From Amycolatopsis lexingtonensis (lineage in GTDB: Bacteria > Actinomycetota > Actinomycetes > Mycobacteriales > Pseudonocardiaceae): a stretch of 64,000 nucleotides of DNA. The translations under genes were made by a program, and so were the position numbers. The DNA lies in contig NZ_JADBEG010000001.1 of the NCBI RefSeq assembly GCF_014873755.1, forward strand, positions 9,646,501 to 9,710,500, read 5' to 3'. Positions 1 to 64,000 of this stretch are shown here, in pieces. The stretch's first letter is position 1; every line of letters begins with the position of its first letter. Below the pieces are notes generated by a model, which worked only from the letters and a program-made list of their open reading frames with translations, was not told the origin of the DNA and searched no databases.

Positions 1-14
1 CCGAGGGGGATCCG

Positions 15-1415
15 ATGGCGGCGATCGTGGAATCCGAGGCGCCGGTCGAGCGAAGACTGCCGGCGCCGCTGTGGTGGACGGTGCTGTCCGGCGCCTTGCT
101 GCTCGTGGTGCTCGCCGGTTACACGGTCTGGGCGGGTGTCTGGGCGAAGGCCGGTGTCTACCTGGAGGACTTCCGGGTTTACGTGGCCGCCGGCCAGGCG
201 TTGCGGGACGGGGCGCCGCTCTACGAGCCCGGGGTGGCGCACCTGCCGACGATCGCGGGGACGTTGAAGTACCCGCCGTTCGCCGCCGAGGTCTTCCTGC
301 CGATGACGGTGGTGCCGAAGCTGCTGTTGCCGTTGACGGCCGTTCTGGTGAACCTGTTTTCGCTGCTGGTGGTGGTCTGGGTGGCGCTGGGCCGGCAGGG
401 GTACGCGGCCGATCACGGCCGCGTGGCGGCGACCGCGGCCTTGACCGCGCTGGCGTTGCCGATGCAGCCGGTGCTGCTGAACTTCACCGTCGGCCAGGTG
501 AATCTCGTGCTGCTAATGCTGGTTCTGGTGGATTTGACGGGCCGGGACCGCTGGTGGACCGGTGCGGGGGTGGGGCTGGCGGCGGGGATCAAGCTGATGC
601 CGGTGATCTTCGTGGTCTACCTGCTGGTGGCGCGCCGGTTCCGGGCGGCGGCGGTGGCGGTGGGCGCGTTCGGCCTGACGGTGCTCGCGGGTTTCGCCGC
701 GGTGCCGGGCGAAGCCGCGAAGTTCTGGGCGGCGAACCTGGCCGATCCGTCCCGGGTCACCGGCAGCAGTGACGCGATGGCGTCGGAAAACCAGTCGATC
801 CGGGGCGCGATGGCGCGCTTGCTGGGCATAGCGGACGTCCCAGGCGTGATCTGGATCCCGGTGGCAGCAGTTGTCGCACTGGCCGCGTTGTGGATCGCGG
901 TGCGGGCGCACCGAGCGGGCCGCGAACTGCTGGCGGTCAGCGTGGTCGGCGTCCTGATGGTCCTGGCAACTCCCTGGACCTGGACGCACTACTGGGTCTG
1001 GTTCGTGCCGTTCTTCGTAATGGCGGCATGCGGCGCCCTCCGCGCCCGCTCGTGGTGGCCGGCCGCGATCCTCACCGCAACCTACCTACTGCTCTTCCCG
1101 TGGCAGGTGGGAACAGGCCGCAACGACATCCCACTGGTAGGCCTGGTCGTCCTCCCACAAAACCACCCACCGCTAGCCCAGGCGGCAGCCCACACCCTCT
1201 ACGTAGCCCTGGCCTTCGCCCTGCTCCTGCTCGCAGCGCTACACCCCACCTGGCTCGACCCCACCGCAAGCCGGCAACGCAACGCAACCACGCGGGACGG
1301 GGGTCCGGGGGCAAGCCCCCGGCGGGGGCGTGGGGGTTCGACCCCCACAAAAAGGCGAAACCCCGGCATCGGGGAGGGCCCGCAAGGGCCCGACCAAGCC
1401 GGGGCAATGGGGTGA
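15..1415 (+). CDS. GT87 family membrane mannosyltransferase
   Basis: Predicted 466-residue polytopic membrane protein of the GT-C fold, resembling glycosyltransferase family 87 (polyprenol-phosphate-mannose-dependent alpha-1,2-mannosyltransferases, PimE-like). An acidic loop follows the first membrane helix (LEDFRVYVAAG, about residues 51-61), as usual in GT-C enzymes, and many hydrophobic helices follow. The start is ATG behind GAGGGGG at 3-9. It probably modifies lipid-linked envelope glycans; the acceptor cannot be told. The last 45 or so codons are odd: they read through three GC-rich hairpins and end inside the opposite-strand tRNA-His gene, giving a low-complexity Gly/Pro/Arg tail. Codon choice also shifts toward A-ending codons after about 1090. 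Family call firm, substrate unknown. Confidence 0.8.
   Translation: MAAIVESEAPVERRLPAPLWWTVLSGALLLVVLAGYTVWAGVWAKAGVYLEDFRVYVAAGQALRDGAPLYEPGVAHLPTIAGTLKYPPFAAEVFLPMTVVPKLLLPLTAVLVNLFSLLVVVWVALGRQGYAADHGRVAATAALTALALPMQPVLLNFTVGQVNLVLLMLVLVDLTGRDRWWTGAGVGLAAGIKLMPVIFVVYLLVARRFRAAAVAVGAFGLTVLAGFAAVPGEAAKFWAANLADPSRVTGSSDAMASENQSIRGAMARLLGIADVPGVIWIPVAAVVALAALWIAVRAHRAGRELLAVSVVGVLMVLATPWTWTHYWVWFVPFFVMAACGALRARSWWPAAILTATYLLLFPWQVGTGRNDIPLVGLVVLPQNHPPLAQAAAHTLYVALAFALLLLAALHPTWLDPTASRQRNATTRDGGPGASPRRGRGGSTPTKRRNPGIGEGPQGPDQAGAMG
1305..1348. repeat. Two strong GC-rich hairpins
   Basis: Two consecutive perfect hairpins lie inside the 3' end of the GT87 gene. The first has 7-bp arms (CCGGGGG at 1305-1311, CCCCCGG at 1316-1322) with loop CAAG. 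The second has 8-bp arms (1330-1337 and 1341-1348) with loop TCG. With the tRNA-His terminator they may form a bidirectional transcription barrier. Confidence 0.6.
1349..1405 (-). terminator. Intrinsic terminator of tRNA-His
   Basis: Read on the minus strand just after the tRNA CCA: an outer stem of CCCCGGC/GCCGGGG (1398-1404 and 1361-1367) encloses a GGGCCC/GGGCCC stem-loop (1376-1391) and is followed by a T-rich tail (TTTCGCCTTTTT). Position, strand and tail fit a rho-independent terminator. Confidence 0.75.
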
Positions 1416-1484
1416 GCGACGGGTTTCGAACCCGCGACCTCCTGGACCACAACCAGGTGCTCTACCAGCTGAGCTACGCCCACC
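1408..1484 (-). tRNA. tRNA-His (GTG anticodon)
   Basis: The minus strand folds as a full cloverleaf: acceptor stem GTGGGCG with CGCTCAC, D arm GCTC/GAGC, anticodon stem CTGG/CCAG with loop TTGTGGT (anticodon GTG), and a T arm with GTTCGAA. The extra 5' G (1484) opposite discriminator C (1411) is the signature of tRNA-His. The 3' CCA is encoded at 1408-1410. Its 3' end overlaps the last codons of the opposite-strand GT87 gene by 8 bases. Confidence 0.97.
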
Positions 1485-1524
1485 ATCAGCGAGGGAACCG
1501 CGTGCGATCACCTCGTTGGCTGTA

Positions 1525-1530
1525 ATCGTA
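1525..1530 (-). promoter_or_regulatory. Possible -10 box for tRNA-His
   Basis: TACGAT on the minus strand, about 40 bases upstream of the mature tRNA 5' end. No convincing -35 element is seen at the right spacing, so this is tentative. Confidence 0.3.
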
Positions 1531-1559
1531 GCGGGTGCCCTCGCGGGGTCCGCAGGGGG

Positions 1560-2168
1560 TTACCTTTGGTGCTGTTCCTGCACTTCAGCGGCTGCGGCTT
1601 TGGCTTCGTCGCTGGTGGGGCCCGGCTGGGGGACGAAGGCGACGCGCCGGTAGTAGTCGAGTTCGCCGATGGATTCCTTGATGTCGGCGAGGGCGCGGTG
1701 GGCGAGGCCTTTTTCCGGCTTGGCGTAGTAGATGCGCGGGTACCAGCGGCGGACGAGTTCCTTCACCGAGGAGACGTCGACCATGCGGTAGTGCAGGTGG
1801 GCGTCGAGGGCCGGCATGTCGCGGGCGATGAAGCCGCGGTCGGTGGCGATGGAGTTGCCGGCGAGCGGCGCGGTGCCCGGTTCGGGGACGTGCTCGCGGA
1901 TGTAGTCGAGGACGCGCCGTTCGGCTTCTTCGAGGGTGACGCTGGAGGCGCGGACCTCTTCGGTGAGGCCGGAGTGGGCGTGCATCTCGCGGACGACGTC
2001 GGGCATCCCGGCGAGTTTTTCCTCGTCGGCGTGGATGACGATGTCGACTCCGTCGCCGAGCACGTTGAGTTCCGCGTCGGTGACGAGGGCGGCGATTTCG
2101 ATCAACGCTTCTTTGCCGAGGTCGAGCCCCGTCATTTCGCAGTCGATCCAGACTAGGCGGTCGGTCAC
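1560..2168 (-). CDS. orn: Oligoribonuclease
   Basis: A 202-residue DEDDh 3'-5' exoribonuclease that degrades 2-5 nt RNA fragments (and pGpG) to mononucleotides in the cytoplasm. The exonuclease motifs are present: Asp9 and Glu11 in WIDCEMTG, the middle Asp in [11 protein letters not shown], and the C-terminal His and Asp in HRALADI. Length matches the family. The GTG start has no good ribosome-binding site but lies 6 bases after TAGGGT (minus strand, 2180-2175), which suggests a leaderless transcript. It is divergent from the HerA-like gene. The C-terminal extension after about residue 180 is Ala/Gln/Glu-rich, as often in actinobacterial Orn. Confidence 0.97.
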
Positions 2169-2270
2169 CTGGTGACCCTAACCCGACACGGGGACATGAG
2201 TGGCGTTACCTGCGCGTACGGCGCGTTACGCTCCCGGTGTGGTGCAGGACACACGATCGGGGAGTTGCGA

Positions 2271-3800
2271 GTGACGGAGCAGGGGTCGCCGGCGAGCGAG
2301 ATCGCCGCTGGTTACGCGAGTGAAGGCGCCGCGCTGGAGCTGGGCGCGGTGGTGATCGACGGGGCGGCCGACGCCGCGGCCGCGGTGCGCCTTCCGCTGG
2401 CGACGCTGAACCGGCACGGGCTGGTCGCGGGGGCGACCGGGACGGGCAAGACGAAGACGTTGCAGCTGATCTCCGAGCAGTTGTCGGCGGCGGGGGTGCC
2501 GGTGGTGCTCGCGGACGTGAAGGGTGACCTGTCGGGCCTGGCCGCGGCCGGGGAGCCGAACGACAAGGTCGCGAAGCGCGCGCAGGAGCTGGGTGACGAC
2601 TGGGCGGGGACGGCGTTCCCGGTGCAGTTCCTTTCGCTGGGCACCGGCGGGAAGGGCTCGCCGATCCGGGCGACGATCACGAGTTTCGGGCCGGTGCTGC
2701 TGTCGAAGGTGCTCGGCCTGAACGAGACGCAGGAGTCGACGCTCGGGCTGATCTTCCACTGGGCGGACCAGCGTGGTCTCGCGTTGCTGGACACAAAGGA
2801 TCTCCGGTCGGTGATCACGCACCTGACCAGCGACGAGGGCAAGGAGGACCTCAAGGGCATCGGCGGGGTGTCGGCGGCGACGGCCGGGGTGATCCTGCGG
2901 TCCTTGTCGAACCTCGAAGCGCAGGGCGGGGAAGACTTCTTCGGCGAGCCCGAGCTGGACGTCCACGACCTGATGCGCGACCGCGACGGCAAGGGTGTCG
3001 TGACGCTGCTGGAGCTGGACAACCTGCAGGCGAAGCCGGCGCTGTTCTCGACGTTCCTGATGTGGCTGCTGGCCGAGCTGTTCGAGGAACTGCCCGAGGA
3101 AGGCGATCTCGACCAGCCGAAGCTGGTCTTCTTCTTCGACGAAGCACACCTGCTGTTCAACGACGCGTCGAAGGCGTTCCTCGAGCGCATCGAGCAGACC
3201 GTGAAGCTGATCCGGTCGAAGGGCGTCGGCGTGTTCTTCTGCACGCAGTTGCCGACGGACATCCCGAACAACGTGCTTTCGCAGCTCGGCGCCCGGATCC
3301 AGCACGCGTTGCGCGCGTTCACGCCGGACGACCAGGCGGCGCTGGCCAAGACGGTCAAGACGTACCCGAAGACGAAGTTCTACGAACTCGACACGGCGTT
3401 GACGTCGCTGGGCATCGGCGAGGCGATCGTCACGGTGCTGTCGGAGCGGGGCGCGCCGACGCCGGTGGCGTGGACGCGGCTGCGCGCGCCGCGATCGAAG
3501 ATGGGCTCGATCGGCGAGGAGGCCGTGGCCGCGGCCGTCGCGTCGTCGGATCTGCACGCGAAGTACGGCGAGACGATCGACCGGGAGTCGGCTTACGAGA
3601 AGCTGGCCGCGAAGGTCGCCGCGCCCGCTCCCGAAGCTGCCCCGGACGCGCCGCCTCCGCCGGCCGAGAAGGAGAAGGACGATCCGGGGTTCATCGAGTC
3701 GGCGATGAAGAACCCGGCCGTGAAGTCGTTCATGCGGTCCGCGGCCAGCGCGCTGGGCCGGGAGATCACGCGCGGGCTGTTCGGCAACCGGCGGCGCTGA
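2271..3800 (+). CDS. HerA/YjgR-like ATPase (DUF853)
   Basis: A 509-residue P-loop ATPase of the HerA/FtsK superfamily, similar to the bacterial YjgR (DUF853) group. Walker A is GATGTGKT (residues 54-61) and Walker B is LVFFFDEAHLLF in the centre; a sensor-like QLPTDIPNNVL segment follows. The Pro/Ala-rich linker near the C terminus precedes a short basic tail. No NurA nuclease partner is adjacent, so a role in DNA processing is only suggested by homology. I place the start at GTG 2271, because GGGGAG (2259-2264) sits at proper spacing; an upstream in-frame extension to 2172 is less likely. It is divergent from orn. Confidence 0.88.
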   Translation: MTEQGSPASEIAAGYASEGAALELGAVVIDGAADAAAAVRLPLATLNRHGLVAGATGTGKTKTLQLISEQLSAAGVPVVLADVKGDLSGLAAAGEPNDKVAKRAQELGDDWAGTAFPVQFLSLGTGGKGSPIRATITSFGPVLLSKVLGLNETQESTLGLIFHWADQRGLALLDTKDLRSVITHLTSDEGKEDLKGIGGVSAATAGVILRSLSNLEAQGGEDFFGEPELDVHDLMRDRDGKGVVTLLELDNLQAKPALFSTFLMWLLAELFEELPEEGDLDQPKLVFFFDEAHLLFNDASKAFLERIEQTVKLIRSKGVGVFFCTQLPTDIPNNVLSQLGARIQHALRAFTPDDQAALAKTVKTYPKTKFYELDTALTSLGIGEAIVTVLSERGAPTPVAWTRLRAPRSKMGSIGEEAVAAAVASSDLHAKYGETIDRESAYEKLAAKVAAPAPEAAPDAPPPPAEKEKDDPGFIESAMKNPAVKSFMRSAASALGREITRGLFGNRRR

Positions 3801-3803
3801 AAA

Positions 3804-3824
3804 ACCTGACGTCACCTGTCAGGT
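3804..3824. promoter_or_regulatory. Inverted repeat upstream of DUF3224 gene
   Basis: ACCTGAC (3804-3810) and GTCAGGT (3818-3824) form a perfect 7-bp dyad with a 7-base spacer, 42 bases before the next start codon. It could be a repressor site or part of the promoter. A similar string (CCTGT, then AGGTATCC) precedes the M50-like gene at 9112-9128. Confidence 0.35.
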
Positions 3825-3865
3825 ATCCCTGCGAAGCTGGCTCCACCACCGAGACAGGGAGAGCC

Positions 3866-4243
3866 ATGACCAGCACCGCCACCGCGTCGTTCGTCCTCGA
3901 CAAGTGGGAGCCGCAGGCGACCGACGAGGCCGGCGGCACCGAGTTCGCCCGGGTGGCCATCGCCAAGACGTTCACCGGCGCGGTCGAGGGGACCAGCACC
4001 GTCGAGATGCTCTCGGCGTCCAACGCGACTTCGCGCGCGTACGTCGCCTTCGAACGTCTCGCGGTCACGGTCGACGGCCGCGAGGGCGGCTTCGTGCTGC
4101 ACCACACCGCCGACGATTCGGGGCTGACGCTCAAGATCCTCGCCGGCTCGGGCTTCGGCGAGCTGACCGGGATCTCCGGCTCGGCGAACATCGAGATGGA
4201 CGCCGAGCAGAACCACACCTTCACGCTCACCTACGAGCTGTAG
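3866..4243 (+). CDS. DUF3224 family protein
   Basis: A 125-residue soluble protein matching the DUF3224 family, a small beta-rich fold related to lipocalin/allene-oxide-cyclase-like barrels; no activity is established for the family. No signal peptide or catalytic motif is visible. Alternating hydrophobic strands (FVLHH, LTLKILAGSG) end in a FTLTYEL strand typical of the family. ATG follows GGGAGAG (3858-3864), and an inverted repeat lies upstream. It appears monocistronic, with a strong terminator hairpin 5 bases after the stop codon. Function unknown. Confidence 0.85.
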   Translation: MTSTATASFVLDKWEPQATDEAGGTEFARVAIAKTFTGAVEGTSTVEMLSASNATSRAYVAFERLAVTVDGREGGFVLHHTADDSGLTLKILAGSGFGELTGISGSANIEMDAEQNHTFTLTYEL

Positions 4244-4248
4244 CCGAC

Positions 4249-4297
4249 GCGAAGGCCGTTTCGAGAGCCCCCGATTGACTCTCGAAACGGCCTTCGC
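4249..4297. terminator. 19-bp perfect hairpin, bidirectional terminator
   Basis: Perfect 19-bp arms (4249-4267 and 4279-4297) with an 11-base loop, located between the convergent DUF3224 and HtrA-like genes. It lacks a long T tract, like many actinobacterial terminators, and could serve both strands. Confidence 0.75.
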
Positions 4298-4356
4298 CGC
4301 TCCCCGCTCCCCGAAGCGGGTGGGACGGACCGCCCCGACAACGGCCCGTCCGCGTC

Positions 4357-5394
4357 CTAGTTGTTCACGATCTGGTCGACGATCTTCTTGGCGTCGTTGA
4401 TCGGGATGGCGAAGCCGATCCCGACGCTGCCCGCGGAGCCGTTGGCCGAGGCCGTCGGGCTGTAGAGCGCCGAGTTGATGCCGATGACGTTGCCCTGGGC
4501 GTCGACCAGCGCGCCGCCCGAGTTGCCCTGGTTGATCGAGGCGTCCGTCTGGATCGCGGTGTAGCTGGGAGAGTTCTCGGCCTGGTTCGACGTGCGGCTG
4601 AACGGCGACTGCTGTTGCTGCTGGCCCTGACCGATGTCCGACAGATTGCGGTTGAGCGCGCTGACGATGCCGGTGGTGACGGTGTTCTGCAGCCCGCCCG
4701 GCGAACCGATCGCGACGACCGACTGGCCGACGACCAGCTTGCTCGAGTCGCCCAAGGTCGCCGCCTTCAACCCGCTCGCGTTCTTGGCCTGGACCACCGC
4801 GATGTCCGCCTTGGTGTCCGCCCCGACCACGCTGGCCTGGTACTTCTTGCCGTCGGACGTCGTGATCACGACGTTCTGAGCGCCGTCGACGACGTGCGCG
4901 TTCGTCAGGATCCGGCCGTCCGAAGTCAGGATGACGCCGGAACCGATGGCCTCGCCCTGGTCGGTGGTCACGTTGATCTGGACGACGCTCGGCGTCACCT
5001 TCGCCGCGACGCCGCTGACGTCGCCGGTGGTCGAGTTCGCGACCGTCTGCCCGCTCGCGGCCGGCGTGCTGACCGACGTCGTGGTGCCGTCCGCCGAGTT
5101 CGTGGTGAGCCCGACGATCGCGGCGCCGCCGACCCCGCCGACCAGCGCGGCGCCAAGAGCGGTCGCGCTCACGATCAGCGCGACGCGGCCGCCCTTGCGC
5201 GGCTTGGTCTTCAGCGCCGTGGGCGCCTGCCCCGGCTGCTGGAGCGGCGGCTGCGGGGTGAACAGAGGGTTCGGCGCGGCCTGGTGCTGGTAGCCGTACT
5301 GCTGCTGCGCGTACGGCCCGTACTGCGGGGTGCTCTGGTGCGGCTGGTGCCCACCGGGTGAGGCGGGGCCGGGCCGACTCTCGTTCTCGGTCAT
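4357..5394 (-). CDS. HtrA-like membrane-anchored serine protease
   Basis: A 345-residue trypsin-like S1C (HtrA/DegP) protease. A Pro/Gln/Tyr-rich cytoplasmic N terminus (1-65) precedes one transmembrane helix (71-97); the protease domain follows outside the membrane. The catalytic triad is His167 (TNAHVV), Asp197 (ADIAV) and Ser292 (GNSGGA). The protein ends at IVNN right after the protease domain, so the PDZ domain of classical HtrA and mycobacterial PepD is absent. A Gln-rich loop sits at 257-263. It probably degrades or senses misfolded envelope proteins. Five CTCAG/CTGAG boxes directly upstream suggest control by an MprA-like response regulator (inference). Confidence 0.9.
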   Translation of the reverse strand: MTENESRPGPASPGGHQPHQSTPQYGPYAQQQYGYQHQAAPNPLFTPQPPLQQPGQAPTALKTKPRKGGRVALIVSATALGAALVGGVGGAAIVGLTTNSADGTTTSVSTPAASGQTVANSTTGDVSGVAAKVTPSVVQINVTTDQGEAIGSGVILTSDGRILTNAHVVDGAQNVVITTSDGKKYQASVVGADTKADIAVVQAKNASGLKAATLGDSSKLVVGQSVVAIGSPGGLQNTVTTGIVSALNRNLSDIGQGQQQQQSPFSRTSNQAENSPSYTAIQTDASINQGNSGGALVDAQGNVIGINSALYSPTASANGSAGSVGIGFAIPINDAKKIVDQIVNN

Positions 5395-5439
5395 GGGACC
5401 AGATTCGCGCCCGTGCTTGTGAACAGCCTGTGGAAATAC

Positions 5440-5489
5440 CTCAGGCTTTGCTGAGAAGAATCAGCTGAGAAATCTCAGGCGGTTCTCAG
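5440..5489 (-). promoter_or_regulatory. Cluster of CTCAG/CTGAG boxes upstream of htrA-like gene
   Basis: Five copies of CTCAG or its complement CTGAG lie at about 5440, 5451, 5465, 5474 and 5485, with roughly regular spacing, 45-95 bases upstream of the protease start codon. They resemble, from memory, the tandem CTCAG-type boxes bound by mycobacterial MprA, which controls the HtrA-like gene pepD. The last box overlaps the stop codon of the M20 gene. Confidence 0.5.
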
Positions 5490-6808
5490 TCGAAGAACGT
5501 CGGCACGTCCAGTGCGCCTCCCGCGGCTTCGAACTCGTCGTGCACCGCCTTCCGCAGCTCGGCGTCGCCGAGGTAGTCGGCGGCGGTGAGGGCCAAGCCG
5601 AGCGCGCCGTCGCGGACCCCGGCGTCCCCGGTGGCCGAGCCGGCCGAGGCCGCGAATTCCTTGGTGTGCAAGGCGACCGTCGGGCCCGACACGGCGAGCA
5701 TCGGGTGCAGCGCGGGCATGCGGTACGACAGGTTGCCGAGGTCCGTGGAGCCGGTGAGCGACTCCGGCACGATGCCCGGCGGCAGCGGCTTGCGGCCGGT
5801 ACCCAGCTGGTTGGCCGTCCAGCGCCCGGCGAGCGCGGTGTTGAACCGGATCGGCAGGTACGCGGCCTGCGCGTCCCAGATCAGTTCGACGCCGCAGCCG
5901 GTCATCGCCGCCGCGCCTTCCGCGATCGACGTCATCCGGGCGGCGAGGTCGCGCAGTGTTTCCGGGTTTTGCGAGCGGAGGTAGAACAACAGCGCGGCCC
6001 GCGCCGGGATGACGTTCGGCCGGGCTCCGCCGTCGGAGAACACGCCGTGGACGCGGTCGCTCTGCGGGAGTTGCTGCCGCAGAGCCGAAACGCCCTGGTA
6101 GGCGGCGACCGCGGCGTCGAGCGCGTTGCGGCCCATGAAGGGTTGGGCCGACGCGTGCGCGCCCACGCCGTGGAAGACCATCTCCAGCTGGCGGCGGCCG
6201 AGGAACGGGTGCAGCGCGATGTCGTGGCTGAACGGGTGCAGCATGATCACCGCGTCGACGTCGTCGAACACGCCCGCGCGGGCCAGGATCTCCTTGCCGC
6301 CCCCGCCTTCTTCCGCGGGCGTGCCGATCAGGCTGACCCGGCCGCCGAGCCGCTCGGCGACGGTGGCGGCGCCGAGGAACCCGCCCGCCGCGGTCGTGCA
6401 GATGACGTTGTGGCCGCAGGCGTGGCCGAGCCCGGGCAGCGCGTCGTACTCGGCGAGGACGGCGATGTGCGGACCGTCCCGCTCCGGCGTGCTGACGCGC
6501 AGCGCGGTGTCGAGCCCGCCGACCCCGACGGTCGCTTCGTGGCCGTGGCGCTTCAGGAGGTCCGCGAGCGCCCGCACCGACCGGTGCTCGGCGAACCCCT
6601 CCTCGGGGTGCGCGTGCAGATCTTGGCTCAACGCCACCAGATCGGGTGAACTGCGCTCGACCGCGGCCGTCACCTCGGCCCGCGTCGCCTCGTCCGCGCC
6701 GGCGTGCGGCGAGGACAGCGGTTCGGCGGCCGCGACGGCGTCGGCGGTGGCCTCGACCAGGGAACGCAGGTAGCTGTCGTCGGGCGGGACGGGCTCGTGG
6801 TGGGTCAT
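5486..6808 (-). CDS. M20 family amidohydrolase
   Basis: A 440-residue metal-dependent amidohydrolase/aminoacylase (peptidase M20D group; similar to AbgB/PM20D2-like enzymes). Metal-site signatures are GLGHACGHN (Cys131, His133), the AEEGGGGK segment (Glu166/Glu167), His191 and a C-terminal TKEFAAS segment. The dimerisation domain lies in the middle. It likely hydrolyses an amide bond in an N-acyl amino acid or dipeptide in the cytoplasm; the substrate cannot be deduced. ATG start. It lies 39 bases after the methyltransferase gene in the same direction, probably as one transcript. Confidence 0.88.
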   Translation of the reverse strand: MTHHEPVPPDDSYLRSLVEATADAVAAAEPLSSPHAGADEATRAEVTAAVERSSPDLVALSQDLHAHPEEGFAEHRSVRALADLLKRHGHEATVGVGGLDTALRVSTPERDGPHIAVLAEYDALPGLGHACGHNVICTTAAGGFLGAATVAERLGGRVSLIGTPAEEGGGGKEILARAGVFDDVDAVIMLHPFSHDIALHPFLGRRQLEMVFHGVGAHASAQPFMGRNALDAAVAAYQGVSALRQQLPQSDRVHGVFSDGGARPNVIPARAALLFYLRSQNPETLRDLAARMTSIAEGAAAMTGCGVELIWDAQAAYLPIRFNTALAGRWTANQLGTGRKPLPPGIVPESLTGSTDLGNLSYRMPALHPMLAVSGPTVALHTKEFAASAGSATGDAGVRDGALGLALTAADYLGDAELRKAVHDEFEAAGGALDVPTFFD

Positions 6809-6847
6809 GGGGCGATGCTAACCGCCGGGTCCGACAATCCGCGGTGC

Positions 6848-7606
6848 TCAGCCCAGCCGGCCCGCCACGATCTGCGTGACGCCGGCGTACTGCTCGGTGA
6901 TCCCCGTGAAGCCGCGGGCGCGCAGGCTCGCCGCGATTTCGCCGCGGTCGAACATCTTCTGCCCGCTCACGGCTCCGCCGGCCGAGTCGAGCAGGCGCGC
7001 GGGCTGCCAGTCGCGGCGGGCGCTGGTCAGCAGGACGATCCGGCCGCCGGGTTTCAGCACGCGCGCGAAGGAATCCAGCGCGGCTTCCGGTTCGGCGAAC
7101 ATGTGGAGGGCGGCGAAGCAGCAGACACCGTCCACTGTGGACTCCTTCAGTGGCGGGCGCACCGCGTCGGCGCGCAGGTAGGCGACGCTGTCCGGACCGC
7201 CCTCGGCGACGGCTTTGGCGAGCATCGTGCGGGCGCCGTCGAGCCCGATCGCGAGCCCGCCGGTGCCGACGGCCGCGCCGAACGCGCGCGTGAAGCGGCC
7301 GGTGCCGCAGGCGACGTCGAGCGCGGTGTGCCCGGGTTCGAGGCCGAGGAGCTTCGTGGCGAGGCGGACCTCGCTGGCCATGCTCGGCCCGAGCGGGCCC
7401 TTGAGCGCGCGGCCGAGGGCGGGGCGCCAGTACCGCTCGTAGACCTGCGGGAGCAGCGTCGTGCGCATCAGGCGCTGGGTGAGCCCGGTCGGCGGGCCGG
7501 CCTGGTCCGCGGCGCCGAGCACGTCGAGGTAGCCGTCGCGGGTCTCCGCCGGGGTCTCGAGCAGGGCGTTCAGCCGCTCGAGGGCGGCGGTTCGGCTGGT
7601 CGGCAT
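6848..7606 (-). CDS. Class I SAM-dependent methyltransferase
   Basis: A 252-residue soluble methyltransferase. Motif I is ALDVACGTGRFT (about residues 95-106), followed by the acidic end of strand 2 (GLDGARTML), motif II (VCCFAALHMF) and motif III (LKPGGRIVLLT); this is the Methyltransf_11/25 pattern of small-molecule enzymes. The N-terminal 80 residues are helical and probably form the substrate lid. GGGGAG sits upstream of the ATG. It appears cotranscribed with the downstream M20 hydrolase and is divergent from the AlkA-like gene. Substrate unknown. Confidence 0.85.
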   Translation of the reverse strand: MPTSRTAALERLNALLETPAETRDGYLDVLGAADQAGPPTGLTQRLMRTTLLPQVYERYWRPALGRALKGPLGPSMASEVRLATKLLGLEPGHTALDVACGTGRFTRAFGAAVGTGGLAIGLDGARTMLAKAVAEGGPDSVAYLRADAVRPPLKESTVDGVCCFAALHMFAEPEAALDSFARVLKPGGRIVLLTSARRDWQPARLLDSAGGAVSGQKMFDRGEIAASLRARGFTGITEQYAGVTQIVAGRLG

Positions 7607-7755
7607 GGCTTCTCCCCGGGTTCGAATACCGGCAGTATGTCAAATCTCGGGTACTCGATCGGGTGAACCATGCCGGGCTCAGGCGTTCGAGCCCCCGGAA
7701 TTGTCGGTGGTCCTTCCTAGCGTCGGTGGCGAGGTTCCCGATCCGAGGAGGACAG

Positions 7756-8658
7756 ATGACCACAGCCATGGTGGACAGCGAGATCACGGTGCACGGCGAG
7801 TTCGACCTGGCCGCGGCGGCCCGCTTCTTGACCGGCTTCGGCCCGGCCGGGCAGCCGGCGGCGGAGGCGGGCGCGCTCCGCGTGGCCTTCCCGCTCGAAG
7901 GCGCGTGGATGCCGGTGGGAGCGGTGCTGCGGCAGAGATCGCCCGGTGAGGTGGCGGTCGAGGTGCACGCCCCGCCCGAGCACGTGGCCGCGGTCGTGGC
8001 CCAGGTGCGGCGGATGTGCTCGCTGGACGTCGACGGCACGGCTTTCCCGGCCGCCGGCGCCCGCGACCCGGTGGTGTCCCTGCTGCAGCAGCTGCACCCG
8101 GGCCTGCGGCCGGTGTTGTTCGCCTCGCCGTACGAAGCGGCGTGCTGGGCGGTGCTCAGCCACCGGGTGTGGATGACCCAGGCGGTCCGGCTGCGCCGTC
8201 GCCTGACCGAACGCCACGGCACGGAGGTCGACGTCGGCGGCAGCCCGCTGACCTCGTTCCCGGCCCCGGAGGTGCTGGCGAAGCTGGAGTTCATGCCGGG
8301 CCTGTCGGGCCAGAAGATGCAGCGTTTGAGGGGTATCGCCGAGGCGGCGGCCGCGGGAGCGCTGGACGCGGCGGCGTTGCGGGCGATGTCCGCCGACGAT
8401 GCCCTGGAGCAGCTGCGGCTCCTCCCGGGCATCGGCCGGTTCAGCGCGGAGCTGATCCTGATCCGCGGCGCGGGCCACCCGGACATCTTTCCCCAGGACG
8501 AAGGCCGCCTCCACGAGATCATGCGCGACGCGTACCACCTGCCGGAGGCGGGAGTGCCGGAGCTGGCGGAGATCGCGGAGGCCTGGGCCCCGTTCCGGAG
8601 CTGGGTGTCGTTCCTGTTCCGCGTCGAAGGCGAGGCTCGCCTGAGGGAGTCCCGATGA
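7756..8658 (+). CDS. AlkA-like DNA-3-methyladenine glycosylase
   Basis: A 300-residue base-excision repair glycosylase of the HhH-GPD superfamily, close to DNA-3-methyladenine glycosylase II. An N-terminal AlkA_N-like region (about 1-95) is followed by the all-helical HhH-GPD domain. The hairpin is LLPGIGRFSAELIL and the likely catalytic Asp is in GHPDIFPQDE. There is no Ada DNA-repair domain and no C-terminal Fe-S cluster. The ATG at 7756 follows AGGAGGA (7746-7752); in-frame extension upstream is possible but has no better site. It ends 6 bases from the stop of the convergent frameshifted small gene. Confidence 0.88.
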   Translation: MTTAMVDSEITVHGEFDLAAAARFLTGFGPAGQPAAEAGALRVAFPLEGAWMPVGAVLRQRSPGEVAVEVHAPPEHVAAVVAQVRRMCSLDVDGTAFPAAGARDPVVSLLQQLHPGLRPVLFASPYEAACWAVLSHRVWMTQAVRLRRRLTERHGTEVDVGGSPLTSFPAPEVLAKLEFMPGLSGQKMQRLRGIAEAAAAGALDAAALRAMSADDALEQLRLLPGIGRFSAELILIRGAGHPDIFPQDEGRLHEIMRDAYHLPEAGVPELAEIAEAWAPFRSWVSFLFRVEGEARLRESR

Positions 8659-8664
8659 CCTGAG

Positions 8665-9004
8665 TCACCCGAGTGGAGAACCCCAGTTGCGTTCGCCGAT
8701 CTTGAGCGCCCGCGCTCGTTCGCCGCTGTTCTCGGGCCGGATCCGCTGGGCCAGGCACTGCCGGTGCACGACGACGGTGCAGCTGCCCGGGCCGTTGTTG
8801 CTGCGCGCGTCGAGGACAAGGGCGTCGCCACCGGGACTCAGCGTGGTGCGCTCGCCGCAGAATCCGCTGGACCACCGCGTCGACCCGCGCACCCACCGGC
8901 GGGAAGAGCGCGAGCAGTTCCTCGTGGCTGCTCGTGTGCGAGGAGAACAGCTCGACCCGCTGACCGGGCATCAGCGCGAAGCTCTTCGTCTCGAACCGGT
9001 CCAT
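8665..9004 (-). pseudogene. Small conserved-looking gene with one-base frameshift
   Basis: Minus strand: an ATG at 9004 behind GAGGGAGGG opens MDRFETKSFALMPGQ and continues in one frame to about 8858. The protein-like sequence then resumes in the next frame (FCGERTTLSPGGDALVL, then QRIRPENSGERARALKIGER) and stops at 8665. Skipping one base at CGG-A-TTC joins both into about 112 residues. The second half carries a patterned GSCTVVVHRQCLAQ segment, and neither half alone looks complete. It could be a true frameshift mutation, a sequencing error, or two overlapping genes. Family not recognised. Confidence 0.5.
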
Positions 9005-9130
9005 CGCCCTCCCTCGACCACGACCAGATCCGGCGGAAAGGAGACCATCACGACCCACTACCGGAGCCCGCGAAACCGCCATCGGCGGGGACTCACCGTA
9101 GCCAGATGTCGCCTGTGGTGAGGTATCCGG

Positions 9131-9913
9131 GTGAGCTTGCCCGTTCCTCTCGCGTTCGGCAGCACCGCCGGTGACGCCCTGTCAGCCCTCCGGACGGCCG
9201 CCGCCGACACCTCGTCGGCCGGTTCGCTGCTCGAACAGGCCCAGGCGCCCGCGGTGATCACCCTGGTCGCCGGCGGCCTGGCGCTGCTGGTCGTCCTGGT
9301 CGGCGGCAGGCCGTGGCGGCTGGTGCGCAACGTCGTCACGATCGTGCACGAGGCCGGGCACGCGCTGGCCGCGGTGCTCGTCGGGCGGCGGCTGCAGGGC
9401 ATCAAGCTGCACTCGGACACCTCGGGCGTCACCGTGTCGCGCGGGAAGCCCGAGGGGCCGGGCATGGCGTTCACCGCGATGGCCGGGTACCTGGCGCCGT
9501 CGGTGCTGGGGCTGCTGTTCGCCAGCTTGCTCGGCAACGACCTGGTCGGCACCGTGCTCGTGCTGATCGCGCTGCTGCTGCTCGGCGTCCTGGTGATGGT
9601 GCGCAACGCCTACGGGGTGTTCACCGTCGTCGCCAGTGCCGTGGTGCTCGCGCTCGTCGCGTTCGTCGCGCCGGTCGAGGTGCAGGCGCCGTTCAGCTAC
9701 CTGGTGACCTGGTTCCTGCTGTTCGGTGGGGTGCGGCCGGTGGCCGAGCTGCAGACCAAGCGCCGTCGCGGCCAGGCGCGGGACTCCGACGCCGACCAGC
9801 TGGGCCGGCTCACCGCGGTGCCACCGGTGCTGTGGGTGCTGGTCTTCGCGGTGGCGACGGCCAGCTGCCTGATTGCCGGCGGGCTGTGGCTCCTGGAGCC
9901 CGTGGCCACCTGA
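9131..9913 (+). CDS. M50B-like integral membrane metalloprotease
   Basis: A 260-residue membrane protein with about six helices. HEAGH (73-77) sits at the start of a membrane segment and is the zinc-binding and catalytic signature of site-2-type M50 proteases. The arrangement fits the short actinobacterial 'M50 family metallopeptidase' group, which lacks PDZ domains. Its substrate is unknown; by family it would cleave within or near the membrane. GTG start with weak GAGG upstream; AGGTATCC directly precedes it. It lies 55 bases before proA in the same direction, but proA has its own strong ribosome-binding site. Confidence 0.82.
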   Translation: MSLPVPLAFGSTAGDALSALRTAAADTSSAGSLLEQAQAPAVITLVAGGLALLVVLVGGRPWRLVRNVVTIVHEAGHALAAVLVGRRLQGIKLHSDTSGVTVSRGKPEGPGMAFTAMAGYLAPSVLGLLFASLLGNDLVGTVLVLIALLLLGVLVMVRNAYGVFTVVASAVVLALVAFVAPVEVQAPFSYLVTWFLLFGGVRPVAELQTKRRRGQARDSDADQLGRLTAVPPVLWVLVFAVATASCLIAGGLWLLEPVAT

Positions 9914-9968
9914 GCGAGCCCATGCGGCAAACTGGTCTCTCGCTGGTCCGCGCGGAGGGAGACGAACG

Positions 9969-11201
9969 ATGGACGAGGTCGCCAAGGCCGTGGAGGAGTG
10001 CGCACGGGCGGCGAAGCTGGCCGCGCCGTCGCTCGCCGCCGCTTCCGCCGAGGCCGTCGACGCCGCGCTGACCGGGATGGCCGAGCGGCTGCTCGCGCAC
10101 CGCGAGGAGATCCTCGAGGCGAACCAGGCCGACGTCGAACGCGCGAAGGCCGAGGGGATGAGCGCCGGTCTGCTCGACCGGCTCACCATCACCCCGGACC
10201 GTCTCACCGGCATGGCCGAGCAGCTGCGGCTGCTCGCCGGCGCGCCGCACCAGGAGCGCTCGGTCGAGGTGTCCACGCTGGACGGCGGGCTGCGGCTGGT
10301 CGAGCGACGGCGGCCGGTGGGCGTCATCGGCGCGAACTACGAGGCGCGGCCGAACGTGACCGTCGACGTGGCGTCGCAGCTGGTGAAGTCGCGCAACGCC
10401 GGCGTCCTGCGCACGGGCTCGGCCGCGCTCGGCTCGGCGCAGCGGCTGCGTGAGGTCGTCATCGCGCCCGCGCTCACCGAGGCGGGCATCGACGCCGACT
10501 GCGTCCAGCTGGTGCCGCGGGTGGAGCGCGAGGCGGCGTCCGCGCTGGTCCGGCTGCCGAACCTGGTGCCGCTGGTGATCCTGCGCGGCAGCGGCGACAG
10601 CACCCGGGCGCTGGCCACCGAGGCGGCGGTCCACGGCGTGCGCACGCTCGCCCACGCCGACGGCGGCGGCGTGCTGTACGTCGACCGCGGCGCGGACGTC
10701 ACCAAGGCGCGTGACCTGGTCTACAACAGCCTCGACCGGCTCGGGGTCTGCAACCGGCTGAACCTGCTGCTGATCCACGAGGCCATCCACGACGAGGTCT
10801 GGCCGGCGATCTCCGACGCGCTGGCCGAGCGGGGCGTCACGCCGTCGCTGGCCCCGCACGAGCACGCCATCGGCTACGAGTGGGCACTGGACTCCGACCG
10901 GGAGGCGACCGTCACGGTGGCCAATGTCGGCGCGCTCGCCGACGCGGTCGGCATCGCCAACGAGCAGACCTCGGGCCTGGCGGCGGGCATCGCCACCGAG
11001 GACGAGTCGGCCGCCGACGCCTTCTTCGACGGCTACACCGGCACCGGCGTCTTCTGGAACGCCCCGACCCGCCTCCTCGACGGCTTCAAGCTGCTCGCGG
11101 TCCCGGAGACCGGCATCAACCTGGACAAGGTGCCCGGCCCTCGCGGTCCGGTGACGTACACGGACCTCTACGTCCGCCAGTACGCGGTCCTGCCGGCCTA
11201 G
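9969..11201 (+). CDS. proA: Glutamate-5-semialdehyde dehydrogenase
   Basis: A 410-residue aldehyde-dehydrogenase-superfamily enzyme: NADPH-dependent reduction of gamma-glutamyl phosphate to glutamate-5-semialdehyde, the second step of proline synthesis, in the cytoplasm. The catalytic Cys is Cys261 in LGVCNRLN. The cofactor site RRPVGVIGANYEARPNV and the C-terminal TGTGVFWNA-type segment match ProA; length is typical. The ATG has GGAGGGA (9955-9961) upstream. proB is not adjacent, which is common in actinomycetes, where obg-proB-proA are sometimes separated. The following small gene starts 3 bases after the stop, so they are probably cotranscribed. Confidence 0.96.
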   Translation: MDEVAKAVEECARAAKLAAPSLAAASAEAVDAALTGMAERLLAHREEILEANQADVERAKAEGMSAGLLDRLTITPDRLTGMAEQLRLLAGAPHQERSVEVSTLDGGLRLVERRRPVGVIGANYEARPNVTVDVASQLVKSRNAGVLRTGSAALGSAQRLREVVIAPALTEAGIDADCVQLVPRVEREAASALVRLPNLVPLVILRGSGDSTRALATEAAVHGVRTLAHADGGGVLYVDRGADVTKARDLVYNSLDRLGVCNRLNLLLIHEAIHDEVWPAISDALAERGVTPSLAPHEHAIGYEWALDSDREATVTVANVGALADAVGIANEQTSGLAAGIATEDESAADAFFDGYTGTGVFWNAPTRLLDGFKLLAVPETGINLDKVPGPRGPVTYTDLYVRQYAVLPA

Positions 11202-11204
11202 GCG

Positions 11205-11609
11205 ATGCTCCTTCCGGTCGAAGCGACGGACGTCCGGCGGGTCGACCTGATCCGCGTCGAGGGTGACCGCGAGTGGGAACTCTGGACGACCGTTCCCGGG
11301 CCCGTCCTCGAGTCGGCGACGGGTGCGGACGCGACGGCGCTCGTCAAGCTCGTCGCCGACCTCCCGGACGCCGGGATGATGCGGTGCTACCACCCGGTGT
11401 ACGCGCTCAGGGCGCACGGCGCGGAAGGCGTCCTCTTCGAGATCGCCTTCTGCTTCCGCTGCCACAACGCGCTCGGGTTCGCCGGAGGTGCCCAGACCAC
11501 GCTCGAAGGGTTCGACCCGGATTCACCGGCCGGGCAGGAGCTGCTCGGCCGGTTCCGGGCCGCGGACCCTAACGCGGCGGCAGGTCCGCCAGCTTCTTCA
11601 GCTCCTTGA
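11205..11609 (+). CDS. Hypothetical protein with CxxC motif
   Basis: A 134-residue soluble protein, starting 3 bases after proA. It has no signal peptide. A strand-rich core (WELWTTVPGPVL, GVLFEIAFCFRC) contains Cys83 and Cys86, a CxxC pair followed by HNALGF, which could bind metal or be redox-active. It resembles small conserved actinobacterial proteins of unknown function. Its 3' end overlaps the convergent gene at 11569-11817 by 41 bases, an overlap that would produce antisense at both mRNA ends. Function not recognised. Confidence 0.7.
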   Translation: MLLPVEATDVRRVDLIRVEGDREWELWTTVPGPVLESATGADATALVKLVADLPDAGMMRCYHPVYALRAHGAEGVLFEIAFCFRCHNALGFAGGAQTTLEGFDPDSPAGQELLGRFRAADPNAAAGPPASSAP

Positions 11610-11817
11610 CGGTTTCGGTCACGTTGGTCAGGAGTTCCGTCCGGTCGTCCTGGTCGGTGGAGTGGCGGTAGATGGCGGTCGGGCCGTCGCTGATCGCGAT
11701 CGCCGCGACCAGGCGGCCTTCGGGGTCGCGGGTGAGTCCGGTGGTCACCGACACCTCCCGGCCGACCGTGTCGACCGTGGTGAGCGTCCGTTCCTTGTAC
11801 CAGCCTCGCGTGGTCAT
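11569..11817 (-). CDS. Small hypothetical protein
   Basis: An 82-residue acidic protein without membrane segments. Strands (LTTVDTVGREVSVTTGL, LVAAIAISDG) are followed by an amphipathic C-terminal helix (VTETVKELKKLADL). No known domain is recognised. It is convergent with and overlaps the CxxC protein gene, and is divergent from the reductase-deaminase gene. Codon bias and GC3 look genuine for this genome, which is the main support for it being real. Confidence 0.6.
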   Translation of the reverse strand: MTTRGWYKERTLTTVDTVGREVSVTTGLTRDPEGRLVAAIAISDGPTAIYRHSTDQDDRTELLTNVTETVKELKKLADLPPR

Positions 11818-11889
11818 GTTCCGCAGCTCCGGGGGATGGGCTCGACAGGGATACGTCGTAGGACGCCCGGACGGCCGAAGGCGTTACGG

Positions 11890-11895
11890 CATACT
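11890..11895 (+). promoter_or_regulatory. -10 box of a likely leaderless gene
   Basis: CATACT ends 7 bases before the GTG start at 11903, placing the expected transcription start on the start codon. No ribosome-binding site exists between them. A -35 match is weak. Confidence 0.45.
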
Positions 11896-11902
11896 GGGCC
11901 GG

Positions 11903-12994
11903 GTGATCTCCCGGCCGCACGTTCTGCTGTCCGCCGCGCAGTCGCTCGACGGCTACCTCGACGACACCTCGCCCGAGCGGCTCGTCCTGTCCACTGAGGA
12001 CGATTTCGCCGTCGTGGACCGGTTGCGGGCCGAGGCGGACGCGATCTTCGTCGGGGCCGGGACGGTGCGGGCCGACAACCCGCGGCTGCTCGTCCGGTCG
12101 CCCGAGCTGCGGCGGCAACGGCTCGAACAGGGAAAACCCGAGCAGCCGGTCAAAGTCACCGTGACCACCCGCGGGCTCGACCCGGACGCGCGGTTTTTCA
12201 CCGTGGGGGACAGCGAAAAGATCGTCTACGCCCCACCGGGTGCGGCCGACGAGCTGAAGGGCGTCGCCACCGTCGTGGACGCCGGGAGCCCGCCCGACTT
12301 CGGCCGTGTCCTCGACGACCTCGGGCAGCGCGGCATCCGGAAGCTGCTGGTCGAAGGCGGCGGCGGGATCCACACCCGCTTCCTCACCGAAGGACTCGCC
12401 GACGAGCTGCGGCTCGCGATCGCGCCGTTCTTCGTGGGGCAGCCGGGCGCGCCGCGGTTCGTCGGGCCCGGCCTCTACCCGCGGCCGCTCACCCTGACCA
12501 GCGCCCGGGAACTGCAGGGGATGGCGATCCTCGAGTACCGCGCCGCGGCCGAGCCGGACGGGGCGGACGTCCGGCGGCTTAAGGAAGCGATCGCGCTCGC
12601 CGCGGAGTGCCCGCCCAGCCACACGTTCCGGGTCGGGGCCGTGATCACCGATGCCGGGGGCGAGGTCATCGCCACCGGGCACTCCGGCGAGGGTGATCCG
12701 ACGAACCACGCCGAAGAAGCCGCCCTCGCCAAGTGCGCCGGCGACCCGCGCCTGGCCGGGGCGACCATGTACAGCTCACTGGAACCGTGCAGCAACCGGA
12801 GCTCACACCCGCGTAGTTGCACTCAGCTGATCCTCGACGCCGGGATCCCGCGCGTCGTGTTCGCGTGGCGCGAGCCGCCGGTCTTCGTCGACGCCCGGGG
12901 CACCGAGCTGCTGCGGGAAGCCGGGCGGCACGTGGTCGAGGTTCCCGCGCTGACCCCGGAGGTCCAGCGCGAGAACACCCACCTCGAATTCTGA
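11903..12994 (+). CDS. Reductase-deaminase fusion related to RibD, reversed order
   Basis: A 363-residue fusion. The N-terminal half (about 1-210) is a RibD_C/dihydrofolate-reductase-like domain (AQSLDGYL, GAGTVRADNP, LLVEGGG). The C-terminal half is a zinc deaminase: His269 and Glu271 in NHAEE, Cys296 (LEPCSNRS) and Cys306. These match the two steps of riboflavin synthesis after GTP cyclohydrolase II (pyrimidine deaminase, then reductase), but ordinary RibD has the deaminase first. Both active sites look intact. No other rib gene is nearby, so it may act in riboflavin synthesis or on another pyrimidine. GTG at 11903 is probably leaderless. Confidence 0.8.
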   Translation: MISRPHVLLSAAQSLDGYLDDTSPERLVLSTEDDFAVVDRLRAEADAIFVGAGTVRADNPRLLVRSPELRRQRLEQGKPEQPVKVTVTTRGLDPDARFFTVGDSEKIVYAPPGAADELKGVATVVDAGSPPDFGRVLDDLGQRGIRKLLVEGGGGIHTRFLTEGLADELRLAIAPFFVGQPGAPRFVGPGLYPRPLTLTSARELQGMAILEYRAAAEPDGADVRRLKEAIALAAECPPSHTFRVGAVITDAGGEVIATGHSGEGDPTNHAEEAALAKCAGDPRLAGATMYSSLEPCSNRSSHPRSCTQLILDAGIPRVVFAWREPPVFVDARGTELLREAGRHVVEVPALTPEVQRENTHLEF

Positions 12995-13006
12995 ACCGCG
13001 ACGGCC

Positions 13007-14212
13007 TCAGCAGGCGCCGTTGTCCGCCCAGACGCCCCACTCGCCGGTGGTGCCGGGCTCCTCGCCCTGCGTCCACCACTTGGCCGTCCACTTGTGGCCG
13101 TTGTGCGAGACGGCGTCGTCCTTGACGTAGACCTTCGTCCGGTCCCACTCCGCCGCGGTGCAGGAGCCGCCGCCCGGGGTGGTCGGGGTCGTCGTCGCGG
13201 TCGGGGTCGTCTGCGGCGGCGTCGCGCCGGCGAAGCGGACGCTGAACTTCGTGAAGTCCCAGTCGTTCTGCGGGACGTTGCTGCAGACACCGTTGTCGGT
13301 GGTCCCGACGCAGGCGCGGTCGCGGTTGACCGACCAGAACGTGAAGCGGCCGAGGCCGTGGCTGGTCGCGTAGTCGTACACCGTCTGGAAGTCCGCCGTG
13401 TAGAACATCTCGGCCGCGTCCGATTTGCCGTTCATGCCTGAGAAGCCCTCGTGCGAGTAGGCCGTCGCGCTGTCCCACCCCATGTGTGAGGTCAGCAGGC
13501 CGTGGAACGCCTCCAGTGCCGACACCTGCGACGAGCCGCCGTTGAAGCCGCCGTCGAACGGCATGATCGAGAAGTTGTTGGGCGCGAAGCCGATCGACTT
13601 CGCCTGGTCGAGCAGCTGCGTGCCGAACCAGCCGGTGCCGGCCGCGGTGCCCGGCATGGTCACCGACACGAACAGGCCGGGGTTGTTGGCCTGCAACGTC
13701 TTCGCCGCGCCGAGCTCGTTCGCGATGGCCGCGGTGTTCTCGTACTCGGGCTCTTCGAGGTCGAAGTCGATGGCCTTGAGCGAGTACTTGGTGATGACCT
13801 GCTGGTACGCGTCGGCCGTCGCGGCCACGGTGCCGCAGGTCTGGCCGAGCTTCGTGCCGCCGTAGCCGCCGACGGACACCGAGACGTCGCCGCCCGCGCC
13901 GCGGATCCGCGAGATCACGTTCGCGACGGTGGTGTCGGAGGAGACCGCGTTGGTGCCGTCCCAGGTCGGGCTGCAGCCGCCGCCGTTGGGCGCCAGGATG
14001 AACGCCAGCTGGAACGCCTTGAGCCCGGTCGCGTTCATCACGGTGATCGGGTCCGGCGGGTTGTTGCTCACGGGCATCAGGTAGGGCGCGGCGGCGTACC
14101 AGTTGTTGCTCAACGCCGCGGTGGCCGACGGCGCACCGAGCACGAGGCTCACGGCGGTGGCGGCGAAAGTGGCGGCGGCGAGCCCGATTGCGGCCAGTCT
14201 GCTCCTGCGCAT
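13007..14212 (-). CDS. Secreted GH18 chitinase with chitin-binding domain
   Basis: A 401-residue exported chitinase. A Sec signal peptide (about 1-33, cleavage near ATA-AL) precedes a GH18 barrel with the catalytic DxDxE motif at Asp149, Asp151 and Glu153 (AIDFDLEE). A Thr/Pro-rich linker (about 336-349) leads to a C-terminal CBM5/12-type chitin-binding domain (350-401) with WDRTKVY and WTAKWWTQGEEPG aromatics. It hydrolyses chitin outside the cell by substrate-assisted catalysis. A DasR-type operator overlaps the predicted promoter, tying expression to N-acetylglucosamine status. A Gly-rich segment (80-120) is typical of the subfamily. Function firm; endo/exo mode not resolved. Confidence 0.94.
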   Translation of the reverse strand: MRRSRLAAIGLAAATFAATAVSLVLGAPSATAALSNNWYAAAPYLMPVSNNPPDPITVMNATGLKAFQLAFILAPNGGGCSPTWDGTNAVSSDTTVANVISRIRGAGGDVSVSVGGYGGTKLGQTCGTVAATADAYQQVITKYSLKAIDFDLEEPEYENTAAIANELGAAKTLQANNPGLFVSVTMPGTAAGTGWFGTQLLDQAKSIGFAPNNFSIMPFDGGFNGGSSQVSALEAFHGLLTSHMGWDSATAYSHEGFSGMNGKSDAAEMFYTADFQTVYDYATSHGLGRFTFWSVNRDRACVGTTDNGVCSNVPQNDWDFTKFSVRFAGATPPQTTPTATTTPTTPGGGSCTAAEWDRTKVYVKDDAVSHNGHKWTAKWWTQGEEPGTTGEWGVWADNGAC

Positions 14213-14247
14213 GATCTGTCCTCCCGGTGGGGATCGAGGGTTGACAA

Positions 14248-14277
14248 ACTATTGGACTAGACCATTGATGAAGTCAA
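14248..14277 (-). promoter_or_regulatory. Chitinase promoter with DasR operator (dre site)
   Basis: Minus strand: -35 TTGACT (14277-14272), 18-base spacer, -10 AATAGT (14253-14248). Inside it, 14251-14266 reads ATTGGACTAGACCATT, a close match to the DasR operator consensus ACTGGTCTAGACCACT of streptomycete chitin genes. Binding there would block RNA polymerase until glucosamine phosphate releases the repressor. The same type of site is known in Streptomyces chitinase promoters. Confidence 0.8.
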
Positions 14278-14495
14278 GACGCGAAGGTCGGATAGGGGTA
14301 ATCGGCGGGCGATAAGCGCCGGAATATCCGATATTGGCCCCAGGAAAGGCAGCGTGCGGGTGAGATCACGCGGCGAAGGGCCCGGATAGTAAGGCGGTGC
14401 GCGGATTCGCGCGCGTTCGGACGCGGTTCAGTGCGCACTCGTCCGGCGACGCTGCCCGCGAGTCCGTTGCCGCGGCGATGAAGCCGCGCGCGGTT

Positions 14496-15578
14496 TCAGC
14501 CCGCGGGGAGCGACACGACCACCACCAAGCCGCCCTCCGGCCGCGCCGTCGCCACGACCTCGCCGCCGTGTGCGTGCGCCACCGAGCGCACGATCGACAA
14601 CCCCAGCCCGGCGCCCTCCGCGGCCACCCGGGCTCGCCGGTGGAACGGGTCGAACAGCGCCGGCACCTCCGCGGGCGGGATCACCGGCCCGCTGTTCGCC
14701 ACCGTCAGCTCCACCCGCCCCGGCGCCGACCGGGTCGACACGCGCACCCAGCCGCCCGGCACGTTGTGGCGTATCCCGTTCTCCACCAGGTTGTGCGCCA
14801 GCCGTTCCAGCATCAGCGCGTCGCCGAGCGCCGTCGCCTCGCCGAGATCCGAAAAAGCCTCCGGGGGCACCACGTGCGCGACCACCGCCGCCAGGTCCAC
14901 CGGGCACCGCTCGGTCAGCGCGCTCTCCGACCGGGCCAGCAGCAGCAACCCGCTGATCAGCTTCTCGTGCCGCGCGTTGATCTCCAGCAGCTTTTCCCCG
15001 AGCTGCTGGACGTCGTCGGACGCCGTACGGCGGTGCATCGCCACCTCGACCAGCGACCGGTTCAGCGTCAACGGCGTGCGCAGCTCGTGCGAGGCGTTCG
15101 CGACGAACCGGCGCTGCGCGTCGAACGACCGGTCGAGCCGCTCGACCATCACGTCGAACGCGTCGGCGAGGGTCTTCACCTCGTCGTCCGGGCCGCGCAG
15201 CGCGATGCGCTCGTGGCCGCCGGGGTCGGCCGCCGCCGCGATGCCGCGCGCCGTGTCCGTCACCTTGCGCAGCGGGGCCAGTGCGCGGCCCGCCACCAGC
15301 CAGCCCAGCCCGGCCGCCAGCACGGCCACGGCCCCGAGCGCGATCGCGCCCTGCGTCAGCAGCGACGTCGCCGCCGCCGCGCGGACCTGCCGTGCCTGCT
15401 CGTCGAGGGACTCCGGCGAAGGCAGCATCGGCAGGCCCGCCGGCGCGACACCCGTGATGAACGTGACCCGCCGCCCGACCTGCTGCGTGAACAGCAGGTA
15501 CGTCACGCCCAGCAGCACGCCGCCCGCCAGCAGGAACAGGCCGCCGTACAGCACGGTCAGCCGCAGCCGGAGGCTCAC
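14496..15578 (-). CDS. Two-component sensor histidine kinase
   Basis: A 360-residue membrane kinase. Two transmembrane helices (about 8-30 and 72-97) bracket a short extracellular loop; a HAMP domain (about 98-150) follows. The phosphoacceptor is His164 (ASHELRTPL), and the ATPase domain carries the N box NLVENGIRHN, GPVIPP and the GAGLGLSIV G box. The gene overlaps the upstream response-regulator gene by 4 bases, so the two are translationally coupled partners. The short sensor loop gives no clue to the signal; the upstream GT39 gene suggests an envelope role. Confidence 0.93.
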   Translation of the reverse strand: MSLRLRLTVLYGGLFLLAGGVLLGVTYLLFTQQVGRRVTFITGVAPAGLPMLPSPESLDEQARQVRAAAATSLLTQGAIALGAVAVLAAGLGWLVAGRALAPLRKVTDTARGIAAAADPGGHERIALRGPDDEVKTLADAFDVMVERLDRSFDAQRRFVANASHELRTPLTLNRSLVEVAMHRRTASDDVQQLGEKLLEINARHEKLISGLLLLARSESALTERCPVDLAAVVAHVVPPEAFSDLGEATALGDALMLERLAHNLVENGIRHNVPGGWVRVSTRSAPGRVELTVANSGPVIPPAEVPALFDPFHRRARVAAEGAGLGLSIVRSVAHAHGGEVVATARPEGGLVVVVSLPAG

Positions 15579-16231
15579 CGGAGCCGGTAGCCGACCCCGG
15601 TGACCGTCTCCACCAGCGGCGGGTCACCGAGCTTGCGGCGCAACTTGAGGATGGTGAGCCGGACGGCGCCGGTGAACGGGTCCGCGTGCTCGTCCCACGC
15701 CTTTTCCAGCAGGTGTTCCGCGGACACGGCGGCGCCGTCCGCCCGCAGCAGCTCGGCGAGCACGGCGAACTCCTTTTTGGACAGTGGCAGGTAGCGCCCG
15801 TCGCGGAACACCTCGTGCCGCGCCGGGTCGAGCGTGACGCCGGAGCGGCGCAGGACCGGCGGCGCGGCCGGGCGGCAGCGGCGGCCCAGCGACTGGATGC
15901 GCGCGGCCAGCTCGGGGAACGCGAACGGCTTCGTCAGGTAGTCGTCGGCGCCGAGGGACAGCCCGGCGACGCGGTCGGTGACCTCCACGGCCGCGGTGAG
16001 CATCAGCACCCGGGTCGCCGCTCCGGACGCGACCACCCGGCGGCAGACGTCGTCGCCGTGCACGACCGGCAGGTCCCGGTCGAGCACGACGACGTCGTAG
16101 TCGTGCACGGCGATCCGGTCGAGCGCGGCGCCGCCGTCGTGGGCGACGTCGACCGCGTGCGACTCGTCGCGCAGCCACTCCGCGATCGCGTCCGCGAGCA
16201 TCGGCTCGTCCTCCGCCACCAGCACCCGCAT
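15575..16231 (-). CDS. OmpR-family response regulator
   Basis: A 218-residue regulator. The receiver domain (1-115) has the acidic pocket (AEDEP), phosphoacceptor Asp51 (VVLDRDLP), Thr in LMLTA and Lys in LTKPFAF. The winged-helix DNA-binding domain (about 125-218) ends with VETVTGVGYRLR, typical of the OmpR/PhoB class. The start is ATG 16231, where the receiver fold begins. It overlaps the kinase gene by 4 bases and follows the GT39 gene by 35 bases, suggesting one operon of transferase, regulator and kinase. Confidence 0.95.
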   Translation of the reverse strand: MRVLVAEDEPMLADAIAEWLRDESHAVDVAHDGGAALDRIAVHDYDVVVLDRDLPVVHGDDVCRRVVASGAATRVLMLTAAVEVTDRVAGLSLGADDYLTKPFAFPELAARIQSLGRRCRPAAPPVLRRSGVTLDPARHEVFRDGRYLPLSKKEFAVLAELLRADGAAVSAEHLLEKAWDEHADPFTGAVRLTILKLRRKLGDPPLVETVTGVGYRLR

Positions 16232-16266
16232 GTCCCGATGATCGCCGCGCGGGTGTTTCCTCGCCG

Positions 16267-18216
16267 TTAGCACCGGTAGAGGGTGTCCGCGCCGCCGATC
16301 CGCACCGGCCCGTCGCCCGGGCCGGATCGGCCGCCGCCGTACGCGGCCGGGTCGACGGCCGTGCAGTGCTGGTCGATCCAGCGCCGCCGTTCGTCTTGGA
16401 CGGGACTACGCGCGGGCATGCCCTGCGCGGTACCCGCGCTGCTCAGCACGTACCGCAGCTTGCCTTCCGCGAGCCACCGGTCGAGCTGCGCGATCGACGG
16501 CGCGTCGTCGCGGCCGCCGAAACCGCCCATGCCGATCACGGTCGCGTCCGAGTCGATGAGGAACGGCGCGACCGCGCTCGCCTCGGCGTTCACCGCGAGG
16601 GTGATCTCGGTGCCGTCGCGGCGGGCGTAGTCGAGGATGCGGCGTTGTTCGGCGGACAGCGTGGCGGTGCCGTCGCCGCCCCCGGCGACCATCAGCCGGG
16701 GCTTCGGGCCGGGGCCGCCAGGCCGACCAGGGCCGCCGGGTCCACCGGGTCCACCGGGGCCGCCAGTCCCGGGGGGCCCGCCGGGGCCGTTAGGGCCACC
16801 GGACATGATCGGTCCGCCGGGAGCGCCCGGTCCCGTGGCGGGTCCGGCGGCGGGCAACGTCCCGGCCGACGTGCTCTGCGCCGCCGCGTACGACCACACG
16901 GCCGGGGTGAGCAACAGCGGGACCAGCGCGGCGGCGAGCGTCCACCGGTCGCGCGCGACGAGCAGGCCCGCGATCGCGGCGACGGCCGTGCCGAGCACCG
17001 CCCACCGCGTCCAGCCGTGGAACGACGTGTCGCGCGAGGTCAGGACGAACGCCCAGGCCGCGGTCAGCGCGATGGCGAGCGGGAGCAGCGTCCGCCGGTG
17101 CCGCCGCCACAGCAGCGCCAGCCCGGCGGCGGCGACCGCGGCGACGGCGGGGGCCAGCGCCGTCGTGTAGTACGGGTGCCAGATGCCGCCGGCGAAACTG
17201 AACACCGCGGTCGTCACCACCAGCCAGCCGCCCCACAGCAGCCAACCGGCGTCGCGCCACCGGCGGCCGATGACGATCAGGACGAGCAGGCAGAGCGGCA
17301 GCAGCCACGAGATCTGCCCGCCGACGAGGTCGTTGAACATCCGCCCCGGCCCGGGGTCGCCGCCGAAGGACGACGTCGTCTGCTGGCCGTTGCGCATGAT
17401 CATCATGCCGCCGCCCTCACCGTTGCCGGAGAGGCGGCCGAAGCCGTTGTAGCCGAAGACGAGGTCCCACGCGGAACCGTCCGCGCTGCCGCCCATGTAC
17501 GGCTTGGCGCCGGGCCACCAGTCGTACAGCGCGATCCACCAGAACGACGACACGACCAGCACGACACCGGCGCCGAGGACGTCGAGCAGCCGCCGCTTGA
17601 GCGGCCCGGACGTCCCGGCGAGGTACGCGGCGACCAGGGCGGGCACGACGATCCACGCCTGCAGCATCTTGGTCAGGAAGCCGCACCCGACGAAGAAAGC
17701 GCACCAGAACAGCCACTTCCGCCCGTCTTCGAGCGCCCGCGTGAGCGCGTACGCGGCGGCGACCAGGAACAGGACGAGCAGCGTGTCGGGGTTGTTGTCC
17801 CGGTTGATGATCACGGTCACCGGCGTGAGCGCGAGGATCGCCGCGGCCAGCAGGGCGACGTTCTCCCCGGCCCACCGCCGGACCGTCCGGTGCAGCAGGA
17901 AGACCGCCGCGACGCCTTCGAGCACCTGGGGCAGCAGCAGCGCCCAACCGTGGAAACCGAAGACGAGCACGGAAAGCGCTTGCGGCCACAACGCCAGTGG
18001 CGGCTTGTCGACCGTCACGACGCCGTACGGGTCGAAGGAGCCGAAGAGGAAGTTCGTGAAGCCGCTCGTCATCGACTTCGCGGCGGCCGAGTAGTAGGTG
18101 TTGCCGAGCTGGCCGTCGCCGATCTTCCAGGCGTAGAGGACGGCGGCGCCGAGGCAGACGAGGGGAAGCACCCAGGAGCGGGTCTTCGGGGGAGCGGCGG
18201 TGATCATGCCGCCCAC
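16267..18216 (-). CDS. GT39-type glycosyltransferase with collagen-like segment
   Basis: A 649-residue GT-C membrane transferase (ArnT/PMT-like; similar to the YkcB group). About 11-12 helices; the conserved N-terminal loop contains YYSAAAKSM and VTVDKPPLALW. After the last helix comes a Gly-Gly-Pro-rich, collagen-like tract of about 45 residues (near residues 470-515), then a soluble C-terminal domain (about 520-649) with AEQRRILDYAR and LIDSDATVIGMGGF, like the YkcA/B-related extracellular domain. It probably transfers a sugar from polyprenyl phosphate to an envelope acceptor. ATG 18207 is an alternative start. Acceptor unknown. Confidence 0.87.
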   Translation of the reverse strand: MGGMITAAPPKTRSWVLPLVCLGAAVLYAWKIGDGQLGNTYYSAAAKSMTSGFTNFLFGSFDPYGVVTVDKPPLALWPQALSVLVFGFHGWALLLPQVLEGVAAVFLLHRTVRRWAGENVALLAAAILALTPVTVIINRDNNPDTLLVLFLVAAAYALTRALEDGRKWLFWCAFFVGCGFLTKMLQAWIVVPALVAAYLAGTSGPLKRRLLDVLGAGVVLVVSSFWWIALYDWWPGAKPYMGGSADGSAWDLVFGYNGFGRLSGNGEGGGMMIMRNGQQTTSSFGGDPGPGRMFNDLVGGQISWLLPLCLLVLIVIGRRWRDAGWLLWGGWLVVTTAVFSFAGGIWHPYYTTALAPAVAAVAAAGLALLWRRHRRTLLPLAIALTAAWAFVLTSRDTSFHGWTRWAVLGTAVAAIAGLLVARDRWTLAAALVPLLLTPAVWSYAAAQSTSAGTLPAAGPATGPGAPGGPIMSGGPNGPGGPPGTGGPGGPGGPGGPGRPGGPGPKPRLMVAGGGDGTATLSAEQRRILDYARRDGTEITLAVNAEASAVAPFLIDSDATVIGMGGFGGRDDAPSIAQLDRWLAEGKLRYVLSSAGTAQGMPARSPVQDERRRWIDQHCTAVDPAAYGGGRSGPGDGPVRIGGADTLYRC

Positions 18217-18250
18217 CCAACTCCGGCCCGCGTTTCCCGGGCGTTTCCGG

Positions 18251-18676
18251 TCAGCTGTTGTCGTTCAGGAAGTCGTAGTCCTTGCACTCACCGGCGTGGT
18301 ACCGGTCGTCTTCTTTCCAGTACCGGCAGAACTTGAATCCGATGCGGGTCTCGGGGAGGTTGTAGACGCCGCCGTCGGCCGCGCTCCTGGTGACGCAGTT
18401 GCCGTTGCCGCCGACGTGCATGCTGTAGAGGATGTAGCCGTTGTCCGGAGTGCCCTTGTAGACGTCGATGATGACGCCGCGGCCGTCGGCATCGGTGTCG
18501 CAGATGTGGACGCGGTCGCCTTCCTCGGTGAACACGCCTTCGCCGCTCCAGCCGGTCACGTCACCGAAAGCGTCGCCGGTGTGCATGTGCTTCGTGTGGT
18601 CGGCGGCCGAGGCCGGCGACGCGCACGAGAGCACGGCGATCAGTGCCGCGGCGGCTACGCCGAGTACCTTCTTCAA
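18251..18676 (-). CDS. Small secreted protein of unknown function
   Basis: A 141-residue exported protein. A clear Sec signal peptide (1-24, cleavage at ASA-AD) precedes a mature domain with four cysteines (in HICDTD, GNCVTR, FKFCRYW, GECKDY) that could form two disulfides. Strands rich in Tyr/Asp/Gly (VIIDVYKG, YILYSMHVGG) suggest a compact beta fold; similar small secreted proteins occur in Streptomyces and Amycolatopsis without assigned function. AAGGAAGG precedes the ATG. It stands alone between the GT39 gene and cobN. Confidence 0.75.
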   Translation of the reverse strand: MKKVLGVAAAALIAVLSCASPASAADHTKHMHTGDAFGDVTGWSGEGVFTEEGDRVHICDTDADGRGVIIDVYKGTPDNGYILYSMHVGGNGNCVTRSAADGGVYNLPETRIGFKFCRYWKEDDRYHAGECKDYDFLNDNS

Positions 18677-18740
18677 GTCTTCGTCCTTCCTCGATGGGGA
18701 AGGGGAAGCGTAGCCGTCGCGGCTTGCAGTTCACTTGCCG

Positions 18741-21700
18741 TCACTCCGCCTCGAGGTCGCCCTCCAGCGACAGGTAGACCTCACGCATGCGGGCCAGCAG
18801 CTCCGGGTCCGGTTCCTCCCACAGCCCGCGGTCCGCCGCTTCGTTGAGCCGCTCCACAATCCCCCGCAGCGCCCACGGGTTGGCCTGGCGCAGGAACTCC
18901 TGGGTCACCTCGTCCAGCACGTACGACTCGGTCAGCTTCTCGTACATCCAGTCGCCGACGACGCCGGCCGTCGCGTCGAAGCCGAACAGGTAGTCCACTG
19001 TGGCCGCCAGCTCGAACGCGCCCTTGTAGCCGTGCCGGCGCATCGCCGCCAGCCAGCGGGGGTTCACCACGCGGGCGCGGAACACCCGGGCGGTCTCCTC
19101 GCCGAGCGTCCGCGTGCGGACCGCGTCCGGGGACGTGCTGTCGCCCACGTAGGACGCCGGGGCCGCGCCCGTCAGCGCGCGGACCGTCGCGATCATGCCG
19201 CCGTGGTACTGGAAGTAGTCGTCCGAGTCGGCGATGTCGTGCTCGCGCGTGTCCGTGTTCTTCGCCGCGACGACGATCCGCTTGTACGAGCTTTCCATGT
19301 CCTCGCGCGCCGGGCGGCCGTCGAGGTCGCGGCCGTAGGCGAAGCCGCCCCACACCGCGTACACCTCCGCCAGGTCCTTGTCGTCGCGCCAGTTGCCGGA
19401 GTCCATCAGCGGCAGCAGGCCCGCGCCGTACGCGCCCGGCTTCGAGCCGAAGATGCGGGTGGTCGCCCGCCGGGAATCGCCGTGCACGGCCAGGTCCGCG
19501 GAAACGTGGTCACGGACGAAGTTCTGGTCCGCGGGTTCGTCCAATCCGGCCACCAGCCGCACCGCGTCGTCCAGCATCGTGATCACGTGCGGGAACGCGT
19601 CGCGGAAGAAGCCGCTGATCCGGATCGTGACGTCGATGCGCGGGCGGCCGAGTTCGGCCAGCGGGATCGCTTCGATGCCCGTCACGCGCCGCGAGGCCTC
19701 GTCCCACACCGGCTGGACACCCAGCAGCGCCAGGACTTCCGCGGCGTCGTCGCCGGAGGTCCGCATGGCCGACGTGCCCCACACCGAAAGCCCGACCGAG
19801 CGCGGCCAGTCGCCGGTGTCCTCGCGGTAGCGCTTCAGCAGCGAATCCGCCAGCGCCTGCCCGGTCTCCCAGGCGAGCCGGCTCGGGATCGCCTTCGGGT
19901 CGACGGTGTAGAAGTTCCGCCCGGTCGGCAGCACGTTCACCAGCCCGCGCAACGGCGAGCCGCTCGGCCCGGCCGGGATGTAGCCGCCGTCGAGGGCGTG
20001 CAGCACCGAGTCGAGTTCCGCGGTCGTGCCCGCCAGTCGCGGGACGATCTCCTCCGCCGCAAAGGAAAGCACTCGCGCGACTTGGGCGTCCGGCGCCACC
20101 GAGGCGACCGCGGTGGCGTCCCAGCCGCGCATTTCCATCGTCTGGACGAGTTCCCGCGCCGTCTTCTCGACCGCGTCCACTTCGGACATCGGCGCGTCTT
20201 CCTTCAGGCCCAGCGCGGTCCGCAGGCCCGGCACGGCCCCTTGCTTGCCGCCCCACATCTGGGACGCGCGCAGCATCGCCAGCACCAGGTTGACCCGCGC
20301 CTCGCCGGTCGGCGCCGCACCCAGGATGTGGAGCCCGTCGCGGATCTGCGCGTCCTTGACCTCGCAGAGCCAGCCGTCGATGTGCAGCAGGAAGTCGTCG
20401 AATTCCGCGTCGTGCGGCCGTTCCTCGACGCCGAGGTCGTGGTCCAGCTTCGCGGCCTGGATCAACGTCCAGATCTGGGCGCGGATCGCGGGCAGCTTCG
20501 CCGGGTCCATCGCCGCGATGTTCGCGTGTTCGTCGAGGAGCTGCTCCAGCCGCGCCATGTCGCCGTAGGACTCCGCGCGCGCCATCGGCGGGATCAGGTG
20601 GTCGACGATCGTCGCGTGCGCCCGCCGCTTCGCCTGCGCGCCCTCGCCCGGGTCGTTGATCAGGAACGGGTACACCAGCGGCAGGTTCCCGAGCACGGCG
20701 TCCGGCGCGCACGACGCCGACAGCCCGGCCGTCTTGCCCGGCAGCCACTCCAGCGACCCGTGCTTGCCCAGGTGGACGACGGCGTGCGCGCCGAACTCCT
20801 CCTCCAGCCAGCGGTACGCCGCCAGGTAGTGGTGGCTCGGCGGCAGGTCCGGGTTGTGGTAGATCGCGACGGGGTTCTCGCCGAACCCACGCGGCGGCTG
20901 GATCATGATGATGACGTTGCCGCTCTGCAGCGAAGCCAGGACGATGTCGCCGTTGTCGACATACAGCTCGCCCGGCGCCGGACCCCAGTGTTCTTCCACC
21001 CCCGAACGCAGTTCCGCGGGCAGGGCGTCGAACCACGAGCGGTAGCGCGCGGCCGGGACGCGGATCGGGTTCCCGGACAGCTGTTCCTCGGTCAGCCACT
21101 CCGGGTCCTGGCCGCCGGCGGCGATCAGCGCGTGGATCAGCGCGTCGCCGTCCGGCTGGTCGGTGCCGGTCGGGTCGACGCCCGGGAAGGCGTCCGGGCC
21201 CAGGTCGTAGCCCTGTTCGCGCATCCGCCGCAGCAGCTCGATCGCCGACGCCGGAGTGTCCAGCCCGACCGCGTTGCCGACGCGGGAGTGCTTGGTCGGG
21301 TACGCGGACAGCATGAGCGCGATGCGCCGCTCCGCGGGAGGCGTGTGCCGCAGCCGGGCGTGCGCCAGCGCGATGCGGGCGACGCGGGACGCGCGCTCGG
21401 CGTCCGGGACGTACCGGGGGAGGCCGTCTTCGTCGAGCTCCTTGAACGAGAACGGCACGGTGATCAGCCGTCCGTCGAACTCCGGGACGGCCATCTGGTT
21501 GCCGGCGTCGAGCGGGGAGAGGCCGTCGTCGTTGGCCGCCCACGTCTCGCGGTCGCTGGTCAGGCACAGCGCCTGCAGGATCGGGACGTCGAGCGCGGCC
21601 ATCTCGGCGACGTCCCAGGCCTCGTCGTCCCCGCCCGCGCCCACCTCGGACGGCCGCGTGCCGCCCGCCGCGAGCACCGTGACCAGCAGCGCGTCCACGG

Positions 21701-22304
21701 ACGCCAGCTCGGCCATCATCTCCGGCGCGCGCGTACGCAGCGAAGCGGTGTAGATCGGCAACGCGCGCCCGCCTGCGGCCTCGATCTCGTCGGCGAGGGT
21801 GTGGACGAACTGCGTGTTCCCGGACAGGTGGTGCGCCCGGTAGTACAGGATCCCGATCACCGGGCCCTCGGCGCGCGAAGGCCGCTCGAGGATGCCCCAA
21901 TCGGGTTGACGAGCGGGCGGCTCGAAGCCGTCGCCGGTGAGCAGGAGCGTGTCGGAGAGGAACCGGTGCAGCTGGGTGAGGTTCGCCGGGCCGCCCTGCG
22001 CGAGGTACGCGTGGGCCTCGGCCGCGATGCCCGCCGGGACGGTCGAGAGCTTCATCAGCTCGGCGTCCGGCGTCTGCTCCCCGCCCAGCACGACGACGTG
22101 CGCGCCCGAGGCCAGCAGCGTGTCGAGGCCTTCCTGCCACGTCCGCGGGGTCCCGAGGATGCGGACGACCACGATGCGCACGTCCTCGAGCAGGCCCGGC
22201 AGCTCGGCGACGTCGATCCGGGCGGGGTTCGCCAGGCGGAACTCGCCCTCGGCGGAACGCGCGCTGAGCAGGTCGGTGTCCGAAGTGGACAGAAGCAGGA
22301 TCAC
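18741..22304 (-). CDS. cobN: Cobaltochelatase subunit CobN
   Basis: A 1187-residue large subunit of the aerobic, ATP-dependent cobaltochelatase, which inserts cobalt into hydrogenobyrinic acid a,c-diamide. The CobN/BchH signature regions are present, including VHLGKHGSLEWLPGK, GYIPAGPSGSPLRG, FYTVDPKAIPS and a C-terminal RGIVERLNEAADRGLW. The start is GTG 22304, behind GAGGAGG. It lies downstream of a cobalamin riboswitch and is therefore repressed by the end product. It needs an AAA+ I and D partner; the fused I/D chelatase gene at 50521 is the natural candidate, since no cobS/cobT-type chelatase genes are seen. Confidence 0.97.
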   Translation of the reverse strand: MILLLSTSDTDLLSARSAEGEFRLANPARIDVAELPGLLEDVRIVVVRILGTPRTWQEGLDTLLASGAHVVVLGGEQTPDAELMKLSTVPAGIAAEAHAYLAQGGPANLTQLHRFLSDTLLLTGDGFEPPARQPDWGILERPSRAEGPVIGILYYRAHHLSGNTQFVHTLADEIEAAGGRALPIYTASLRTRAPEMMAELASVDALLVTVLAAGGTRPSEVGAGGDDEAWDVAEMAALDVPILQALCLTSDRETWAANDDGLSPLDAGNQMAVPEFDGRLITVPFSFKELDEDGLPRYVPDAERASRVARIALAHARLRHTPPAERRIALMLSAYPTKHSRVGNAVGLDTPASAIELLRRMREQGYDLGPDAFPGVDPTGTDQPDGDALIHALIAAGGQDPEWLTEEQLSGNPIRVPAARYRSWFDALPAELRSGVEEHWGPAPGELYVDNGDIVLASLQSGNVIIMIQPPRGFGENPVAIYHNPDLPPSHHYLAAYRWLEEEFGAHAVVHLGKHGSLEWLPGKTAGLSASCAPDAVLGNLPLVYPFLINDPGEGAQAKRRAHATIVDHLIPPMARAESYGDMARLEQLLDEHANIAAMDPAKLPAIRAQIWTLIQAAKLDHDLGVEERPHDAEFDDFLLHIDGWLCEVKDAQIRDGLHILGAAPTGEARVNLVLAMLRASQMWGGKQGAVPGLRTALGLKEDAPMSEVDAVEKTARELVQTMEMRGWDATAVASVAPDAQVARVLSFAAEEIVPRLAGTTAELDSVLHALDGGYIPAGPSGSPLRGLVNVLPTGRNFYTVDPKAIPSRLAWETGQALADSLLKRYREDTGDWPRSVGLSVWGTSAMRTSGDDAAEVLALLGVQPVWDEASRRVTGIEAIPLAELGRPRIDVTIRISGFFRDAFPHVITMLDDAVRLVAGLDEPADQNFVRDHVSADLAVHGDSRRATTRIFGSKPGAYGAGLLPLMDSGNWRDDKDLAEVYAVWGGFAYGRDLDGRPAREDMESSYKRIVVAAKNTDTREHDIADSDDYFQYHGGMIATVRALTGAAPASYVGDSTSPDAVRTRTLGEETARVFRARVVNPRWLAAMRRHGYKGAFELAATVDYLFGFDATAGVVGDWMYEKLTESYVLDEVTQEFLRQANPWALRGIVERLNEAADRGLWEEPDPELLARMREVYLSLEGDLEAE

Positions 22305-22324
22305 GAGGTTCCTCCTCGGGGTCC

Positions 22325-22442
22325 GCGCCCCGGGTAGACGGTCGCGCCGGCGGGAGTTCCTGGCTCCCGGGGATCCGGTGACAGTGGCGGGACCGCCCCG
22401 GACTCTCACCGGGTTCCTCCACCTGCCGACGCGTGGGTATCG
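22325..22442 (-). ncRNA. Cobalamin riboswitch upstream of cobN
   Basis: On the minus strand the core elements appear in order: GAACCCGGTGAGAGTCCGGG, the GCCACTGT segment followed by CACC, and the B12 box AGCCAGGAACTC (complement of about 22354-22365), ending in CCCGCC. The cobN start codon and its ribosome-binding site follow after 20 bases, so ligand binding probably acts on translation or early termination. Confidence 0.92.
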
Positions 22443-22447
22443 CCCTC

Positions 22448-22476
22448 ACTCTCCGGTGCGGCCGACCCGGCGTCAA
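22448..22476 (-). promoter_or_regulatory. Predicted promoter of cobN riboswitch transcript
   Basis: TTGACG (22476-22471), 17-base spacer, GAGAGT (22453-22448) on the minus strand. The predicted start near 22441 would sit just before the riboswitch. The -35 is good, the -10 weak. Confidence 0.45.
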
Positions 22477-22491
22477 GGTGACGTGCGTGGC

Positions 22492-23499
22492 TCAGAGCCG
22501 CTTGGCCGCCCGGAAGGCCTTGGCGTAGGTCCCGGACCCGTCGATCAGCGAGACGCCGCCGGCGTCCCCGAACGTCGGCCCGTTGGCGACCTTCCGGCTG
22601 GAGAGCACGCGGTGGTGCCCGTCGCTGTCGATGCCCAGGTAGATGCCCGTGTGCGACACCTGCGACCCGAGCTGCGGCTCGAGGTTGAAGAACAGCACGT
22701 CGCCCGGCTGGAGGGTGCTGAAGTCCGTCGCCTGCTTCTTCTCGTCGTGGATCACTTCGGTGCCCGGGCCCAGCTCGGACAGCGCCCACGCCCGCCGCGG
22801 CAGGCCCGGGCCCTTCGTGTTCGTCCCGAGCAGCGGGTAGCCCGACCGGTAGCCGTACACCATCCGCACGAACCCGGAGCAGTCCAGCGACCTCGCCCGC
22901 GCCGGCTCCGCCGCCTCGTGGACGCCGCCCGGGAAGTCCCAGCCGATGCCGAGGTAGTCGTAGAAGTCCGACTTCTCCAGCCGCCCCTCGGCGCTGTCCG
23001 GGCCGAAGTTGGCGTCCCCCGCCACGCGCAGCTTCTTCACGACCTGGTCGGCCGCGCCGTCGGTGTACTGCAGGGCGATGGCCAGGACGTCCGGGTCCGT
23101 GTCGCCCACGGCCTTCGGCAGCCAGTCGGCGAACCACTTCTCCTTCTCCGCGCCCGCCCGCCAGGCCTGCGGCGCGAGCCGGATCCACGCCGTCGTCGTG
23201 ATGCCCACCTTGGTGAACTTCGGCTCGGTGAAGGTCCGCGACCGGCCGGTCAGCATGACCGTGCGGGAGCCGTCGGTGAAGGACGCGAGCTGGGCGCCGG
23301 CCGCGTCGCGCACGATCGTCCGGGCCGGGTGGTCCAGCCGGTCGTAGGTGTAGCCGCCGGTGACGGCGGCGCCCGAGGGCGCGGCCGACGCCGAGATGGC
23401 CGTGATGTCAGGCCGGTCCTGCGTGGCGACGTAGACCGCCGCCGCGCCGGAGACGCCGATGACCGCGGCGAGGACGCCGATCCGGACCGCTTTGCGCAT
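22492..23499 (-). CDS. Secreted NlpC/P60-type hydrolase
   Basis: A 335-residue exported or membrane-anchored protein. An N-terminal hydrophobic segment (about 5-24) is followed by a unique region of about 170 residues and a C40 cysteine-peptidase domain with Cys207 (LDCSGFVRMVYG), a His in VSHTGIYLG and the downstream HHRVLSS polar residue. C40 enzymes cut gamma-D-glutamyl bonds in peptidoglycan; in Bacillus the poly-gamma-glutamate hydrolase PgdS belongs to this family. ATG 23499 is preferred because GAGG precedes it; GTG 23505 is possible. It follows pgsC by 7 bases, so cleavage or release of the pgs polymer is a reasonable inference. Confidence 0.85.
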   Translation of the reverse strand: MRKAVRIGVLAAVIGVSGAAAVYVATQDRPDITAISASAAPSGAAVTGGYTYDRLDHPARTIVRDAAGAQLASFTDGSRTVMLTGRSRTFTEPKFTKVGITTTAWIRLAPQAWRAGAEKEKWFADWLPKAVGDTDPDVLAIALQYTDGAADQVVKKLRVAGDANFGPDSAEGRLEKSDFYDYLGIGWDFPGGVHEAAEPARARSLDCSGFVRMVYGYRSGYPLLGTNTKGPGLPRRAWALSELGPGTEVIHDEKKQATDFSTLQPGDVLFFNLEPQLGSQVSHTGIYLGIDSDGHHRVLSSRKVANGPTFGDAGGVSLIDGSGTYAKAFRAAKRL

Positions 23500-23506
23500 G
23501 GTCACC

Positions 23507-23989
23507 TCACACCGTCGGGACCAGGCCGACCAGCACGCCGCTGATCAGGATCGCGTAGCTGGCCAGGCTGACGCCGCCGGTGGCGAGCATCGTCGCCACC
23601 GGCTTCTGCCGGACCAGCTGGTAGGCGACCAGGCCGGGCACCACGAACCCCAGCGTCTGGTGCACGAACAGCAGCGGGAAGTCGGCCTGGAGGAAGATGA
23701 GCAACGTCGTCTGGAGCACGACGCCGAGCAGCACGACCGCGGCGAACAGCCGCTTGCCGTAGAGGATGACCATGCGCTGCAACGCCTTCGTGCCGCCGAA
23801 GGTCAGCGCCGTCATCAGGACGATGATCGCCGCGCGCCGGTAGTCCTCGACCATCGTCAGCGCGATCCAGCCGGGCGTGATCATCCCGCCGGGGGAGAGG
23901 TTCGTCGTCAGGTAGCAGACCAGCGACAGCAGCAGGCCGATGGCGAGCCCGACGGTGGCGACCTCGGGGGCGAGGGACGTGGTGAGCAT
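23507..23989 (-). CDS. pgsC: Poly-gamma-glutamate synthase subunit PgsC/CapC-like
   Basis: A 160-residue membrane protein with four to five helices, matching PgsC/CapC (NLSPGGMITPGWIAL, YGKRLFAAVVLLG). PgsC pairs with the amide ligase PgsB to polymerise glutamate at the membrane. The ATG overlaps the pgsB stop codon by one base (TGATG), which implies translational coupling. Length is typical. The third subunit PgsA, a polymer-export metallophosphatase-like protein, is not found beside it. Whether the polymer is poly-gamma-glutamate or another gamma-linked chain is not shown by sequence. Confidence 0.9.
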   Translation of the reverse strand: MLTTSLAPEVATVGLAIGLLLSLVCYLTTNLSPGGMITPGWIALTMVEDYRRAAIIVLMTALTFGGTKALQRMVILYGKRLFAAVVLLGVVLQTTLLIFLQADFPLLFVHQTLGFVVPGLVAYQLVRQKPVATMLATGGVSLASYAILISGVLVGLVPTV

Positions 23990-25167
23990 CAGGCGACCGG
24001 TTCCAGTTTCGCGAGTTCCTCGATGAGCAGTTCTCCCTGGCCGTGGATGTTGCCGATGGCGATCAGCGACGCCTGCCGCTCGACGCCGCCGACGATCCCG
24101 CGCAGCAGTTCCCGCGGCGAGCGCGAGCCACCGAGGTCGACGACGCGGTCCTGCCACTCGCTGGGGATCGCGACGCGGGCGCTGCGCGTCGGCTCGCCGA
24201 TCAGCACCACCCGTTCCGGCGCGATGCGGGGGATCAGCGCGCCCATCTGGCCGTTGCGCTCGACGCGGTCCGGGCGGCAGTTGATGATCACGTGCAGCGG
24301 GTCGGAGATCGCACCTTGCGCGCGGAGCTGGTCGATGTTCATCAACGTCGATTCGGGGTCGTTCGCCGCGAAGACGTTGGCGAAGCGGAGTTGGCGGCGC
24401 CCGGCGCGGTACCGGTGGACCTGCAGTACGCCCGGGTCCGGCGGCGCGGCCCACATGCCCTCCAGCGCCAGCTGCCGGTTGACGCCGAGCAGGTCCGCGA
24501 CGGCCAGCGCGATCGCGACGTTCTCCTTGAAGGTGATCCAGCCGAAGCCGCGCATCTCCTCGTCGGACACGGTTTCGGGGTCGACCGCGATGAGCTCGCA
24601 GTCCCGCTTGGCGGCCTCCTCCTGGAGGATGTGCAGCCGGTCCTTTTCCGCGGTCAGGCAGATCCCGCCGACCGGCATCGACCGCGACAGCGACCGCGCG
24701 ACGTCGTCCAGGGTCGGTCCCATCTCGGCGAGGTGGTCCTCGCGGACGTTGCACAGCACGCCGATGGTCGAGCGGATCAGCTTGCTCTGGTTGATCTCCT
24801 GCAGGTCCGGCATCACGGCCATGCACTCGATGACCAGCGCGTCCGGCCGGTACGCGGCGGCACGGCGGACGATGCCGATCTGCTCGACGACGTTGGCGAT
24901 GCCGAACTTGCGGTAGACCGGCTCCTCGCTGCCGTCGGGGTGGATGAACCGGGCCGCGGTGCCGGTGGTCTTCGCCGTCGTCACCAGCCCGCCGCCCCGC
25001 AGGGCGCCCGCGCACAGCCGGGTGATGGACGACTTGCCGCGGATGCCGTTGACGAGCACGCGCGTCGGGATGCTGTGCAGGTGCCGGTAGTGCTGGCGCT
25101 GTTCGGCGATCCCGGCGGTCAGCATCGCCGCCGACGCCAGGACCAGCACGACGTAGAGGAACGTCAC
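23989..25167 (-). CDS. pgsB: Poly-gamma-glutamate synthase PgsB/CapB
   Basis: A 392-residue Mur-ligase-like ATP-dependent amide ligase. An N-terminal membrane helix (3-20) is followed by the P-loop variant GIRGKSS (41-47), and ligase motifs (VIECMAVMPDLQ, CNVREDHLAEMGP, NCRPDRVERNGQM) match CapB. It activates the carboxylate with ATP and forms gamma-glutamyl amide bonds at the membrane together with PgsC. The gene starts 1 base after the sensor-like membrane protein gene and overlaps pgsC, so the three are one operon. In actinomycetes such loci are little studied. Confidence 0.92.
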   Translation of the reverse strand: MTFLYVVLVLASAAMLTAGIAEQRQHYRHLHSIPTRVLVNGIRGKSSITRLCAGALRGGGLVTTAKTTGTAARFIHPDGSEEPVYRKFGIANVVEQIGIVRRAAAYRPDALVIECMAVMPDLQEINQSKLIRSTIGVLCNVREDHLAEMGPTLDDVARSLSRSMPVGGICLTAEKDRLHILQEEAAKRDCELIAVDPETVSDEEMRGFGWITFKENVAIALAVADLLGVNRQLALEGMWAAPPDPGVLQVHRYRAGRRQLRFANVFAANDPESTLMNIDQLRAQGAISDPLHVIINCRPDRVERNGQMGALIPRIAPERVVLIGEPTRSARVAIPSEWQDRVVDLGGSRSPRELLRGIVGGVERQASLIAIGNIHGQGELLIEELAKLEPVA

Positions 25168-25168
25168 G

Positions 25169-27427
25169 TCAGACCCCGACCCCGTCCAGCCAGCTCAGGT
25201 AGTCGCTCTTGGCCCGCTCGGGCGGGGGTTCGACCTCGATGCGCTGGATCAGCTCGGTCTCGTCGGTCGCCGCGCCCGCCGGCCGCCGGGCTTCGCCGAG
25301 CCGGACCTTGCCTTCGGTCAGCGCCTGCCGGCAGATCTCGACGCAGGAGGCGATGGTGCCGATCTCGTCCTGCCGCTGGGGGTAGACGACGGCGCCGGTG
25401 TCGCCGCCGGCGATCCGCCGGGCTTCCGCGCCGACCCGCCGCAGCGGCCGCACGACCACCAGGAAGTGCCAGGCGAACAGCATCAGCGCGACGACGGCGG
25501 TGAGCAGGGCGGCGACCCGCGCGCCCGAGCGCACGGTGTTGTCGGCGAGCCCCAGCGAACCGATCGGTTGCTCGGCGACGACGACCCACTTCAGCGAAGC
25601 CGCATTGCCCTTGTCGGCCAGGCGCTGCGCCGCCACGAGCGCCGACGGCGTCGTTTCACGGGCGTCCTTGCCGGCTTGCGCCGCGTCGACGCTCTTGATC
25701 AGCGCCGGGTCGGAAAGCGCGGCGAAGGCGAGGTAGCCCTCGGTGTCGGCGATGGTGCGCTTGCCCTCGTCGACGACGCGGACGCGGCCGCCCGCCGGGC
25801 CGAGCAGCGCGGCCATCCGCGGCACGTCGTACTCGCCGACCAGGACGTTCTTCGAGTCCGGCAGCGGCGTGAAGGCGTAGACGACCGGGACGCGGCCGCT
25901 GGTGTTGTGCTGGCGCAGGCCTTCGCCCTCGGGCAGCTTGCCGGGGTCGCGCAGGGCCTCGCGCCCGGCCTGCAGCACCACCGCGCCCTGCTCGTCGGCG
26001 ACGTAGACGCTGCGGAACCGGCTTTCGGTGCCGGCGAGCTGGTCGAGCATGCCGCGCAACCGGTCCGGCTCCTTGCCCTTGCCGAGCCGCGCGACGGACT
26101 GCAGGTCGGTCAGGCCTTCGGCGAGGCTGCGCCGCAGCGTGTCCGCCGAGCGCGTGACGCGGACGCCGTGCTCGGACAGCGTCGTCGCCGAGACCTCGGC
26201 GTGCTGCCGCCCGAGCGTCGCGGCGACCGCGCCCGACCAGCCGAGCAGCGCGAGCGCGACGAACACGATGACGAGCTGGGCGGACAGGAACGGGCGGACC
26301 GGCTTCGCGGGCTTGCGGCGGCGGAGCTTGCAGCGGTACCGCTCCACCGCGGTCGTCAGGCGGTTGACCTCGCGGATCCGCGACTGCCGGACGGGCTTGC
26401 CGAGCGAGCCAGCCGCGACGGCGAGCGCGTCGGTGCGCAGGCGGCGGATCGGCGCGACGACCGTGCGCCGCAGCAGGACGAACCCGGCGACGGCGAGGGC
26501 GAGCAGCGCGGCGGCGGGGATCAGGCCGGGCCAGCGGACCGGCACGGCGTCGACCGGGACCCGGCTGAACGAGACGACGGACAGGCCGAGGCTGCCGCCG
26601 GTGCCGGACGGCGAGACCGGGGCGTAGGAGACGACGGCGGCGCGCTTGCCCGCCGGGTCGGTTCCGCCGGTGAGCACGCCGGCCTGCCCCGCGGCGGCCG
26701 CGGTCGACGCGCGGGCGAGCAGGTCCTGGGCGGGCCGGTCGGTCGCGGCGACGTCGGTGCCGTGCGTGTGCAGCACCGCGCCGTCCGCGGTGACCAGGCG
26801 GACCTGCTCCTGGTTCTTCTCGTCCAGGTCGCCGCCGATGCCGCGCAACGCGGTCGAGACGACGAGGAGCTTGCCGGCACGGGTCCCGGTCAGCGGGAGC
26901 GCGGTGAGCACGAGCGGGGTGTCGCCGGGGCGGGCCACCGCGCGGACGGTGAGGTTCGCGACGGGGACCCCGCGCAGCGTCTCCACCGGCACCGGCTCGC
27001 CGCGCGTGGCCACCACCTTCTGCGACGCCTGGTCGTAGACGGCGGTGCCGCGCCAGTCGTCGTAGGTTTCGCCCAGGCGGGTGAGGAGCGCGGCGTCGTC
27101 GGCGGTGTCGAACACCCCGGAGCCGGCCGCGACCTGCAGATCACCGGCGGCGGCCGTCGCCGACGTCGCGACGCTCTGCGCGAGCCCGGCGGTGGTCCGC
27201 TGCCGGCTCGCGGCGACCTCGTCGGAGACCCGGCCGGACTGGTCGTCGGCGCGGATCAGGGAAAGCGGGCCCGCGGTGGACAGGTAGAGCGCGGTGAAAG
27301 CGGCGATGAGCAGCAGCAACGCGAAGGTGGTCGCGGACGCGACGCCCACGCCGCGCGGGAAGCCCGCCTCCGGGATCTGCGCGCGCAACCGGGCGGCGCG
27401 ATCGTCGTGCGGTTTTGGCCGGTTCAC
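25169..27427 (-). CDS. Tandem sensor-like membrane protein, no output domain
   Basis: A 752-residue protein built of two similar units. Unit 1: helix (29-50), extracellular Cache-like region, helix (about 300-320), HAMP-like segment (PIRRLRTDALAVAAGSLG). Unit 2: helix (about 372-392), a second extracellular region, helix (about 655-678), HAMP-like segment (RPLRRVGAEARRIAGGDT). No kinase, GGDEF, guanylate cyclase or methyl-accepting domain follows; it ends with a short acidic tail (EVEPPPERAKSDYLSWLDG). GTG 27427 follows GGGGAG. It is first in the pgs operon, 1 base before pgsB, where PgsA or another partner would be expected. Role unknown: perhaps regulator, polymer contact or anchor. Confidence 0.75.
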   Translation of the reverse strand: MNRPKPHDDRAARLRAQIPEAGFPRGVGVASATTFALLLLIAAFTALYLSTAGPLSLIRADDQSGRVSDEVAASRQRTTAGLAQSVATSATAAAGDLQVAAGSGVFDTADDAALLTRLGETYDDWRGTAVYDQASQKVVATRGEPVPVETLRGVPVANLTVRAVARPGDTPLVLTALPLTGTRAGKLLVVSTALRGIGGDLDEKNQEQVRLVTADGAVLHTHGTDVAATDRPAQDLLARASTAAAAGQAGVLTGGTDPAGKRAAVVSYAPVSPSGTGGSLGLSVVSFSRVPVDAVPVRWPGLIPAAALLALAVAGFVLLRRTVVAPIRRLRTDALAVAAGSLGKPVRQSRIREVNRLTTAVERYRCKLRRRKPAKPVRPFLSAQLVIVFVALALLGWSGAVAATLGRQHAEVSATTLSEHGVRVTRSADTLRRSLAEGLTDLQSVARLGKGKEPDRLRGMLDQLAGTESRFRSVYVADEQGAVVLQAGREALRDPGKLPEGEGLRQHNTSGRVPVVYAFTPLPDSKNVLVGEYDVPRMAALLGPAGGRVRVVDEGKRTIADTEGYLAFAALSDPALIKSVDAAQAGKDARETTPSALVAAQRLADKGNAASLKWVVVAEQPIGSLGLADNTVRSGARVAALLTAVVALMLFAWHFLVVVRPLRRVGAEARRIAGGDTGAVVYPQRQDEIGTIASCVEICRQALTEGKVRLGEARRPAGAATDETELIQRIEVEPPPERAKSDYLSWLDGVGV

Positions 27428-27606
27428 CTGGTCTCCCCAGGGCCTTTCGGTCGAGCGACCCCGGAAGTCACCGGCCACCAGGGGCCGCGAGCGGAAGATC
27501 CACTCTTTCGGGTCACGTGAAGGTCTCGAAGTTGTCAGCGGTGACGGTACAACTCCCCCTATCGTGGGACAAACGGCGGCTGGGTGTGACGGCTGGATGG
27601 AGTCAG

Positions 27607-27612
27607 TACACT
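27607..27612 (+). promoter_or_regulatory. -10 box of a likely leaderless gene
   Basis: TACACT ends 7 bases before GTG 27620, with no ribosome-binding site between. The region 27428-27606 would hold the divergent promoters of this gene and the pgs operon; no strong -35 is visible. Confidence 0.45.
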
Positions 27613-27619
27613 CCGTGTG

Positions 27620-28525
27620 GTGATCAGCCGGCCTCGGACGTTGCTCAGCGTGGTCGGCGTGGTCGTCGCGCTGGGGCTGGCCCTGACGTTGGTACTGGTC
27701 CTCGGCGACGAGAAGCCGCCACCGCCCGCGCCGGAGGCCGGTTTGGATTCCCTGGTAACGAAGTTCACCTCCGGGCTGTCCGCGGACCAGGAGTACCGCT
27801 CACCGAAATCCGACGAACGTCGTACGGCGGCCACCGGGTTCGCCGCCGTCCTGGACCGCCGGGGCACCGCGGACTTCGAGCGGCTCGGCTTTTCGGTGCG
27901 CGACGGCGTCGACCCGGCGACCGGGCGGCCGTACACGATCGCGGTGAACGAGACCGGCACCGACCGGGCGTGGGGGATGTACGTCATCGACCGGTCGGCG
28001 CCGCCGTCGCTCGTGGTCGAGGTGCCGCACCCGGCGTTCGACCTGCGCACGGAACTCTTCGGCGTCGACCTGTTCCGGCGGGTGCCGGGCGCGGTGCTGC
28101 TGGTGGCGGGCGCGCACCGCAAGGCGGACGACAGCCACGCCGACGTCGCCCACGAAACGGATTCGGTGTTCCACGTCGTGGCCACCGCGCTCGCGGGACG
28201 CGGGCTGGCGCAGGTCCAGCTGCACGGCTTCCACGACCAGAACCTGCCCTCGACCGACATCGTGCTCTCGCCGGGCGCCACGGTCGCCGGCGACGCGGCC
28301 CGGCGCGCGGCCGACCGGCTGACGGCCGACGGGTTCGCCGTGTGCCGCGCCTGGGAAGAGCGGTGCAAGGGCCTGGAAGGCACGACGAACGTCCAGGGCA
28401 AGATGGCCGCCTCGGACGACACGGTGTTCCTGCACGTGGAGATGAGCCGGACCGTCCGGGAGTCGCCGGAACGGCGCGCGGACGTCGTCCGGGCGCTGAC
28501 GGAAGCCGATCTCGCGAAACCCTGA
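27620..28525 (+). CDS. Membrane-anchored protein of unknown function beside pgs genes
   Basis: A 301-residue protein with an N-terminal anchor helix (about 8-28) and a Pro-rich stalk, then one extracytoplasmic domain. Conserved-looking histidines and acids are clustered: VPHPAFDLRTELFG, VAGAHRKADD, DVAHETDSVFH and VQLHGFHDQN. This layout resembles a metal-dependent hydrolase, but I do not recognise a named family. It is divergent from the pgs-type operon with which it shares a 190-base promoter region, so a role in trimming or modifying that polymer is a guess. GTG 27617 is an alternative start; 27620 has leaderless spacing. Confidence 0.7.
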   Translation: MISRPRTLLSVVGVVVALGLALTLVLVLGDEKPPPPAPEAGLDSLVTKFTSGLSADQEYRSPKSDERRTAATGFAAVLDRRGTADFERLGFSVRDGVDPATGRPYTIAVNETGTDRAWGMYVIDRSAPPSLVVEVPHPAFDLRTELFGVDLFRRVPGAVLLVAGAHRKADDSHADVAHETDSVFHVVATALAGRGLAQVQLHGFHDQNLPSTDIVLSPGATVAGDAARRAADRLTADGFAVCRAWEERCKGLEGTTNVQGKMAASDDTVFLHVEMSRTVRESPERRADVVRALTEADLAKP

Positions 28526-28551
28526 CACTTTTTTTCGACCGCGACGGGTGA

Positions 28552-28579
28552 TTGACATCACATGCCCGCGCCGTAAAGT
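28552..28579 (+). promoter_or_regulatory. Strong sigma-70-type promoter of the subtilase gene
   Basis: TTGACA (28552-28557), 16-base spacer, TAAAGT (28574-28579). This is the best promoter match seen in the window. It gives an approximately 100-base 5' untranslated region before GTG 28685. Confidence 0.7.
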
Positions 28580-28684
28580 GCGGGTGCCGGTCGTTCTCGC
28601 ATTCCACGGTATCGCCGGAATGGGGTCATGGGGGCTCGCAGCGCGACCGGCGGCAATTCCGATCTCTATTCGGGGAGGCTCCTG

Positions 28685-31600
28685 GTGCGTCGGAAAAAGA
28701 AGGCGATGGCGATCGCGCTGGCGGCCGGAATGGCGTTCCCCGTTCCCGCGGCCGCCGTGGCCGCACCGGCACCGGCCCGGAGCGCGGACGGCCAGTCGGT
28801 CACGCTCATCACCGGCGACCGCGTGCGGGTGCTGCCCGGCGCCCGCGGGCCGGCCGCGGTCGTGGTCGAGCCCGGAGCGGGCCGCGGCGGGATCGGCTTC
28901 CTGCGCGAGACGAGCACCGGCGGGCGTCCGGGCGACGTCACCGTGGTGCCCGCGGACGCGCTGCCGCTGCTGGCCGCCGGGCGGCTCGACCCGCGCCTGT
29001 TCGACGTCTCCGAGCTGCTGCGCCAGCACCTGGCCGACCCCGAGCCCGGCCTGCCGCTGATCATGACCTACGCCGCCGGGGCCCGGCCGGCCGCGGCGGC
29101 CGCCACCGCCGTCCGGGACCTGCCCAGCGTGCGGGGCGCGGCGCTGCGCCAGGACCGGCGGCGCGGCACGGAGTTCTGGACGTGGCTCACCGCTTCGCCG
29201 GGCACGCTGCGGCCCGGGATCGGCAAGGTGTGGCTGGACGGCCTGGCCACCCCGGCCCTCGACGTCAGCGTGCCGCAGATCGGCGCCCCGGCCGCCTGGC
29301 AGGCCGGCTACACCGGCAGCGGCGTCACCGTCGGCCTGCTCGACACCGGCGTCAAGGCCGACCACCCGGACCTGGCGGGCAAGGTCGTGGCCGCCAAGGA
29401 CTTCACCGGGACCCGGCCGGACGCGAGCGACGACCTCGGCCACGGCACGCACGTCGCGGGCATCATCGCCGGCACCGGCGCCGCCTCCGGCGGCCGCTAC
29501 CGCGGGGTGGCGCCGGACGCGAAGCTGATCAGCGGCAAGGTCTGCGTCGCCTACGGCTGCCCGGAGTCGGCGGTGATCGCCGGGATGGAGTGGCTCGCGC
29601 CGCAGGTTCCGGTGGTCAACCTCAGCCTCGGCGGTGACGCGACCGACGGCACGGATCCGTTGTCCCAGGCGGTGAACGCGCTCACCGCGCAGTACGGCAC
29701 GCTCTTCGTCGCTCCTGCGGGCAACGACCGGACGCTCGACCTGCCCGAACCCCTGCCGGTCGTGGCGCCCGCCGCAGCCGACGCCGCGCTCGCGGTCGGC
29801 AGCGTGTCCGCGGCCGACGTCACCAGCCCGTTCTCCAACCGCGGGCCCCGCCTCGGCGACTACGCGGTCAAGCCCGACCTGTCCGCGCCCGGCGAAGGTA
29901 TCGTCTCGGCACGGGCCGCGGGCACCCGCGACGGGGACGCGGCGCCGGTCGACGCCGACTACGCCCGGCTGTCCGGCACGTCGATGGCGGCGCCGCACGT
30001 CGCCGGCGTGGCCGCGCTGCTGCGGCAGGAGCACCCGGACTGGACCGCCGGCCGGCTCAAGCCCACGCTGACGAGCACCGCGCAGCCCACCGGCGACGTC
30101 CCCGGGCAGGGCGCGGGCCGGGTGGACGCGGCCCGCGCGGTCACCCAGCGGGTCACCGCCACCACCGGGAGCCTGAGCTACGGCTTCTTCGCCTGGCCGC
30201 ACACCACGCCGTCGACGAAGACCGTGACCTACCGCAACGACGGGGACGCGGCGGTCACCCTCGCGCTCACCAGTTCCGACGCGCTCGTCACGCCGGCCGC
30301 GCCCACCGTGGTGGTCCCGGCCCACGGCACCGCCGACGTCGGCGTCACCCTCCGGCCCACGGCGGCGGCGACCGGCCCGCACAGCGGCAGGCTGAGCGCC
30401 ACGGCGCCGGGAATCGCGGTGCAGACCGCGTTCGGCGCCGCCCTCGAGCGGGAGAGCTACGACGTCACCGTCCGGCTGATCGACCGGAACGGCGGGCCCG
30501 GCGCGGGGATCGCGAAGCTCGTCAGCACGACGACCGGGGAAGCGTTCGGCGTCCGGCCGATCGGGTCCGACGGCGTGGCCGTGGTCCGGGTGCCCAAGGG
30601 CACCTACGACCTCAACGCCTTCGACGTGGCCGGCCAGGCGGTGACCCTGCTGTCGAAGCCCGGGGTCGCGATCACCGGCGGCACGGCGTTCACCCTGGAC
30701 GCCCGCACGGGCAAGCCGGTGCGCGCGGTGGTCGACCACCCGGACGCGCACCTGCAGTCGGGCGAGCTCGGCCTGGTCTCGGGGAACCCGGCCGGCGACC
30801 GCACCAGCACGCTCGCCTGGCTCGTCCAGCCGGGCAACGAGCTGTTCGCGGCCGGCTCCGGCGACCGGGTCACCGACCACACCTACGCGCTGTTCTTCCG
30901 GGCCACGCTGGCCGCCCGCGAGCCGGGCGCCGATCCGGCCGGGTACGTCTACCAGCTGGCGCTGCTCGAACGTGGCCGCGTACCCGCCGACCCGGTGTTC
31001 CGGGTGCGGGACAAGGACCTCGCCGTGGTCGACGCCCGCTACCGGACCCAGGGCGGCGTGACGGACGGCCTGCGCGTCGACTACGCGTCGTTCGGTTTCC
31101 CGGGCGCCGACAGCGGCGCGTACCAGATCCTGCCGCACACACTGCCCAGCCGGCGGACCGAGTACTACACGCCCGGGCCGGTGAGCTGGCAGCACATCCT
31201 CGCGGTGTACCCGCCGGAACTGACCGACTCGGAGAACCAGTTCTCCTACCGGACCTACCGGCCCGGCGCCCAGCGCGCCGACTGGAACAGCGGCCCGGTC
31301 GGGCCCGCGTTCGGCGCGCCGCGGGACGGCTGGGGCGTGCTGCGCGCCGGCGACCAGCTCACCTACGCGATCCCGATCGTCTCGGGCAGCGACCCGGAGC
31401 AGTACAGCGCGCCACCGGTGGGCCTGTCCGGCACGGCGACGCTGTCGCGCGGCGGGGCGGTGCTGGGTACGACGGCCGACCCGGCGTTCGGCGCGTTCAC
31501 CGTGCCCGACGGAAGCGGCCCGCTCACCCTGCGGTCCGAGGCGACGCGCAGCGTGCCGTGGTCGGTGCTCGGCACCCACGTCGACGTGGCGTGGACGTTC

Positions 31601-31954
31601 CGCGACACCGGCCCGGCCGTCCCGCCGCCGCTCATGGTGGTCCGGGCGCAGGGCGCGCTCGACGACGACAGCCGGGCCCCGGCGGGCCGGCCGTTCCTGC
31701 TCTCCCTGACCGCGCAGCGGCAGCCGGGCGCGGGGGCGTTCCGCCTCGCGGACCTGCGGGTCGAGACCTCCGCCGACGACGGCGTGACGTGGGCGGACGC
31801 GCACGCCGTCCGACTCGGCGACGGCGGCCTGGCCCTGGTGCGCAACCCGGCGGGCGACAGCTTCGTCTCGCTGCGCATCACGGCCCGCGACACCGAAGGG
31901 AACAGCGTCACCCAGACCGTGCTCAGGGCGTACCGGACAACGTCAGCAGGGTGA
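28685..31954 (+). CDS. Large secreted subtilisin-like S8 protease
   Basis: A 1089-residue exported serine protease. Signal peptide (about 1-30, ending AAAVAAP), a propeptide-like region to about 190, then the S8 domain with Asp220 (LLDTGVKADHP), His253 (GHGTHVAG), an oxyanion Asn in APAGNDRT and Ser433 (SGTSMAAPHVAG). The 600-residue C-terminal part is beta-rich with no enzyme motif and may bind substrate or the cell surface; actinomycete 1,000-1,200-residue subtilases share this plan. GTG 28685 has GGGGAGG upstream and a strong promoter about 100 bases away. Its 3' end overlaps the convergent membrane-protein gene by 32 bases. Confidence 0.92.
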   Translation: MRRKKKAMAIALAAGMAFPVPAAAVAAPAPARSADGQSVTLITGDRVRVLPGARGPAAVVVEPGAGRGGIGFLRETSTGGRPGDVTVVPADALPLLAAGRLDPRLFDVSELLRQHLADPEPGLPLIMTYAAGARPAAAAATAVRDLPSVRGAALRQDRRRGTEFWTWLTASPGTLRPGIGKVWLDGLATPALDVSVPQIGAPAAWQAGYTGSGVTVGLLDTGVKADHPDLAGKVVAAKDFTGTRPDASDDLGHGTHVAGIIAGTGAASGGRYRGVAPDAKLISGKVCVAYGCPESAVIAGMEWLAPQVPVVNLSLGGDATDGTDPLSQAVNALTAQYGTLFVAPAGNDRTLDLPEPLPVVAPAAADAALAVGSVSAADVTSPFSNRGPRLGDYAVKPDLSAPGEGIVSARAAGTRDGDAAPVDADYARLSGTSMAAPHVAGVAALLRQEHPDWTAGRLKPTLTSTAQPTGDVPGQGAGRVDAARAVTQRVTATTGSLSYGFFAWPHTTPSTKTVTYRNDGDAAVTLALTSSDALVTPAAPTVVVPAHGTADVGVTLRPTAAATGPHSGRLSATAPGIAVQTAFGAALERESYDVTVRLIDRNGGPGAGIAKLVSTTTGEAFGVRPIGSDGVAVVRVPKGTYDLNAFDVAGQAVTLLSKPGVAITGGTAFTLDARTGKPVRAVVDHPDAHLQSGELGLVSGNPAGDRTSTLAWLVQPGNELFAAGSGDRVTDHTYALFFRATLAAREPGADPAGYVYQLALLERGRVPADPVFRVRDKDLAVVDARYRTQGGVTDGLRVDYASFGFPGADSGAYQILPHTLPSRRTEYYTPGPVSWQHILAVYPPELTDSENQFSYRTYRPGAQRADWNSGPVGPAFGAPRDGWGVLRAGDQLTYAIPIVSGSDPEQYSAPPVGLSGTATLSRGGAVLGTTADPAFGAFTVPDGSGPLTLRSEATRSVPWSVLGTHVDVAWTFRDTGPAVPPPLMVVRAQGALDDDSRAPAGRPFLLSLTAQRQPGAGAFRLADLRVETSADDGVTWADAHAVRLGDGGLALVRNPAGDSFVSLRITARDTEGNSVTQTVLRAYRTTSAG

Positions 31955-32486
31955 CGACGGCGAGCGGGACGGCGAAGGCGGCGGTGGTCAGCAGCCGGAG
32001 GACCCGGCGGTGGGCCAGCCACTCGCCGTCCCAGCCGCCTTCGGTGTCGTAGCGCGTGTTCGCCGTGGTCATCAGCGCCCGGCCGAGCCCGAACCCGGCG
32101 CCCGCGGCCAGCGCGGCGGGCAGCGGGGCGGTGAGCGCCACGGCCACCGCGGCGACGTACGGCAGGCCGCTGGGCAGGTAGGTGCGCACGCCGGTGCCCA
32201 TCTCGAACCCGAACTGCAGCGGGCCGAGGTGCCGGCCCAGCCGGAAGACGGTGTCGGGCACCAGCCGCCGGTTCTCCGGCAGCCGGAACGACCACACGCC
32301 GGTCTCCCGCAGCAGCACGGCCACGAGCGCCGCGGCCACCACGCCCCAGCGGACGGCCACGGGCAAGGGCGCGCGCAGCAGTGAACCCGCCACCACGAGC
32401 ACCAGTGCGGTGAGGGCGCCCCCGCAGACGAGTCCCGCGCAGAACGCCAGTGTCGGTGTGCCCCGCCAGACCGGCGAGCTCAGCAC
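31923..32486 (-). CDS. Membrane protein, last gene of Mau-like locus
   Basis: A 187-residue polytopic membrane protein with about five helices. The middle contains FRLPENRRLVPDTVFRLGRHLGPLQFGFEMGTG-type sequence, a conserved-looking amphipathic loop between helices 2 and 3. No family with known function is recognised. GTG start, weak ribosome-binding site. It is the last of five same-strand genes (34399 to 31923) with almost no spacing, so it probably belongs to the redox locus and may be a membrane component for export or electron transfer. It overlaps the subtilase 3' end on the opposite strand. Confidence 0.7.
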   Translation of the reverse strand: MLSSPVWRGTPTLAFCAGLVCGGALTALVLVVAGSLLRAPLPVAVRWGVVAAALVAVLLRETGVWSFRLPENRRLVPDTVFRLGRHLGPLQFGFEMGTGVRTYLPSGLPYVAAVAVALTAPLPAALAAGAGFGLGRALMTTANTRYDTEGGWDGEWLAHRRVLRLLTTAAFAVPLAVVTLLTLSGTP

Positions 32487-32504
32487 GGAGGCCGAGTTCC
32501 GGCT

Positions 32505-32681
32505 TCAAACGGAGCCGCTGGTGGCGAAGCCGGCGGCCGCGCACAGGACGAGCCACGCGCTCGGCAGCAGCCAGCCCGGCGGCGCGAGCACTGCCGCGCC
32601 GGCCACGCCCATCGCGGCGGCCACCAGCCCGGCGGCGACGGTCAGCGGGTGCCAGCGGCGCCGGTGCAGCGCCGCGGTCAG
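32505..32681 (-). CDS. Possible small two-helix membrane protein
   Basis: Between the MauA-like gene and the last membrane-protein gene, the minus strand keeps an open frame encoding about 58 residues: a basic start (LHRRRWHP) and two hydrophobic helices (VAAGLVAAAMGVAGAAVLA and LLPSAWLVLCAAAGFA). Coding bias looks genuine. No ordinary start codon fits. CTG at 32681 overlaps the preceding stop as CTGA; a GTG at 32795 would need a long overlap. It could also be the displaced N terminus of the next gene. Confidence 0.35.
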   Translation of the reverse strand: MTAALHRRRWHPLTVAAGLVAAAMGVAGAAVLAPPGWLLPSAWLVLCAAAGFATSGSV

Positions 32682-33250
32682 AGCTCGGCCCGGCAGATGG
32701 TCAGGTACGTCTGCCCGGTGCTGCCGTCGCCCCAGAACGTCGAGAACCCGTCCGAACAGCGGTAGACGCGCTTGTCCGGCGTCGTCCACCGCCACGCGTT
32801 CTTGGCGATCGTCTGGCCGCAGGTGTTGGACAGCGGCTGGTGGTCGACCTGCACGCCGTTCTCGTTCCAGGTGCCGTACTTGTGCCAGCCCGCTTCGCAG
32901 TAGGTGCTGCCGCGCCAGTAGCCGCCGAAGCAGGCGGCATAGGTGTTGACGTAGGCGCCGCTGGTGTCGAGCAGCTCCGGGTAGCCGGTGGCGTAGGCGT
33001 CGTGGCAGTCGTTGCGGTCCCAGCCCTGCATGCCGTTCGGGCCGACTTCGGCGTTCGCCCGCCGCAGGCGCGACAGGCCGGACCAGTCGAGCGCGGTCGC
33101 GCCGATCGTCAGCACGCCGAGCGCCAGCGCCCGCAGGAACGTCCGGCGGGTCCCGGCCCCGGGCAGCTTCGTACCCGCGCGCGTGGGCACGGCTTCCGGG
33201 CCGGGCCGGTCAAGCTCCGGAATCCGCGCCAGCTCGAGTGCCACCGACAT
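32678..33250 (-). CDS. TAT-exported Cys/Trp-rich protein, MauA-like
   Basis: A 190-residue secreted protein. A twin-arginine signal (TRRTFLRALALG, 34-45) is followed by a probable cleavage near ANA-EV (67). The mature part has six cysteines (82, 107, 118, 144, 165, 186) and seven tryptophans (77-173). Its size, TAT-like leader, and a C-terminal pattern of Trp, Gly, TY and Cys (TFWGDG, TYLTIC) resemble the light chain of methylamine dehydrogenase (MauA), whose two Trp residues form the TTQ cofactor. MauA has twelve cysteines, so any relation is distant. Neighbouring MauD-like and MauE-like genes support it. It overlaps the MauD-like gene by 41 bases. Confidence 0.6.
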   Translation of the reverse strand: MSVALELARIPELDRPGPEAVPTRAGTKLPGAGTRRTFLRALALGVLTIGATALDWSGLSRLRRANAEVGPNGMQGWDRNDCHDAYATGYPELLDTSGAYVNTYAACFGGYWRGSTYCEAGWHKYGTWNENGVQVDHQPLSNTCGQTIAKNAWRWTTPDKRVYRCSDGFSTFWGDGSTGQTYLTICRAEL

Positions 33251-33725
33251 CGCCTCCTGCCTTCGGACCGGCCCAGCCGGCCAGGGTGGTGTCCACGTCG
33301 CCGGCGCGGACGGGGAGCTGGAGCCGCCGGACGCGGCCGGTGCCGTCGGTCAGCATCAGCACCGGCGGCGCGAGGTGCGAGATCGAACGCCACGCCTCGG
33401 CGTCGGAGAGCACTGGCAGGCCGCGGGCCAGGCCCTGCCACACCGACGCCGGTTCGTGGGTCAGCAGGGCCGTGCCGGCGTCGAGCTCGGCCAGCCGGTC
33501 GACCACGGTCAGGCAGAGCGGGCAGCCGGAGTCGACGGCCGCCACGACCCGGCTCGCGAACCGCGGCCCGAGGTCGACGTCCGGCGGCGCGGCCACGAAG
33601 CCGTCGGACGTCCGGGTGACGATCCCGCGCAGCAGCCGCACCTCGCGCAGCACCGCCGCGAGGCCGAAGAAGAGCACGGCGATCGCCGCCCAGGTGATCA
33701 GCAGGACCGCGGTCGAGGTCGTCAT
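33210..33725 (-). CDS. MauD-like membrane-anchored thiol-disulfide protein
   Basis: A 171-residue protein with an N-terminal anchor helix (about 6-27) and a thioredoxin-like domain outside the membrane carrying a CPLC active site (Cys68, Cys71; DSGCPLCLTVVDRL). The arrangement matches MauD, a disulfide-handling protein needed for MauA maturation. A late strand (PVLMLTDGTGRVRRLQL) and Pro loop complete the fold. The start ATG overlaps the preceding gene's stop (ATGA), and its 3' end overlaps the MauA-like gene. It probably forms or isomerises disulfides in the exported Cys-rich partner. Confidence 0.75.
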   Translation of the reverse strand: MTTSTAVLLITWAAIAVLFFGLAAVLREVRLLRGIVTRTSDGFVAAPPDVDLGPRFASRVVAAVDSGCPLCLTVVDRLAELDAGTALLTHEPASVWQGLARGLPVLSDAEAWRSISHLAPPVLMLTDGTGRVRRLQLPVRAGDVDTTLAGWAGPKAGGDVGGTRAGADSGA

Positions 33726-34399
33726 CGGCGCTGCCACCCGACGTCGATTTCGTCGAGCCAGTCGAGCCGCTCCCGGTCGGTCGTCGCCGTCGAGTCCGCG
33801 AGGTGGACCTCGGCCACGCCGGCCGGGCAGCCCAGCACGAACGACCGGGTGTTCGTCTGCCACACCTCGCCGTGCTTCGTGCGCGCGCCCGCGTGCGCCG
33901 GGAGCAGCGCGGCGGCCTCGCGCGGAGCCGGGATGGACAGCGAGCCGTGGTCGCGGACCACGACGACCAGGTGTTCGCCGGCCGGGTCGAGCAGGGTGGC
34001 CGGCCGGGGCGTGACGACCATGCCGTCGACGCGGTCCTCGATGTTCAGGGAGCCGAACAGGCCGAGCACGCGGTCGCGGTGCGGCGCCGGGCCGGCGTAC
34101 ACCGTCATCAGCTCGTGGTAGTCGCCGAGCAGGGTGGCCACGGACGACTGCCCGTCGGCCGCCTCGGCCACGACGACCTCCCGGCCGTGCACGAGCAGGC
34201 GTTCGCGGGTGCGGGCCGGCGCGACGCGGGTGCAGGCGAAGTCGTGGTAGCCGCGCGACCCGATCTGGAAGCCGGTGCCGTACGAGCCGCCGACGAAGCG
34301 GATGCCGGCGACCACGTGGGAAACCGGAGCTCGCGCGGAAAGGCCGACCGTCACGCGGCCGCCGCCCGGCGCCGTCAACCGCAGTGTCTGGTTCCCCAT
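33722..34399 (-). CDS. Conserved-looking protein of unknown function in Mau-like locus
   Basis: A 225-residue soluble protein with no signal peptide or membrane helix. It is strand-rich, with repeated blocks ending in Arg/His-rich loops (GYHDFACTRVAPARTRERL, HLVVVVRDHGSLSIP, RSFVLGCPAGVAEV). I do not recognise a family. ATG follows GGAGG (minus strand, about 34404-34408). It is first in the five-gene minus-strand set and overlaps the MauD-like gene by 4 bases, so it is translated with the redox genes. It is divergent from the MauE-like gene. A cytoplasmic maturation or regulatory role is only a guess. Confidence 0.65.
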   Translation of the reverse strand: MGNQTLRLTAPGGGRVTVGLSARAPVSHVVAGIRFVGGSYGTGFQIGSRGYHDFACTRVAPARTRERLLVHGREVVVAEAADGQSSVATLLGDYHELMTVYAGPAPHRDRVLGLFGSLNIEDRVDGMVVTPRPATLLDPAGEHLVVVVRDHGSLSIPAPREAAALLPAHAGARTKHGEVWQTNTRSFVLGCPAGVAEVHLADSTATTDRERLDWLDEIDVGWQRR

Positions 34400-34538
34400 C
34401 GGACCTCCGCTTCGGCGGGTATTCCGTCTCGTGAGACTAACCGACGATTTCGGCCGGGGTCACGATTGTTCGGCCAACGGGCGGTGCGGCTGCCGCCAAA
34501 TGGCTACGGCAATTTTGTCAGCGAATACCGTGGGACCC

Positions 34539-35009
34539 GTGAGCATTTTCTGGTCGGCGGTCATGACCGTTTTGTCCGCGGCCGGCGCGATTTTTCTGCT
34601 CGCGGCCGGATTCGGGCACGTCGTGCGTCACCGTGAACACCGCGCGGTGCTGCGGGCGCACCGCCTGCTGCCCCCGGTGTTCGCCCCGCTGACGACGGGC
34701 GCGGAGGTCCTGATCGGCACCGCCGTGCTGCTGGCTCTGCTCGCGGCCCCGGCGGCCGCCGCACCCGCCCTGCTCGCGCAGGCCGGGCTCTACACCGCCT
34801 TCGCCGGGTACGCGGGCGTGCTGCGCGTGCGACGGCCGGGCGTGCCGTGCGGCTGCTTCGGCAGCGAGGTCGTGTCCTGGGCCGTGGTGGCGAGAGCGGC
34901 CGTGCTCGCCGCCGCCGGTGCCGCCTGCGCGGCCCTCGGGGCGGCGAGCCCGCTGTGCGTGGCGGCCGGCGCGGTCCTCGCCATGGCGGCCCACCTGCTC
35001 CGCCGCTGA
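34539..35009 (+). CDS. MauE/DoxX-like redox-associated membrane protein
   Basis: A 156-residue membrane protein with four helices and the MauE signature VPCGCFG (Cys104, Cys106) in a loop before the third helix. MauE supports MauD in disulfide formation during methylamine dehydrogenase maturation; related proteins serve other exported redox proteins. The GTG at 34539 lies 7 bases after TACCGT, so it may be leaderless; ATG 34500 is an alternative start. It is divergent from the MauD/MauA-like operon across about 140 bases and convergent with the XRE regulator gene. Confidence 0.78.
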   Translation: MSIFWSAVMTVLSAAGAIFLLAAGFGHVVRHREHRAVLRAHRLLPPVFAPLTTGAEVLIGTAVLLALLAAPAAAAPALLAQAGLYTAFAGYAGVLRVRRPGVPCGCFGSEVVSWAVVARAAVLAAAGAACAALGAASPLCVAAGAVLAMAAHLLRR

Positions 35010-35013
35010 CGGC

Positions 35014-35247
35014 TCAGGCGGAGCGTTCTCCCAGGCGGGGGAACGGTTTCGTGGAGAACAGGACCTCCACCGAGACCTCGAAGAACTCCGCGATCCGCAG
35101 CGCCAGGTAGAGGCTCGGGCTGTACTCGCCGCGCTCCAGGTAGCCGATCGTCTGGTAGTGCACGCCGAGGGCGTCCGCGAGCTGGCGCCGCGAGATCGAC
35201 CGCTCGGCGCGCAGCATCGCGATCCGGTTGTAGACGACCTCACTCAT
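35014..35247 (-). CDS. XRE-family transcriptional regulator
   Basis: A 77-residue protein that is almost entirely a lambda-Cro-type helix-turn-helix (ISRRQLADALGVHYQTIGYL, residues about 18-37), close to the small YozG-type regulators. It ends with the short tail VEVLFSTKPFPRLGERS. The start is ATG 35247 (a GTG lies just before). It probably binds DNA near its own promoter: a 12-bp inverted repeat begins 4 bases upstream of its start codon. The ABC-exporter permease gene ends 93 bases upstream on the same strand, so the regulator may be the last gene of that transcript or separately transcribed. Confidence 0.85.
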   Translation of the reverse strand: MSEVVYNRIAMLRAERSISRRQLADALGVHYQTIGYLERGEYSPSLYLALRIAEFFEVSVEVLFSTKPFPRLGERSA

Positions 35248-35250
35248 CAC

Positions 35251-35340
35251 TGAACCTTATTCTGGTAAGGACGGCGCCACGGACCGCAGCTTGCCCACCT
35301 ACGGTGACCCTTGCGCCGGCCGACGGCTGAATAAGGTTCA
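35251..35340. promoter_or_regulatory. Paired 12-bp inverted repeats around the XRE gene promoter
   Basis: TGAACCTTATTC (35251-35262) and GAATAAGGTTCA (35329-35340) are exact inverse copies 66 bases apart, one at the XRE start codon and one at the permease stop codon. Inside the first, CCTTA and TAAGG (35255-35270) form a smaller dyad. They look like operators for the XRE protein, possibly with looping. Confidence 0.5.
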
Positions 35341-36192
35341 CTACCCCACACGCTGCATGGCCTTCTCCCGCCGTTCGGCCACCGAGGAACCCGCTTCGCG
35401 CCGCGCCATGCGGCGGAGCAGGACCGGAGCCAGTGCCAATCCGATCACGGCCCACGCGAGGAGCACGGCGAGGGTCGGCAACGGCCGCCACGACTGGCCG
35501 ATCTCGACGACCACCGCGGTGTCCGGCAGCAGCGCCGAGCGCATGCCGAGGCCCAGCCAGTACATCGGGAACACCTGCGCGATGCCCTGCACCCAGCTCG
35601 GCAGCGCGGTGACCGGGTAGAAGATCCCCGAGATCGCGCCCAGGCCCATGATCGGCAGCGTGATCAGCGCGATCGAGCGCGGGCTGTTGGTGAGCGACCC
35701 CAGCGCGGCCCCGAGCGGCAGGGTCGCGACCAGCCCGAGCGCCAGCACCCACACCAGATGCAGGTACGACCAGCCGCCGTCCGGGGCCAGCGAGTCGAAC
35801 AGGAACAGGCACGGGACCAGCACCAGTAGGATCGAGGTGACCTGCGCGACCGCGACCGCCACCGTCTTCCCGACCAGGTAGCCGAGCATGCCGTTCGGTG
35901 TCGCTTTCGCGCGCAGCAGCGTGCCGTCCTCGCGGTCGATGGCGAGGTAGCCCGCCGTGCTGTTCAAGCCGTTGAACACGATCCCGGCGCCGAGCACGCC
36001 GGGCACGGTGGCCGCGCCGAGCGAGAACCCGGTGCCGGGCAGGGTCGCGTTGCGCATGAAGAACAGCGCGCCGAGGAAGAGCGCGACGAAGACCAGCTGG
36101 CCGACGACGTCGTCCCGGTTGGTCCAGGTCTGCTTGAACTCGATCCAGCCGCGCGCCAGGCCGGTGCGCAACGCGGCGCTCTTGGCGTTCAT
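35341..36192 (-). CDS. ABC-2 type exporter permease
   Basis: A 283-residue membrane permease with six helices, of the ABC-2 (DrrB/LinH-like) class. A conserved loop after the second helix (REDGTLLRAKATPN) is followed by the helical bundle with NSPRSIALITLPIMGLGAISG. It would form a homodimeric export channel with the ATPase encoded just upstream, for a lipid, drug or antibiotic; the substrate cannot be told from sequence. The ATG overlaps the ATPase stop (4 bases). It is followed by the XRE regulator gene. Confidence 0.9.
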   Translation of the reverse strand: MNAKSAALRTGLARGWIEFKQTWTNRDDVVGQLVFVALFLGALFFMRNATLPGTGFSLGAATVPGVLGAGIVFNGLNSTAGYLAIDREDGTLLRAKATPNGMLGYLVGKTVAVAVAQVTSILLVLVPCLFLFDSLAPDGGWSYLHLVWVLALGLVATLPLGAALGSLTNSPRSIALITLPIMGLGAISGIFYPVTALPSWVQGIAQVFPMYWLGLGMRSALLPDTAVVVEIGQSWRPLPTLAVLLAWAVIGLALAPVLLRRMARREAGSSVAERREKAMQRVG

Positions 36193-37115
36193 CGCGCACC
36201 CGCTTCCTGGAGGCCGAGCTCCGTTTCGCCGCCGGTCTCGGCGCGGTGGACCAGCGTCATGTAGGTGTCTTCCAGCGACGCCCGCCGGACCTCGAGGTCC
36301 GCGACCGCCTCGCCGTGCTGCTTGAACAGGTCGTACACGTACTTCGTCGCTTCGGTCGTCGAGTGCACGAAGCGCTGGTCACCGACGCTCCACCGGACCT
36401 CGGCCTCGCCGGAGATCCGCCGGCTCAGCTCGTCGGCCGAGCCGTCGGCGATGATCCGGCCGCCGTTGAGGATGAGGATCCGGTCGGCCAGTTTTTCGGC
36501 CTCGTCGAGGTCGTGCGTGGTGAGCAGGATCGTGGTGTCGAGCTCGTCGGAGAGCCGGTGCACCAGGTCGTGGAACTCACGGCGCGCCTCGGGGTCGAAG
36601 CCCGCGGTCGGCTCGTCGAGGAACAGCAGCTCGGGCCGCCCGACGATGCCGATCGCGACGTCGAGCCGCCGCCGCTGCCCACCGGAGAGCTGCTTGAGCT
36701 TCTTGTGCGCGTGCTCGGTGAGCCCGACCGCCCCGATCAGCTCGTCGACGTCCCACGGCCGCGGCATCGACGGCGTCGAGTACGGCGCGTAGTACCGGCC
36801 GAGGTGCCCGAGCAGTTCGCGGACGCGCCACTTCCCGTGGTCACGCCAGGACTGGAGCACGACCCCCAGCCGCGCCCGCCAGTCCTCCCCGCCGTGCGCC
36901 GGGTCGGTGCCCAGCACGCTCACCTCGCCCGCCGACCGCATCCGGAAGCCTTCGAGGATCTCGATCGTGGTCGTCTTGCCCGCGCCGTTGGGTCCGAGCA
37001 GGCAGACGACTTCGCCGCGGTAGGCCTCGAATTCGACCCCGTGGAGCACGTCGTTCGCCCCGTAGCGCATGCGTAGCCTGCGCACTTGGACGACCGGATC
37101 CGCCGGATCTCTCAT
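36189..37115 (-). CDS. ABC exporter ATP-binding protein
   Basis: A 308-residue ATPase of the DrrA/CcmA type. Walker A is LLGPNGAGKTTT, the signature motif is LSGGQRRRLD, Walker B is LLFLDEPTAGFD, and a C-terminal extension of about 90 residues (after residue 215) is typical of exporters for drugs or lipids. It energises the permease translated just after it. An imperfect 12-bp dyad lies 27-60 bases upstream, between the start codon and the nearest hairpin, so the operon is probably under repressor control. Confidence 0.93.
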   Translation of the reverse strand: MRDPADPVVQVRRLRMRYGANDVLHGVEFEAYRGEVVCLLGPNGAGKTTTIEILEGFRMRSAGEVSVLGTDPAHGGEDWRARLGVVLQSWRDHGKWRVRELLGHLGRYYAPYSTPSMPRPWDVDELIGAVGLTEHAHKKLKQLSGGQRRRLDVAIGIVGRPELLFLDEPTAGFDPEARREFHDLVHRLSDELDTTILLTTHDLDEAEKLADRILILNGGRIIADGSADELSRRISGEAEVRWSVGDQRFVHSTTEATKYVYDLFKQHGEAVADLEVRRASLEDTYMTLVHRAETGGETELGLQEAGAR

Positions 37116-37142
37116 CGCGCGTCACCCCCATCTGACTGATGC

Positions 37143-37174
37143 GATCGAATGTAGCACACCTACTACATTTGATC
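37143..37174. promoter_or_regulatory. Palindromic operator upstream of ABC exporter
   Basis: GATCGAATGTAG (37143-37154) and CTACATTTGATC (37163-37174) match at 11 of 12 positions across an 8-base spacer. It is the most AT-rich stretch locally and sits where the exporter promoter should be, as TetR or MarR/PadR operators often do. No TetR-type gene is adjacent. Confidence 0.6.
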
Positions 37175-37214
37175 AGAGTCCTGCTTCGCTCGGCCTCCAC
37201 GGCGGCCGGGCCTC

Positions 37215-37271
37215 GTGTCTTGAATGAGTCATTCAGGACCTCCAGCGCCCTGAATGACTCATTCAAGACAC
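37215..37271. repeat. Type A palindromic element
   Basis: Perfect 23-bp inverted arms (37215-37237 and 37249-37271) with an 11-base loop. Each arm contains a self-complementary 15-mer (TGAATGAGTCATTCA at 37221, TGAATGACTCATTCA at 37251). It lies between the ABC operon and the small interrupted gene. The same element recurs at 57406-57458. Confidence 0.85.
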
Positions 37272-37360
37272 CACCGCGCCCCTGACCTGCGCCTCTCCGG
37301 CCGCTGAAAAGTTTCTCCCCCGGCCGGGAACTTGACCGGCGGTCATCCGGTTCGCTCGGC

Positions 37361-37675
37361 ATGGGTACTTGGCTGGGGCTCGCGCTCCCGGGCGGCGTCG
37401 TGATCCTGCTGGTCATGGCCGCCATCGAACTGCGGCCGCGCAAGGACGGCTCGCGCTTCAAGGCTCGGCTGTCCGCGACCTACATCGAGTAGACGACCGC
37501 GTTCCTCTACGGCACCAAGCGGCGTGAGCTGGAACACCGGGAAACCATGTCGATGCTCGTCGAGCAGGACGCCGAAGGGGCGCCTCCGTGGCGTGACGTG
37601 GACTTGGACGCCGGGATCGCCAGGATCAAGCCCCGTTCGGACCCGCCGGGGCCGGAAAACGGCCAGCTACAGTGA
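37361..37675 (+). pseudogene. Small membrane protein gene (DUF6191-like) with in-frame TAG
   Basis: Read from ATG 37361, 43 codons encode a membrane helix (LALPGGVVILLVMAAIEL) and a basic segment, then TAG at 37490-37492. The same frame continues for 60 codons (LYGTKRRELEHRE, then EGAPPWRDVDLDAG) to TGA at 37673. The joined 104-residue protein matches, from memory, the actinobacterial DUF6191 membrane proteins, whose GxKRxELEQR segment is C-terminal. So one stop interrupts an otherwise intact gene: nonsense mutation, sequencing error or readthrough. It ends 4 bases before cobG, and the whole unit could be cotranscribed. Confidence 0.7.
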
Positions 37676-37679
37676 CCCC

Positions 37680-38756
37680 ATGCCGACCCCAGCACGCGTG
37701 CGAGCCGACGCGTGCCCTGGTGTTTTCGCACCGCACGACGCCGCCGACGGGCCACTCGCGCGGGTGCGGCTGCCCGGCGGCACGATTTCCGCGGCGCGGC
37801 TGCGTGCGCTGGCCGACGCCGCCGAGGCGTGCGGTGACGGCGACCTCCACCTCACCTCGCGCGGCAACGTCCAGCTGCGCGGGGTCACCCGGCCCGGTCT
37901 CGCGGAGCGCCTGACCGACGCCGGCCTGCTGCCGTCGCCGTCTCACGAGCGGGTCCGGAACGTCCTCGCGTCGCCGCTGAGCGGGCTGCGCGGCGGGCTC
38001 GCCGACGTCCGGGGCCTGGCCGCGGCGCTCGACCTTGCGCTGTGCGCGGCACCCGAGCTGGCCGGGCTGCCCGGGCGGTTCCTCTTCGCCTTCGACGACG
38101 GACGCGGGGACGTCGCCGGGGAAGGCGCCGACGTCTGCTGGCGCGCGACCGGCCCGGACGAGGGCACGCTGCTGCTCGCGGGCGGCGACACCGGGCGCCG
38201 GGTGGCGCGCGCGGACGCCGTCGCCGCGTTGATCGACGTCGCGCTCGAGTTCGGCCGCGTGCGCGGGACCGCCTGGCGCGTCGCCGAACTCGACGACCCG
38301 GCCTGGCGTGGGACGCCCGTGCCGCGGGCCGGCGTCGAGGTCCCGGCCGGGCTGATCGAGCGGGACGACGGCGGCCTCGCCGCGGGTGTCGTGCCGCGGT
38401 TCGGGCAGCTCTCGGCCGGGCAGGCGCGCGCGTTGGCGGAGTTCGGAACGGCGCTGGTCACGCCGTGGAAGTCCGTGGTGCTGCCGGACGTGCCCGCGGA
38501 TGTCTTCGAGCGGCTGGGCTTCGGTGCGGAAGCCCTGGGCACCACCGCCTGCATCGGCCGGCCCGGCTGCGCGAAGTCGCGCGCCGACGTGCGCGCCGAC
38601 GCGGTGTTCCAGCCCGGCCTGCGCGCGCACTTTTCGGGCTGCGAACGGCGGTGCGGCAAGCCGTCGCAGTCCCATGTGGACGTTGTCGCCGAAGCGGACG
38701 GATATCGGGTCGACGGCCGTTGGGTGCCGCTCGACGAGGTGAAGGGAATGCTGTGA
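37680..38756 (+). CDS. cobG: Precorrin-3B synthase (CobG-like)
   Basis: A 358-residue iron-sulfur monooxygenase of the nitrite/sulfite-reductase fold. It hydroxylates precorrin-3A with O2 and forms the gamma-lactone in aerobic cobalamin synthesis. Two ferredoxin-like halves are present, and the [4Fe-4S] ligands are in [11 protein letters not shown] and [13 protein letters not shown]. The family is about 350-450 residues. ATG 37680 is chosen because an Arg/Ala-rich coding start ([11 protein letters not shown]) follows, as in homologues. It overlaps cobH by 4 bases. It marks the oxygen-dependent pathway. Confidence 0.93.
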
Positions 38757-39376
38757 TCGACTACCTGCGGGACGGTGCCGAGATCTACCGGCACTCGTTC
38801 GCCACGATCCGCGAAGAGGCGGACCTGGCGATCCTGCCCGACGACGTGGCCGGGCTGGCGGTCCGGATGATCCACGCCTGCGGCATGGTCGATCTGGTCG
38901 ACGACCTGCGCTACACCCTCGACGTCGTGGAGTCGGGCCGGGCCGCGCTCGAAGCCGGCGCTCCGGTCCTGTGCGACGCGCAGATGATCGCCAGCGGCAT
39001 CACGCGCCGTCGCCTGCCCGCGGCCAACGAAGTCCTCTGCACCCTGTCCGACCCGAGCGTGCCCGGGCTCGCCGAGCGAATGGGCACCACGCGCTCGGCG
39101 GCGGCCCTGGAACTGTGGCGCGACAAGCTGCCCGGCTCGGTCGTGGCGATCGGCAACGCGCCGACGGCGTTGTTCCGCCTCCTGGAGATGCTCGACGAAG
39201 GTGTCGGCGCGCCCGCGGCGATCATCGGCGTGCCGGTCGGGTTCGTCGGCGCCGTGGAGTCCAAAGTGGAGCTGGCGAAGCGCGCCCCGGCCCCGTACCT
39301 GGTGGTGCACGGCAGGCGCGGCGGCAGCGCGATGGCCGTCGCGGCGATCAACGCACTGGCGAGCGCCGAAGAATGA
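38753..39376 (+). CDS. cobH: Precorrin-8X methylmutase
   Basis: A 207-residue CobH/CbiC enzyme that moves the C-11 methyl of precorrin-8X to C-12, giving hydrogenobyrinic acid. Family motifs are [13 protein letters not shown], the catalytic His in [12 protein letters not shown] and [16 protein letters not shown] start overlapping the cobG stop codon (GTGA). Length is typical and all family segments are present. It is translationally coupled both ways: its own stop overlaps the cobIJ start (ATGA). Acts in the cytosol. Confidence 0.97.
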
Positions 39377-40863
39377 GCCTCGGCAAGCTGTACGGCGTCG
39401 GCCTCGGCCCCGGCGACCCGGAACTGATGACGGTCAAGGCGGCGCGGCTCATTTCGGAAGCCTCGGTGATCGCCTACCACAGCGCGCGCCACGGCCGCAG
39501 CATCGCGCGGTCGGTCGCCGAGCCGTACCTGCGCGAGGGGCAGATCGAGGAGAAGCTCGTCTACCCGGTCACCACGGAGACGACCGACCACCCGGGCGGC
39601 TACGAGGGTGCGATCGCGGACTTCTACGAGCTGAGCGCGAAACGGCTCGCGGAGCACCTCGACGCCGGGCGTGACGTCGTCCTGCTCTGCGAAGGCGACC
39701 CGTTCTTCTACGGCTCGTACATGTACATGCACGAACGGCTCGCCGGCCGGTTCGAGGCGATCGTCGTGCCCGGCGTTACGTCGGTGAGCGCGGCGTCCTC
39801 GGTGCTCGGCCGCCCGCTCGTCCAGCGCGACGAGGTCCTGACGGTGCTCCCGGGCACCCTCCCGGCCCCGGAACTGGCCCGCCGCCTGGCCGACACCGAC
39901 GCGGCGGCCGTCCTGAAGCTCGGCCGGACCTTCAACTCGGTGCGCGAGGCGTTCGCGGAGGCGGGGAAGCTCGACGACGCCGTCTTCGTCGAGCGCGCGA
40001 CGTGGGGACAGCAGCGAATCGAGCCCCTCGGCGAGGTCGACCCCGCTTCGGTGCCGTACTTCTCCTTGGCGCTGCTGCCCTCGCCCGCCTACGCGTCACG
40101 CCAGTCGCCTCCTGTTGCTCCGGCGGAGGCCGCGTCCGGTGGCGAGGTCGTGGTGGTCGGCCTCGGGCCCGCAGGTCCGGAGTGGCTGACCCCGGAGGCG
40201 GCTTCCGAGCTGGCCGAGGTCGAGCACATCGTGGGCTACGGCCCGTATGTCGCGCGGGTGCCGCAAAAGGCCGGGCAGCAGCGGCACGCGTCGGGCAACC
40301 GGGTCGAAGCCGACCGCGCCCGCGAGGCTCTCTCCCTCGCCGCTGACGGTGCCCGGGTGGCGGTCGTTTCCTCGGGCGACCCGGGCGTGTTCGCGATGGC
40401 GTCGGCTGTCTTGGAGCAGGTGGCCGCGGGCCACGGCACCGGGGTGAAGGTCCGCATCGTCCCGGGCGTGACGGCGGCCCAGGCGGCGGCGTCCCGGGTG
40501 GGCGCGCCGCTGGGGCACGACTATTGCGTGCTTTCGCTGTCGGATCGCTTGAAGCCGTGGGAGATCATCGAGAAGCGCCTGGACGCGGCGGGCGCGGCGG
40601 ATCTGGTGCTGGCGCTGTACAACCCGGCTTCGCGTACTCGGACGACTCAGCTGTCCGACGCCCGGGACGTCCTGCTCCGCCACCGCGCGCCGTCGACTCC
40701 CGTCGTGGTCGCGCGGGATGTGGGCGGCCCGGAGGAAGACATCCGGATCACGACGCTGGGCGACCTCGACCCGTCCACTGTGGACATGCGCTGCCTGCTG
40801 ATCGTGGGGTCCAGCCGCACCCGGGCGGAAGACGGTGTCGTCTGGACCCCACGCAGCTACTAG
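39373..40863 (+). CDS. cobIJ: Fused precorrin-2 C20- and precorrin-3B C17-methyltransferase
   Basis: A 496-residue fusion of two SAM-dependent tetrapyrrole methylases. The first half (about 1-240) is CobI (C-20 methylation of precorrin-2): [29 protein letters not shown] short linker leads to the second half (about 255-496), CobJ (C-17 methylation with ring contraction): [36 protein letters not shown]. Such CobIJ fusions are usual in actinobacteria. ATG overlaps cobH. Its stop codon overlaps the convergent S53 peptidase stop by 3 bases. Confidence 0.97.
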
Positions 40864-42833
40864 CCGAGGCCGGTCAGGAACGCGGCTCCGTTCGGGGTGC
40901 CGATGCCCGTGACGTCGTCGTAGCCGTCACGGACGTGGATCGTCAGCACGGCGTCGGCGTCCAGCGAACGCAGGCTCGCCGCCGAGTACCCGGCTGACGC
41001 GTCGACCGAGTTGTTGTAGTTGACGCGGGCGACCGCCATCGGCGACGGCGGCTGCTTGACGTCGTGGAACGCCGAGCTGCCCGCCCGCCCGTACAGCAGC
41101 GGGTTGGCGAAGCCGAACTCGTGGCCCGCCCGCTGCTGCGCCAGCGCGACGAACGCGGCGAACAGCGGTGACGCCAAGCTCGTGCCGCCGATGCGGTACT
41201 CGCTGTACTTCGCCGTGCCGTCCGGGAACGCCTGCGTCTGCCCGACCAGGAAACCGGTGTTCGGGTCGGCCAGCGCGGCCACGTCCGGCACCGCGCGCAT
41301 CGGCTGCGGGCGCGCGCCGTTCGCCGTCGCGATCGCGTTCGGCACGACTCCGGCCTGGTACGCGGGCTGGGTGAACAGCCGGCTCGTGCCGCCACCGGCG
41401 CCGCCGAAGAACTCGCCCGGCGGGGTGGGCACCCACGCACCGTTGGTCAGCACCGACCGCCCGGTCTCCCAGCCGGTCTCGAACAGGTACTCGCCGTTCT
41501 TGCCGACGCCGAGCGACGTCCCGCCGACCGCGGTCACCCACGGGCTGACCGCGGGCCAGTCCGGCGTCGCGTTCGGGTAGTTCGCCGCGACGCCGCCGGT
41601 CTCGTCGGCGTTGTCCCCGCTGGAGAAGTAGACGCCGATCCCGGTCGCCGCCGCCTCGATGAGCGTGTCGTTGAACGGCTTGACGTAGCCGGTCGGCAGC
41701 AGCTCGGTCGAGAACCCGTAGGAGTTCGTCACGATCGAGGCCAGGTGCTGGTCGACGACGTGGTTCATCGCCGCGTCGAGGTCCTGGTAGTTGTTCGGCG
41801 AACCGACGTAGACGATGTTCGCGCCCGGCGCGATGCTGTGCACCGCCTCGACGTCGAGGGTCTCCTCGCCGTACCAGCCCTGCGGGTCCTGCTTCGGGTT
41901 CTGCGGCCTGCCGTACACGCCCGGCGCCGCCACCTGGGTGAACTGGTTGCCGGACAGCTGCGGCAGGCCGTGCAGGCGGGAGTAGGTGTTGACGTCGGAG
42001 AGGATCGTCGGCGACGCGTAGGCGTCGATGATCGCCACGGTCTGGCCGGCGCCGTTGGTGCCGGCGGCGATGGCCTGCTGGACGCCGTACGCGCTCTGCA
42101 GCTGCGCGGGCGTGTAGCCGCACGGCGCCCACGGGTTCGGGTGCCCGTAGGCGTCCGGCACCTTGACGCCGTCCGGGGTGAGCGTGGTCGCGGTGGTCTT
42201 CTCGCCGTAGTAGGCCGAGCACGGCGGCGCGTTGACGAACGCGGGGGACGGCGACGCGGCCGGGCCGGCGGACGGCTGCAGCAGCGCGAACGACTCGTCG
42301 AGCCCGACGACCGCGCTGACGCTCGACGGGAGGCCGGCGGGCAGCGACAGGTCCTGCTCGGGCGCGCGCAGCGTCTTGCCGGCGACCTTGTACTCGCCGA
42401 AGCTCGTGCCGAACGCCGCCGCGGCCTGCGCGACCGTCCCTTCGGCCTGCACGTACCGGTGGTTGCCCGGGGTGTAGCCGACGTCGAAGCCGGCCTTGCG
42501 CAGCCACTGTTGCACCGCGCCCACGTCGTTCTGCGACGGCGCGAACCGCTGCCGGAACTGCGCGGCGGTGAGGTACCGGCCGTAGGCGGCGGAGCCCGGC
42601 GTCGAGACGCTGTTCGCCGCGGCGGCCGCGTCGCCGCTCCAGCCGAGGTAAACGCGAAACGCCACATTGTCCGCCGAATTCGCCGCCCCGGTACGGGCGG
42701 ATGATTTCGCCCAGGCCGGGACGCTGCCCGGCAACGGGGTCCGGTCGCTGGCCGCGGCGGCCCCGACCAGGAGACCGGCGGCCGTTACGGCCGTTGCGGC
42801 CAGCGCGATCAGCCGGATCACGGGTCTGCGCAT
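40860..42833 (-). CDS. Secreted S53 (sedolisin/kumamolisin-like) protease
   Basis: A 657-residue exported acid-type serine peptidase. Signal peptide (1-28), a Pro-kuma_activ propeptide (about 40-190) with NHRYVQAEGTVAQAA, then the S53 catalytic domain. The Glu and Asp of the triad lie in GEETLDVEA, the oxyanion Asp in the SSGDNADETGG region, and Ser in GGTSLASP. The calcium site near the C terminus is DDVTGIGTPNG. ATG 42833 behind GGAGGAG. A cluster of dyads lies upstream at 42891-42917. It lies between the cobIJ and cobL-emb operons without obvious link to cobalamin. Confidence 0.92.
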   Translation of the reverse strand: MRRPVIRLIALAATAVTAAGLLVGAAAASDRTPLPGSVPAWAKSSARTGAANSADNVAFRVYLGWSGDAAAAANSVSTPGSAAYGRYLTAAQFRQRFAPSQNDVGAVQQWLRKAGFDVGYTPGNHRYVQAEGTVAQAAAAFGTSFGEYKVAGKTLRAPEQDLSLPAGLPSSVSAVVGLDESFALLQPSAGPAASPSPAFVNAPPCSAYYGEKTTATTLTPDGVKVPDAYGHPNPWAPCGYTPAQLQSAYGVQQAIAAGTNGAGQTVAIIDAYASPTILSDVNTYSRLHGLPQLSGNQFTQVAAPGVYGRPQNPKQDPQGWYGEETLDVEAVHSIAPGANIVYVGSPNNYQDLDAAMNHVVDQHLASIVTNSYGFSTELLPTGYVKPFNDTLIEAAATGIGVYFSSGDNADETGGVAANYPNATPDWPAVSPWVTAVGGTSLGVGKNGEYLFETGWETGRSVLTNGAWVPTPPGEFFGGAGGGTSRLFTQPAYQAGVVPNAIATANGARPQPMRAVPDVAALADPNTGFLVGQTQAFPDGTAKYSEYRIGGTSLASPLFAAFVALAQQRAGHEFGFANPLLYGRAGSSAFHDVKQPPSPMAVARVNYNNSVDASAGYSAASLRSLDADAVLTIHVRDGYDDVTGIGTPNGAAFLTGLG

Positions 42834-42890
42834 CACTGCTCCTCCTCGGGGAAGTCACCCCTGCGACGGTGGAGGGGCGAGGAGAAAGCT

Positions 42891-42917
42891 AGTTCCGGGA
42901 ATGGGAACTGACCAGTT
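42891..42917. promoter_or_regulatory. Overlapping dyads upstream of the S53 protease gene
   Basis: AGTTCC and GGAACT (42891-42909, 7-base spacer) overlap AACTG and CAGTT (42906-42917), 58-84 bases upstream of the start codon. An AT-rich stretch follows (42955-42985). Repressor-site-like, unassigned. Confidence 0.35.
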
Positions 42918-43017
42918 TCGTGATCGAGTCGATGCGGGTAATGGATATTTCGGGCGGTGTATTTTTTCACCTATTGTTTTGTGCCACTCAGGGTAGAGCG
43001 ACGGCCGGTGCGCACAC

Positions 43018-43048
43018 CCGGACGGCGGTACCGAAGACCGCCGTCCGG
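43018..43048 (-). terminator. Hairpin after emb stop codon
   Basis: Perfect 12-bp arms (43018-43029 and 43037-43048) with a 7-base loop, directly after the arabinosyltransferase stop codon. No T tract. Confidence 0.65.
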
Positions 43049-43049
43049 C

Positions 43050-46000
43050 TCAGCGCGTCGGGTCCTTGCCGTTCGGCTGCCGCGGCCCCGGACCCGGCGA
43101 CCACCAGCCCGGCACCGTCTTCTCCCCGTGCACCACCGTCGGCGCGATGCCTTCCGTGAACGGCTCGATCTGCAGCAGCTGACCCCACGACTGGCTCGGT
43201 TGCCCGATCAGGTAGCTCGGGACCTCCGGCTCCTCGGCCAGCTCCTCCAGCCACCCGATCGGCCCGCCGTTCGTCGACGACGCCCAGTTCGCCTCGTCGG
43301 CCAGGCCGCCCGCCGTGATGCGGTAGGCCGGGACCTGGGAGATGCCGTCGTGGGACGTCACCGGCTGGACGCACGGGTACACGAACGACGCCGGCCAGTC
43401 CACGTACACCGGCTTCGAGCCGATGCGGTCGGTCAGCGTCGTGAACGTCGGGACGCGCGGGGCGGACGCCGCGATCCAGCCGTCCTCGGTGAGGTCGTTG
43501 TCGACGATGTTGATGCGGACCGCGTCCGTCTCCGGGGGGAGGTCGCGCAGGTTGATGCGGGTGTCGTTCCAGCCGCCGGTACCCGCGCCCGGGGGCAGCA
43601 TGAACTGGCTGCGGACGATCTTCACGCCGTCCGGGGTGTTGTGGCCGTAGTCGAGGCTGACCGACGTCGGGCGGCGGGCCGCGCCCGCGGTCGCCACCAC
43701 GACCTGGCCGTCCGCCGGCTTCTCCGTCAGCGCGTACCAGTCGCTGCGCAGCCGTCCGGCGCGCGTTTCCGGGTCGAGGAAGCTCGACCACATCGGGACC
43801 TTCTCCGGGGTGAACCCGTGCGGCGGCTCGGCCAGCGGGTCCTTGTCGTCGACCGGGCGGGTGTGGAAGCCGGTCTGGACGCGGCCGTTGTCCTGGTCCG
43901 GGTTCGGCAGCGGCGAGTTCTCCTGCGGCTTCTCCGCGACGGTCCGCTGCTCGGACTGCGTGTGCAGGATGCTCGTCGCCGCGTCGCGCTCGACCATCAC
44001 GTGGTCGGAAAGGTTGCAGCTCTTGCCGAACAGGTGCCCGACGTTCGCCGCGCCCAGGCTGTAGCTGCCGGCCTGGTTGTGGATCGCCCACGCCATCGTG
44101 ACGAACTCGCCCGCCGCCACCAGGCCGCAGACCACCACCAGCGAAAGGGACCCGAGCCGCAGCGCGCGCAACCGGCCTTCCTGGGGCTGAGCGGGCAGGC
44201 CCGGCCGGTGCGCGCGGACGTTCTCGACGAACGCGTACACCCCGGCGATCGCCGCCGCCACCAGCAGGATCGTGGACAGGCCGATGCCGCCGATCGACGG
44301 CGCCACGTTCGTCCACTGGACGCCGAGGCGCGAGACGAACCAGTACGTGTTCGGCCCGGTCGCGGCCAGCGCCGCGACGACCAGCAGCCCGGCCAGGAAG
44401 GCCGCGCGGTTGCGTTTGGACCGCAGCACCGTCGAACTGGTCGCGAGCGCGGTCAGCGCCGCCATCGACGCGCCGACCGCGGCGAACGCGCCGAAGTGGT
44501 GCGTCCACTTCGTCGGCGTCAGGGCCAGCAGCAGGAAGAACAACGCCGTGGTGCCGATCAGCCGGCGCGCCGGGCCGAGCGACGCGCCCTGGATGCGGCC
44601 GCGGCGCAGCAGCATCACCAGGCAGGTGGCCGTGCACAGCACCACCAGCAGCACCGGGAAGCGGCGCGGCGCCGAGCCGTCGGGGAGGCTCTCGAACAGC
44701 AGCTGGTAGCGCGCGAGCTCCTGGAACCACGAGAGGTTCGGGCCGACCTGGGTGCGGATCCGGGTGGCCTCCTGCACGGTCGCGAACGTCTGGTCGGCGA
44801 ACACCACGACCAGCACGAGCAGCCCGGCCGCGGCGACCGGCGCCAGCACCGGGAGCCAGCCGCTCTCGTTCGCGCGCTGGCGCACCAGCTTGAACAGCGG
44901 CCGCGCGGCGACCAGGAACGGCGCCACCGCGATCAGCCCGGTCGGCGTCGCGGCCAGGGTGAACCCGGCCGCGGTCAGGCCGAGGCACAGCGGCAGCAGC
45001 CGCCGTGTGACCAGCGTGCGTTCGACCGCGCAGATCGCCAGCAGCGAGCCGAGCGCGGCCACCGGTTCCGGCCGGACGCCGTTGTTGTAGGGCATCCACC
45101 AGATCAGGAACACCGTCGCGGCGGCCCAGCTGGCCGGGCGGCTGGTGCGGATCTGGGTGCCCAGGCGCGGCATCACCTCACGGCTGATCAGCAGCCAGCT
45201 GAGCACGCCGAGCAGGAACGACGGCAGCCGGATCCACGGCGGCACCGTGCTGACGTGCGTCATCAGCTCGAAGACGTGGTAGAACCAGCCGAACGGCGCC
45301 TCGGCGACGCCGAACCAGCGGTGGTAGTTCGTCAGGTAGCCGGTCGATTCGGTGACCCGGGCCATGGTGAGGATGTAGCCGTCGTCCGAAGTCACCGGCC
45401 CGATGAAGACCCACGCGCCGAGCGCGGCGATCACCGTGGCGTCGCGCAGCGTCAGCCGCCACCAGCCGACCGGCGCCCAGCGCGGGGCGCGGCGCGCGAA
45501 GCCGGAGTCACGGCGCCAGACCGCGATCATGCAGCCGATCAGCGACAGCACGGCGACCACGCCGACGACGATCTTCAGCGCGGTCGGCGACGTCTGGTAG
45601 CGCGTGTCCGGCACGACCGAGACGTGCAGGCCGGCGATCGGGTCCTTGCTCGAGTTGATCGAGGAGTAGATGCCGACGACCCGCGGGCGGACGTCCCCTT
45701 CGGCGTGGAAGATCGGCGTCCCGGCCACGGCGAGGGTCATCTGCGTCGCGTCGACGTCGAGCTCGACGTCGCACTTCTCGGCGGGCAGCGGCTGCTGGGC
45801 GATCTGCTGGCCCTGGCTGGAGGCGAACAGCACGCCGTTGTCCACGCGCAGCTGCAGGCCGACGCCCTTGCCGGCGTTCGGGTCGGTGCGCCCGTCCGGC
45901 ACGGTGGCGAAGAGCAGGCCCGGGCCGTTGGTGCGGGCGTCGACCGAGCGGATCGCCGCGCACGGCAGTTCGGCGCGCAGGTCCTGCGCCCAGTACCCGG

Positions 46001-46139
46001 TCAAGGGCGCGTTGACGGAGCGGGTGTCGCTGCCGGTGGGCCAGACGACCTCCGCCGTGTCCTGCACCACCGGCAGGAAGGGGAAAGCCAGCGCGCACAA
46101 GGCCGAGAGCAACCCCAGCGCTACGGCAATCAGACGCAT
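43050..46139 (-). CDS. Emb-type arabinosyltransferase
   Basis: A 1029-residue GT53 membrane enzyme like EmbA/B/C of mycobacteria, which transfer arabinose from decaprenylphosphoryl arabinose onto arabinogalactan or lipoarabinomannan. An N-terminal helix and extracellular jelly-roll-like domain (about 30-215) precede the multi-helix GT-C core with the conserved VTSDDGYILTMAR acidic pair and WMPYNNGVRPEP. A C-terminal carbohydrate-binding region (about 715-1029) follows. Only one copy is seen here. It lies 18 bases after bluB in the same direction, at the end of the cob operon, with a hairpin right after the stop. Confidence 0.94.
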   Translation of the reverse strand: MRLIAVALGLLSALCALAFPFLPVVQDTAEVVWPTGSDTRSVNAPLTGYWAQDLRAELPCAAIRSVDARTNGPGLLFATVPDGRTDPNAGKGVGLQLRVDNGVLFASSQGQQIAQQPLPAEKCDVELDVDATQMTLAVAGTPIFHAEGDVRPRVVGIYSSINSSKDPIAGLHVSVVPDTRYQTSPTALKIVVGVVAVLSLIGCMIAVWRRDSGFARRAPRWAPVGWWRLTLRDATVIAALGAWVFIGPVTSDDGYILTMARVTESTGYLTNYHRWFGVAEAPFGWFYHVFELMTHVSTVPPWIRLPSFLLGVLSWLLISREVMPRLGTQIRTSRPASWAAATVFLIWWMPYNNGVRPEPVAALGSLLAICAVERTLVTRRLLPLCLGLTAAGFTLAATPTGLIAVAPFLVAARPLFKLVRQRANESGWLPVLAPVAAAGLLVLVVVFADQTFATVQEATRIRTQVGPNLSWFQELARYQLLFESLPDGSAPRRFPVLLVVLCTATCLVMLLRRGRIQGASLGPARRLIGTTALFFLLLALTPTKWTHHFGAFAAVGASMAALTALATSSTVLRSKRNRAAFLAGLLVVAALAATGPNTYWFVSRLGVQWTNVAPSIGGIGLSTILLVAAAIAGVYAFVENVRAHRPGLPAQPQEGRLRALRLGSLSLVVVCGLVAAGEFVTMAWAIHNQAGSYSLGAANVGHLFGKSCNLSDHVMVERDAATSILHTQSEQRTVAEKPQENSPLPNPDQDNGRVQTGFHTRPVDDKDPLAEPPHGFTPEKVPMWSSFLDPETRAGRLRSDWYALTEKPADGQVVVATAGAARRPTSVSLDYGHNTPDGVKIVRSQFMLPPGAGTGGWNDTRINLRDLPPETDAVRINIVDNDLTEDGWIAASAPRVPTFTTLTDRIGSKPVYVDWPASFVYPCVQPVTSHDGISQVPAYRITAGGLADEANWASSTNGGPIGWLEELAEEPEVPSYLIGQPSQSWGQLLQIEPFTEGIAPTVVHGEKTVPGWWSPGPGPRQPNGKDPTR

Positions 46140-46157
46140 CGGCGCAACGCTAACGGG

Positions 46158-46817
46158 TCAGCGGTCGGCGGCTGACGCAGCCCCCGGATCACGCGGGGTG
46201 AACCGCCCGTGGTGGACCGCCTCGGTCAGGGGACGGCGGTTGCGCCAGCCGTGGCGTTCCAGGTCCGGCACGGTCTCGAGCCGGCTCACCGGGCCGACGC
46301 AGAGCCACGCCACCGGCCGGACGCCGTCCGGGATGCCGAGCAGCTCGCTCAGGAACGGCTCCCGGTAGAAGCTCACCCAGCCGACGCCGAGGCCTTCCGC
46401 GGTGGCGGCGAGCCAGAGGTTCTGGATCGCCAGGCACACCGAGTAGAGGCCGGCGTCGGCGATGGCGTGCCTGCCGAGGACGTCGGGCGCGCCGCGGGCC
46501 GGGTCGTAGGTGACGACGACGCCGAGGCTCGACTCGAGGATGCCCTCGATCTTGATGTTCGCGAAGGTGCTCGCGCGGTCTTCGGTGAGCTGCGCGGCGA
46601 ACACCTCCCGCTCTTCGTGGACGTGCTTCGCGAACGTCTCGCGCGTCGGGTGGTCGTCGACCAGCACGAAGTCCCATGGCTGGGTGAGCCCGACGCTGGG
46701 CGCGGCGTGCGCGGCTTCGAGGACCCTCGTCAGGGTCGCTTCGGGGATGGGTGCGCCGGTGAACTCGCCGCGGACGTCCCGGCGCTTGCGCAGGACTTCG
46801 TAGAACTCTTCGATCAT
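46158..46817 (-). CDS. bluB: 5,6-dimethylbenzimidazole synthase
   Basis: A 219-residue flavin enzyme of the nitroreductase fold, which breaks FMNH2 with O2 to make the lower ligand of cobalamin. BluB motifs present: RKRRDVRGEFTG, AAHAAPSVGLTQPWDFV and EGLGVGWVSFYRE. The start is ATG 46817, overlapping the cobK stop by 4 bases. Length typical. Together with CobT it supplies the DMB nucleotide, so this organism can make its own lower ligand. It is followed by emb. Confidence 0.95.
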   Translation of the reverse strand: MIEEFYEVLRKRRDVRGEFTGAPIPEATLTRVLEAAHAAPSVGLTQPWDFVLVDDHPTRETFAKHVHEEREVFAAQLTEDRASTFANIKIEGILESSLGVVVTYDPARGAPDVLGRHAIADAGLYSVCLAIQNLWLAATAEGLGVGWVSFYREPFLSELLGIPDGVRPVAWLCVGPVSRLETVPDLERHGWRNRRPLTEAVHHGRFTPRDPGAASAADR

Positions 46818-47533
46818 CGGTGCAGTACCCAATCGACGGCTTCGGGGACGGTGGCGGCGGTCTCGGTCACCGGGCGGGGCGGGCGCCGGACGACCAGGAC
46901 GGGCTTGCGCAGCTCCCGGGCCGCGGTCAGCTTCGCGCTGGTCTGGGCGCCGCCGGAGTCCTTGGTGACCAGGACGTCCACGCGGCCGAGCAGTTCGCGC
47001 TCGGCGGCCACCTCGTACGGCCCGCGGGCCAGGATCAGCTCGTGGTGGCGCGGCAGCGGAGGCTCGGGCGGGTCGACGCAGCGGATCAGGAACCACAGGT
47101 CGTCGAGGTGCGCGAAGGCGGGCAGCCCCTGGCGGCCGCTGGTGAGGAACACGCGGTTCCCCAGCTCGGGGAGCTTGCGGGCGGCGTCGGCGAGGTCGTC
47201 CGCCCAGTGCCAGACGTCCTCGGGGCCCGGCTGCCAGCCCGGGCGGGCGAGCCGCAGGAGGGGCGTGCCGGTCAGTTCGGCCGCCTTCGCCGCGTTGGCG
47301 CCGATGCGCTCGGCGAAGGGGTGCGTGGCATCGACGACGGCTTCAATGTCGTTCTCGCGGAGCCAGGTCGCGAGCCCTTCGGGACCACCGAAGCCGCCTA
47401 CGCGCACTTCGCCGGCCGGCAGCCGCGGCCGCGCGACGCGTCCGGCCAGCGAAGAGACGACCCGGACTTCGCGCGCTGTGAGGTCTTCGGCGAGTTTCCG
47501 GGCTTCGCCGGTGCCGCCGAGGATGAGGATCAC
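46814..47533 (-). CDS. cobK: Precorrin-6A reductase
   Basis: A 239-residue NADPH-dependent reductase (CobK/CbiJ) that reduces precorrin-6A to precorrin-6B (dihydro-precorrin-6). The start GGTGEARKLAEDL and VDATHPFAERI motif match the family, as does the TKDSGG segment near the C terminus (LVTKDSGGAQTSAKL). GTG 47533 overlaps the stop codon of the MocA-type oxidoreductase gene as GTGA. Cytoplasmic. It is coupled with bluB downstream. Confidence 0.95.
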   Translation of the reverse strand: MILILGGTGEARKLAEDLTAREVRVVSSLAGRVARPRLPAGEVRVGGFGGPEGLATWLRENDIEAVVDATHPFAERIGANAAKAAELTGTPLLRLARPGWQPGPEDVWHWADDLADAARKLPELGNRVFLTSGRQGLPAFAHLDDLWFLIRCVDPPEPPLPRHHELILARGPYEVAAERELLGRVDVLVTKDSGGAQTSAKLTAARELRKPVLVVRRPPRPVTETAATVPEAVDWVLHR

Positions 47534-48546
47534 CGGGGACGTCCGTACCCGACGGCCTCGCGCCACCGGTCGAGGGTCCGCAGGTTGGCGAGGGTTTCCG
47601 CCCAGGTCAGCTCGGGTGCCTGCCGGTCGCCGACGTGCGCGGCGACGTGGTCCGCTTCGCGCGCGAAGACGCCTTGGGTCGCTTCGACCTCGATGACCTC
47701 TGGCTCGCCGCCGGCCGGGGTCAGGATGATCTGCGACGTGCCCGGCGTCCGCAGCGGGTGGATCCACGCGGGCCGCGGGATGTGGAGGTGCCCGCGCGAG
47801 CCGTACACGCGGATGCCGTCTTCGCGGGTCAGCCGGATGCCGCACGAGATCGTCGCGAGGATGTCGCCGGGCAGCCGCAGCAGGCCGGTCGCGTACTCGT
47901 CGACGCCGTCCGCGCTCAGCCGGGCCATCCCGCTGACCTCGGTCGGCTCCACCACGGCTTCGCCGGTCGCGGCCTGGGCGACCAGCCGGGCCAGCGAGGT
48001 GCAGTAGCAGCCGACGTCGAGGATCCCGCCCCCGCCGAGCGCCGGATCACTGAGCCGGGCCGTTTCCTCGGGGTTGCTGTCGAAGGAGAAGGTGGTGTCG
48101 ACCGCGCGGACCTCGCCGATCGCACCGGCCGCGATCAGCTCGGCCAGCCGCCGGGTCTGCGGGTGCAGCCGGTACATGAACCCTTCCATGAGGAAGACGT
48201 CGTGCTTCCGCGCGGCGGCGATGACCTCTTCGGCGTCGGCCGCGGTGATGGTCAGCGGCTTCTCGCACAGCACGTGCTTGCCCGCTTCGGCGGCGGCGAT
48301 CGCCCACTCCTTGTGCAGGGCGTGCGGTGTCGAGACGTAGACGGCGTCGACGTCCGGGTCGGCGAGCAGGTCTTCGTAGCTGCCGTACGCCTTCGGGATG
48401 TCGAACCGCGCGGCGAAGTCCCGCGCCCGGCCGGCGTCGCGCGCGCCGACGGCGGCCAGCGTGCCGTGCTTGCTTTCGTCGACACCCGCGGCGAAGTGGC
48501 CGGCGATCGTCCCGGCGGCCAGCAGGCCCCAGCGCAGTTCCGTCAC
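47530..48546 (-). CDS. Gfo/Idh/MocA-family oxidoreductase
   Basis: A 338-residue NAD(P)-dependent dehydrogenase. The N-terminal Rossmann fold (LLAAGTIAGHFAAG) is followed by the family's EKPLT catalytic Lys (HVLCEKPLTIT) and a C-terminal alpha/beta domain containing GGGGILDVGCY. It probably oxidises or reduces a sugar or cyclitol. It is wedged between cobM and cobK with 4-base overlaps at both ends, so it is translated with cobalamin genes, yet no step of that pathway needs such an enzyme. Either an unrelated passenger or an undescribed accessory role. Confidence 0.87.
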   Translation of the reverse strand: MTELRWGLLAAGTIAGHFAAGVDESKHGTLAAVGARDAGRARDFAARFDIPKAYGSYEDLLADPDVDAVYVSTPHALHKEWAIAAAEAGKHVLCEKPLTITAADAEEVIAAARKHDVFLMEGFMYRLHPQTRRLAELIAAGAIGEVRAVDTTFSFDSNPEETARLSDPALGGGGILDVGCYCTSLARLVAQAATGEAVVEPTEVSGMARLSADGVDEYATGLLRLPGDILATISCGIRLTREDGIRVYGSRGHLHIPRPAWIHPLRTPGTSQIILTPAGGEPEVIEVEATQGVFAREADHVAAHVGDRQAPELTWAETLANLRTLDRWREAVGYGRPR

Positions 48547-49304
48547 AACGACTCCGGTTGGTCGGCCCGGTCCCGGGCACTCGAATAGAGGAAGCTGTCG
48601 GGAAAGTTCGTGGCGGCGAGCACCCGCCCGACGAAGATGGTGGCCGCACGGGTCATCCCGGCTTCGCGGACGAGGGCGGGGAGGTCGCCGAGCACCCCGC
48701 GCACGACGGTTTCCCCGGGCTGGGTCGCGAGCGCGACGACGGCGACCGGGCAGTCGTCGCCGTAGTGCGGGATCAGTTCGGCGGCCACCCGCTCGACGTG
48801 GTTGATCGCGAGGTGCAGCGCGAGAGTTGCTCCGGTGGCGGCGAAGGCGGCGAGGGTTTCGCCCGGCGGCATCTTCGTGGAGCGCGCTTGGACCCGCGTG
48901 ATGACCAGGCTCTGCCCGATTTCGGGCACGGTGAGTTCGCGCTGCAGCACGGCGGCCGACGCGGCGAAGGCGGGCACGCCGGGGACGACTTCGTACGGCA
49001 CGTTTTCCACGTCGAGCCGCCGCATCTGCTCGGCGACGGCGCTGTAGAGCGACGGGTCACCGGAGGTCAGCCGCGCGACCTCGTGCCCGGCGCGGTGGGC
49101 CGCCACCATCCGCGCGACGATCTGCTCGAGGCTGAGGTTCGCCGTGTCGACGAGTTCGGCTTCGGGTGGGCAGTAGGCGAGGAGGTCGGTGGGGGTCATG
49201 CTGCCCGGGTAGAGGCAGACCCCGCAGCGGGCGAGGAGGTCGCGCCCCCGCACGGTGATGAGGTCGGCGGCCCCCGGCCCGGCCCCGATGAAGTGCACGG
49301 TCAT
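48543..49304 (-). CDS. cobM: Precorrin-4 C11-methyltransferase
   Basis: A 253-residue SAM-dependent methylase of the tetrapyrrole family (CobM/CbiF). MTVHFIGAGPGAADLITVRG starts the fold; LTSGDPSLYSAV, PGVPAFAASAA and the late AINHVERVAAEL segment match. It methylates C-11 of precorrin-4. ATG 49304 overlaps the cobL stop by 4 bases. Length typical, no defects seen. Confidence 0.96.
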   Translation of the reverse strand: MTVHFIGAGPGAADLITVRGRDLLARCGVCLYPGSMTPTDLLAYCPPEAELVDTANLSLEQIVARMVAAHRAGHEVARLTSGDPSLYSAVAEQMRRLDVENVPYEVVPGVPAFAASAAVLQRELTVPEIGQSLVITRVQARSTKMPPGETLAAFAATGATLALHLAINHVERVAAELIPHYGDDCPVAVVALATQPGETVVRGVLGDLPALVREAGMTRAATIFVGRVLAATNFPDSFLYSSARDRADQPESL

Positions 49305-50452
49305 CGGCTGCTCCACTGCGTCACGACCCGGGCCGGTGTCCAGCCGGTGAAACCGCCCAGCGGGGCCGCTCGCTCGACCCCGATCCGCACCAGCTCGCCG
49401 CCGTGCTCCGCATATGCCCGCGCCAGCACCTGTTCCGCCTCCACCGTCACCCCGTGCGCCACCACCCGGGCCCCGGTGGCCACACATGTCTCGAGCACTC
49501 CTGCCACCGTCACCCCGCCGCCGATGAACACCGCGTCCGGGGCGGGCAACGCGCTCAGCACCTCCGGTGCCTCTCCCGTCACCACCTCCAGCTCCGGTAC
49601 TCCCAGGTCCACCGCGTTGCGGCCGATCCGCTCCGCTCGTTCCGCGTCCCGCTCGATCGCGACCGCCCGGTTCAGCCCGTGCAGCCGCGACCACTCGATG
49701 CCGACGCTGCCCGCGCCCGCGCCGACGTCCCACAGCAGCTCGCCGGGGCTCGGCGCGAGCCTCGACAGGGCCGAAACCCGCAGGTCGCGCTTCGTCAGCT
49801 GGCCGTCGTGGGCGTACACGTCGTCCGGGATGCCGATCAGGGGCAGCGCCGGGCCCACGCACTCCAGCGCGAACACCGTCAGCGGGCCGGGTTCGCCCGC
49901 CCAGCCGTCGGTGATGCGCTCCTCCGGCCCGCCCAGGTTCTCCAGCGCGAACAGCTCGCTCTCGCCATACCCCCGCACGGTGAGGAGGGAGCGCAAAGCC
50001 GTCGCGTCGGCACCCAGGACGAGCACCCGCCGCCGCGGGGCCAGCACCCGGGCGACGCGAGCCGACGAGCGGCCGACGAGCGTCACCACCTCGGTCTCTT
50101 CGGCGGACCAGCCCAGCCGGGCCCTGGCCAGTGTCACCGACGAGAGCGCGGGGAACGCGTCGACCTCGTATCCATGTGCCACGAGCGTAGTGCCGACCCC
50201 CGACAAAAACGGATCGCCGCTGGCCAGGACGCAGATCCGCTGTCCTTCGTGCTCCGCGATGAACGCGTCGAGCGCGGGCAGCAACGGCGACGGCCAAGGG
50301 ACGCCGTCGACCTCCGGCGGCAGGTAGTCGAGCTGCCTCGGCGCACCCAGCACGACGTCGGCGCCGAGGACGAGTGCTTGGGCTTGCTCCGACAGGCCGG
50401 ACCACCCGTCAGCTCCGATCCCCACCACCGTCAACCGTGATTTTTCGCGCAC
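49301..50452 (-). CDS. cobL: Precorrin-6Y C5,15-methyltransferase (decarboxylating)
   Basis: A 383-residue bifunctional methylase. The N-terminal CbiE-like half (about 1-195; VVGIGADGWSGL, LASGDPFLSGVGTTL) methylates C-5, and the C-terminal CbiT-like half (about 215-383; LLWDVGAGAGSVGIEW) methylates C-15 with C-12 decarboxylation. First gene of the cobL-cobM-MocA-cobK-bluB-emb run. Divergent from the chelatase I/D gene over 68 bases that must hold both promoters. Confidence 0.96.
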   Translation of the reverse strand: MREKSRLTVVGIGADGWSGLSEQAQALVLGADVVLGAPRQLDYLPPEVDGVPWPSPLLPALDAFIAEHEGQRICVLASGDPFLSGVGTTLVAHGYEVDAFPALSSVTLARARLGWSAEETEVVTLVGRSSARVARVLAPRRRVLVLGADATALRSLLTVRGYGESELFALENLGGPEERITDGWAGEPGPLTVFALECVGPALPLIGIPDDVYAHDGQLTKRDLRVSALSRLAPSPGELLWDVGAGAGSVGIEWSRLHGLNRAVAIERDAERAERIGRNAVDLGVPELEVVTGEAPEVLSALPAPDAVFIGGGVTVAGVLETCVATGARVVAHGVTVEAEQVLARAYAEHGGELVRIGVERAAPLGGFTGWTPARVVTQWSSR

Positions 50453-50520
50453 GATTTCCCACCCTAAGCGAGGCGGCCGCTGTGCGATGATCGGCCGGTC
50501 GCCGACCTGGAGGAGTGCTG

Positions 50521-52476
50521 TTGAAGCCCTACCCGTTCACCGCCGTAGTCGGGTTGCCGGACCTGCGTCTCGCCCTGGTCCTGTCCTCGATCTCGCCCGC
50601 CGTCGGCGGGGTGCTGGTGCGCGGCGAAAAGGGCACCGCGAAGTCGACCATGGTCCGCGCGCTCGCGGGCCTGCTGCCGGGCGTCGACGTCGTCGACGGC
50701 TGCCGCTTCTCCTGCGATCCCGCCGCCCCCGACCCGCTCTGCCCGGACGGCCCGCACGAAGGCGCCGCGGGCCACCGCCGGCCCGCGAAGCTGGTCGAGC
50801 TGCCGGTCGGCGCGGCCGAAGACCGCGTGATCGGTTCGCTGCACCTCGAACGCGCGCTGGCCGAAGGCGTCACGGACTTCCAGCCCGGCCTGCTGGCCGC
50901 CGCGCACCGCGGGCTGCTCTACGTCGACGAGGTCAACCTGCTGCACGACCACCTCGTCGACACCCTGCTCGACGCCGCCGCGATGGGCCGAGCGACCGTC
51001 GAACGCGAGGGCGTCTCCGTCTCGCACGCGGCGCGGTTCGTGCTGATCGGCACCATGAACCCGGAGGAGGGCGAGCTGCGGCCGCAGCTGCTGGACCGGT
51101 TCGGGCTGACCGTCGAGGTCGCCTCCAGCCGCGATCCCGAGCAGCGCGTCGAGGTCGTCCGGCGGCGCCTCGCCTACGAAGCCGATCCCGACGGTTTCGC
51201 CGCGCAGTACGCCGACGAAGACGCCCGGCTCGCCGAGGAAATCGAGTCGGCGCAGAAGCTTTTGCCCGCCGTGAAGCTCCCGGACGACGCCCTGCGCCAG
51301 ATCGCCGAAGTCTGCGCGTCCTTCGAGGTGGACGGCATGCGCGCGGACATCGTGACCGCCCGCACCGCGGTCGCGCACGCGGCCTGGGCCGGGCGCGACG
51401 AGGTGACCACCGAAGACGTCCGCGTCGCCGCGCGGCTCGCGCTGCCGCACCGGCGCCGCCGCAACCCGTTCGACGCGCCCGGGATCTCGGAAGAGCAGCT
51501 GGAGCAGGCACTTCAGGACGCGCAGCCGCCCGAGCCCGGCCCCGAAGACGACGGCCCCGGCTCGGGTTCGACGCCGGACGAGGCCCCGCAGGAGGTTCCA
51601 TCGGGCGACGCGCCGCAGGGCCAGCAGCCCCAGCAGCAGCAGAACGGTGGACAGCAGAAGACCGTCGGTGCCGGGGAAACGTTCAAGGCCAAGGTTTTCC
51701 GCGTCAAGGGCATGGGCGAAGGCGAGCGCGGACGGCGGTCGCGCGCGATCACCGACAGCGGGCGCACCATCGGCGTCCAGCCCCCAAGCGTCCGCGACGG
51801 GCGGCCGCACCTGGTCGCGACCGTCAAAGCCGCGGCACCGCACCAGAAAGCCCGCGGCCGCGACGGCGCCGCGCTGAAGCTGCGTCCCGAAGACCTGCGG
51901 TACGCGCTCAGGGAAGGCCGCGAAGGCAACCTCGTGCTGTTCTGCGTCGACGCGTCCGGCTCGATGGGCGCCAAGGCCCGCATGCGCGAGGTCAAGACCG
52001 CGGTGCTGTCGCTGCTGCTCGACGCCTACCAGCGCCGCGACAAGGTCGGGCTGGTGACCTTCCGGGGCGCCGAAGCCGAGCTCGCGCTGCCGCCGACGAT
52101 CAGCGTCGACGCCGCCGCGGCCCGCCTCGAAGGCCTGCCCACCGGCGGCCGGACGCCGCTCGCCGAAGGGCTCCTGGAGGCCGCGCGGGTGCTGCGCGTC
52201 GAGGAGATCCGCGATCCGCGGCGCCGCCCGCTGCTCGTCGTCGTCACCGACGGCCGCGCCACCAGCGGCCCGGACGCCGTCGCGCGCGCCCAGGCCGCGG
52301 CCGGGCTCCTGGCCGGGGTCACGGCGGTCGTGATGGACTGCGAGAGCGGCAAGATGCACCTCGGCCTGGCCGCCGATCTGGCCGCGCACCTCGGCGCCGA
52401 ACACGTTCCCCTCGCCGACGTCGCCGCCGAATCGCTGGCGAGCGCCGTCCGCGCCCGGACCGGAAGGGCCGCCTGA
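50521..52476 (+). CDS. Fused magnesium/cobalto-chelatase I and D subunit
   Basis: A 651-residue fusion of an AAA+ ATPase like ChlI/BchI and a VWA domain like ChlD/BchD. Walker A is GEKGTAKST (35-43), Walker B is LLYVDEVNLL, and sensor segments follow; a Pro/Glu/Gln-rich linker (about 325-390) leads to the VWA domain with its metal site DASGSMG (Asp477). It probably energises CobN for cobalt insertion, replacing proteobacterial CobS and CobT. TTG 50521 has GGAGG at proper distance; GTG 50515 is too near it. First gene of the chelatase-cobO-cobB-cobC operon. Confidence 0.92.
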   Translation: MKPYPFTAVVGLPDLRLALVLSSISPAVGGVLVRGEKGTAKSTMVRALAGLLPGVDVVDGCRFSCDPAAPDPLCPDGPHEGAAGHRRPAKLVELPVGAAEDRVIGSLHLERALAEGVTDFQPGLLAAAHRGLLYVDEVNLLHDHLVDTLLDAAAMGRATVEREGVSVSHAARFVLIGTMNPEEGELRPQLLDRFGLTVEVASSRDPEQRVEVVRRRLAYEADPDGFAAQYADEDARLAEEIESAQKLLPAVKLPDDALRQIAEVCASFEVDGMRADIVTARTAVAHAAWAGRDEVTTEDVRVAARLALPHRRRRNPFDAPGISEEQLEQALQDAQPPEPGPEDDGPGSGSTPDEAPQEVPSGDAPQGQQPQQQQNGGQQKTVGAGETFKAKVFRVKGMGEGERGRRSRAITDSGRTIGVQPPSVRDGRPHLVATVKAAAPHQKARGRDGAALKLRPEDLRYALREGREGNLVLFCVDASGSMGAKARMREVKTAVLSLLLDAYQRRDKVGLVTFRGAEAELALPPTISVDAAAARLEGLPTGGRTPLAEGLLEAARVLRVEEIRDPRRRPLLVVVTDGRATSGPDAVARAQAAAGLLAGVTAVVMDCESGKMHLGLAADLAAHLGAEHVPLADVAAESLASAVRARTGRAA

Positions 52477-53090
52477 TGCCGCAGGGCAAACCGGAAACCG
52501 TCCCGAACGACGGGCTGACCACCCGCCAGCGCCGCAACCGGCCGCTGCTCGCCGTGCACACCGGCGAGATGAAGGGCAAGTCGACCGCCGCGTTCGGGAT
52601 GGCGCTGCGGGCGTGGAACCAGGGCTGGTCGATCGGCGTGTTCCAGTTCGTCAAGTCGGCGAAGTGGCGCGTCGGCGAGGAAGCGGCGTTCCGCGCGCTG
52701 GGCAAGCTGCACGACGACACCGGCGAAGGCGGGCCGGTCGAGTGGCACAAGATGGGCGAGGGCTGGAGCTGGGCGCGCAAGTCCGGCACCGAAGACGACC
52801 ACGCGTCGAACGCGCGTGAGGGCTGGGCGGAGATCAAGCGCCGCCTCGCCGCCGAAGCGCACGACTTCTACGTCCTCGACGAGTTCTCCTACCTGCTCAA
52901 GTGGGGCTGGCTGGAGGTCGACGACGTCGTGTCCACCCTGGTCTCGCGGCCGGGGCACCAGCACGTCGTCATCACCGGCCGGTACGCGCCGCCGGAGCTC
53001 GTCGAAGCCGCCGACCTGGTGGCCGAGATGACCAAGGTCAAGCACCCGATGGACGCCGGCCAGAAGGGCCAGCGGGGGATCGAGTGGTAG
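52476..53090 (+). CDS. cobO: Corrinoid adenosyltransferase
   Basis: A 204-residue CobA/CobO/BtuR-type enzyme that transfers the adenosyl group of ATP to cob(I)yrinic acid diamide or other corrinoids, forming the Co-C bond. The modified P-loop is HTGEMKGKSTAAFG (about 26-39); GVFQFVKSAKWRVGE and the VLDEFSYLLKWGW segment match. ATG overlaps the chelatase stop by one base. Followed by cobB with an overlap of 7 bases. Length typical. Confidence 0.97.
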   Translation: MPQGKPETVPNDGLTTRQRRNRPLLAVHTGEMKGKSTAAFGMALRAWNQGWSIGVFQFVKSAKWRVGEEAAFRALGKLHDDTGEGGPVEWHKMGEGWSWARKSGTEDDHASNAREGWAEIKRRLAAEAHDFYVLDEFSYLLKWGWLEVDDVVSTLVSRPGHQHVVITGRYAPPELVEAADLVAEMTKVKHPMDAGQKGQRGIEW

Positions 53091-54415
53091 CGCGCGTGGT
53101 GATCGCCGCGCCCGGCTCCGGGCACGGCAAGACCACCATCGCCGCCGGGCTGATGGCGGCGCTGCGCGCGGCCGGGCACCGGGTGTCCGGGCACAAGGTC
53201 GGGCCGGACTTCATCGACCCGAGCTACCACGCGCTCGCCACCGGCCGGCCCGCGCGCAACCTCGACCCCTTCCTGCAGGGTGAGGACCGGCTGATCCCGT
53301 TGCTGCGCCACGGTTCCGCCGGTGCCGACCTCGCCGTGATCGAGGGCGTGATGGGCCTGTTCGACGGGGCGCTCGGCACCGAGGGGTACGCCTCGACCGC
53401 GCACGTCGCCCGGCTGCTCGACGCGCCGGTCGTGCTCGTCGTCGACGCTTCGGCCGCCTCGCGCAGCGTCGCCGCGACCGTGCTCGGCTTCGCCCACTAC
53501 GACAACCGCGTGCGGCTCGCCGGCGTCATCCTCAACAAGCTCGGCTCGCAGCGGCACCTCGACGAGATCGCTTCCGCGCTGGAAGCGACCGGCGTCCCGC
53601 TCCTGGGCGCGCTGTACCGCAACGAGGAGATCCACGCGCCGAGCCGGCACCTCGGGCTCGTCCCGGCGGCGGAACGGGCCGCGGAAGCCCAGCACGTGCT
53701 GCCCGCGCTCGCCGCGTGGGTCACCGAAGGCGTCGACCTCGAAGCAATCGTCCGGATCGCCTCCGGCGCGCCGCGGCTTTCCGCGCCGCCGTGGGAACCG
53801 TCCGGTGTGGACGGTCCGTGCGTGACGGTCGCGGCCGCCGGCGGCGCGGCGTTCACCTTCCGCTACACCGAGAACGTCGAGCTGCTCGCCGCGTGCGGGG
53901 TCGACGTCGTGGACGTCGACCCGCTGCGCGACGAAGCACTGCCCGAGGGGTGCGCCGGGCTGTACTTCGGCGGCGGCTTCCCCGAGGTGCACGCAGCCGA
54001 GCTGTCGGCGAACACGGCGTTGCGCGCGCAGGTCGCTACGGCGATCGAGCGCGGGATGCCGGTCAGCGCCGAATGCGCCGGGCTCCTTTACCTGTGCCAG
54101 TCCCTGGACGGCCTCCCGATGGTCGGTGCGGTGCCCGCGGACGCGAAGATGACCGCCCGCGGCAAGCTCGGCTACCGGCGCGCGGTGGCCGTGGAGGACA
54201 ACCTCCTGGCCGCGGCCGGGCAGCGCGTCACCGGGCACGAGTTCCACCGCACCGAGGTGACGCCTTCGCACGGCGCTACGGCGGCCTGGGGCTGGGACCG
54301 GCAGCTGGACGGCTTCGCTTCGCCGACGCTGCACGCGTCCTACCTGCACGTCCACTGGGCCGGCTACCCCGAGCTGGCCCACCGGTTCGCCGCGCGGGTC
54401 CGGGCCCATGCCTGA
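53084..54415 (+). CDS. cobB: Cobyrinic/hydrogenobyrinic acid a,c-diamide synthase
   Basis: A 443-residue glutamine-dependent amidase. The N-terminal dethiobiotin-synthetase-like domain has the P-loop APGSGHGKTT and KVGPDFIDPSYH. The C-terminal glutamine amidotransferase domain carries the Cys nucleophile in SAECAGLLY and the active-site His in GHEFHRTE. It amidates the a and c carboxylates before cobalt insertion. The start is GTG 53084, 6 bases after a GGGGGA site; GTG 53096 is possible. Coupled to cobO and cobC. Confidence 0.97.
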   Translation: MVARVVIAAPGSGHGKTTIAAGLMAALRAAGHRVSGHKVGPDFIDPSYHALATGRPARNLDPFLQGEDRLIPLLRHGSAGADLAVIEGVMGLFDGALGTEGYASTAHVARLLDAPVVLVVDASAASRSVAATVLGFAHYDNRVRLAGVILNKLGSQRHLDEIASALEATGVPLLGALYRNEEIHAPSRHLGLVPAAERAAEAQHVLPALAAWVTEGVDLEAIVRIASGAPRLSAPPWEPSGVDGPCVTVAAAGGAAFTFRYTENVELLAACGVDVVDVDPLRDEALPEGCAGLYFGGGFPEVHAAELSANTALRAQVATAIERGMPVSAECAGLLYLCQSLDGLPMVGAVPADAKMTARGKLGYRRAVAVEDNLLAAAGQRVTGHEFHRTEVTPSHGATAAWGWDRQLDGFASPTLHASYLHVHWAGYPELAHRFAARVRAHA

Positions 54416-55424
54416 CTACGACCTCCACCACCACGGCGACCGCGAAGTCGGGCCGGGGCTGGTGGACCTCGCGGTGAACGTCCGCCTCCCGCGGCCGCCC
54501 GCGTGGCTGCGCGACGAGCTGGTGTCCGCTTTGGACTCCCTCGCGGCTTATCCCTCCTCGCTCGAAGCCACGGCGGCGGTGGCCGCGCGGCACGGTCGTG
54601 CGGTCGACGAAGTCCTGGTCACCGCGGGGGCGGCGGAGGCGTTCACGCTGCTGGCGTCGGCGCTGAAGCCGCGCCGAGCCGTCGTCGTGCACCCGCAGTT
54701 CACCGAGCCCGAGGCCGCGCTGCGGGCCGCCGGGCACGATGTCGAGCGGGTCGTCCTGTCCGAAGCGGACGGTTTCGTCCTCGACCCGGCGCTGGTCCCG
54801 GCCGACGCGGACCTGGTGCTCGTCGGCAACCCGACCAACCCGACTTCGGTGCTGCACCCCGCTTCCGCGCTGCTGGCGCTGACGCGGCCCGGGCGGCTGC
54901 TCGTGGTGGACGAGGCGTTCCTGGACGCCGTTCCCGGCGAAGGGGAAAGCCTGGCCGCCGGGCATCCCGGCGTCATCGTGCTGCGCAGCCTGACGAAGAC
55001 GTGGGGCCTGGCCGGGCTGCGAGCGGGGTACGTGCTCGCCGAACCCGAGGTCGTCGAGCGGCTGCGGGCGGTCCAGGTGCCGTGGTCGGTGTCCACCTTG
55101 GCCGCCGTCGCGACGGTGGCGTGCTGCCGCCCCTCCTCGTTGGAAGAAGCCGAGAAGCTGGCGGTAGCCGCGGAGGACGACCGCGAGTATCTGGTGTCCG
55201 GCCTGGCCGCGGCGGGCGTGCCGGTGCTGGGCGAGCCGCGCGGCCCGTTCGTGCTCGTGCGGATCCCGGACGGGGCCGCGGTGCGGGACCGGCTGCGCGA
55301 CGGCGGCTACGCGGTCCGGCGCGGCGACACCTTCCCCGGCCTCGGCCCGGACCACCTGCGGCTCGCCGTGCGCGACCGCGCGACGACGGACGCGTTCCTG
55401 AAGGCGTTGGAAGAAGTCCGCTAA
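54408..55424 (+). CDS. cobC: Threonine-phosphate decarboxylase-like aminotransferase
   Basis: A 338-residue PLP enzyme of the class I/II aminotransferase fold, like the CobC/CobD decarboxylase that makes aminopropanol phosphate for the nucleotide loop. The PLP Lys is in LRSLTKTWGLAGLRAGY; VGNPTNPTSVLHP and NVRLPRPPAWLRD also match. It overlaps cobB by 8 bases and is last in this operon; a short hairpin follows about 27 bases on. As with mycobacterial Rv2231c, a histidinol-phosphate-aminotransferase-like role cannot be excluded, but the location favours cobalamin synthesis. Confidence 0.9.
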   Translation: MPDYDLHHHGDREVGPGLVDLAVNVRLPRPPAWLRDELVSALDSLAAYPSSLEATAAVAARHGRAVDEVLVTAGAAEAFTLLASALKPRRAVVVHPQFTEPEAALRAAGHDVERVVLSEADGFVLDPALVPADADLVLVGNPTNPTSVLHPASALLALTRPGRLLVVDEAFLDAVPGEGESLAAGHPGVIVLRSLTKTWGLAGLRAGYVLAEPEVVERLRAVQVPWSVSTLAAVATVACCRPSSLEEAEKLAVAAEDDREYLVSGLAAAGVPVLGEPRGPFVLVRIPDGAAVRDRLRDGGYAVRRGDTFPGLGPDHLRLAVRDRATTDAFLKALEEVR

Positions 55425-55450
55425 ACACCGACAGGGGGCTGTCGCCACCA

Positions 55451-55467
55451 CCGCCCACAGTGGGCGG
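55451..55467 (+). terminator. Short hairpin after cobC
   Basis: CCGCCCA (55451-55457) pairs with TGGGCGG (55461-55467) around a 3-base loop, 27 bases after the cobC stop codon. No T tract. Confidence 0.45.
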
Positions 55468-55505
55468 AGCCGGGAAACGCCCGGCGTGGCAGCGAAAGGA
55501 ACCCC

Positions 55506-55862
55506 ATGCCCCGATTCAACGACGTCGCCTGGTTCGAGATCGGCGCCACCGACCCGGCGGCCGCCGAACGGTTCTACGGCGACGTCTTCGGGTGGAAGGC
55601 CGTGCAGGACGAGTCGGCGAGTCCCGATCCGGCCTACCGGGTCATCGACACCGGCGGCTCGCGCGGCGGCCTGGCCACCGGAACCGAGGACTACGCGATC
55701 TTCACCGTGCTCGTCGAGGACGTCGCCGCCGCGTGCGAGCGCGTGGAAGCCGCCGGGGGCAAGGTGAAGCGGCCGCCGGTCGTCAACCCCGTCGGCGTCA
55801 CCTTCGCGCACCTGCTCGATCCCGCGGGCAATCATTTTTCCGTGTTCACCCCGCCAAAGTGA
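55506..55862 (+). CDS. VOC-superfamily (glyoxalase-like) protein
   Basis: A 118-residue protein made of one vicinal-oxygen-chelate unit pair: VAWFEIGATDPAAAERFYGD at the start, a middle strand (FTVLVEDVAAACERVE) and FAHLLDPAGNHFSVF at the end. The metal site residues expected of dioxygenase or glyoxalase members are only partly evident, so it may bind a small molecule or metal without known catalysis. AAAGGAA precedes the ATG. It overlaps the convergent WYL regulator gene by 17 bases. Confidence 0.87.
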   Translation: MPRFNDVAWFEIGATDPAAAERFYGDVFGWKAVQDESASPDPAYRVIDTGGSRGGLATGTEDYAIFTVLVEDVAAACERVEAAGGKVKRPPVVNPVGVTFAHLLDPAGNHFSVFTPPK

Positions 55863-56538
55863 GCTGTTCGACGACGCCGTAAGGGATGTCGAGGTCCTCG
55901 CGCCGCAACGGGCGGAGCGGGGGCACCTCGGCGGTCGCGGTGAGCGACGTGATGCGGTCGGTGCGGAAGACGCGGACCTCCTCGCGCAGCCGGCACCAGG
56001 CGACCAGGTACCAGTGGTCGGGCTTGCCGACGTAGCCGAGCGGCTCGATTTCCCGTCGTGTGACGGCTCCTTCCCGGTCGGCGTACCCGATCCGCAGGAC
56101 GCGGCGGGTGCCGAGCACGTGCGGCGGCAGCGGTGGCGGGCTGGCCGCGTCCCCGAGCAGGTGGACGCGGGCGGCGAGGTCCTGCGCCGCGGCGGCGTCG
56201 TCCGTTCGCATGGCGGCGACGAGCTTGCGCAACGCCGACCCGGCCTCGGCGCGGAACGGCGTGCCCTCCAGCCGGCGCAGGGCGAGCGCCATCGCGACGG
56301 CTTCTCCCGGCGTCAGGTTGACCGGCGGCAGCGTGTGCGACCGGTCGAGGCAGTACCCGCCGGTGCGGCCGGGTTCGGCGTAGATCGGCACGCCGGACTG
56401 CTGGAGCGCGCCGATGTCCCGCTCCACGGTGCGCGCGCTGACCTCGAACTTGCCCGCGAGCCAGCGCGCGCTCCGTGGCCGGGGCGCGACGGCGCGAAGC
56501 TCCTCGACGAGGGCGTACAGACGGTCGGTGCGGTTCAC
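55846..56538 (-). CDS. WYL-domain transcriptional regulator
   Basis: A 230-residue YafY-type regulator. An N-terminal helix-turn-helix (residues about 15-60, KFEVSARTVERDIGALQQSG) is followed by the WYL ligand-binding domain, where the W-Y-L residues lie in HWYLVAWCRLREEVRVF. Ligands of this family are nucleic acids or small molecules. It lies 33 bases downstream of cobS on the same strand, so it may be cotranscribed with the cobU-cobT-cobS genes, but no DNA target is evident. It overlaps the convergent VOC gene. Confidence 0.9.
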   Translation of the reverse strand: MNRTDRLYALVEELRAVAPRPRSARWLAGKFEVSARTVERDIGALQQSGVPIYAEPGRTGGYCLDRSHTLPPVNLTPGEAVAMALALRRLEGTPFRAEAGSALRKLVAAMRTDDAAAAQDLAARVHLLGDAASPPPLPPHVLGTRRVLRIGYADREGAVTRREIEPLGYVGKPDHWYLVAWCRLREEVRVFRTDRITSLTATAEVPPLRPLRREDLDIPYGVVEQLTLAG

Positions 56539-56571
56539 GCGGCCGACTTTAGGGGTGGGGTACGACAGTTT

Positions 56572-57306
56572 TCAGGCGAGCGCGAGCAGCGCGGTGGCGA
56601 CGGCGGCTTCGACCCCGGCGCCGAGAACGTCCCCAGTGACGCCGCCAAGCCGCTTCGTACAGCGTTTGAGGAGGACGGCGGTGACGGCGTAGGCGAGAAC
56701 GACCGCGAGCGGGCCGCGCCACCACGGGAGTCCGGGGAGCAGGGTGGCGAGTGCGGCGGCGGCCAGGCCGACGGCGACAGCTGCGGTGCGGGGGACCGAG
56801 CCCGCGACGGTGGCGCCGAGCCCTTCCGGCCGGGCGGACGGGACACCGCGCGCGCAGGACATCGAGAGCGTGCCGCGGCCGATGACGACGGCGGCGACCG
56901 CTTGGTAGGGATCGGTGAGCGCGCCGACTTGGACCAGGAGGACCAGGACGAGGGTCGCGACGCCGGTCGGGCCAGAGTCGCCGCGGCGCATGACGTCGAG
57001 GGCCTTCGCGCGGTCGTAGGAGGCGCCGAGCCCGTCGGCGGTGTCGGCGAGGCCGTCGAGGTGCAGGCCGCGGCTGCCGAGCGCGACGGCACCGATGGCG
57101 AGGGCGGCGGTGGCGACGTTCGGGAGGTGGAGCGCTTGTCCGGCGGCGACGATCAGCCCGGCGGCGAGCGCGAGGGGGAGCGCGGCGAGGGGCGCGAGGA
57201 GCATGGCGCCCCCGGCCGTGCGGCGGTCGATGACGTGGGGCGCCGGGACCGGGACGGTGGTGAGGGTCCCGACGGCCATCCGCGCGGCGTCACCCCAGCG
57301 GCTCAC
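56572..57306 (-). CDS. cobS: Adenosylcobinamide-GDP ribazoletransferase
   Basis: A 244-residue membrane enzyme that joins adenosylcobinamide-GDP to alpha-ribazole in the last step of cobalamin assembly. About six helices; the cytosolic active-site loop GSRGLHLDGLADTADGLGAS contains the paired acidic residues of the family, followed by MRRGDSGPTGVATLV. It is separated from cobT by a 262-base intergenic stretch holding four palindromic repeats, so the two may be under separate control although both face the same way. WYL gene follows. Confidence 0.96.
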   Translation of the reverse strand: MSRWGDAARMAVGTLTTVPVPAPHVIDRRTAGGAMLLAPLAALPLALAAGLIVAAGQALHLPNVATAALAIGAVALGSRGLHLDGLADTADGLGASYDRAKALDVMRRGDSGPTGVATLVLVLLVQVGALTDPYQAVAAVVIGRGTLSMSCARGVPSARPEGLGATVAGSVPRTAAVAVGLAAAALATLLPGLPWWRGPLAVVLAYAVTAVLLKRCTKRLGGVTGDVLGAGVEAAVATALLALA

Positions 57307-57328
57307 GAGCGCCCCGCAGCCGACGCCA

Positions 57329-57559
57329 TGAACGGGTCGTTCACCGCGCCGGACGGCAGGGTCCCGGCAGCGTCGGGTCGGTGCGGTCCGCAGCGGTGCG
57401 CCAGTGTCTTGAATGAGTCATTCAGGACGTCCGAAGACCTGAATGAGTCATTCAAGACGTGGGGCGAGCGGGTTACCGGCGGCGGAGTGGCTTGGCCGCG
57501 CGACTTTGCCGGAGCCCCGGCGCCGGACGGCGTGAAAGGGTCGTTCACGACGTCCGGCG
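57329..57559. repeat. Four palindromes between cobT and cobS
   Basis: Four copies of TGAANGNNNCNTTCA: 57329-57343, 57410-57424, 57440-57454 and 57533-57547. The middle pair forms a type A element with 21-base arms (57406-57426 and 57438-57458). The last sits inside a larger hairpin (arms CGCCGGACG at 57521 and CGTCCGGCG at 57551) 10 bases after the cobT stop. No gene is seen in this stretch. Confidence 0.85.
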
Positions 57560-57568
57560 AGGCGGTGC

Positions 57569-58582
57569 TCACGCCAGGTCCGCCAGCAGGCCCATGTCCG
57601 CCAGGATCGCGCGGGCCGCCCGCAGGGCCGGGACCGCCTGCACCGCGCCGCTGCCCTCGCCCAGCCGCAGGCCGAAGTCCAGGATCGGCTCCAGGCCCAG
57701 CGCCTTCAGCGCGAACGCCTGCGAGGGCTCCGTCGACCGGTGGCCGGCCAGCCACCACCGCTCCGCGCCCGGCGCGATGTCCCGCGCGACCAGGGCCGCC
57801 GCGCCGGAGAACACGCCGTCCAGCAGGACCGGGATTCCCCTTACCGCCGCTTCGACCAGGAAGCCCGACGTCGCCGCCAGGCACGCGCTGCCCAGCGCCG
57901 TCAGGCGGTCGAACGGGTCCTCGACGCGGCCCGAGACCCGCGACAACGCCGCCGCCACCGCCGAAGTCTTCCGCGACAGGCCCGCCGCGTCGACGCCCGT
58001 GCCCGTGCCGACCACCTCCGCCGCCGGCAGGCCCAGCGAGGCCGCGACCACCGCCGCGCACACCGCCGTGTTGCCGATCCCCATGTCGCCCGGGATCAGC
58101 AGGTCCGCGTCGCCCTCTTCGCCGGCGATCGCGCGGCCGGCCTCGAACGCCGCCCGTGCTTCGCCCGGGGCCAGGGCGTCCTCGACGTCGATCGAGCCCG
58201 AACCGCGGCGGATCTTGTGCGCCGTGACCGAGGCCGGAACGTCGGCGCCGTCCCAGTCGACGCCGAGGTCGGCCACCCGCACCTGCGCGCCGACCTGCGC
58301 GGCCAGCACGTTCACGCCGCTCTTGCCGGCCAGGAACACCCGGACCATCGCCGCGGTGACCTCGCGCGGGTACGCCGAGAGCGCCGAGACGCCGTGGTCG
58401 CCCGCGAAGACCACCACGCGGACGTCGTCGAGCGGGCGCGGCGGCACGCTGCCGTGCGCCGCGGACAGCCACGCCGCCAGCTCTTCCAGCTTGCCGAGCG
58501 CGCCGAGCGGTTTGACCAGGCCGTCGAGCCGCTCCAGGGCGGCGGCGCGGGCGGCGGGGTCGGGCACGGGTACGTCGAACAC
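57569..58582 (-). CDS. cobT: Nicotinate-nucleotide-DMB phosphoribosyltransferase
   Basis: A 337-residue CobT/CobU-fold enzyme that transfers ribose phosphate from nicotinate mononucleotide to dimethylbenzimidazole. Motifs match: FAGDHGVSALSAYPREVT, the GDMGIGNTAVCAA loop and the C-terminal LRLGEGSGAVQA with the catalytic Glu. The start is ATG 58582, 12 bases after cobU in the same direction. Length typical. It uses DMB from BluB, encoded 12 kb away. Confidence 0.97.
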   Translation of the reverse strand: MFDVPVPDPAARAAALERLDGLVKPLGALGKLEELAAWLSAAHGSVPPRPLDDVRVVVFAGDHGVSALSAYPREVTAAMVRVFLAGKSGVNVLAAQVGAQVRVADLGVDWDGADVPASVTAHKIRRGSGSIDVEDALAPGEARAAFEAGRAIAGEEGDADLLIPGDMGIGNTAVCAAVVAASLGLPAAEVVGTGTGVDAAGLSRKTSAVAAALSRVSGRVEDPFDRLTALGSACLAATSGFLVEAAVRGIPVLLDGVFSGAAALVARDIAPGAERWWLAGHRSTEPSQAFALKALGLEPILDFGLRLGEGSGAVQAVPALRAARAILADMGLLADLA

Positions 58583-58594
58583 GGGCGCCTCCAG

Positions 58595-59197
58595 CTAAAG
58601 GTCGAGCGCCCGGCCCGCGACGACCAGCACGACCCGGTCGGCGTCGGCGGACACCCGGTTGTTGAGTGCGCCCAGCACATCACGGAACAGCCGTCCCGAC
58701 GACGTTGCGGGCACCACACCGCTGCCGACCTCGTTGCTGACCGCGACCACCGGCACCCGCGCCGCGGCCCACGCGGCGAGGAAGTCTTCGAGCCGGTCGT
58801 CCAGCCGGTGCTCCCAGCCGGGCTTCTGCCGCCACGCGCCGACGTCGTCGAGCACGCGGGAGAGCCAGGTGCCGAGGCAGTCGATGAGCAGCGGCTCGGT
58901 GGCCGTGCGCAGGGTCCCGGCGAGGTCGGTGGTCTCCACGGTCTTCCAGTGCGCCGGCCGCCGCGCCTGGTGCGCGGCCACCCGCGCGGCCCATTCGGGG
59001 TCGTCGTCGCCGGCGGGCAGGCCGGGCGCGACGTAGACGAGGTGCGGGTAGTGGGCCACGAGCCGCTCGGCGTGCCGCGACTTCCCCGAGCGGACGCCAC
59101 CGAGGACCAGCACCTTGCCTTCGTCGCGGCCGTACCGGCGTAGTGCGCGCGCCAGGGTCTCGAGGTACCCGGCGAGCCGGTGGGTCAGCTTGGTCAT
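58595..59197 (-). CDS. cobU: Adenosylcobinamide kinase/guanylyltransferase
   Basis: A 200-residue bifunctional enzyme that phosphorylates adenosylcobinamide and then adds GMP. The P-loop is LGGVRSGKSRHAE; VSNEVGSGVVPAT and GALNNRVSADADRVVLVVAG match CobU. The first 25 residues extend beyond the usual P-loop start. ATG 59197 lies 7 bases after a CACAAT -10-like box on the minus strand, suggesting a leaderless transcript; ATG 59206 is an alternative. Divergent from cobD across 36 bases. Confidence 0.95.
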   Translation of the reverse strand: MTKLTHRLAGYLETLARALRRYGRDEGKVLVLGGVRSGKSRHAERLVAHYPHLVYVAPGLPAGDDDPEWAARVAAHQARRPAHWKTVETTDLAGTLRTATEPLLIDCLGTWLSRVLDDVGAWRQKPGWEHRLDDRLEDFLAAWAAARVPVVAVSNEVGSGVVPATSSGRLFRDVLGALNNRVSADADRVVLVVAGRALDL

Positions 59198-59233
59198 ACC
59201 CGGCATTGTGGTGCACGCGCTACCGTGCGCCAC

Positions 59234-60157
59234 GTGCCACTCCGTCTAGGGACAACCGCTGCCGGACTCGTCACCGGATACGGTGCCGACGCTCTGTTCG
59301 GTGACCCCCGGCAGGGGCACCCCGTCGCCCTGTTCGGGAGTGCCGCCGCCCGGCTGGAACACCGTCTGTGGGCGGACTCGAAGCCGCGCGGAGCGGTGTA
59401 CGCGGGGTTGTGCACCTTCGCCGCCGTAGGACTGGGCGTCGCGCTTCAGACGGCTTCACGGCGAAGCCCCTTCGCGCGCTTCGTGCTGACAGCGGCGGCC
59501 ACCTGGGTGGTGCTCGGCGGACGCGGTCTCGCGGCCGAAGGCGCCGAAATGGCCAGACTGCTCGAAGCGGGCGAAGTGCCCGAAGCGCGTAAGCGGCTCT
59601 CGCACCTCTGCGCGCGCGACGCGACGACGCTCGACGCCGCCGAGCTGACCCGCGCGGCCACCGAGTCGATCGCCGAGAACACCTCGGACGCCGTGGTCGC
59701 GCCGCTGTTCTGGGGTGCGGTCGCGGGGCTGCCGGGGCTGCTCGGGTACCGGGCGCTCAACACGCTCGACGCCATGGTCGGCTACCGGTCCGCGCGCCAC
59801 CGGAACTTCGGCTGGGCCGCGGCGCGGGCCGACGACCTGGTCAACCTGGTTCCCTCCCGGCTCGGCGCGGCGCTCACGGTGGTGTGTGCGGGCGGCCGGG
59901 CGCGGGAGTCCTGGCGGGTCTGGCGCCGCGACGGCGGGCAGCACCCCAGCCCGAACGCGGGCCAGGTCGAGGCGGCCTTCGCGGGCGCGCTGGACATCCG
60001 CCTCGGCGGGACGAACAGCTACGGCGGCGAGGTCGAGACCCGCCCCCGGCTGGGGGAGGGCCGCGATCCGGAGCCGGTCGACCTGCGGCGGGCGGTGCGC
60101 TTGTCGCGGTGGGTCGGGCTGGCCGTACTGGTCGTCGCCGCGGGGGTGGCCCGGTGA
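59234..60157 (+). CDS. cobD: Adenosylcobinamide-phosphate synthase (CbiB/CobD)
   Basis: A 307-residue membrane enzyme that attaches aminopropanol (phosphate) to adenosylcobyric acid. Motifs: GYGADALFGDPRQGHPVALFG at the start, ESIAENTSDAVVAPLFW and NSYGGEVETRPRLGEG. About four helices. GTG 59234 lies 7 bases after TACCGT, so a leaderless start is likely; GTG 59225 is an alternative. Its stop overlaps the cobQ start (GTGA). Confidence 0.95.
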   Translation: MPLRLGTTAAGLVTGYGADALFGDPRQGHPVALFGSAAARLEHRLWADSKPRGAVYAGLCTFAAVGLGVALQTASRRSPFARFVLTAAATWVVLGGRGLAAEGAEMARLLEAGEVPEARKRLSHLCARDATTLDAAELTRAATESIAENTSDAVVAPLFWGAVAGLPGLLGYRALNTLDAMVGYRSARHRNFGWAAARADDLVNLVPSRLGAALTVVCAGGRARESWRVWRRDGGQHPSPNAGQVEAAFAGALDIRLGGTNSYGGEVETRPRLGEGRDPEPVDLRRAVRLSRWVGLAVLVVAAGVAR

Positions 60158-61635
60158 GCGGCCTGCTCGTCGCCGGGACGACGTCGGACGCCGGGAAGAG
60201 CCTGGTCACCGCGGGGATCTGCCGGTGGCTCGCGCGCCGCGGGGTCCGCGTGGCTCCCTTCAAGGCGCAGAACATGTCGAACAACTCGATGGTCTGCGGC
60301 GACGGCGCCGAGATCGGCCGGGCCCAGTGGGTGCAGGCGCGCGCCGCCGGGGTCGAGCCCGAGGCGGCCATGAACCCCGTGCTGCTCAAGCCCGGGAGCG
60401 ACCGGCGCAGTCACGTCGTCGCGCTCGGGAAGCCGTTCGGCACCCTCGAAGCGGGCGAGTACGCCACCGGCCGGGCCGGGCTCGCGGAGATCGCCTTCGG
60501 TGCGTACGAGGACCTCAGCGCCCGCTACGACGTCGTCGTCTGCGAGGGCGCCGGCAGCCCGGCGGAGATCAACCTCCGCGGCGGCGACTACGTCAACATG
60601 GGGCTCGCGCGGCGGTTCGGCCTGCCGGTCCTGGTCGTCGGCGACATCGACCGCGGCGGCGTGCTGGCCGCGATGTTCGGCACCCTCGCGCTGCTCTCGG
60701 CCGAGGACCAGGTGCTCGTCGCGGGCTGGGTGGTCAACAAGTTCCGCGGCGACGTCGGCCTGCTGCGCCCGGGCCTGGACAGCCTCGAGAAGGTCACCGG
60801 ACGGCCCGTGCTGGGCGTGCTGCCCTGGCTCGACCGCGTGTGGATCGACTCGGAGGACGCGCTGGCGGCCGCGGGCTGGCGCCGGGAGGCCCACGGTGGC
60901 GGCCTGCGCGTGGCCGTCGTCCGGTTCCCGCGCGCGTCCAACGCCACCGACGTCGACGCGCTCGCCGCCGAGCCCGGGGTGACCGTCACGCTGACCGCCG
61001 ATCCGGACGTGGTGATGGCCGCGGACGTCGTCGTGCTGCCCGGTTCGCGCGCCACCGTCGACGACCTCGCCTGGCTGCGCGACCGCGGCCTCGGCACGGC
61101 GGTGGCGGCCCGCGCCGCGGCCGGGCGGCCGGTGCTCGGCATCTGCGGCGGGTACCAGATGCTCGCCGAGTCCATTGTGGACGACGTCGAATCCGGCGCC
61201 GGTTCGGTTCCCGGCCTCGGGCTGCTGCCGACGCGGGTGGCGTTCGCCGCGGAGAAGGTCCTGGCCCGCCCGGCGGGCGAGTGGCGCGGAAACCCGGTGC
61301 GCGCTTACGAAATCCACCACGGCACGGTCACCGCGGCCGCGTCCGATGAGTCCTTTTTGGACGGCCTGCGCGCGGGTTCGGTCTGGGGCACGATGTGGCA
61401 CGGCGCCTTCGAGAACGACAGCTTCCGGCGCGCGTGGCTCACCGAAGCGGCGGCCCAGGCGGGTGTCGAGTGGACAGCCGCGCCCGGCGCGCCCGGTTTC
61501 GGGGAACTGCGCGAGGAAATGCTCGACAAGCTGGCCGACGCCGTCGACGAGCACCTGGACACCGCGATGCTGCTCGCGTTGCTGGAACAGGGCGCGCCGG
61601 CGGGACTCCCGTTCGTCCCGCCCGGCGCTCCCTAG
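60154..61635 (+). CDS. cobQ: Cobyric acid synthase
   Basis: A 493-residue glutamine-dependent amidase that aminates the b, d, e and g carboxylates of adenosylcobyrinic acid a,c-diamide. N-terminal P-loop VAGTTSDAGKSLV with FKAQNMSNNSM, C-terminal amidotransferase domain with Cys nucleophile in LGICGGYQMLA and His in EIHHGTV. GTG start coupled to cobD. It ends flush against the stop codon of the convergent cbtA gene, with no spacer or terminator between. Confidence 0.97.
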   Translation: MSGLLVAGTTSDAGKSLVTAGICRWLARRGVRVAPFKAQNMSNNSMVCGDGAEIGRAQWVQARAAGVEPEAAMNPVLLKPGSDRRSHVVALGKPFGTLEAGEYATGRAGLAEIAFGAYEDLSARYDVVVCEGAGSPAEINLRGGDYVNMGLARRFGLPVLVVGDIDRGGVLAAMFGTLALLSAEDQVLVAGWVVNKFRGDVGLLRPGLDSLEKVTGRPVLGVLPWLDRVWIDSEDALAAAGWRREAHGGGLRVAVVRFPRASNATDVDALAAEPGVTVTLTADPDVVMAADVVVLPGSRATVDDLAWLRDRGLGTAVAARAAAGRPVLGICGGYQMLAESIVDDVESGAGSVPGLGLLPTRVAFAAEKVLARPAGEWRGNPVRAYEIHHGTVTAAASDESFLDGLRAGSVWGTMWHGAFENDSFRRAWLTEAAAQAGVEWTAAPGAPGFGELREEMLDKLADAVDEHLDTAMLLALLEQGAPAGLPFVPPGAP

Positions 61636-62391
61636 TCAGGCGGCGACGGCGGTCTTCTTGTTCAGCGCCTTCTCCGCGAAGGCGCCGAAAGCCAGGCCCA
61701 GCGCCAGCCACAGCGTCACCTGCGTGCCGACCGACGCCGTGCGGAAGCTCCACAGCGTCGACGCCGGGAAGTCCGCCGGGACCTCGTCGACCACCGGCAT
61801 CAGCCAGGCCACCACGCCGATCACGACGAGGTAGCCCGCCGCGGCGAGGAGGAAGCCGTTCCAGGCGCCGAAGCGGTCGGCCAGCTTGCGGCCGAACACC
61901 GTGGCGAAGATGCCCGCGAGCAGGGACACCGCGACGAACCCGAAGTACAGCTCGGTGCGCGAGCCGATCGTGCCCGGCTGGCCCACCGCGGGCGGGTTGG
62001 CCGGGTACTTCAGGAACGGCACCAGGAACACCACGGCGAACGCGCCCGCGGTGAGCAGCAGCGCCGTCACCCTCGGCCGGAGGTTGCCGAGCCGGCCTTG
62101 GGCGAACGCGAAGGCGAGCGAGAGCAGGCCGCCGATCGCAACGCCGTAGACGAGGACGCCGGTCAGCAGCCCGAGGGTGCTCTGGATGTCCCGGGGGACG
62201 AGCTCCTCTTCGTGCTCTTCGGCGGGGGCGGGCTCGGCGCCCGCGCCGTGCGAGTGGGAATGGCCGCCGGACTCTTCGAGGCCGATGGCGGTGTTCACCG
62301 ACGGCTCACCGAAGGCGTAGGCGAACCCGAACGCGAGCACACCGGCGATCAGGCCCGCGAGCATGCCGCGGACCAGCAGGGTCTTCATCAT
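61636..62391 (-). CDS. cbtA: Cobalt transporter subunit CbtA
   Basis: A 251-residue membrane protein with five to six helices. The first extracellular loop is His-rich (SGGHSHSHG, then EEHEEELVPRD), the mark of CbtA proteins that are thought to take up cobalt. It follows cbtB by 19 bases on the same strand, behind a cobalamin riboswitch, so it is shut down when cobalamin is plentiful. Start ATG 62391; the second ATG (62388) is equally possible, as no clear ribosome-binding site exists. Confidence 0.94.
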   Translation of the reverse strand: MMKTLLVRGMLAGLIAGVLAFGFAYAFGEPSVNTAIGLEESGGHSHSHGAGAEPAPAEEHEEELVPRDIQSTLGLLTGVLVYGVAIGGLLSLAFAFAQGRLGNLRPRVTALLLTAGAFAVVFLVPFLKYPANPPAVGQPGTIGSRTELYFGFVAVSLLAGIFATVFGRKLADRFGAWNGFLLAAAGYLVVIGVVAWLMPVVDEVPADFPASTLWSFRTASVGTQVTLWLALGLAFGAFAEKALNKKTAVAA

Positions 62392-62410
62392 GGGAGTACG
62401 TGCCCGCCGA

Positions 62411-62620
62411 TCAGTGGCAGGGGAAGGCCAGCAGGTGCCGGCCGTCGTGCACGAACTCGTGGACGTACATGTTCGCGAACACCGCGGTCGCGCCCTGCTC
62501 GGCGCTGACGAAGTACAGCGCGATCAGCGCCAGGAGCACCACGAACACCGCCCAGGGCACGATCTCACGGATCGGGATGCGGATCGGGAGCGGAACGGCG
62601 GGAACTGCCGGGTGGGACAT
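62411..62620 (-). CDS. cbtB: Cobalt transporter subunit CbtB
   Basis: A 69-residue one-helix membrane protein. The helix (about 24-44) precedes a conserved segment with histidines (VHEFVHDGRHLLAFPCH), the CbtB signature that is thought to bind cobalt. ATG 62620 follows GAGGAGG; no other start has a site. First gene after the riboswitch, working with CbtA. Confidence 0.94.
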   Translation of the reverse strand: MSHPAVPAVPLPIRIPIREIVPWAVFVVLLALIALYFVSAEQGATAVFANMYVHEFVHDGRHLLAFPCH

Positions 62621-62660
62621 GGGCGTGGCCTCCTCGGGCTTTCGCGGCCTCATCGGGGTC

Positions 62661-62761
62661 GGTCACGAGGGTCCGGGTCTGGCTTCCCCCTGGCGGGGGT
62701 CACAGTGGCGCGACCGCGCGGACTTGCACCGCGTTCCGGAATCTCCTCGTCTGGCCGGTTG
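62661..62761 (-). ncRNA. Cobalamin riboswitch upstream of cbtBA
   Basis: On the minus strand: CGGAACGCGGTGCAAGTCCG, then GCGCCACTGTGACC, then AGCCAGACC, in the order and spacing of cobalamin riboswitches. The B12 box is the short variant AGCCAGACC rather than AGCCAGGAACTC used at cobN. About 40 bases separate it from the cbtB start. Confidence 0.9.
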
Positions 62762-62791
62762 AGCGTAGGTCCGCCGTTCGGGGCGAGTCAA
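62762..62791 (-). promoter_or_regulatory. Promoter of cbtBA riboswitch transcript
   Basis: Minus strand TTGACT (62791-62786), 18-base spacer, TACGCT (62767-62762). The predicted transcription start lies at the first bases of the riboswitch. It overlaps the region that would hold the divergent ROK-gene promoter. Confidence 0.65.
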
Positions 62792-62794
62792 TGT

Positions 62795-62800
62795 GACAAT
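62795..62800 (+). promoter_or_regulatory. -10 box of likely leaderless ROK gene
   Basis: GACAAT ends 6 bases before GTG 62807; there is no ribosome-binding site. The divergent cbtBA promoter -35 is only 4 bases away, so the two promoters overlap. Confidence 0.4.
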
Positions 62801-62806
62801 GCCGCG

Positions 62807-63712
62807 GTGACTCGAATGGTGGCGGCCCTCGATGTGGGCGGGACGACGATCAAGGCGGCGTTGCTCGACGAGCAGCTGCGGCCGCAGGCGGCCCTGCGGG
62901 CGGAGACGGCGCGCAGTGCGGACGGGACGGCGCTGGCGGCGCAGGTCGTCGACATCGTGGCCGCGCTGGCGGAGCAGGCGGGCACCGGGCGGCCCGCCGC
63001 CGTCGGCGTCGTGGTGCCCGGGATCGTCGACGAGGAGACCCGGATCTGCCACTTCTCCGCGAACCTCGACTGGCGCGAGGTGCACTTCGGCGAGCTCCTG
63101 GAAGGACGGCTCGGGCTGCCGGTGGCGTTCGGGCACGACGTCACCGCGGGCGGCATCGCCGAGTTCCGGGTCGGCGCGGGGCAGGGCGCGACGAACGCGG
63201 CGTTCATCCCGGTCGGCACCGGGATCGCGGCCGCGCTGCTGCTCGACGGCCGGATCCACCGCGCGCACGGGCAGGCGGGCGAGGTCGGCCACATCGACGT
63301 CGGCCACCCCGGCAAGTGCGGTTGCGGCGCGACCGGCTGCCTGGAGGCGATCTCGTCGGCGGCGTCGATCGCGCGCCGCTACACCGAGCGCACCGGCCGC
63401 CCGGCCGACGGTGCCCGCGAAGTGGTGGAGCTGGCCCGCGGCGGCGACGAGGTCGCGGTCGCCGTGGTCCAGGACGCCCTCGACGGCCTCGGCCACGGCA
63501 TCCGGACGCTGCTGACGCTGCTCGGCCCGGAGGTGATCGTCCTGGGCGGCGGCCTGTTCACCGCGGCCGACTACGTGCTGGAGCCGGTGCGCGAGTGGCT
63601 GGCGGCGCACCTGACGTTCCAGAAGATGCCGGAGCTGCGGATCGCGAAGCTGGGCGACGAAGCCGGCCGCCTCGGCGCCGGCCTGCTCGCGTTCGACCTC
63701 CTGGACGCCTGA
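62807..63712 (+). CDS. ROK-family sugar kinase or glucokinase-like protein
   Basis: A 301-residue ASKHA-fold kinase without an N-terminal helix-turn-helix, so a kinase rather than a ROK repressor. Phosphate loop DVGGTTIKAALLD, catalytic Asp in FGHDVTAGG and the ROK zinc motif in PGKCGCGATGCLE. It probably phosphorylates glucose or an N-acetyl-hexosamine. GTG 62807 is probably leaderless; ATG 62816 is an alternative. It is convergent with the DeoR-type regulator gene, a frequent neighbour of sugar kinases. Confidence 0.9.
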   Translation: MTRMVAALDVGGTTIKAALLDEQLRPQAALRAETARSADGTALAAQVVDIVAALAEQAGTGRPAAVGVVVPGIVDEETRICHFSANLDWREVHFGELLEGRLGLPVAFGHDVTAGGIAEFRVGAGQGATNAAFIPVGTGIAAALLLDGRIHRAHGQAGEVGHIDVGHPGKCGCGATGCLEAISSAASIARRYTERTGRPADGAREVVELARGGDEVAVAVVQDALDGLGHGIRTLLTLLGPEVIVLGGGLFTAADYVLEPVREWLAAHLTFQKMPELRIAKLGDEAGRLGAGLLAFDLLDA

Positions 63713-63720
63713 GCCGCGCC

Positions 63721-63779
63721 AAGTCCGTGAATGCCACATCGAGGGACCAAGTGTCCGTGAATGTGGCATTCACGGACTT
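63721..63779. repeat. Type B palindromic element
   Basis: Perfect 19-bp inverted arms (63721-63739 and 63761-63779) with a 21-base spacer. The second half also contains GTCCGTGAATG and CATTCACGGAC around TGG, so two alternative hairpins are possible. The 15-mer TGAATGTGGCATTCA lies at 63758-63772. It fills the gap between two convergent genes and touches the DeoR stop codon. Confidence 0.85.
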
Positions 63780-64000
63780 CACGCCAGGAGGACGTCGACC
63801 CCGGCCGCTTCGAACGCCGCGATGTGGCCGGGGTCCGCGCCCGAGTCCGTGATCAGCCGGTCGACCGCCGCCGTGTCGCAGATGCGGGCGAACGCGTGGC
63901 CGCCCAGTTTGCCGCTGTCCGCGATCACCACCACGTGCCGCGCGCGCGAAGCCATCAGCCGGTTGATGCTCGCCTCGCCTTCGTGGTGGGCGTACGCGCC
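63779..64000 (-). CDS. DeoR-family regulator, C-terminal part (window edge)
   Basis: The last 73 codons of a minus-strand gene that begins outside the window. The sequence (HHEGEASINRLMASRARHVV, then VIADSGKLGGHAFARI and VDRLITDSGAD) matches the DeoR C-terminal sensor domain, which binds phosphorylated sugars. It ends LLA before TGA at 63781-63779. The helix-turn-helix part is not visible. Being next to a ROK kinase suggests regulation of sugar uptake or use. Confidence 0.85.
   Translation of the reverse strand, partial: GAYAHHEGEASINRLMASRARHVVVIADSGKLGGHAFARICDTAAVDRLITDSGADPGHIAAFEAAGVDVLLA

Follow-up and report, generated by a model that had tools for sequence, protein, structure and literature searches.

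DsbD/CcdA proteins have two conserved redox cysteines in the membrane, and TTQ, present in the light chain of methylamine dehydrogenase, is made of two tryptophans that are distant in sequence. TsoB, a selenoprotein resembling a rhodanese/DsbD fusion, is listed in Table 1 of a 2026 review with NF045694 as the cited model (PMC13188914), and in the sections of this review used here the catalogue of selenoproteins is described as consisting mostly of thioredoxin-like folds and as belonging predominantly to anaerobic metabolism. A window of 64,000 nucleotides from Amycolatopsis lexingtonensis contains a compact gene cassette (Table 1) which is apparently an undescribed redox system and whose membrane protein is, judged from sequence comparison, very probably a selenoprotein with an internal TGA read as selenocysteine (Sec).

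The first-pass annotation had described five minus-strand genes and a divergent MauE-like gene with a VPCGCFG motif. The genes encoding U225, the CPLC thioredoxin-like protein (TRX) and the TAT-signal protein were confirmed at their positions, and the divergent gene was identified as MauE by a PF07291 match of 60.6 bits (curated cut-off 27), with 34539 as a possible start besides 34500. The placement of the five-gene run was right but the gene count was not, as the last two open reading frames, described as separate genes for a two-helix (32795-32505) and a membrane protein (32486-31923), form one frame across the TGA and are a single gene. The proposed selenoprotein gene has 251 sense codons plus the in-frame TGA and is terminated by TGA at 31923-31925; its start is uncertain, a CTG overlapping the stop codon of the TAT gene (CTGA), and its relatives usually start with ATG, GTG or TTG near the homologous place.

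Table 1 Features of the cassette in the window.
Feature	Position	Strand	Basis
U225	33722..34399	(-)	cassette gene, conserved in related loci
Thioredoxin-like CPLC protein (TRX), MauD-like, membrane-anchored	33210..33725	(-)	invariant C68 and C71
TAT-exported Cys/Trp-rich protein	32678..33250	(-)	twin Arg and conserved Cys/Trp
Proposed membrane selenoprotein	31923..32681	(-)	homologue-wide TGA, alignment, AF2 model
Proposed Sec codon (TGA)	32505..32507	(-)	aligned TGA in homologues
bSECIS-like hairpin	32462..32478	(-)	stem position, RNAalifold consensus, compensatory change
MauE-family membrane protein (PF07291), VPCGCFG motif	34500..35009	(+), divergent	PF07291, E=2.5e-16

Of the homologous genes read, 57 in total or 55 without two duplicates, each had the TGA in the same alignment column and none had TAA, TAG or any other codon there, and the protein context, FATSGSV-U-SRNSASVLSSPVWRG in the window, was kept on both sides in every one of them. 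The residues just after the TGA showed little or no variation despite synonymous differences between their codons: Ser at codon 4 was encoded by TCG, TCA, TCC or AGC and Ala at codon 5 by GCC, GCG, GCA or GCT; codon 3 was AAC in 55 of 55 genes. An alignment of 47 membrane proteins revealed the Sec position as the sole invariant redox position, with no other conserved Cys, and Cys at this position was found in none of the 57 genes of the cassette family. The search of the own genome reported the match to the membrane protein with "1 TGA" inside, and the AF2 model of the protein had a pLDDT of 93.6 and a pTM of 0.91. No NCBIfam model matched, and the protein is not among the 119 prokaryotic families in the table of the 2026 review. 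If the TGA were a true stop, the locus would encode a pair of membrane proteins that are translationally coupled and form part of a conserved complex. The other cassette genes overlap too and a GTG is present at codon 7 after the TGA in 31 of 55 genes, in line with such coupling, but it is missing in the other 24, codons 1 and 3-5, whose residues are conserved, lie ahead of it, and the absence of TAA and TAG also speaks against a stop.

Downstream of the TGA a hairpin (CUCGCC-GGUCU-GGCGGG) with the loop GGUCU and a spacing of 32 nt from UGA to apical loop fits the bSECIS rules as given in section 5 of PMC13188914. Of 54 genes, 52 had a 6-bp stem at this fixed place, compared to 5.2 expected from synonymous shuffling (2000 joint shuffles, maximum 13 genes). 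The RNAalifold consensus contained the same hairpin, a compensatory change from U-A to G-C was observed in the stem, and the rare Arg codon CGA was used at the stem in 37 of 55 genes, compared to 5.2% elsewhere in these genes. Per-gene folding energies were ordinary, a point in favour of the true stop.

Of 39 genomes encoding the TAT protein, 38 had a SelA match exceeding the cut-off, compared to 18 of 40 comparison genomes (Fisher p=1.4e-7). Sources with at least one sel gene beside the cassette numbered 21 of 58 (one source being a duplicate), and tRNA-Sec was found in 14 of the 19 scanned loci with a flanking sel gene. The own genome encodes SelA, SelB, SelD and tRNA-Sec, with SelB and SelD identified by tblastn only. 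It also contains a formate dehydrogenase frame with one internal TGA; a Sec-containing formate dehydrogenase would share the SelA/B/D and tRNA-Sec machinery with the membrane selenoprotein but, unlike the latter, belongs to a soluble-enzyme family (TIGR01553). If the assignment is true, the membrane selenoprotein is a possible reason why some actinobacteria retain the Sec machinery.

Distant homologues aligned to the membrane selenoprotein with an hhalign probability of 99.3 (E 1.3e-20), Sec being aligned to Cys. In this distant subfamily the TGA was read in 14 genomes, all with SelA, and Cys took its place in two genomes (L162 and L172), both without SelA. The two subfamilies are marked by the motifs SGS-x-U-S-x-NSA and P-U-G-x-SM, and a possible third, TA-U-GMN, is known from a single record. 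Both the Cys in genomes lacking SelA and the co-occurrence of SelA with the cassette argue against a true stop, which we regard as very improbable. According to its authors, in the part of the paper cited here, deep-Sep may miss selenoproteins without Cys homologues (PMC12013277); since none was seen within the cassette family, this suggests why the selenoprotein was overlooked until now.

The genera carrying the cassette are mostly aerobic soil actinobacteria; non-pathogenic carriers include Amycolatopsis rifamycinica DSM 46095 and Saccharothrix yanglingensis. U225, TRX, TAT protein and membrane protein were found together in 54 of 57 related loci examined (including two duplicates of others), and therefore the arrangement is not due to chance; of the three exceptions, one was cut by a contig end (L113), one had a lone TAT gene (L125) and one was a false hit (L123). 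In many relatives a MauE gene belongs to the cassette or adjoins it; within the fetched flanks it was present in 22 of the 30 named loci and in 13 of the remaining 27. The earlier proposal that MauD/MauE-like partners and an exported Cys-rich protein form a cassette of their own is thus supported across genera. It was to fall if homologues usually lacked such neighbours; the thioredoxin gene is usually kept, and MauE is present with the frequencies given above.

C68 and C71 of the thioredoxin-like protein were invariant in 33 of 33 sequences. The window protein had no hit to the MauD model TIGR02661 at E<=1; the thioredoxins beside the distant selenoprotein subfamilies matched it in 4 of 5 cases scanned (best E=1.7e-27), all below cut-off (up to 96 bits vs 188.6). 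U225 is a soluble cytosolic protein without a recognised signal, and no convincing Pfam family was found in 30 members (best E 0.01).

The mature part of the TAT protein has 123 residues with, as annotated before, six Cys and seven Trp, whereas the light chain of methylamine dehydrogenase has twelve Cys according to the first-pass annotation. Its structure model was poor (pLDDT 48). In 29 sequences the twin Arg of the leader, C106, C117, C143, N150-x-W152-x-W154 and R163-C164-x-D166 were invariant. The TAT leader, the Cys/Trp-rich composition, the MauE/MauD-like neighbours and the strict conservation of N-x-W-x-W in 29 of 29 sequences are compatible with the original idea that the secreted protein is of an undescribed TTQ-like or Trp-crosslinked kind and has a maturation set to itself. 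The suspected relationship to the MauA light chain (PF02975) found no support, as there was no match among the 29 members at E<=5, matches in the own genome at E<=10 did not include the TAT gene, and none was above cut-off in 296 actinobacterial genomes, with one weak match below it. Moreover, the invariant W-x-W pair differs from TTQ, whose two Trp lie far apart, and four Cys-rich exported proteins encoded in the distant cassettes have just one invariant Trp in common, lack W-x-W and align with the window protein in the leader only; three of these four matched TIGR02659 weakly (best E=0.01), the match again being confined to the TAT leader. A TTQ-like or Trp-crosslinked protein is thus improbable.

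Taken as a whole, we consider it rather probable from the sequence data that the locus is a selenocysteine-dependent extracytoplasmic thiol redox cassette with a DsbD/CcdA-like membrane protein. The likeliest function would be a thiol-selenol relay of the DsbD/CcdA kind that reduces or reshuffles the disulfides of the exported protein. The membrane protein would act like DsbD/CcdA, with its single Sec, placed where a transmembrane helix is interrupted, accepting electrons that a thiol donor in the cytosol supplies, possibly helped by U225, and passing them to the membrane-anchored MauD-like CPLC thioredoxin, which would reduce or isomerise disulfides of the TAT-exported protein; MauE (CGC) may be the other thiol partner in the membrane, perhaps keeping oxidation and reduction in balance. 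Alternatively, the Sec of a real selenoprotein could bind a metal, an Fe-S cluster or a small selenophilic/thiophilic ligand in a membrane complex for electron transfer or uptake, with the exported protein as binding subunit. This appears rather unlikely, because the two invariant Cys of the thioredoxin partner and the presence of MauE partners favour thiol chemistry, and the fold matches were within noise. We tentatively propose, with somewhat less than even confidence, that single-Sec membrane proteins of two subfamilies, possibly three, form the core of a system not described before and spread across the phylum Actinomycetota, and that they drive transmembrane electron or thiol transfer to MauD-like thioredoxins building dedicated exported Cys-rich proteins, as a one-selenol alternative to the two-cysteine DsbD/CcdA. 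If true, the catalogue gains an integral-membrane selenoprotein family from actinobacterial genera, and single-selenol electron transfer across a membrane becomes testable.

Like the mau system of methylamine dehydrogenase, the cassette combines MauE (PF07291) and a MauD-like thioredoxin with a TAT-exported Cys-rich protein; it differs by an exported protein that is not PF02975 and has six Cys and W-x-W, and by carrying the membrane selenoprotein and U225. TsoB, compared by its table entry, is also a Sec-containing protein for which a likeness to DsbD is given, but has two Sec (UxxxxU), a rhodanese part by name and its own model NF045694, whereas the window protein matched no NCBIfam model. 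Regarding DsbD/CcdA (PF02683, PF13386, NF001419), the window protein matched no Pfam family at E<=10, thus neither PF02683 nor PF13386, and comparison of its model with 5vkv was within noise (TM 0.33/0.36, E 0.77). Three of four distant homologues scanned matched PF13386 weakly, one of them just over cut-off (25.0 vs 24.9 bits), and one distant homologue matched DsbD PRK00293 at 4.2e-7, below cut-off. Common to the window protein and DsbD/CcdA are several membrane helices, one of them broken and carrying a redox residue, and an adjoining membrane-anchored thioredoxin; the window protein differs in that Sec would replace Cys, in having one redox residue where DsbD/CcdA have two, and in an additional N-terminal helix.

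The genes listed in the first-pass annotation, whose presence was checked first, were all recovered in the window: the mature part of the TAT-exported protein (TAT) contains the six Cys and seven Trp counted before, the membrane-anchored thioredoxin-like protein (TRX) carries the CPLC motif and the divergent gene encodes MauE (PF07291). What had been read as two genes, for a "two-helix" and a "membrane" protein, is actually a single frame, ..GFATSGST-TGA-SRNSA..LSSPVWRG... No Pfam family was matched by the TAT protein, the 225-aa protein (U225) or the membrane protein of the window, and their relatives gave scattered weak E-values (best 0.0094, 0.01 and 0.0033, respectively).

The TAT protein was searched for in several genome samples. 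Matches were found in 22 of 200 genomes of the host's family at E ≤ 0.001, including one (L021) later judged false; profile searches matched 21 of 397 genomes of the order at the same threshold, nine of them weakly over a leader-sized stretch, and, at E ≤ 1e-6, 18 of 250 from a second family. With eight candidates scored per genome, the own genome (10.7 Mb) alone was matched among 396 genomes of the phylum sample. A scan of named genomes gave 30 loci from Amycolatopsis, Actinokineospora, Allokutzneria, Crossiella, Saccharothrix, Actinoplanes, Micromonospora, Asanoa and Phytoactinopolyspora as well as from Streptomyces coffeae, a Micromonosporaceae isolate and a Mobilicoccus MAG; the closest TAT protein among named genomes, that of A. 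eburnea, is 93% identical. U225, TRX, TAT and the membrane protein are all present in 54 of 57 loci (including two duplicates), in this order in most loci and rearranged in L108 and in the second copy of L058. MauE is encoded in the flank of 22/30 named and 13/27 other loci at varying position, sometimes between U225 and TRX or downstream of the membrane gene. Judged from sequence, the cassette is a real, conserved gene set. An ECF sigma factor-like gene, read by eye, adjoins it in five loci (L050, L051, L052, L054 and L058); further features are listed in the table.

Features in and around the cassette loci and in the own genome (selenoprotein gene, the membrane protein gene with in-frame TGA, as proposed here)
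Feature	Source	Position	Strand	Remark
S8 peptidase gene	window	28628-31954	+	converges on cassette; in flank of 20/23 named Pseudonocardiaceae loci
Solitary TAT-protein homologue	L125	6224-6676		no other cassette genes; genome G034 also has a full cassette (L003)
TAT and selenoprotein genes	L049, Actinokineospora inagensis	8543-11800		~3 kb apart, unlike other usual-order loci
Small extra thioredoxin-like stretch	L117	8451-8756		CPHC; downstream of selenoprotein gene
Small extra thioredoxin-like stretch	L118	8303-8662		downstream of selenoprotein gene
Formate dehydrogenase frame	own genome	G000:C1:434318-437317		one in-frame TGA

The TGA of the membrane protein gene was found at the aligned position in all 57 genes (window plus 55 loci, L058 counted twice); removal of the duplicates L099 and L100 left 55 genes for later counts. 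The third codon past TGA is AAC in 55/55; Ser follows at codon 4 and Ala at codon 5, each specified by several synonymous codons. Since codons 3-5 are conserved with synonymous variation at codons 4 and 5, translation seems to continue past the in-frame TGA. The first possible GTG start downstream of it, codon 7, is present in 31 of the 55 genes.

A hairpin, CUCGCC-GGUCU-GGCGAG, starts 26 nt past the UGA with a UGA-to-loop spacing of 32 nt, which satisfies the bSECIS rules set out in PMC13188914; the same hairpin was predicted, unprompted, by RNAalifold. Its stem has 6 bp at a fixed position in 52 of 54 genes and 5 bp in L104 and L112; the gene L058b was excluded for its one-codon shift, although a corresponding hairpin lies 3 nt closer to its UGA. 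Synonymous shuffling gave an expectation of 5.2 genes with the stem and a maximum of 13 across 2000 shuffles versus 52 observed. The Arg codon CGA is used in the 3' arm of 37/55 genes versus 5.2% elsewhere in these genes. Furthermore, a change from Ser TCG to Ala GCG is accompanied by Arg CGC or CGT, which preserves the pairing (both sides altered in 6 cells, all at one of six pairs). Counting against the hairpin, the folding energies of individual genes are unremarkable (mean z -1.0, 5/55 in the lowest 5%; window gene z -0.37), the genes compared share ancestry and so are not independent, and Rfam gave nothing beyond chance-level matches.

Flank clustering revealed genes reading as SelA and SelB adjoining the cassette. 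At least one of SelA, SelB and SelD is encoded in the flank of 21 of 58 sources (queries from Actinoplanes; L099 duplicates L050), and ARAGORN found tRNA-Sec in 14 of 19 loci with a sel gene in the flank. Of the 39 genomes that encode the TAT protein, 38 have a SelA (TIGR00474) scoring above cut-off, versus 18 of 40 comparison genomes (p = 1.4e-7); the latter were named in earlier listings, not drawn at random, and include one (G004) with a weak leader-only TAT match. The sole exception, G920, is 80% complete, and part of a SelA gene lies at the edge of one of its contigs. SelA, SelB, SelD and tRNA-Sec of the own genome are clustered together (L130), and its formate dehydrogenase is likely a second selenoprotein. 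For A. mediterranei, tRNA-Sec and a formate dehydrogenase with Sec UGA are described in PMC4048454, and for A. vancoresmycina DSM 44592, SelD but no known selenoproteins in PMC5029168; a different A. vancoresmycina strain (L032) holds the cassette.

A profile of the whole proposed selenoprotein matched 20 of 296 phylum genomes, and 18 of the 19 besides the own genome lie outside the host's class. The TGA is in frame in 14 of these 19, mostly in WSP-TGA-G-x-SM, TGC replaces it in two (L162 and L172) and the codon was unreadable in three (G466 masked, G486 cut by the contig end, G361 not recovered). SelA is encoded in all 14 TGA genomes and absent from both Cys genomes, which are 99-100% complete. 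The best bSECIS-like hairpin in 13 distant TGA genes has a loop starting 29-33 nt past the UGA (no shuffle control); among the Cys genes, L172 has no such hairpin, and in L162 the stem differs and the loop, at 36 nt, measures 9 nt. Alignment of the distant subfamily with the cassette family by hhalign gave a probability of 99.3 (E = 1.3e-20), with Sec aligned on Cys. Of five TRX scanned beside distant selenoproteins, four matched MauD (TIGR02661), each below cut-off (best E = 1.7e-27), and 4/4 scanned MauE genes, two from distant cassettes, matched PF07291.

Loci L159-L177 hold this second selenoprotein subfamily (mostly WSP-U-G-x-SM) of other actinobacterial classes beside MauE and a MauD-like thioredoxin, some with an additional Cys-rich TAT-like protein. 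In four loci with space for an extra gene between TRX and the membrane protein (L169, L170, L172, L174), the gene found there encodes a Cys-rich product that starts with a TAT-like leader and has at least 10 Cys in the open frame. Nonomuraea gerenzanensis (L178), the sole match among 72,556 plasmid-collection records, has the cassette, a second U225-TRX-TAT set up to the stretch end and a TGA variant set, together spanning at most 14 kb of a record that carries no annotated features in the collection. The variant, TA-TGA-GMN, is a single sequence (E = 6.8e-4) with its own Cys-rich TAT-like protein.

Five cassette-family members and four distant homologues were compared with NCBIfam release 20 (June 2026), and none scored above cut-off. 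Table 1 of PMC13188914 (119 families), in its accessible part, includes rows attributed to Haft and Tolstoy 2025 and has no entry with such a motif or description, nor was such a selenoprotein family found in the accessible parts of the literature searched. Both the association with TRX and MauE and the Cys-rich exported proteins, which recur across cassettes in apparently unrelated form, suggest a dedicated thiol relay, for which we infer direction and substrate. The high-confidence AF2 model of the selenoprotein (pLDDT 93.6, pTM 0.91) has an N-terminal helix and six further spans, two of them broken (38-67 and 143-184), with Sec59 at the break of the first. Three of four relatives scanned matched PF13386, one at 25.0 bits (cut-off 24.9), two of four matched PF02683 below cut-off and one matched PRK00293 DsbD (4.2e-7, below cut-off). 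A second membrane cysteine is typical of the DsbD/CcdA family but is missing from the window selenoprotein; because of this, and since the fold search with the model gave weak matches, the protein was left unassigned to that family. A DsbD/CcdA-like conduit is suggested by the broken helices of the model together with the PF13386, PF02683 and PRK00293 matches of the relatives.
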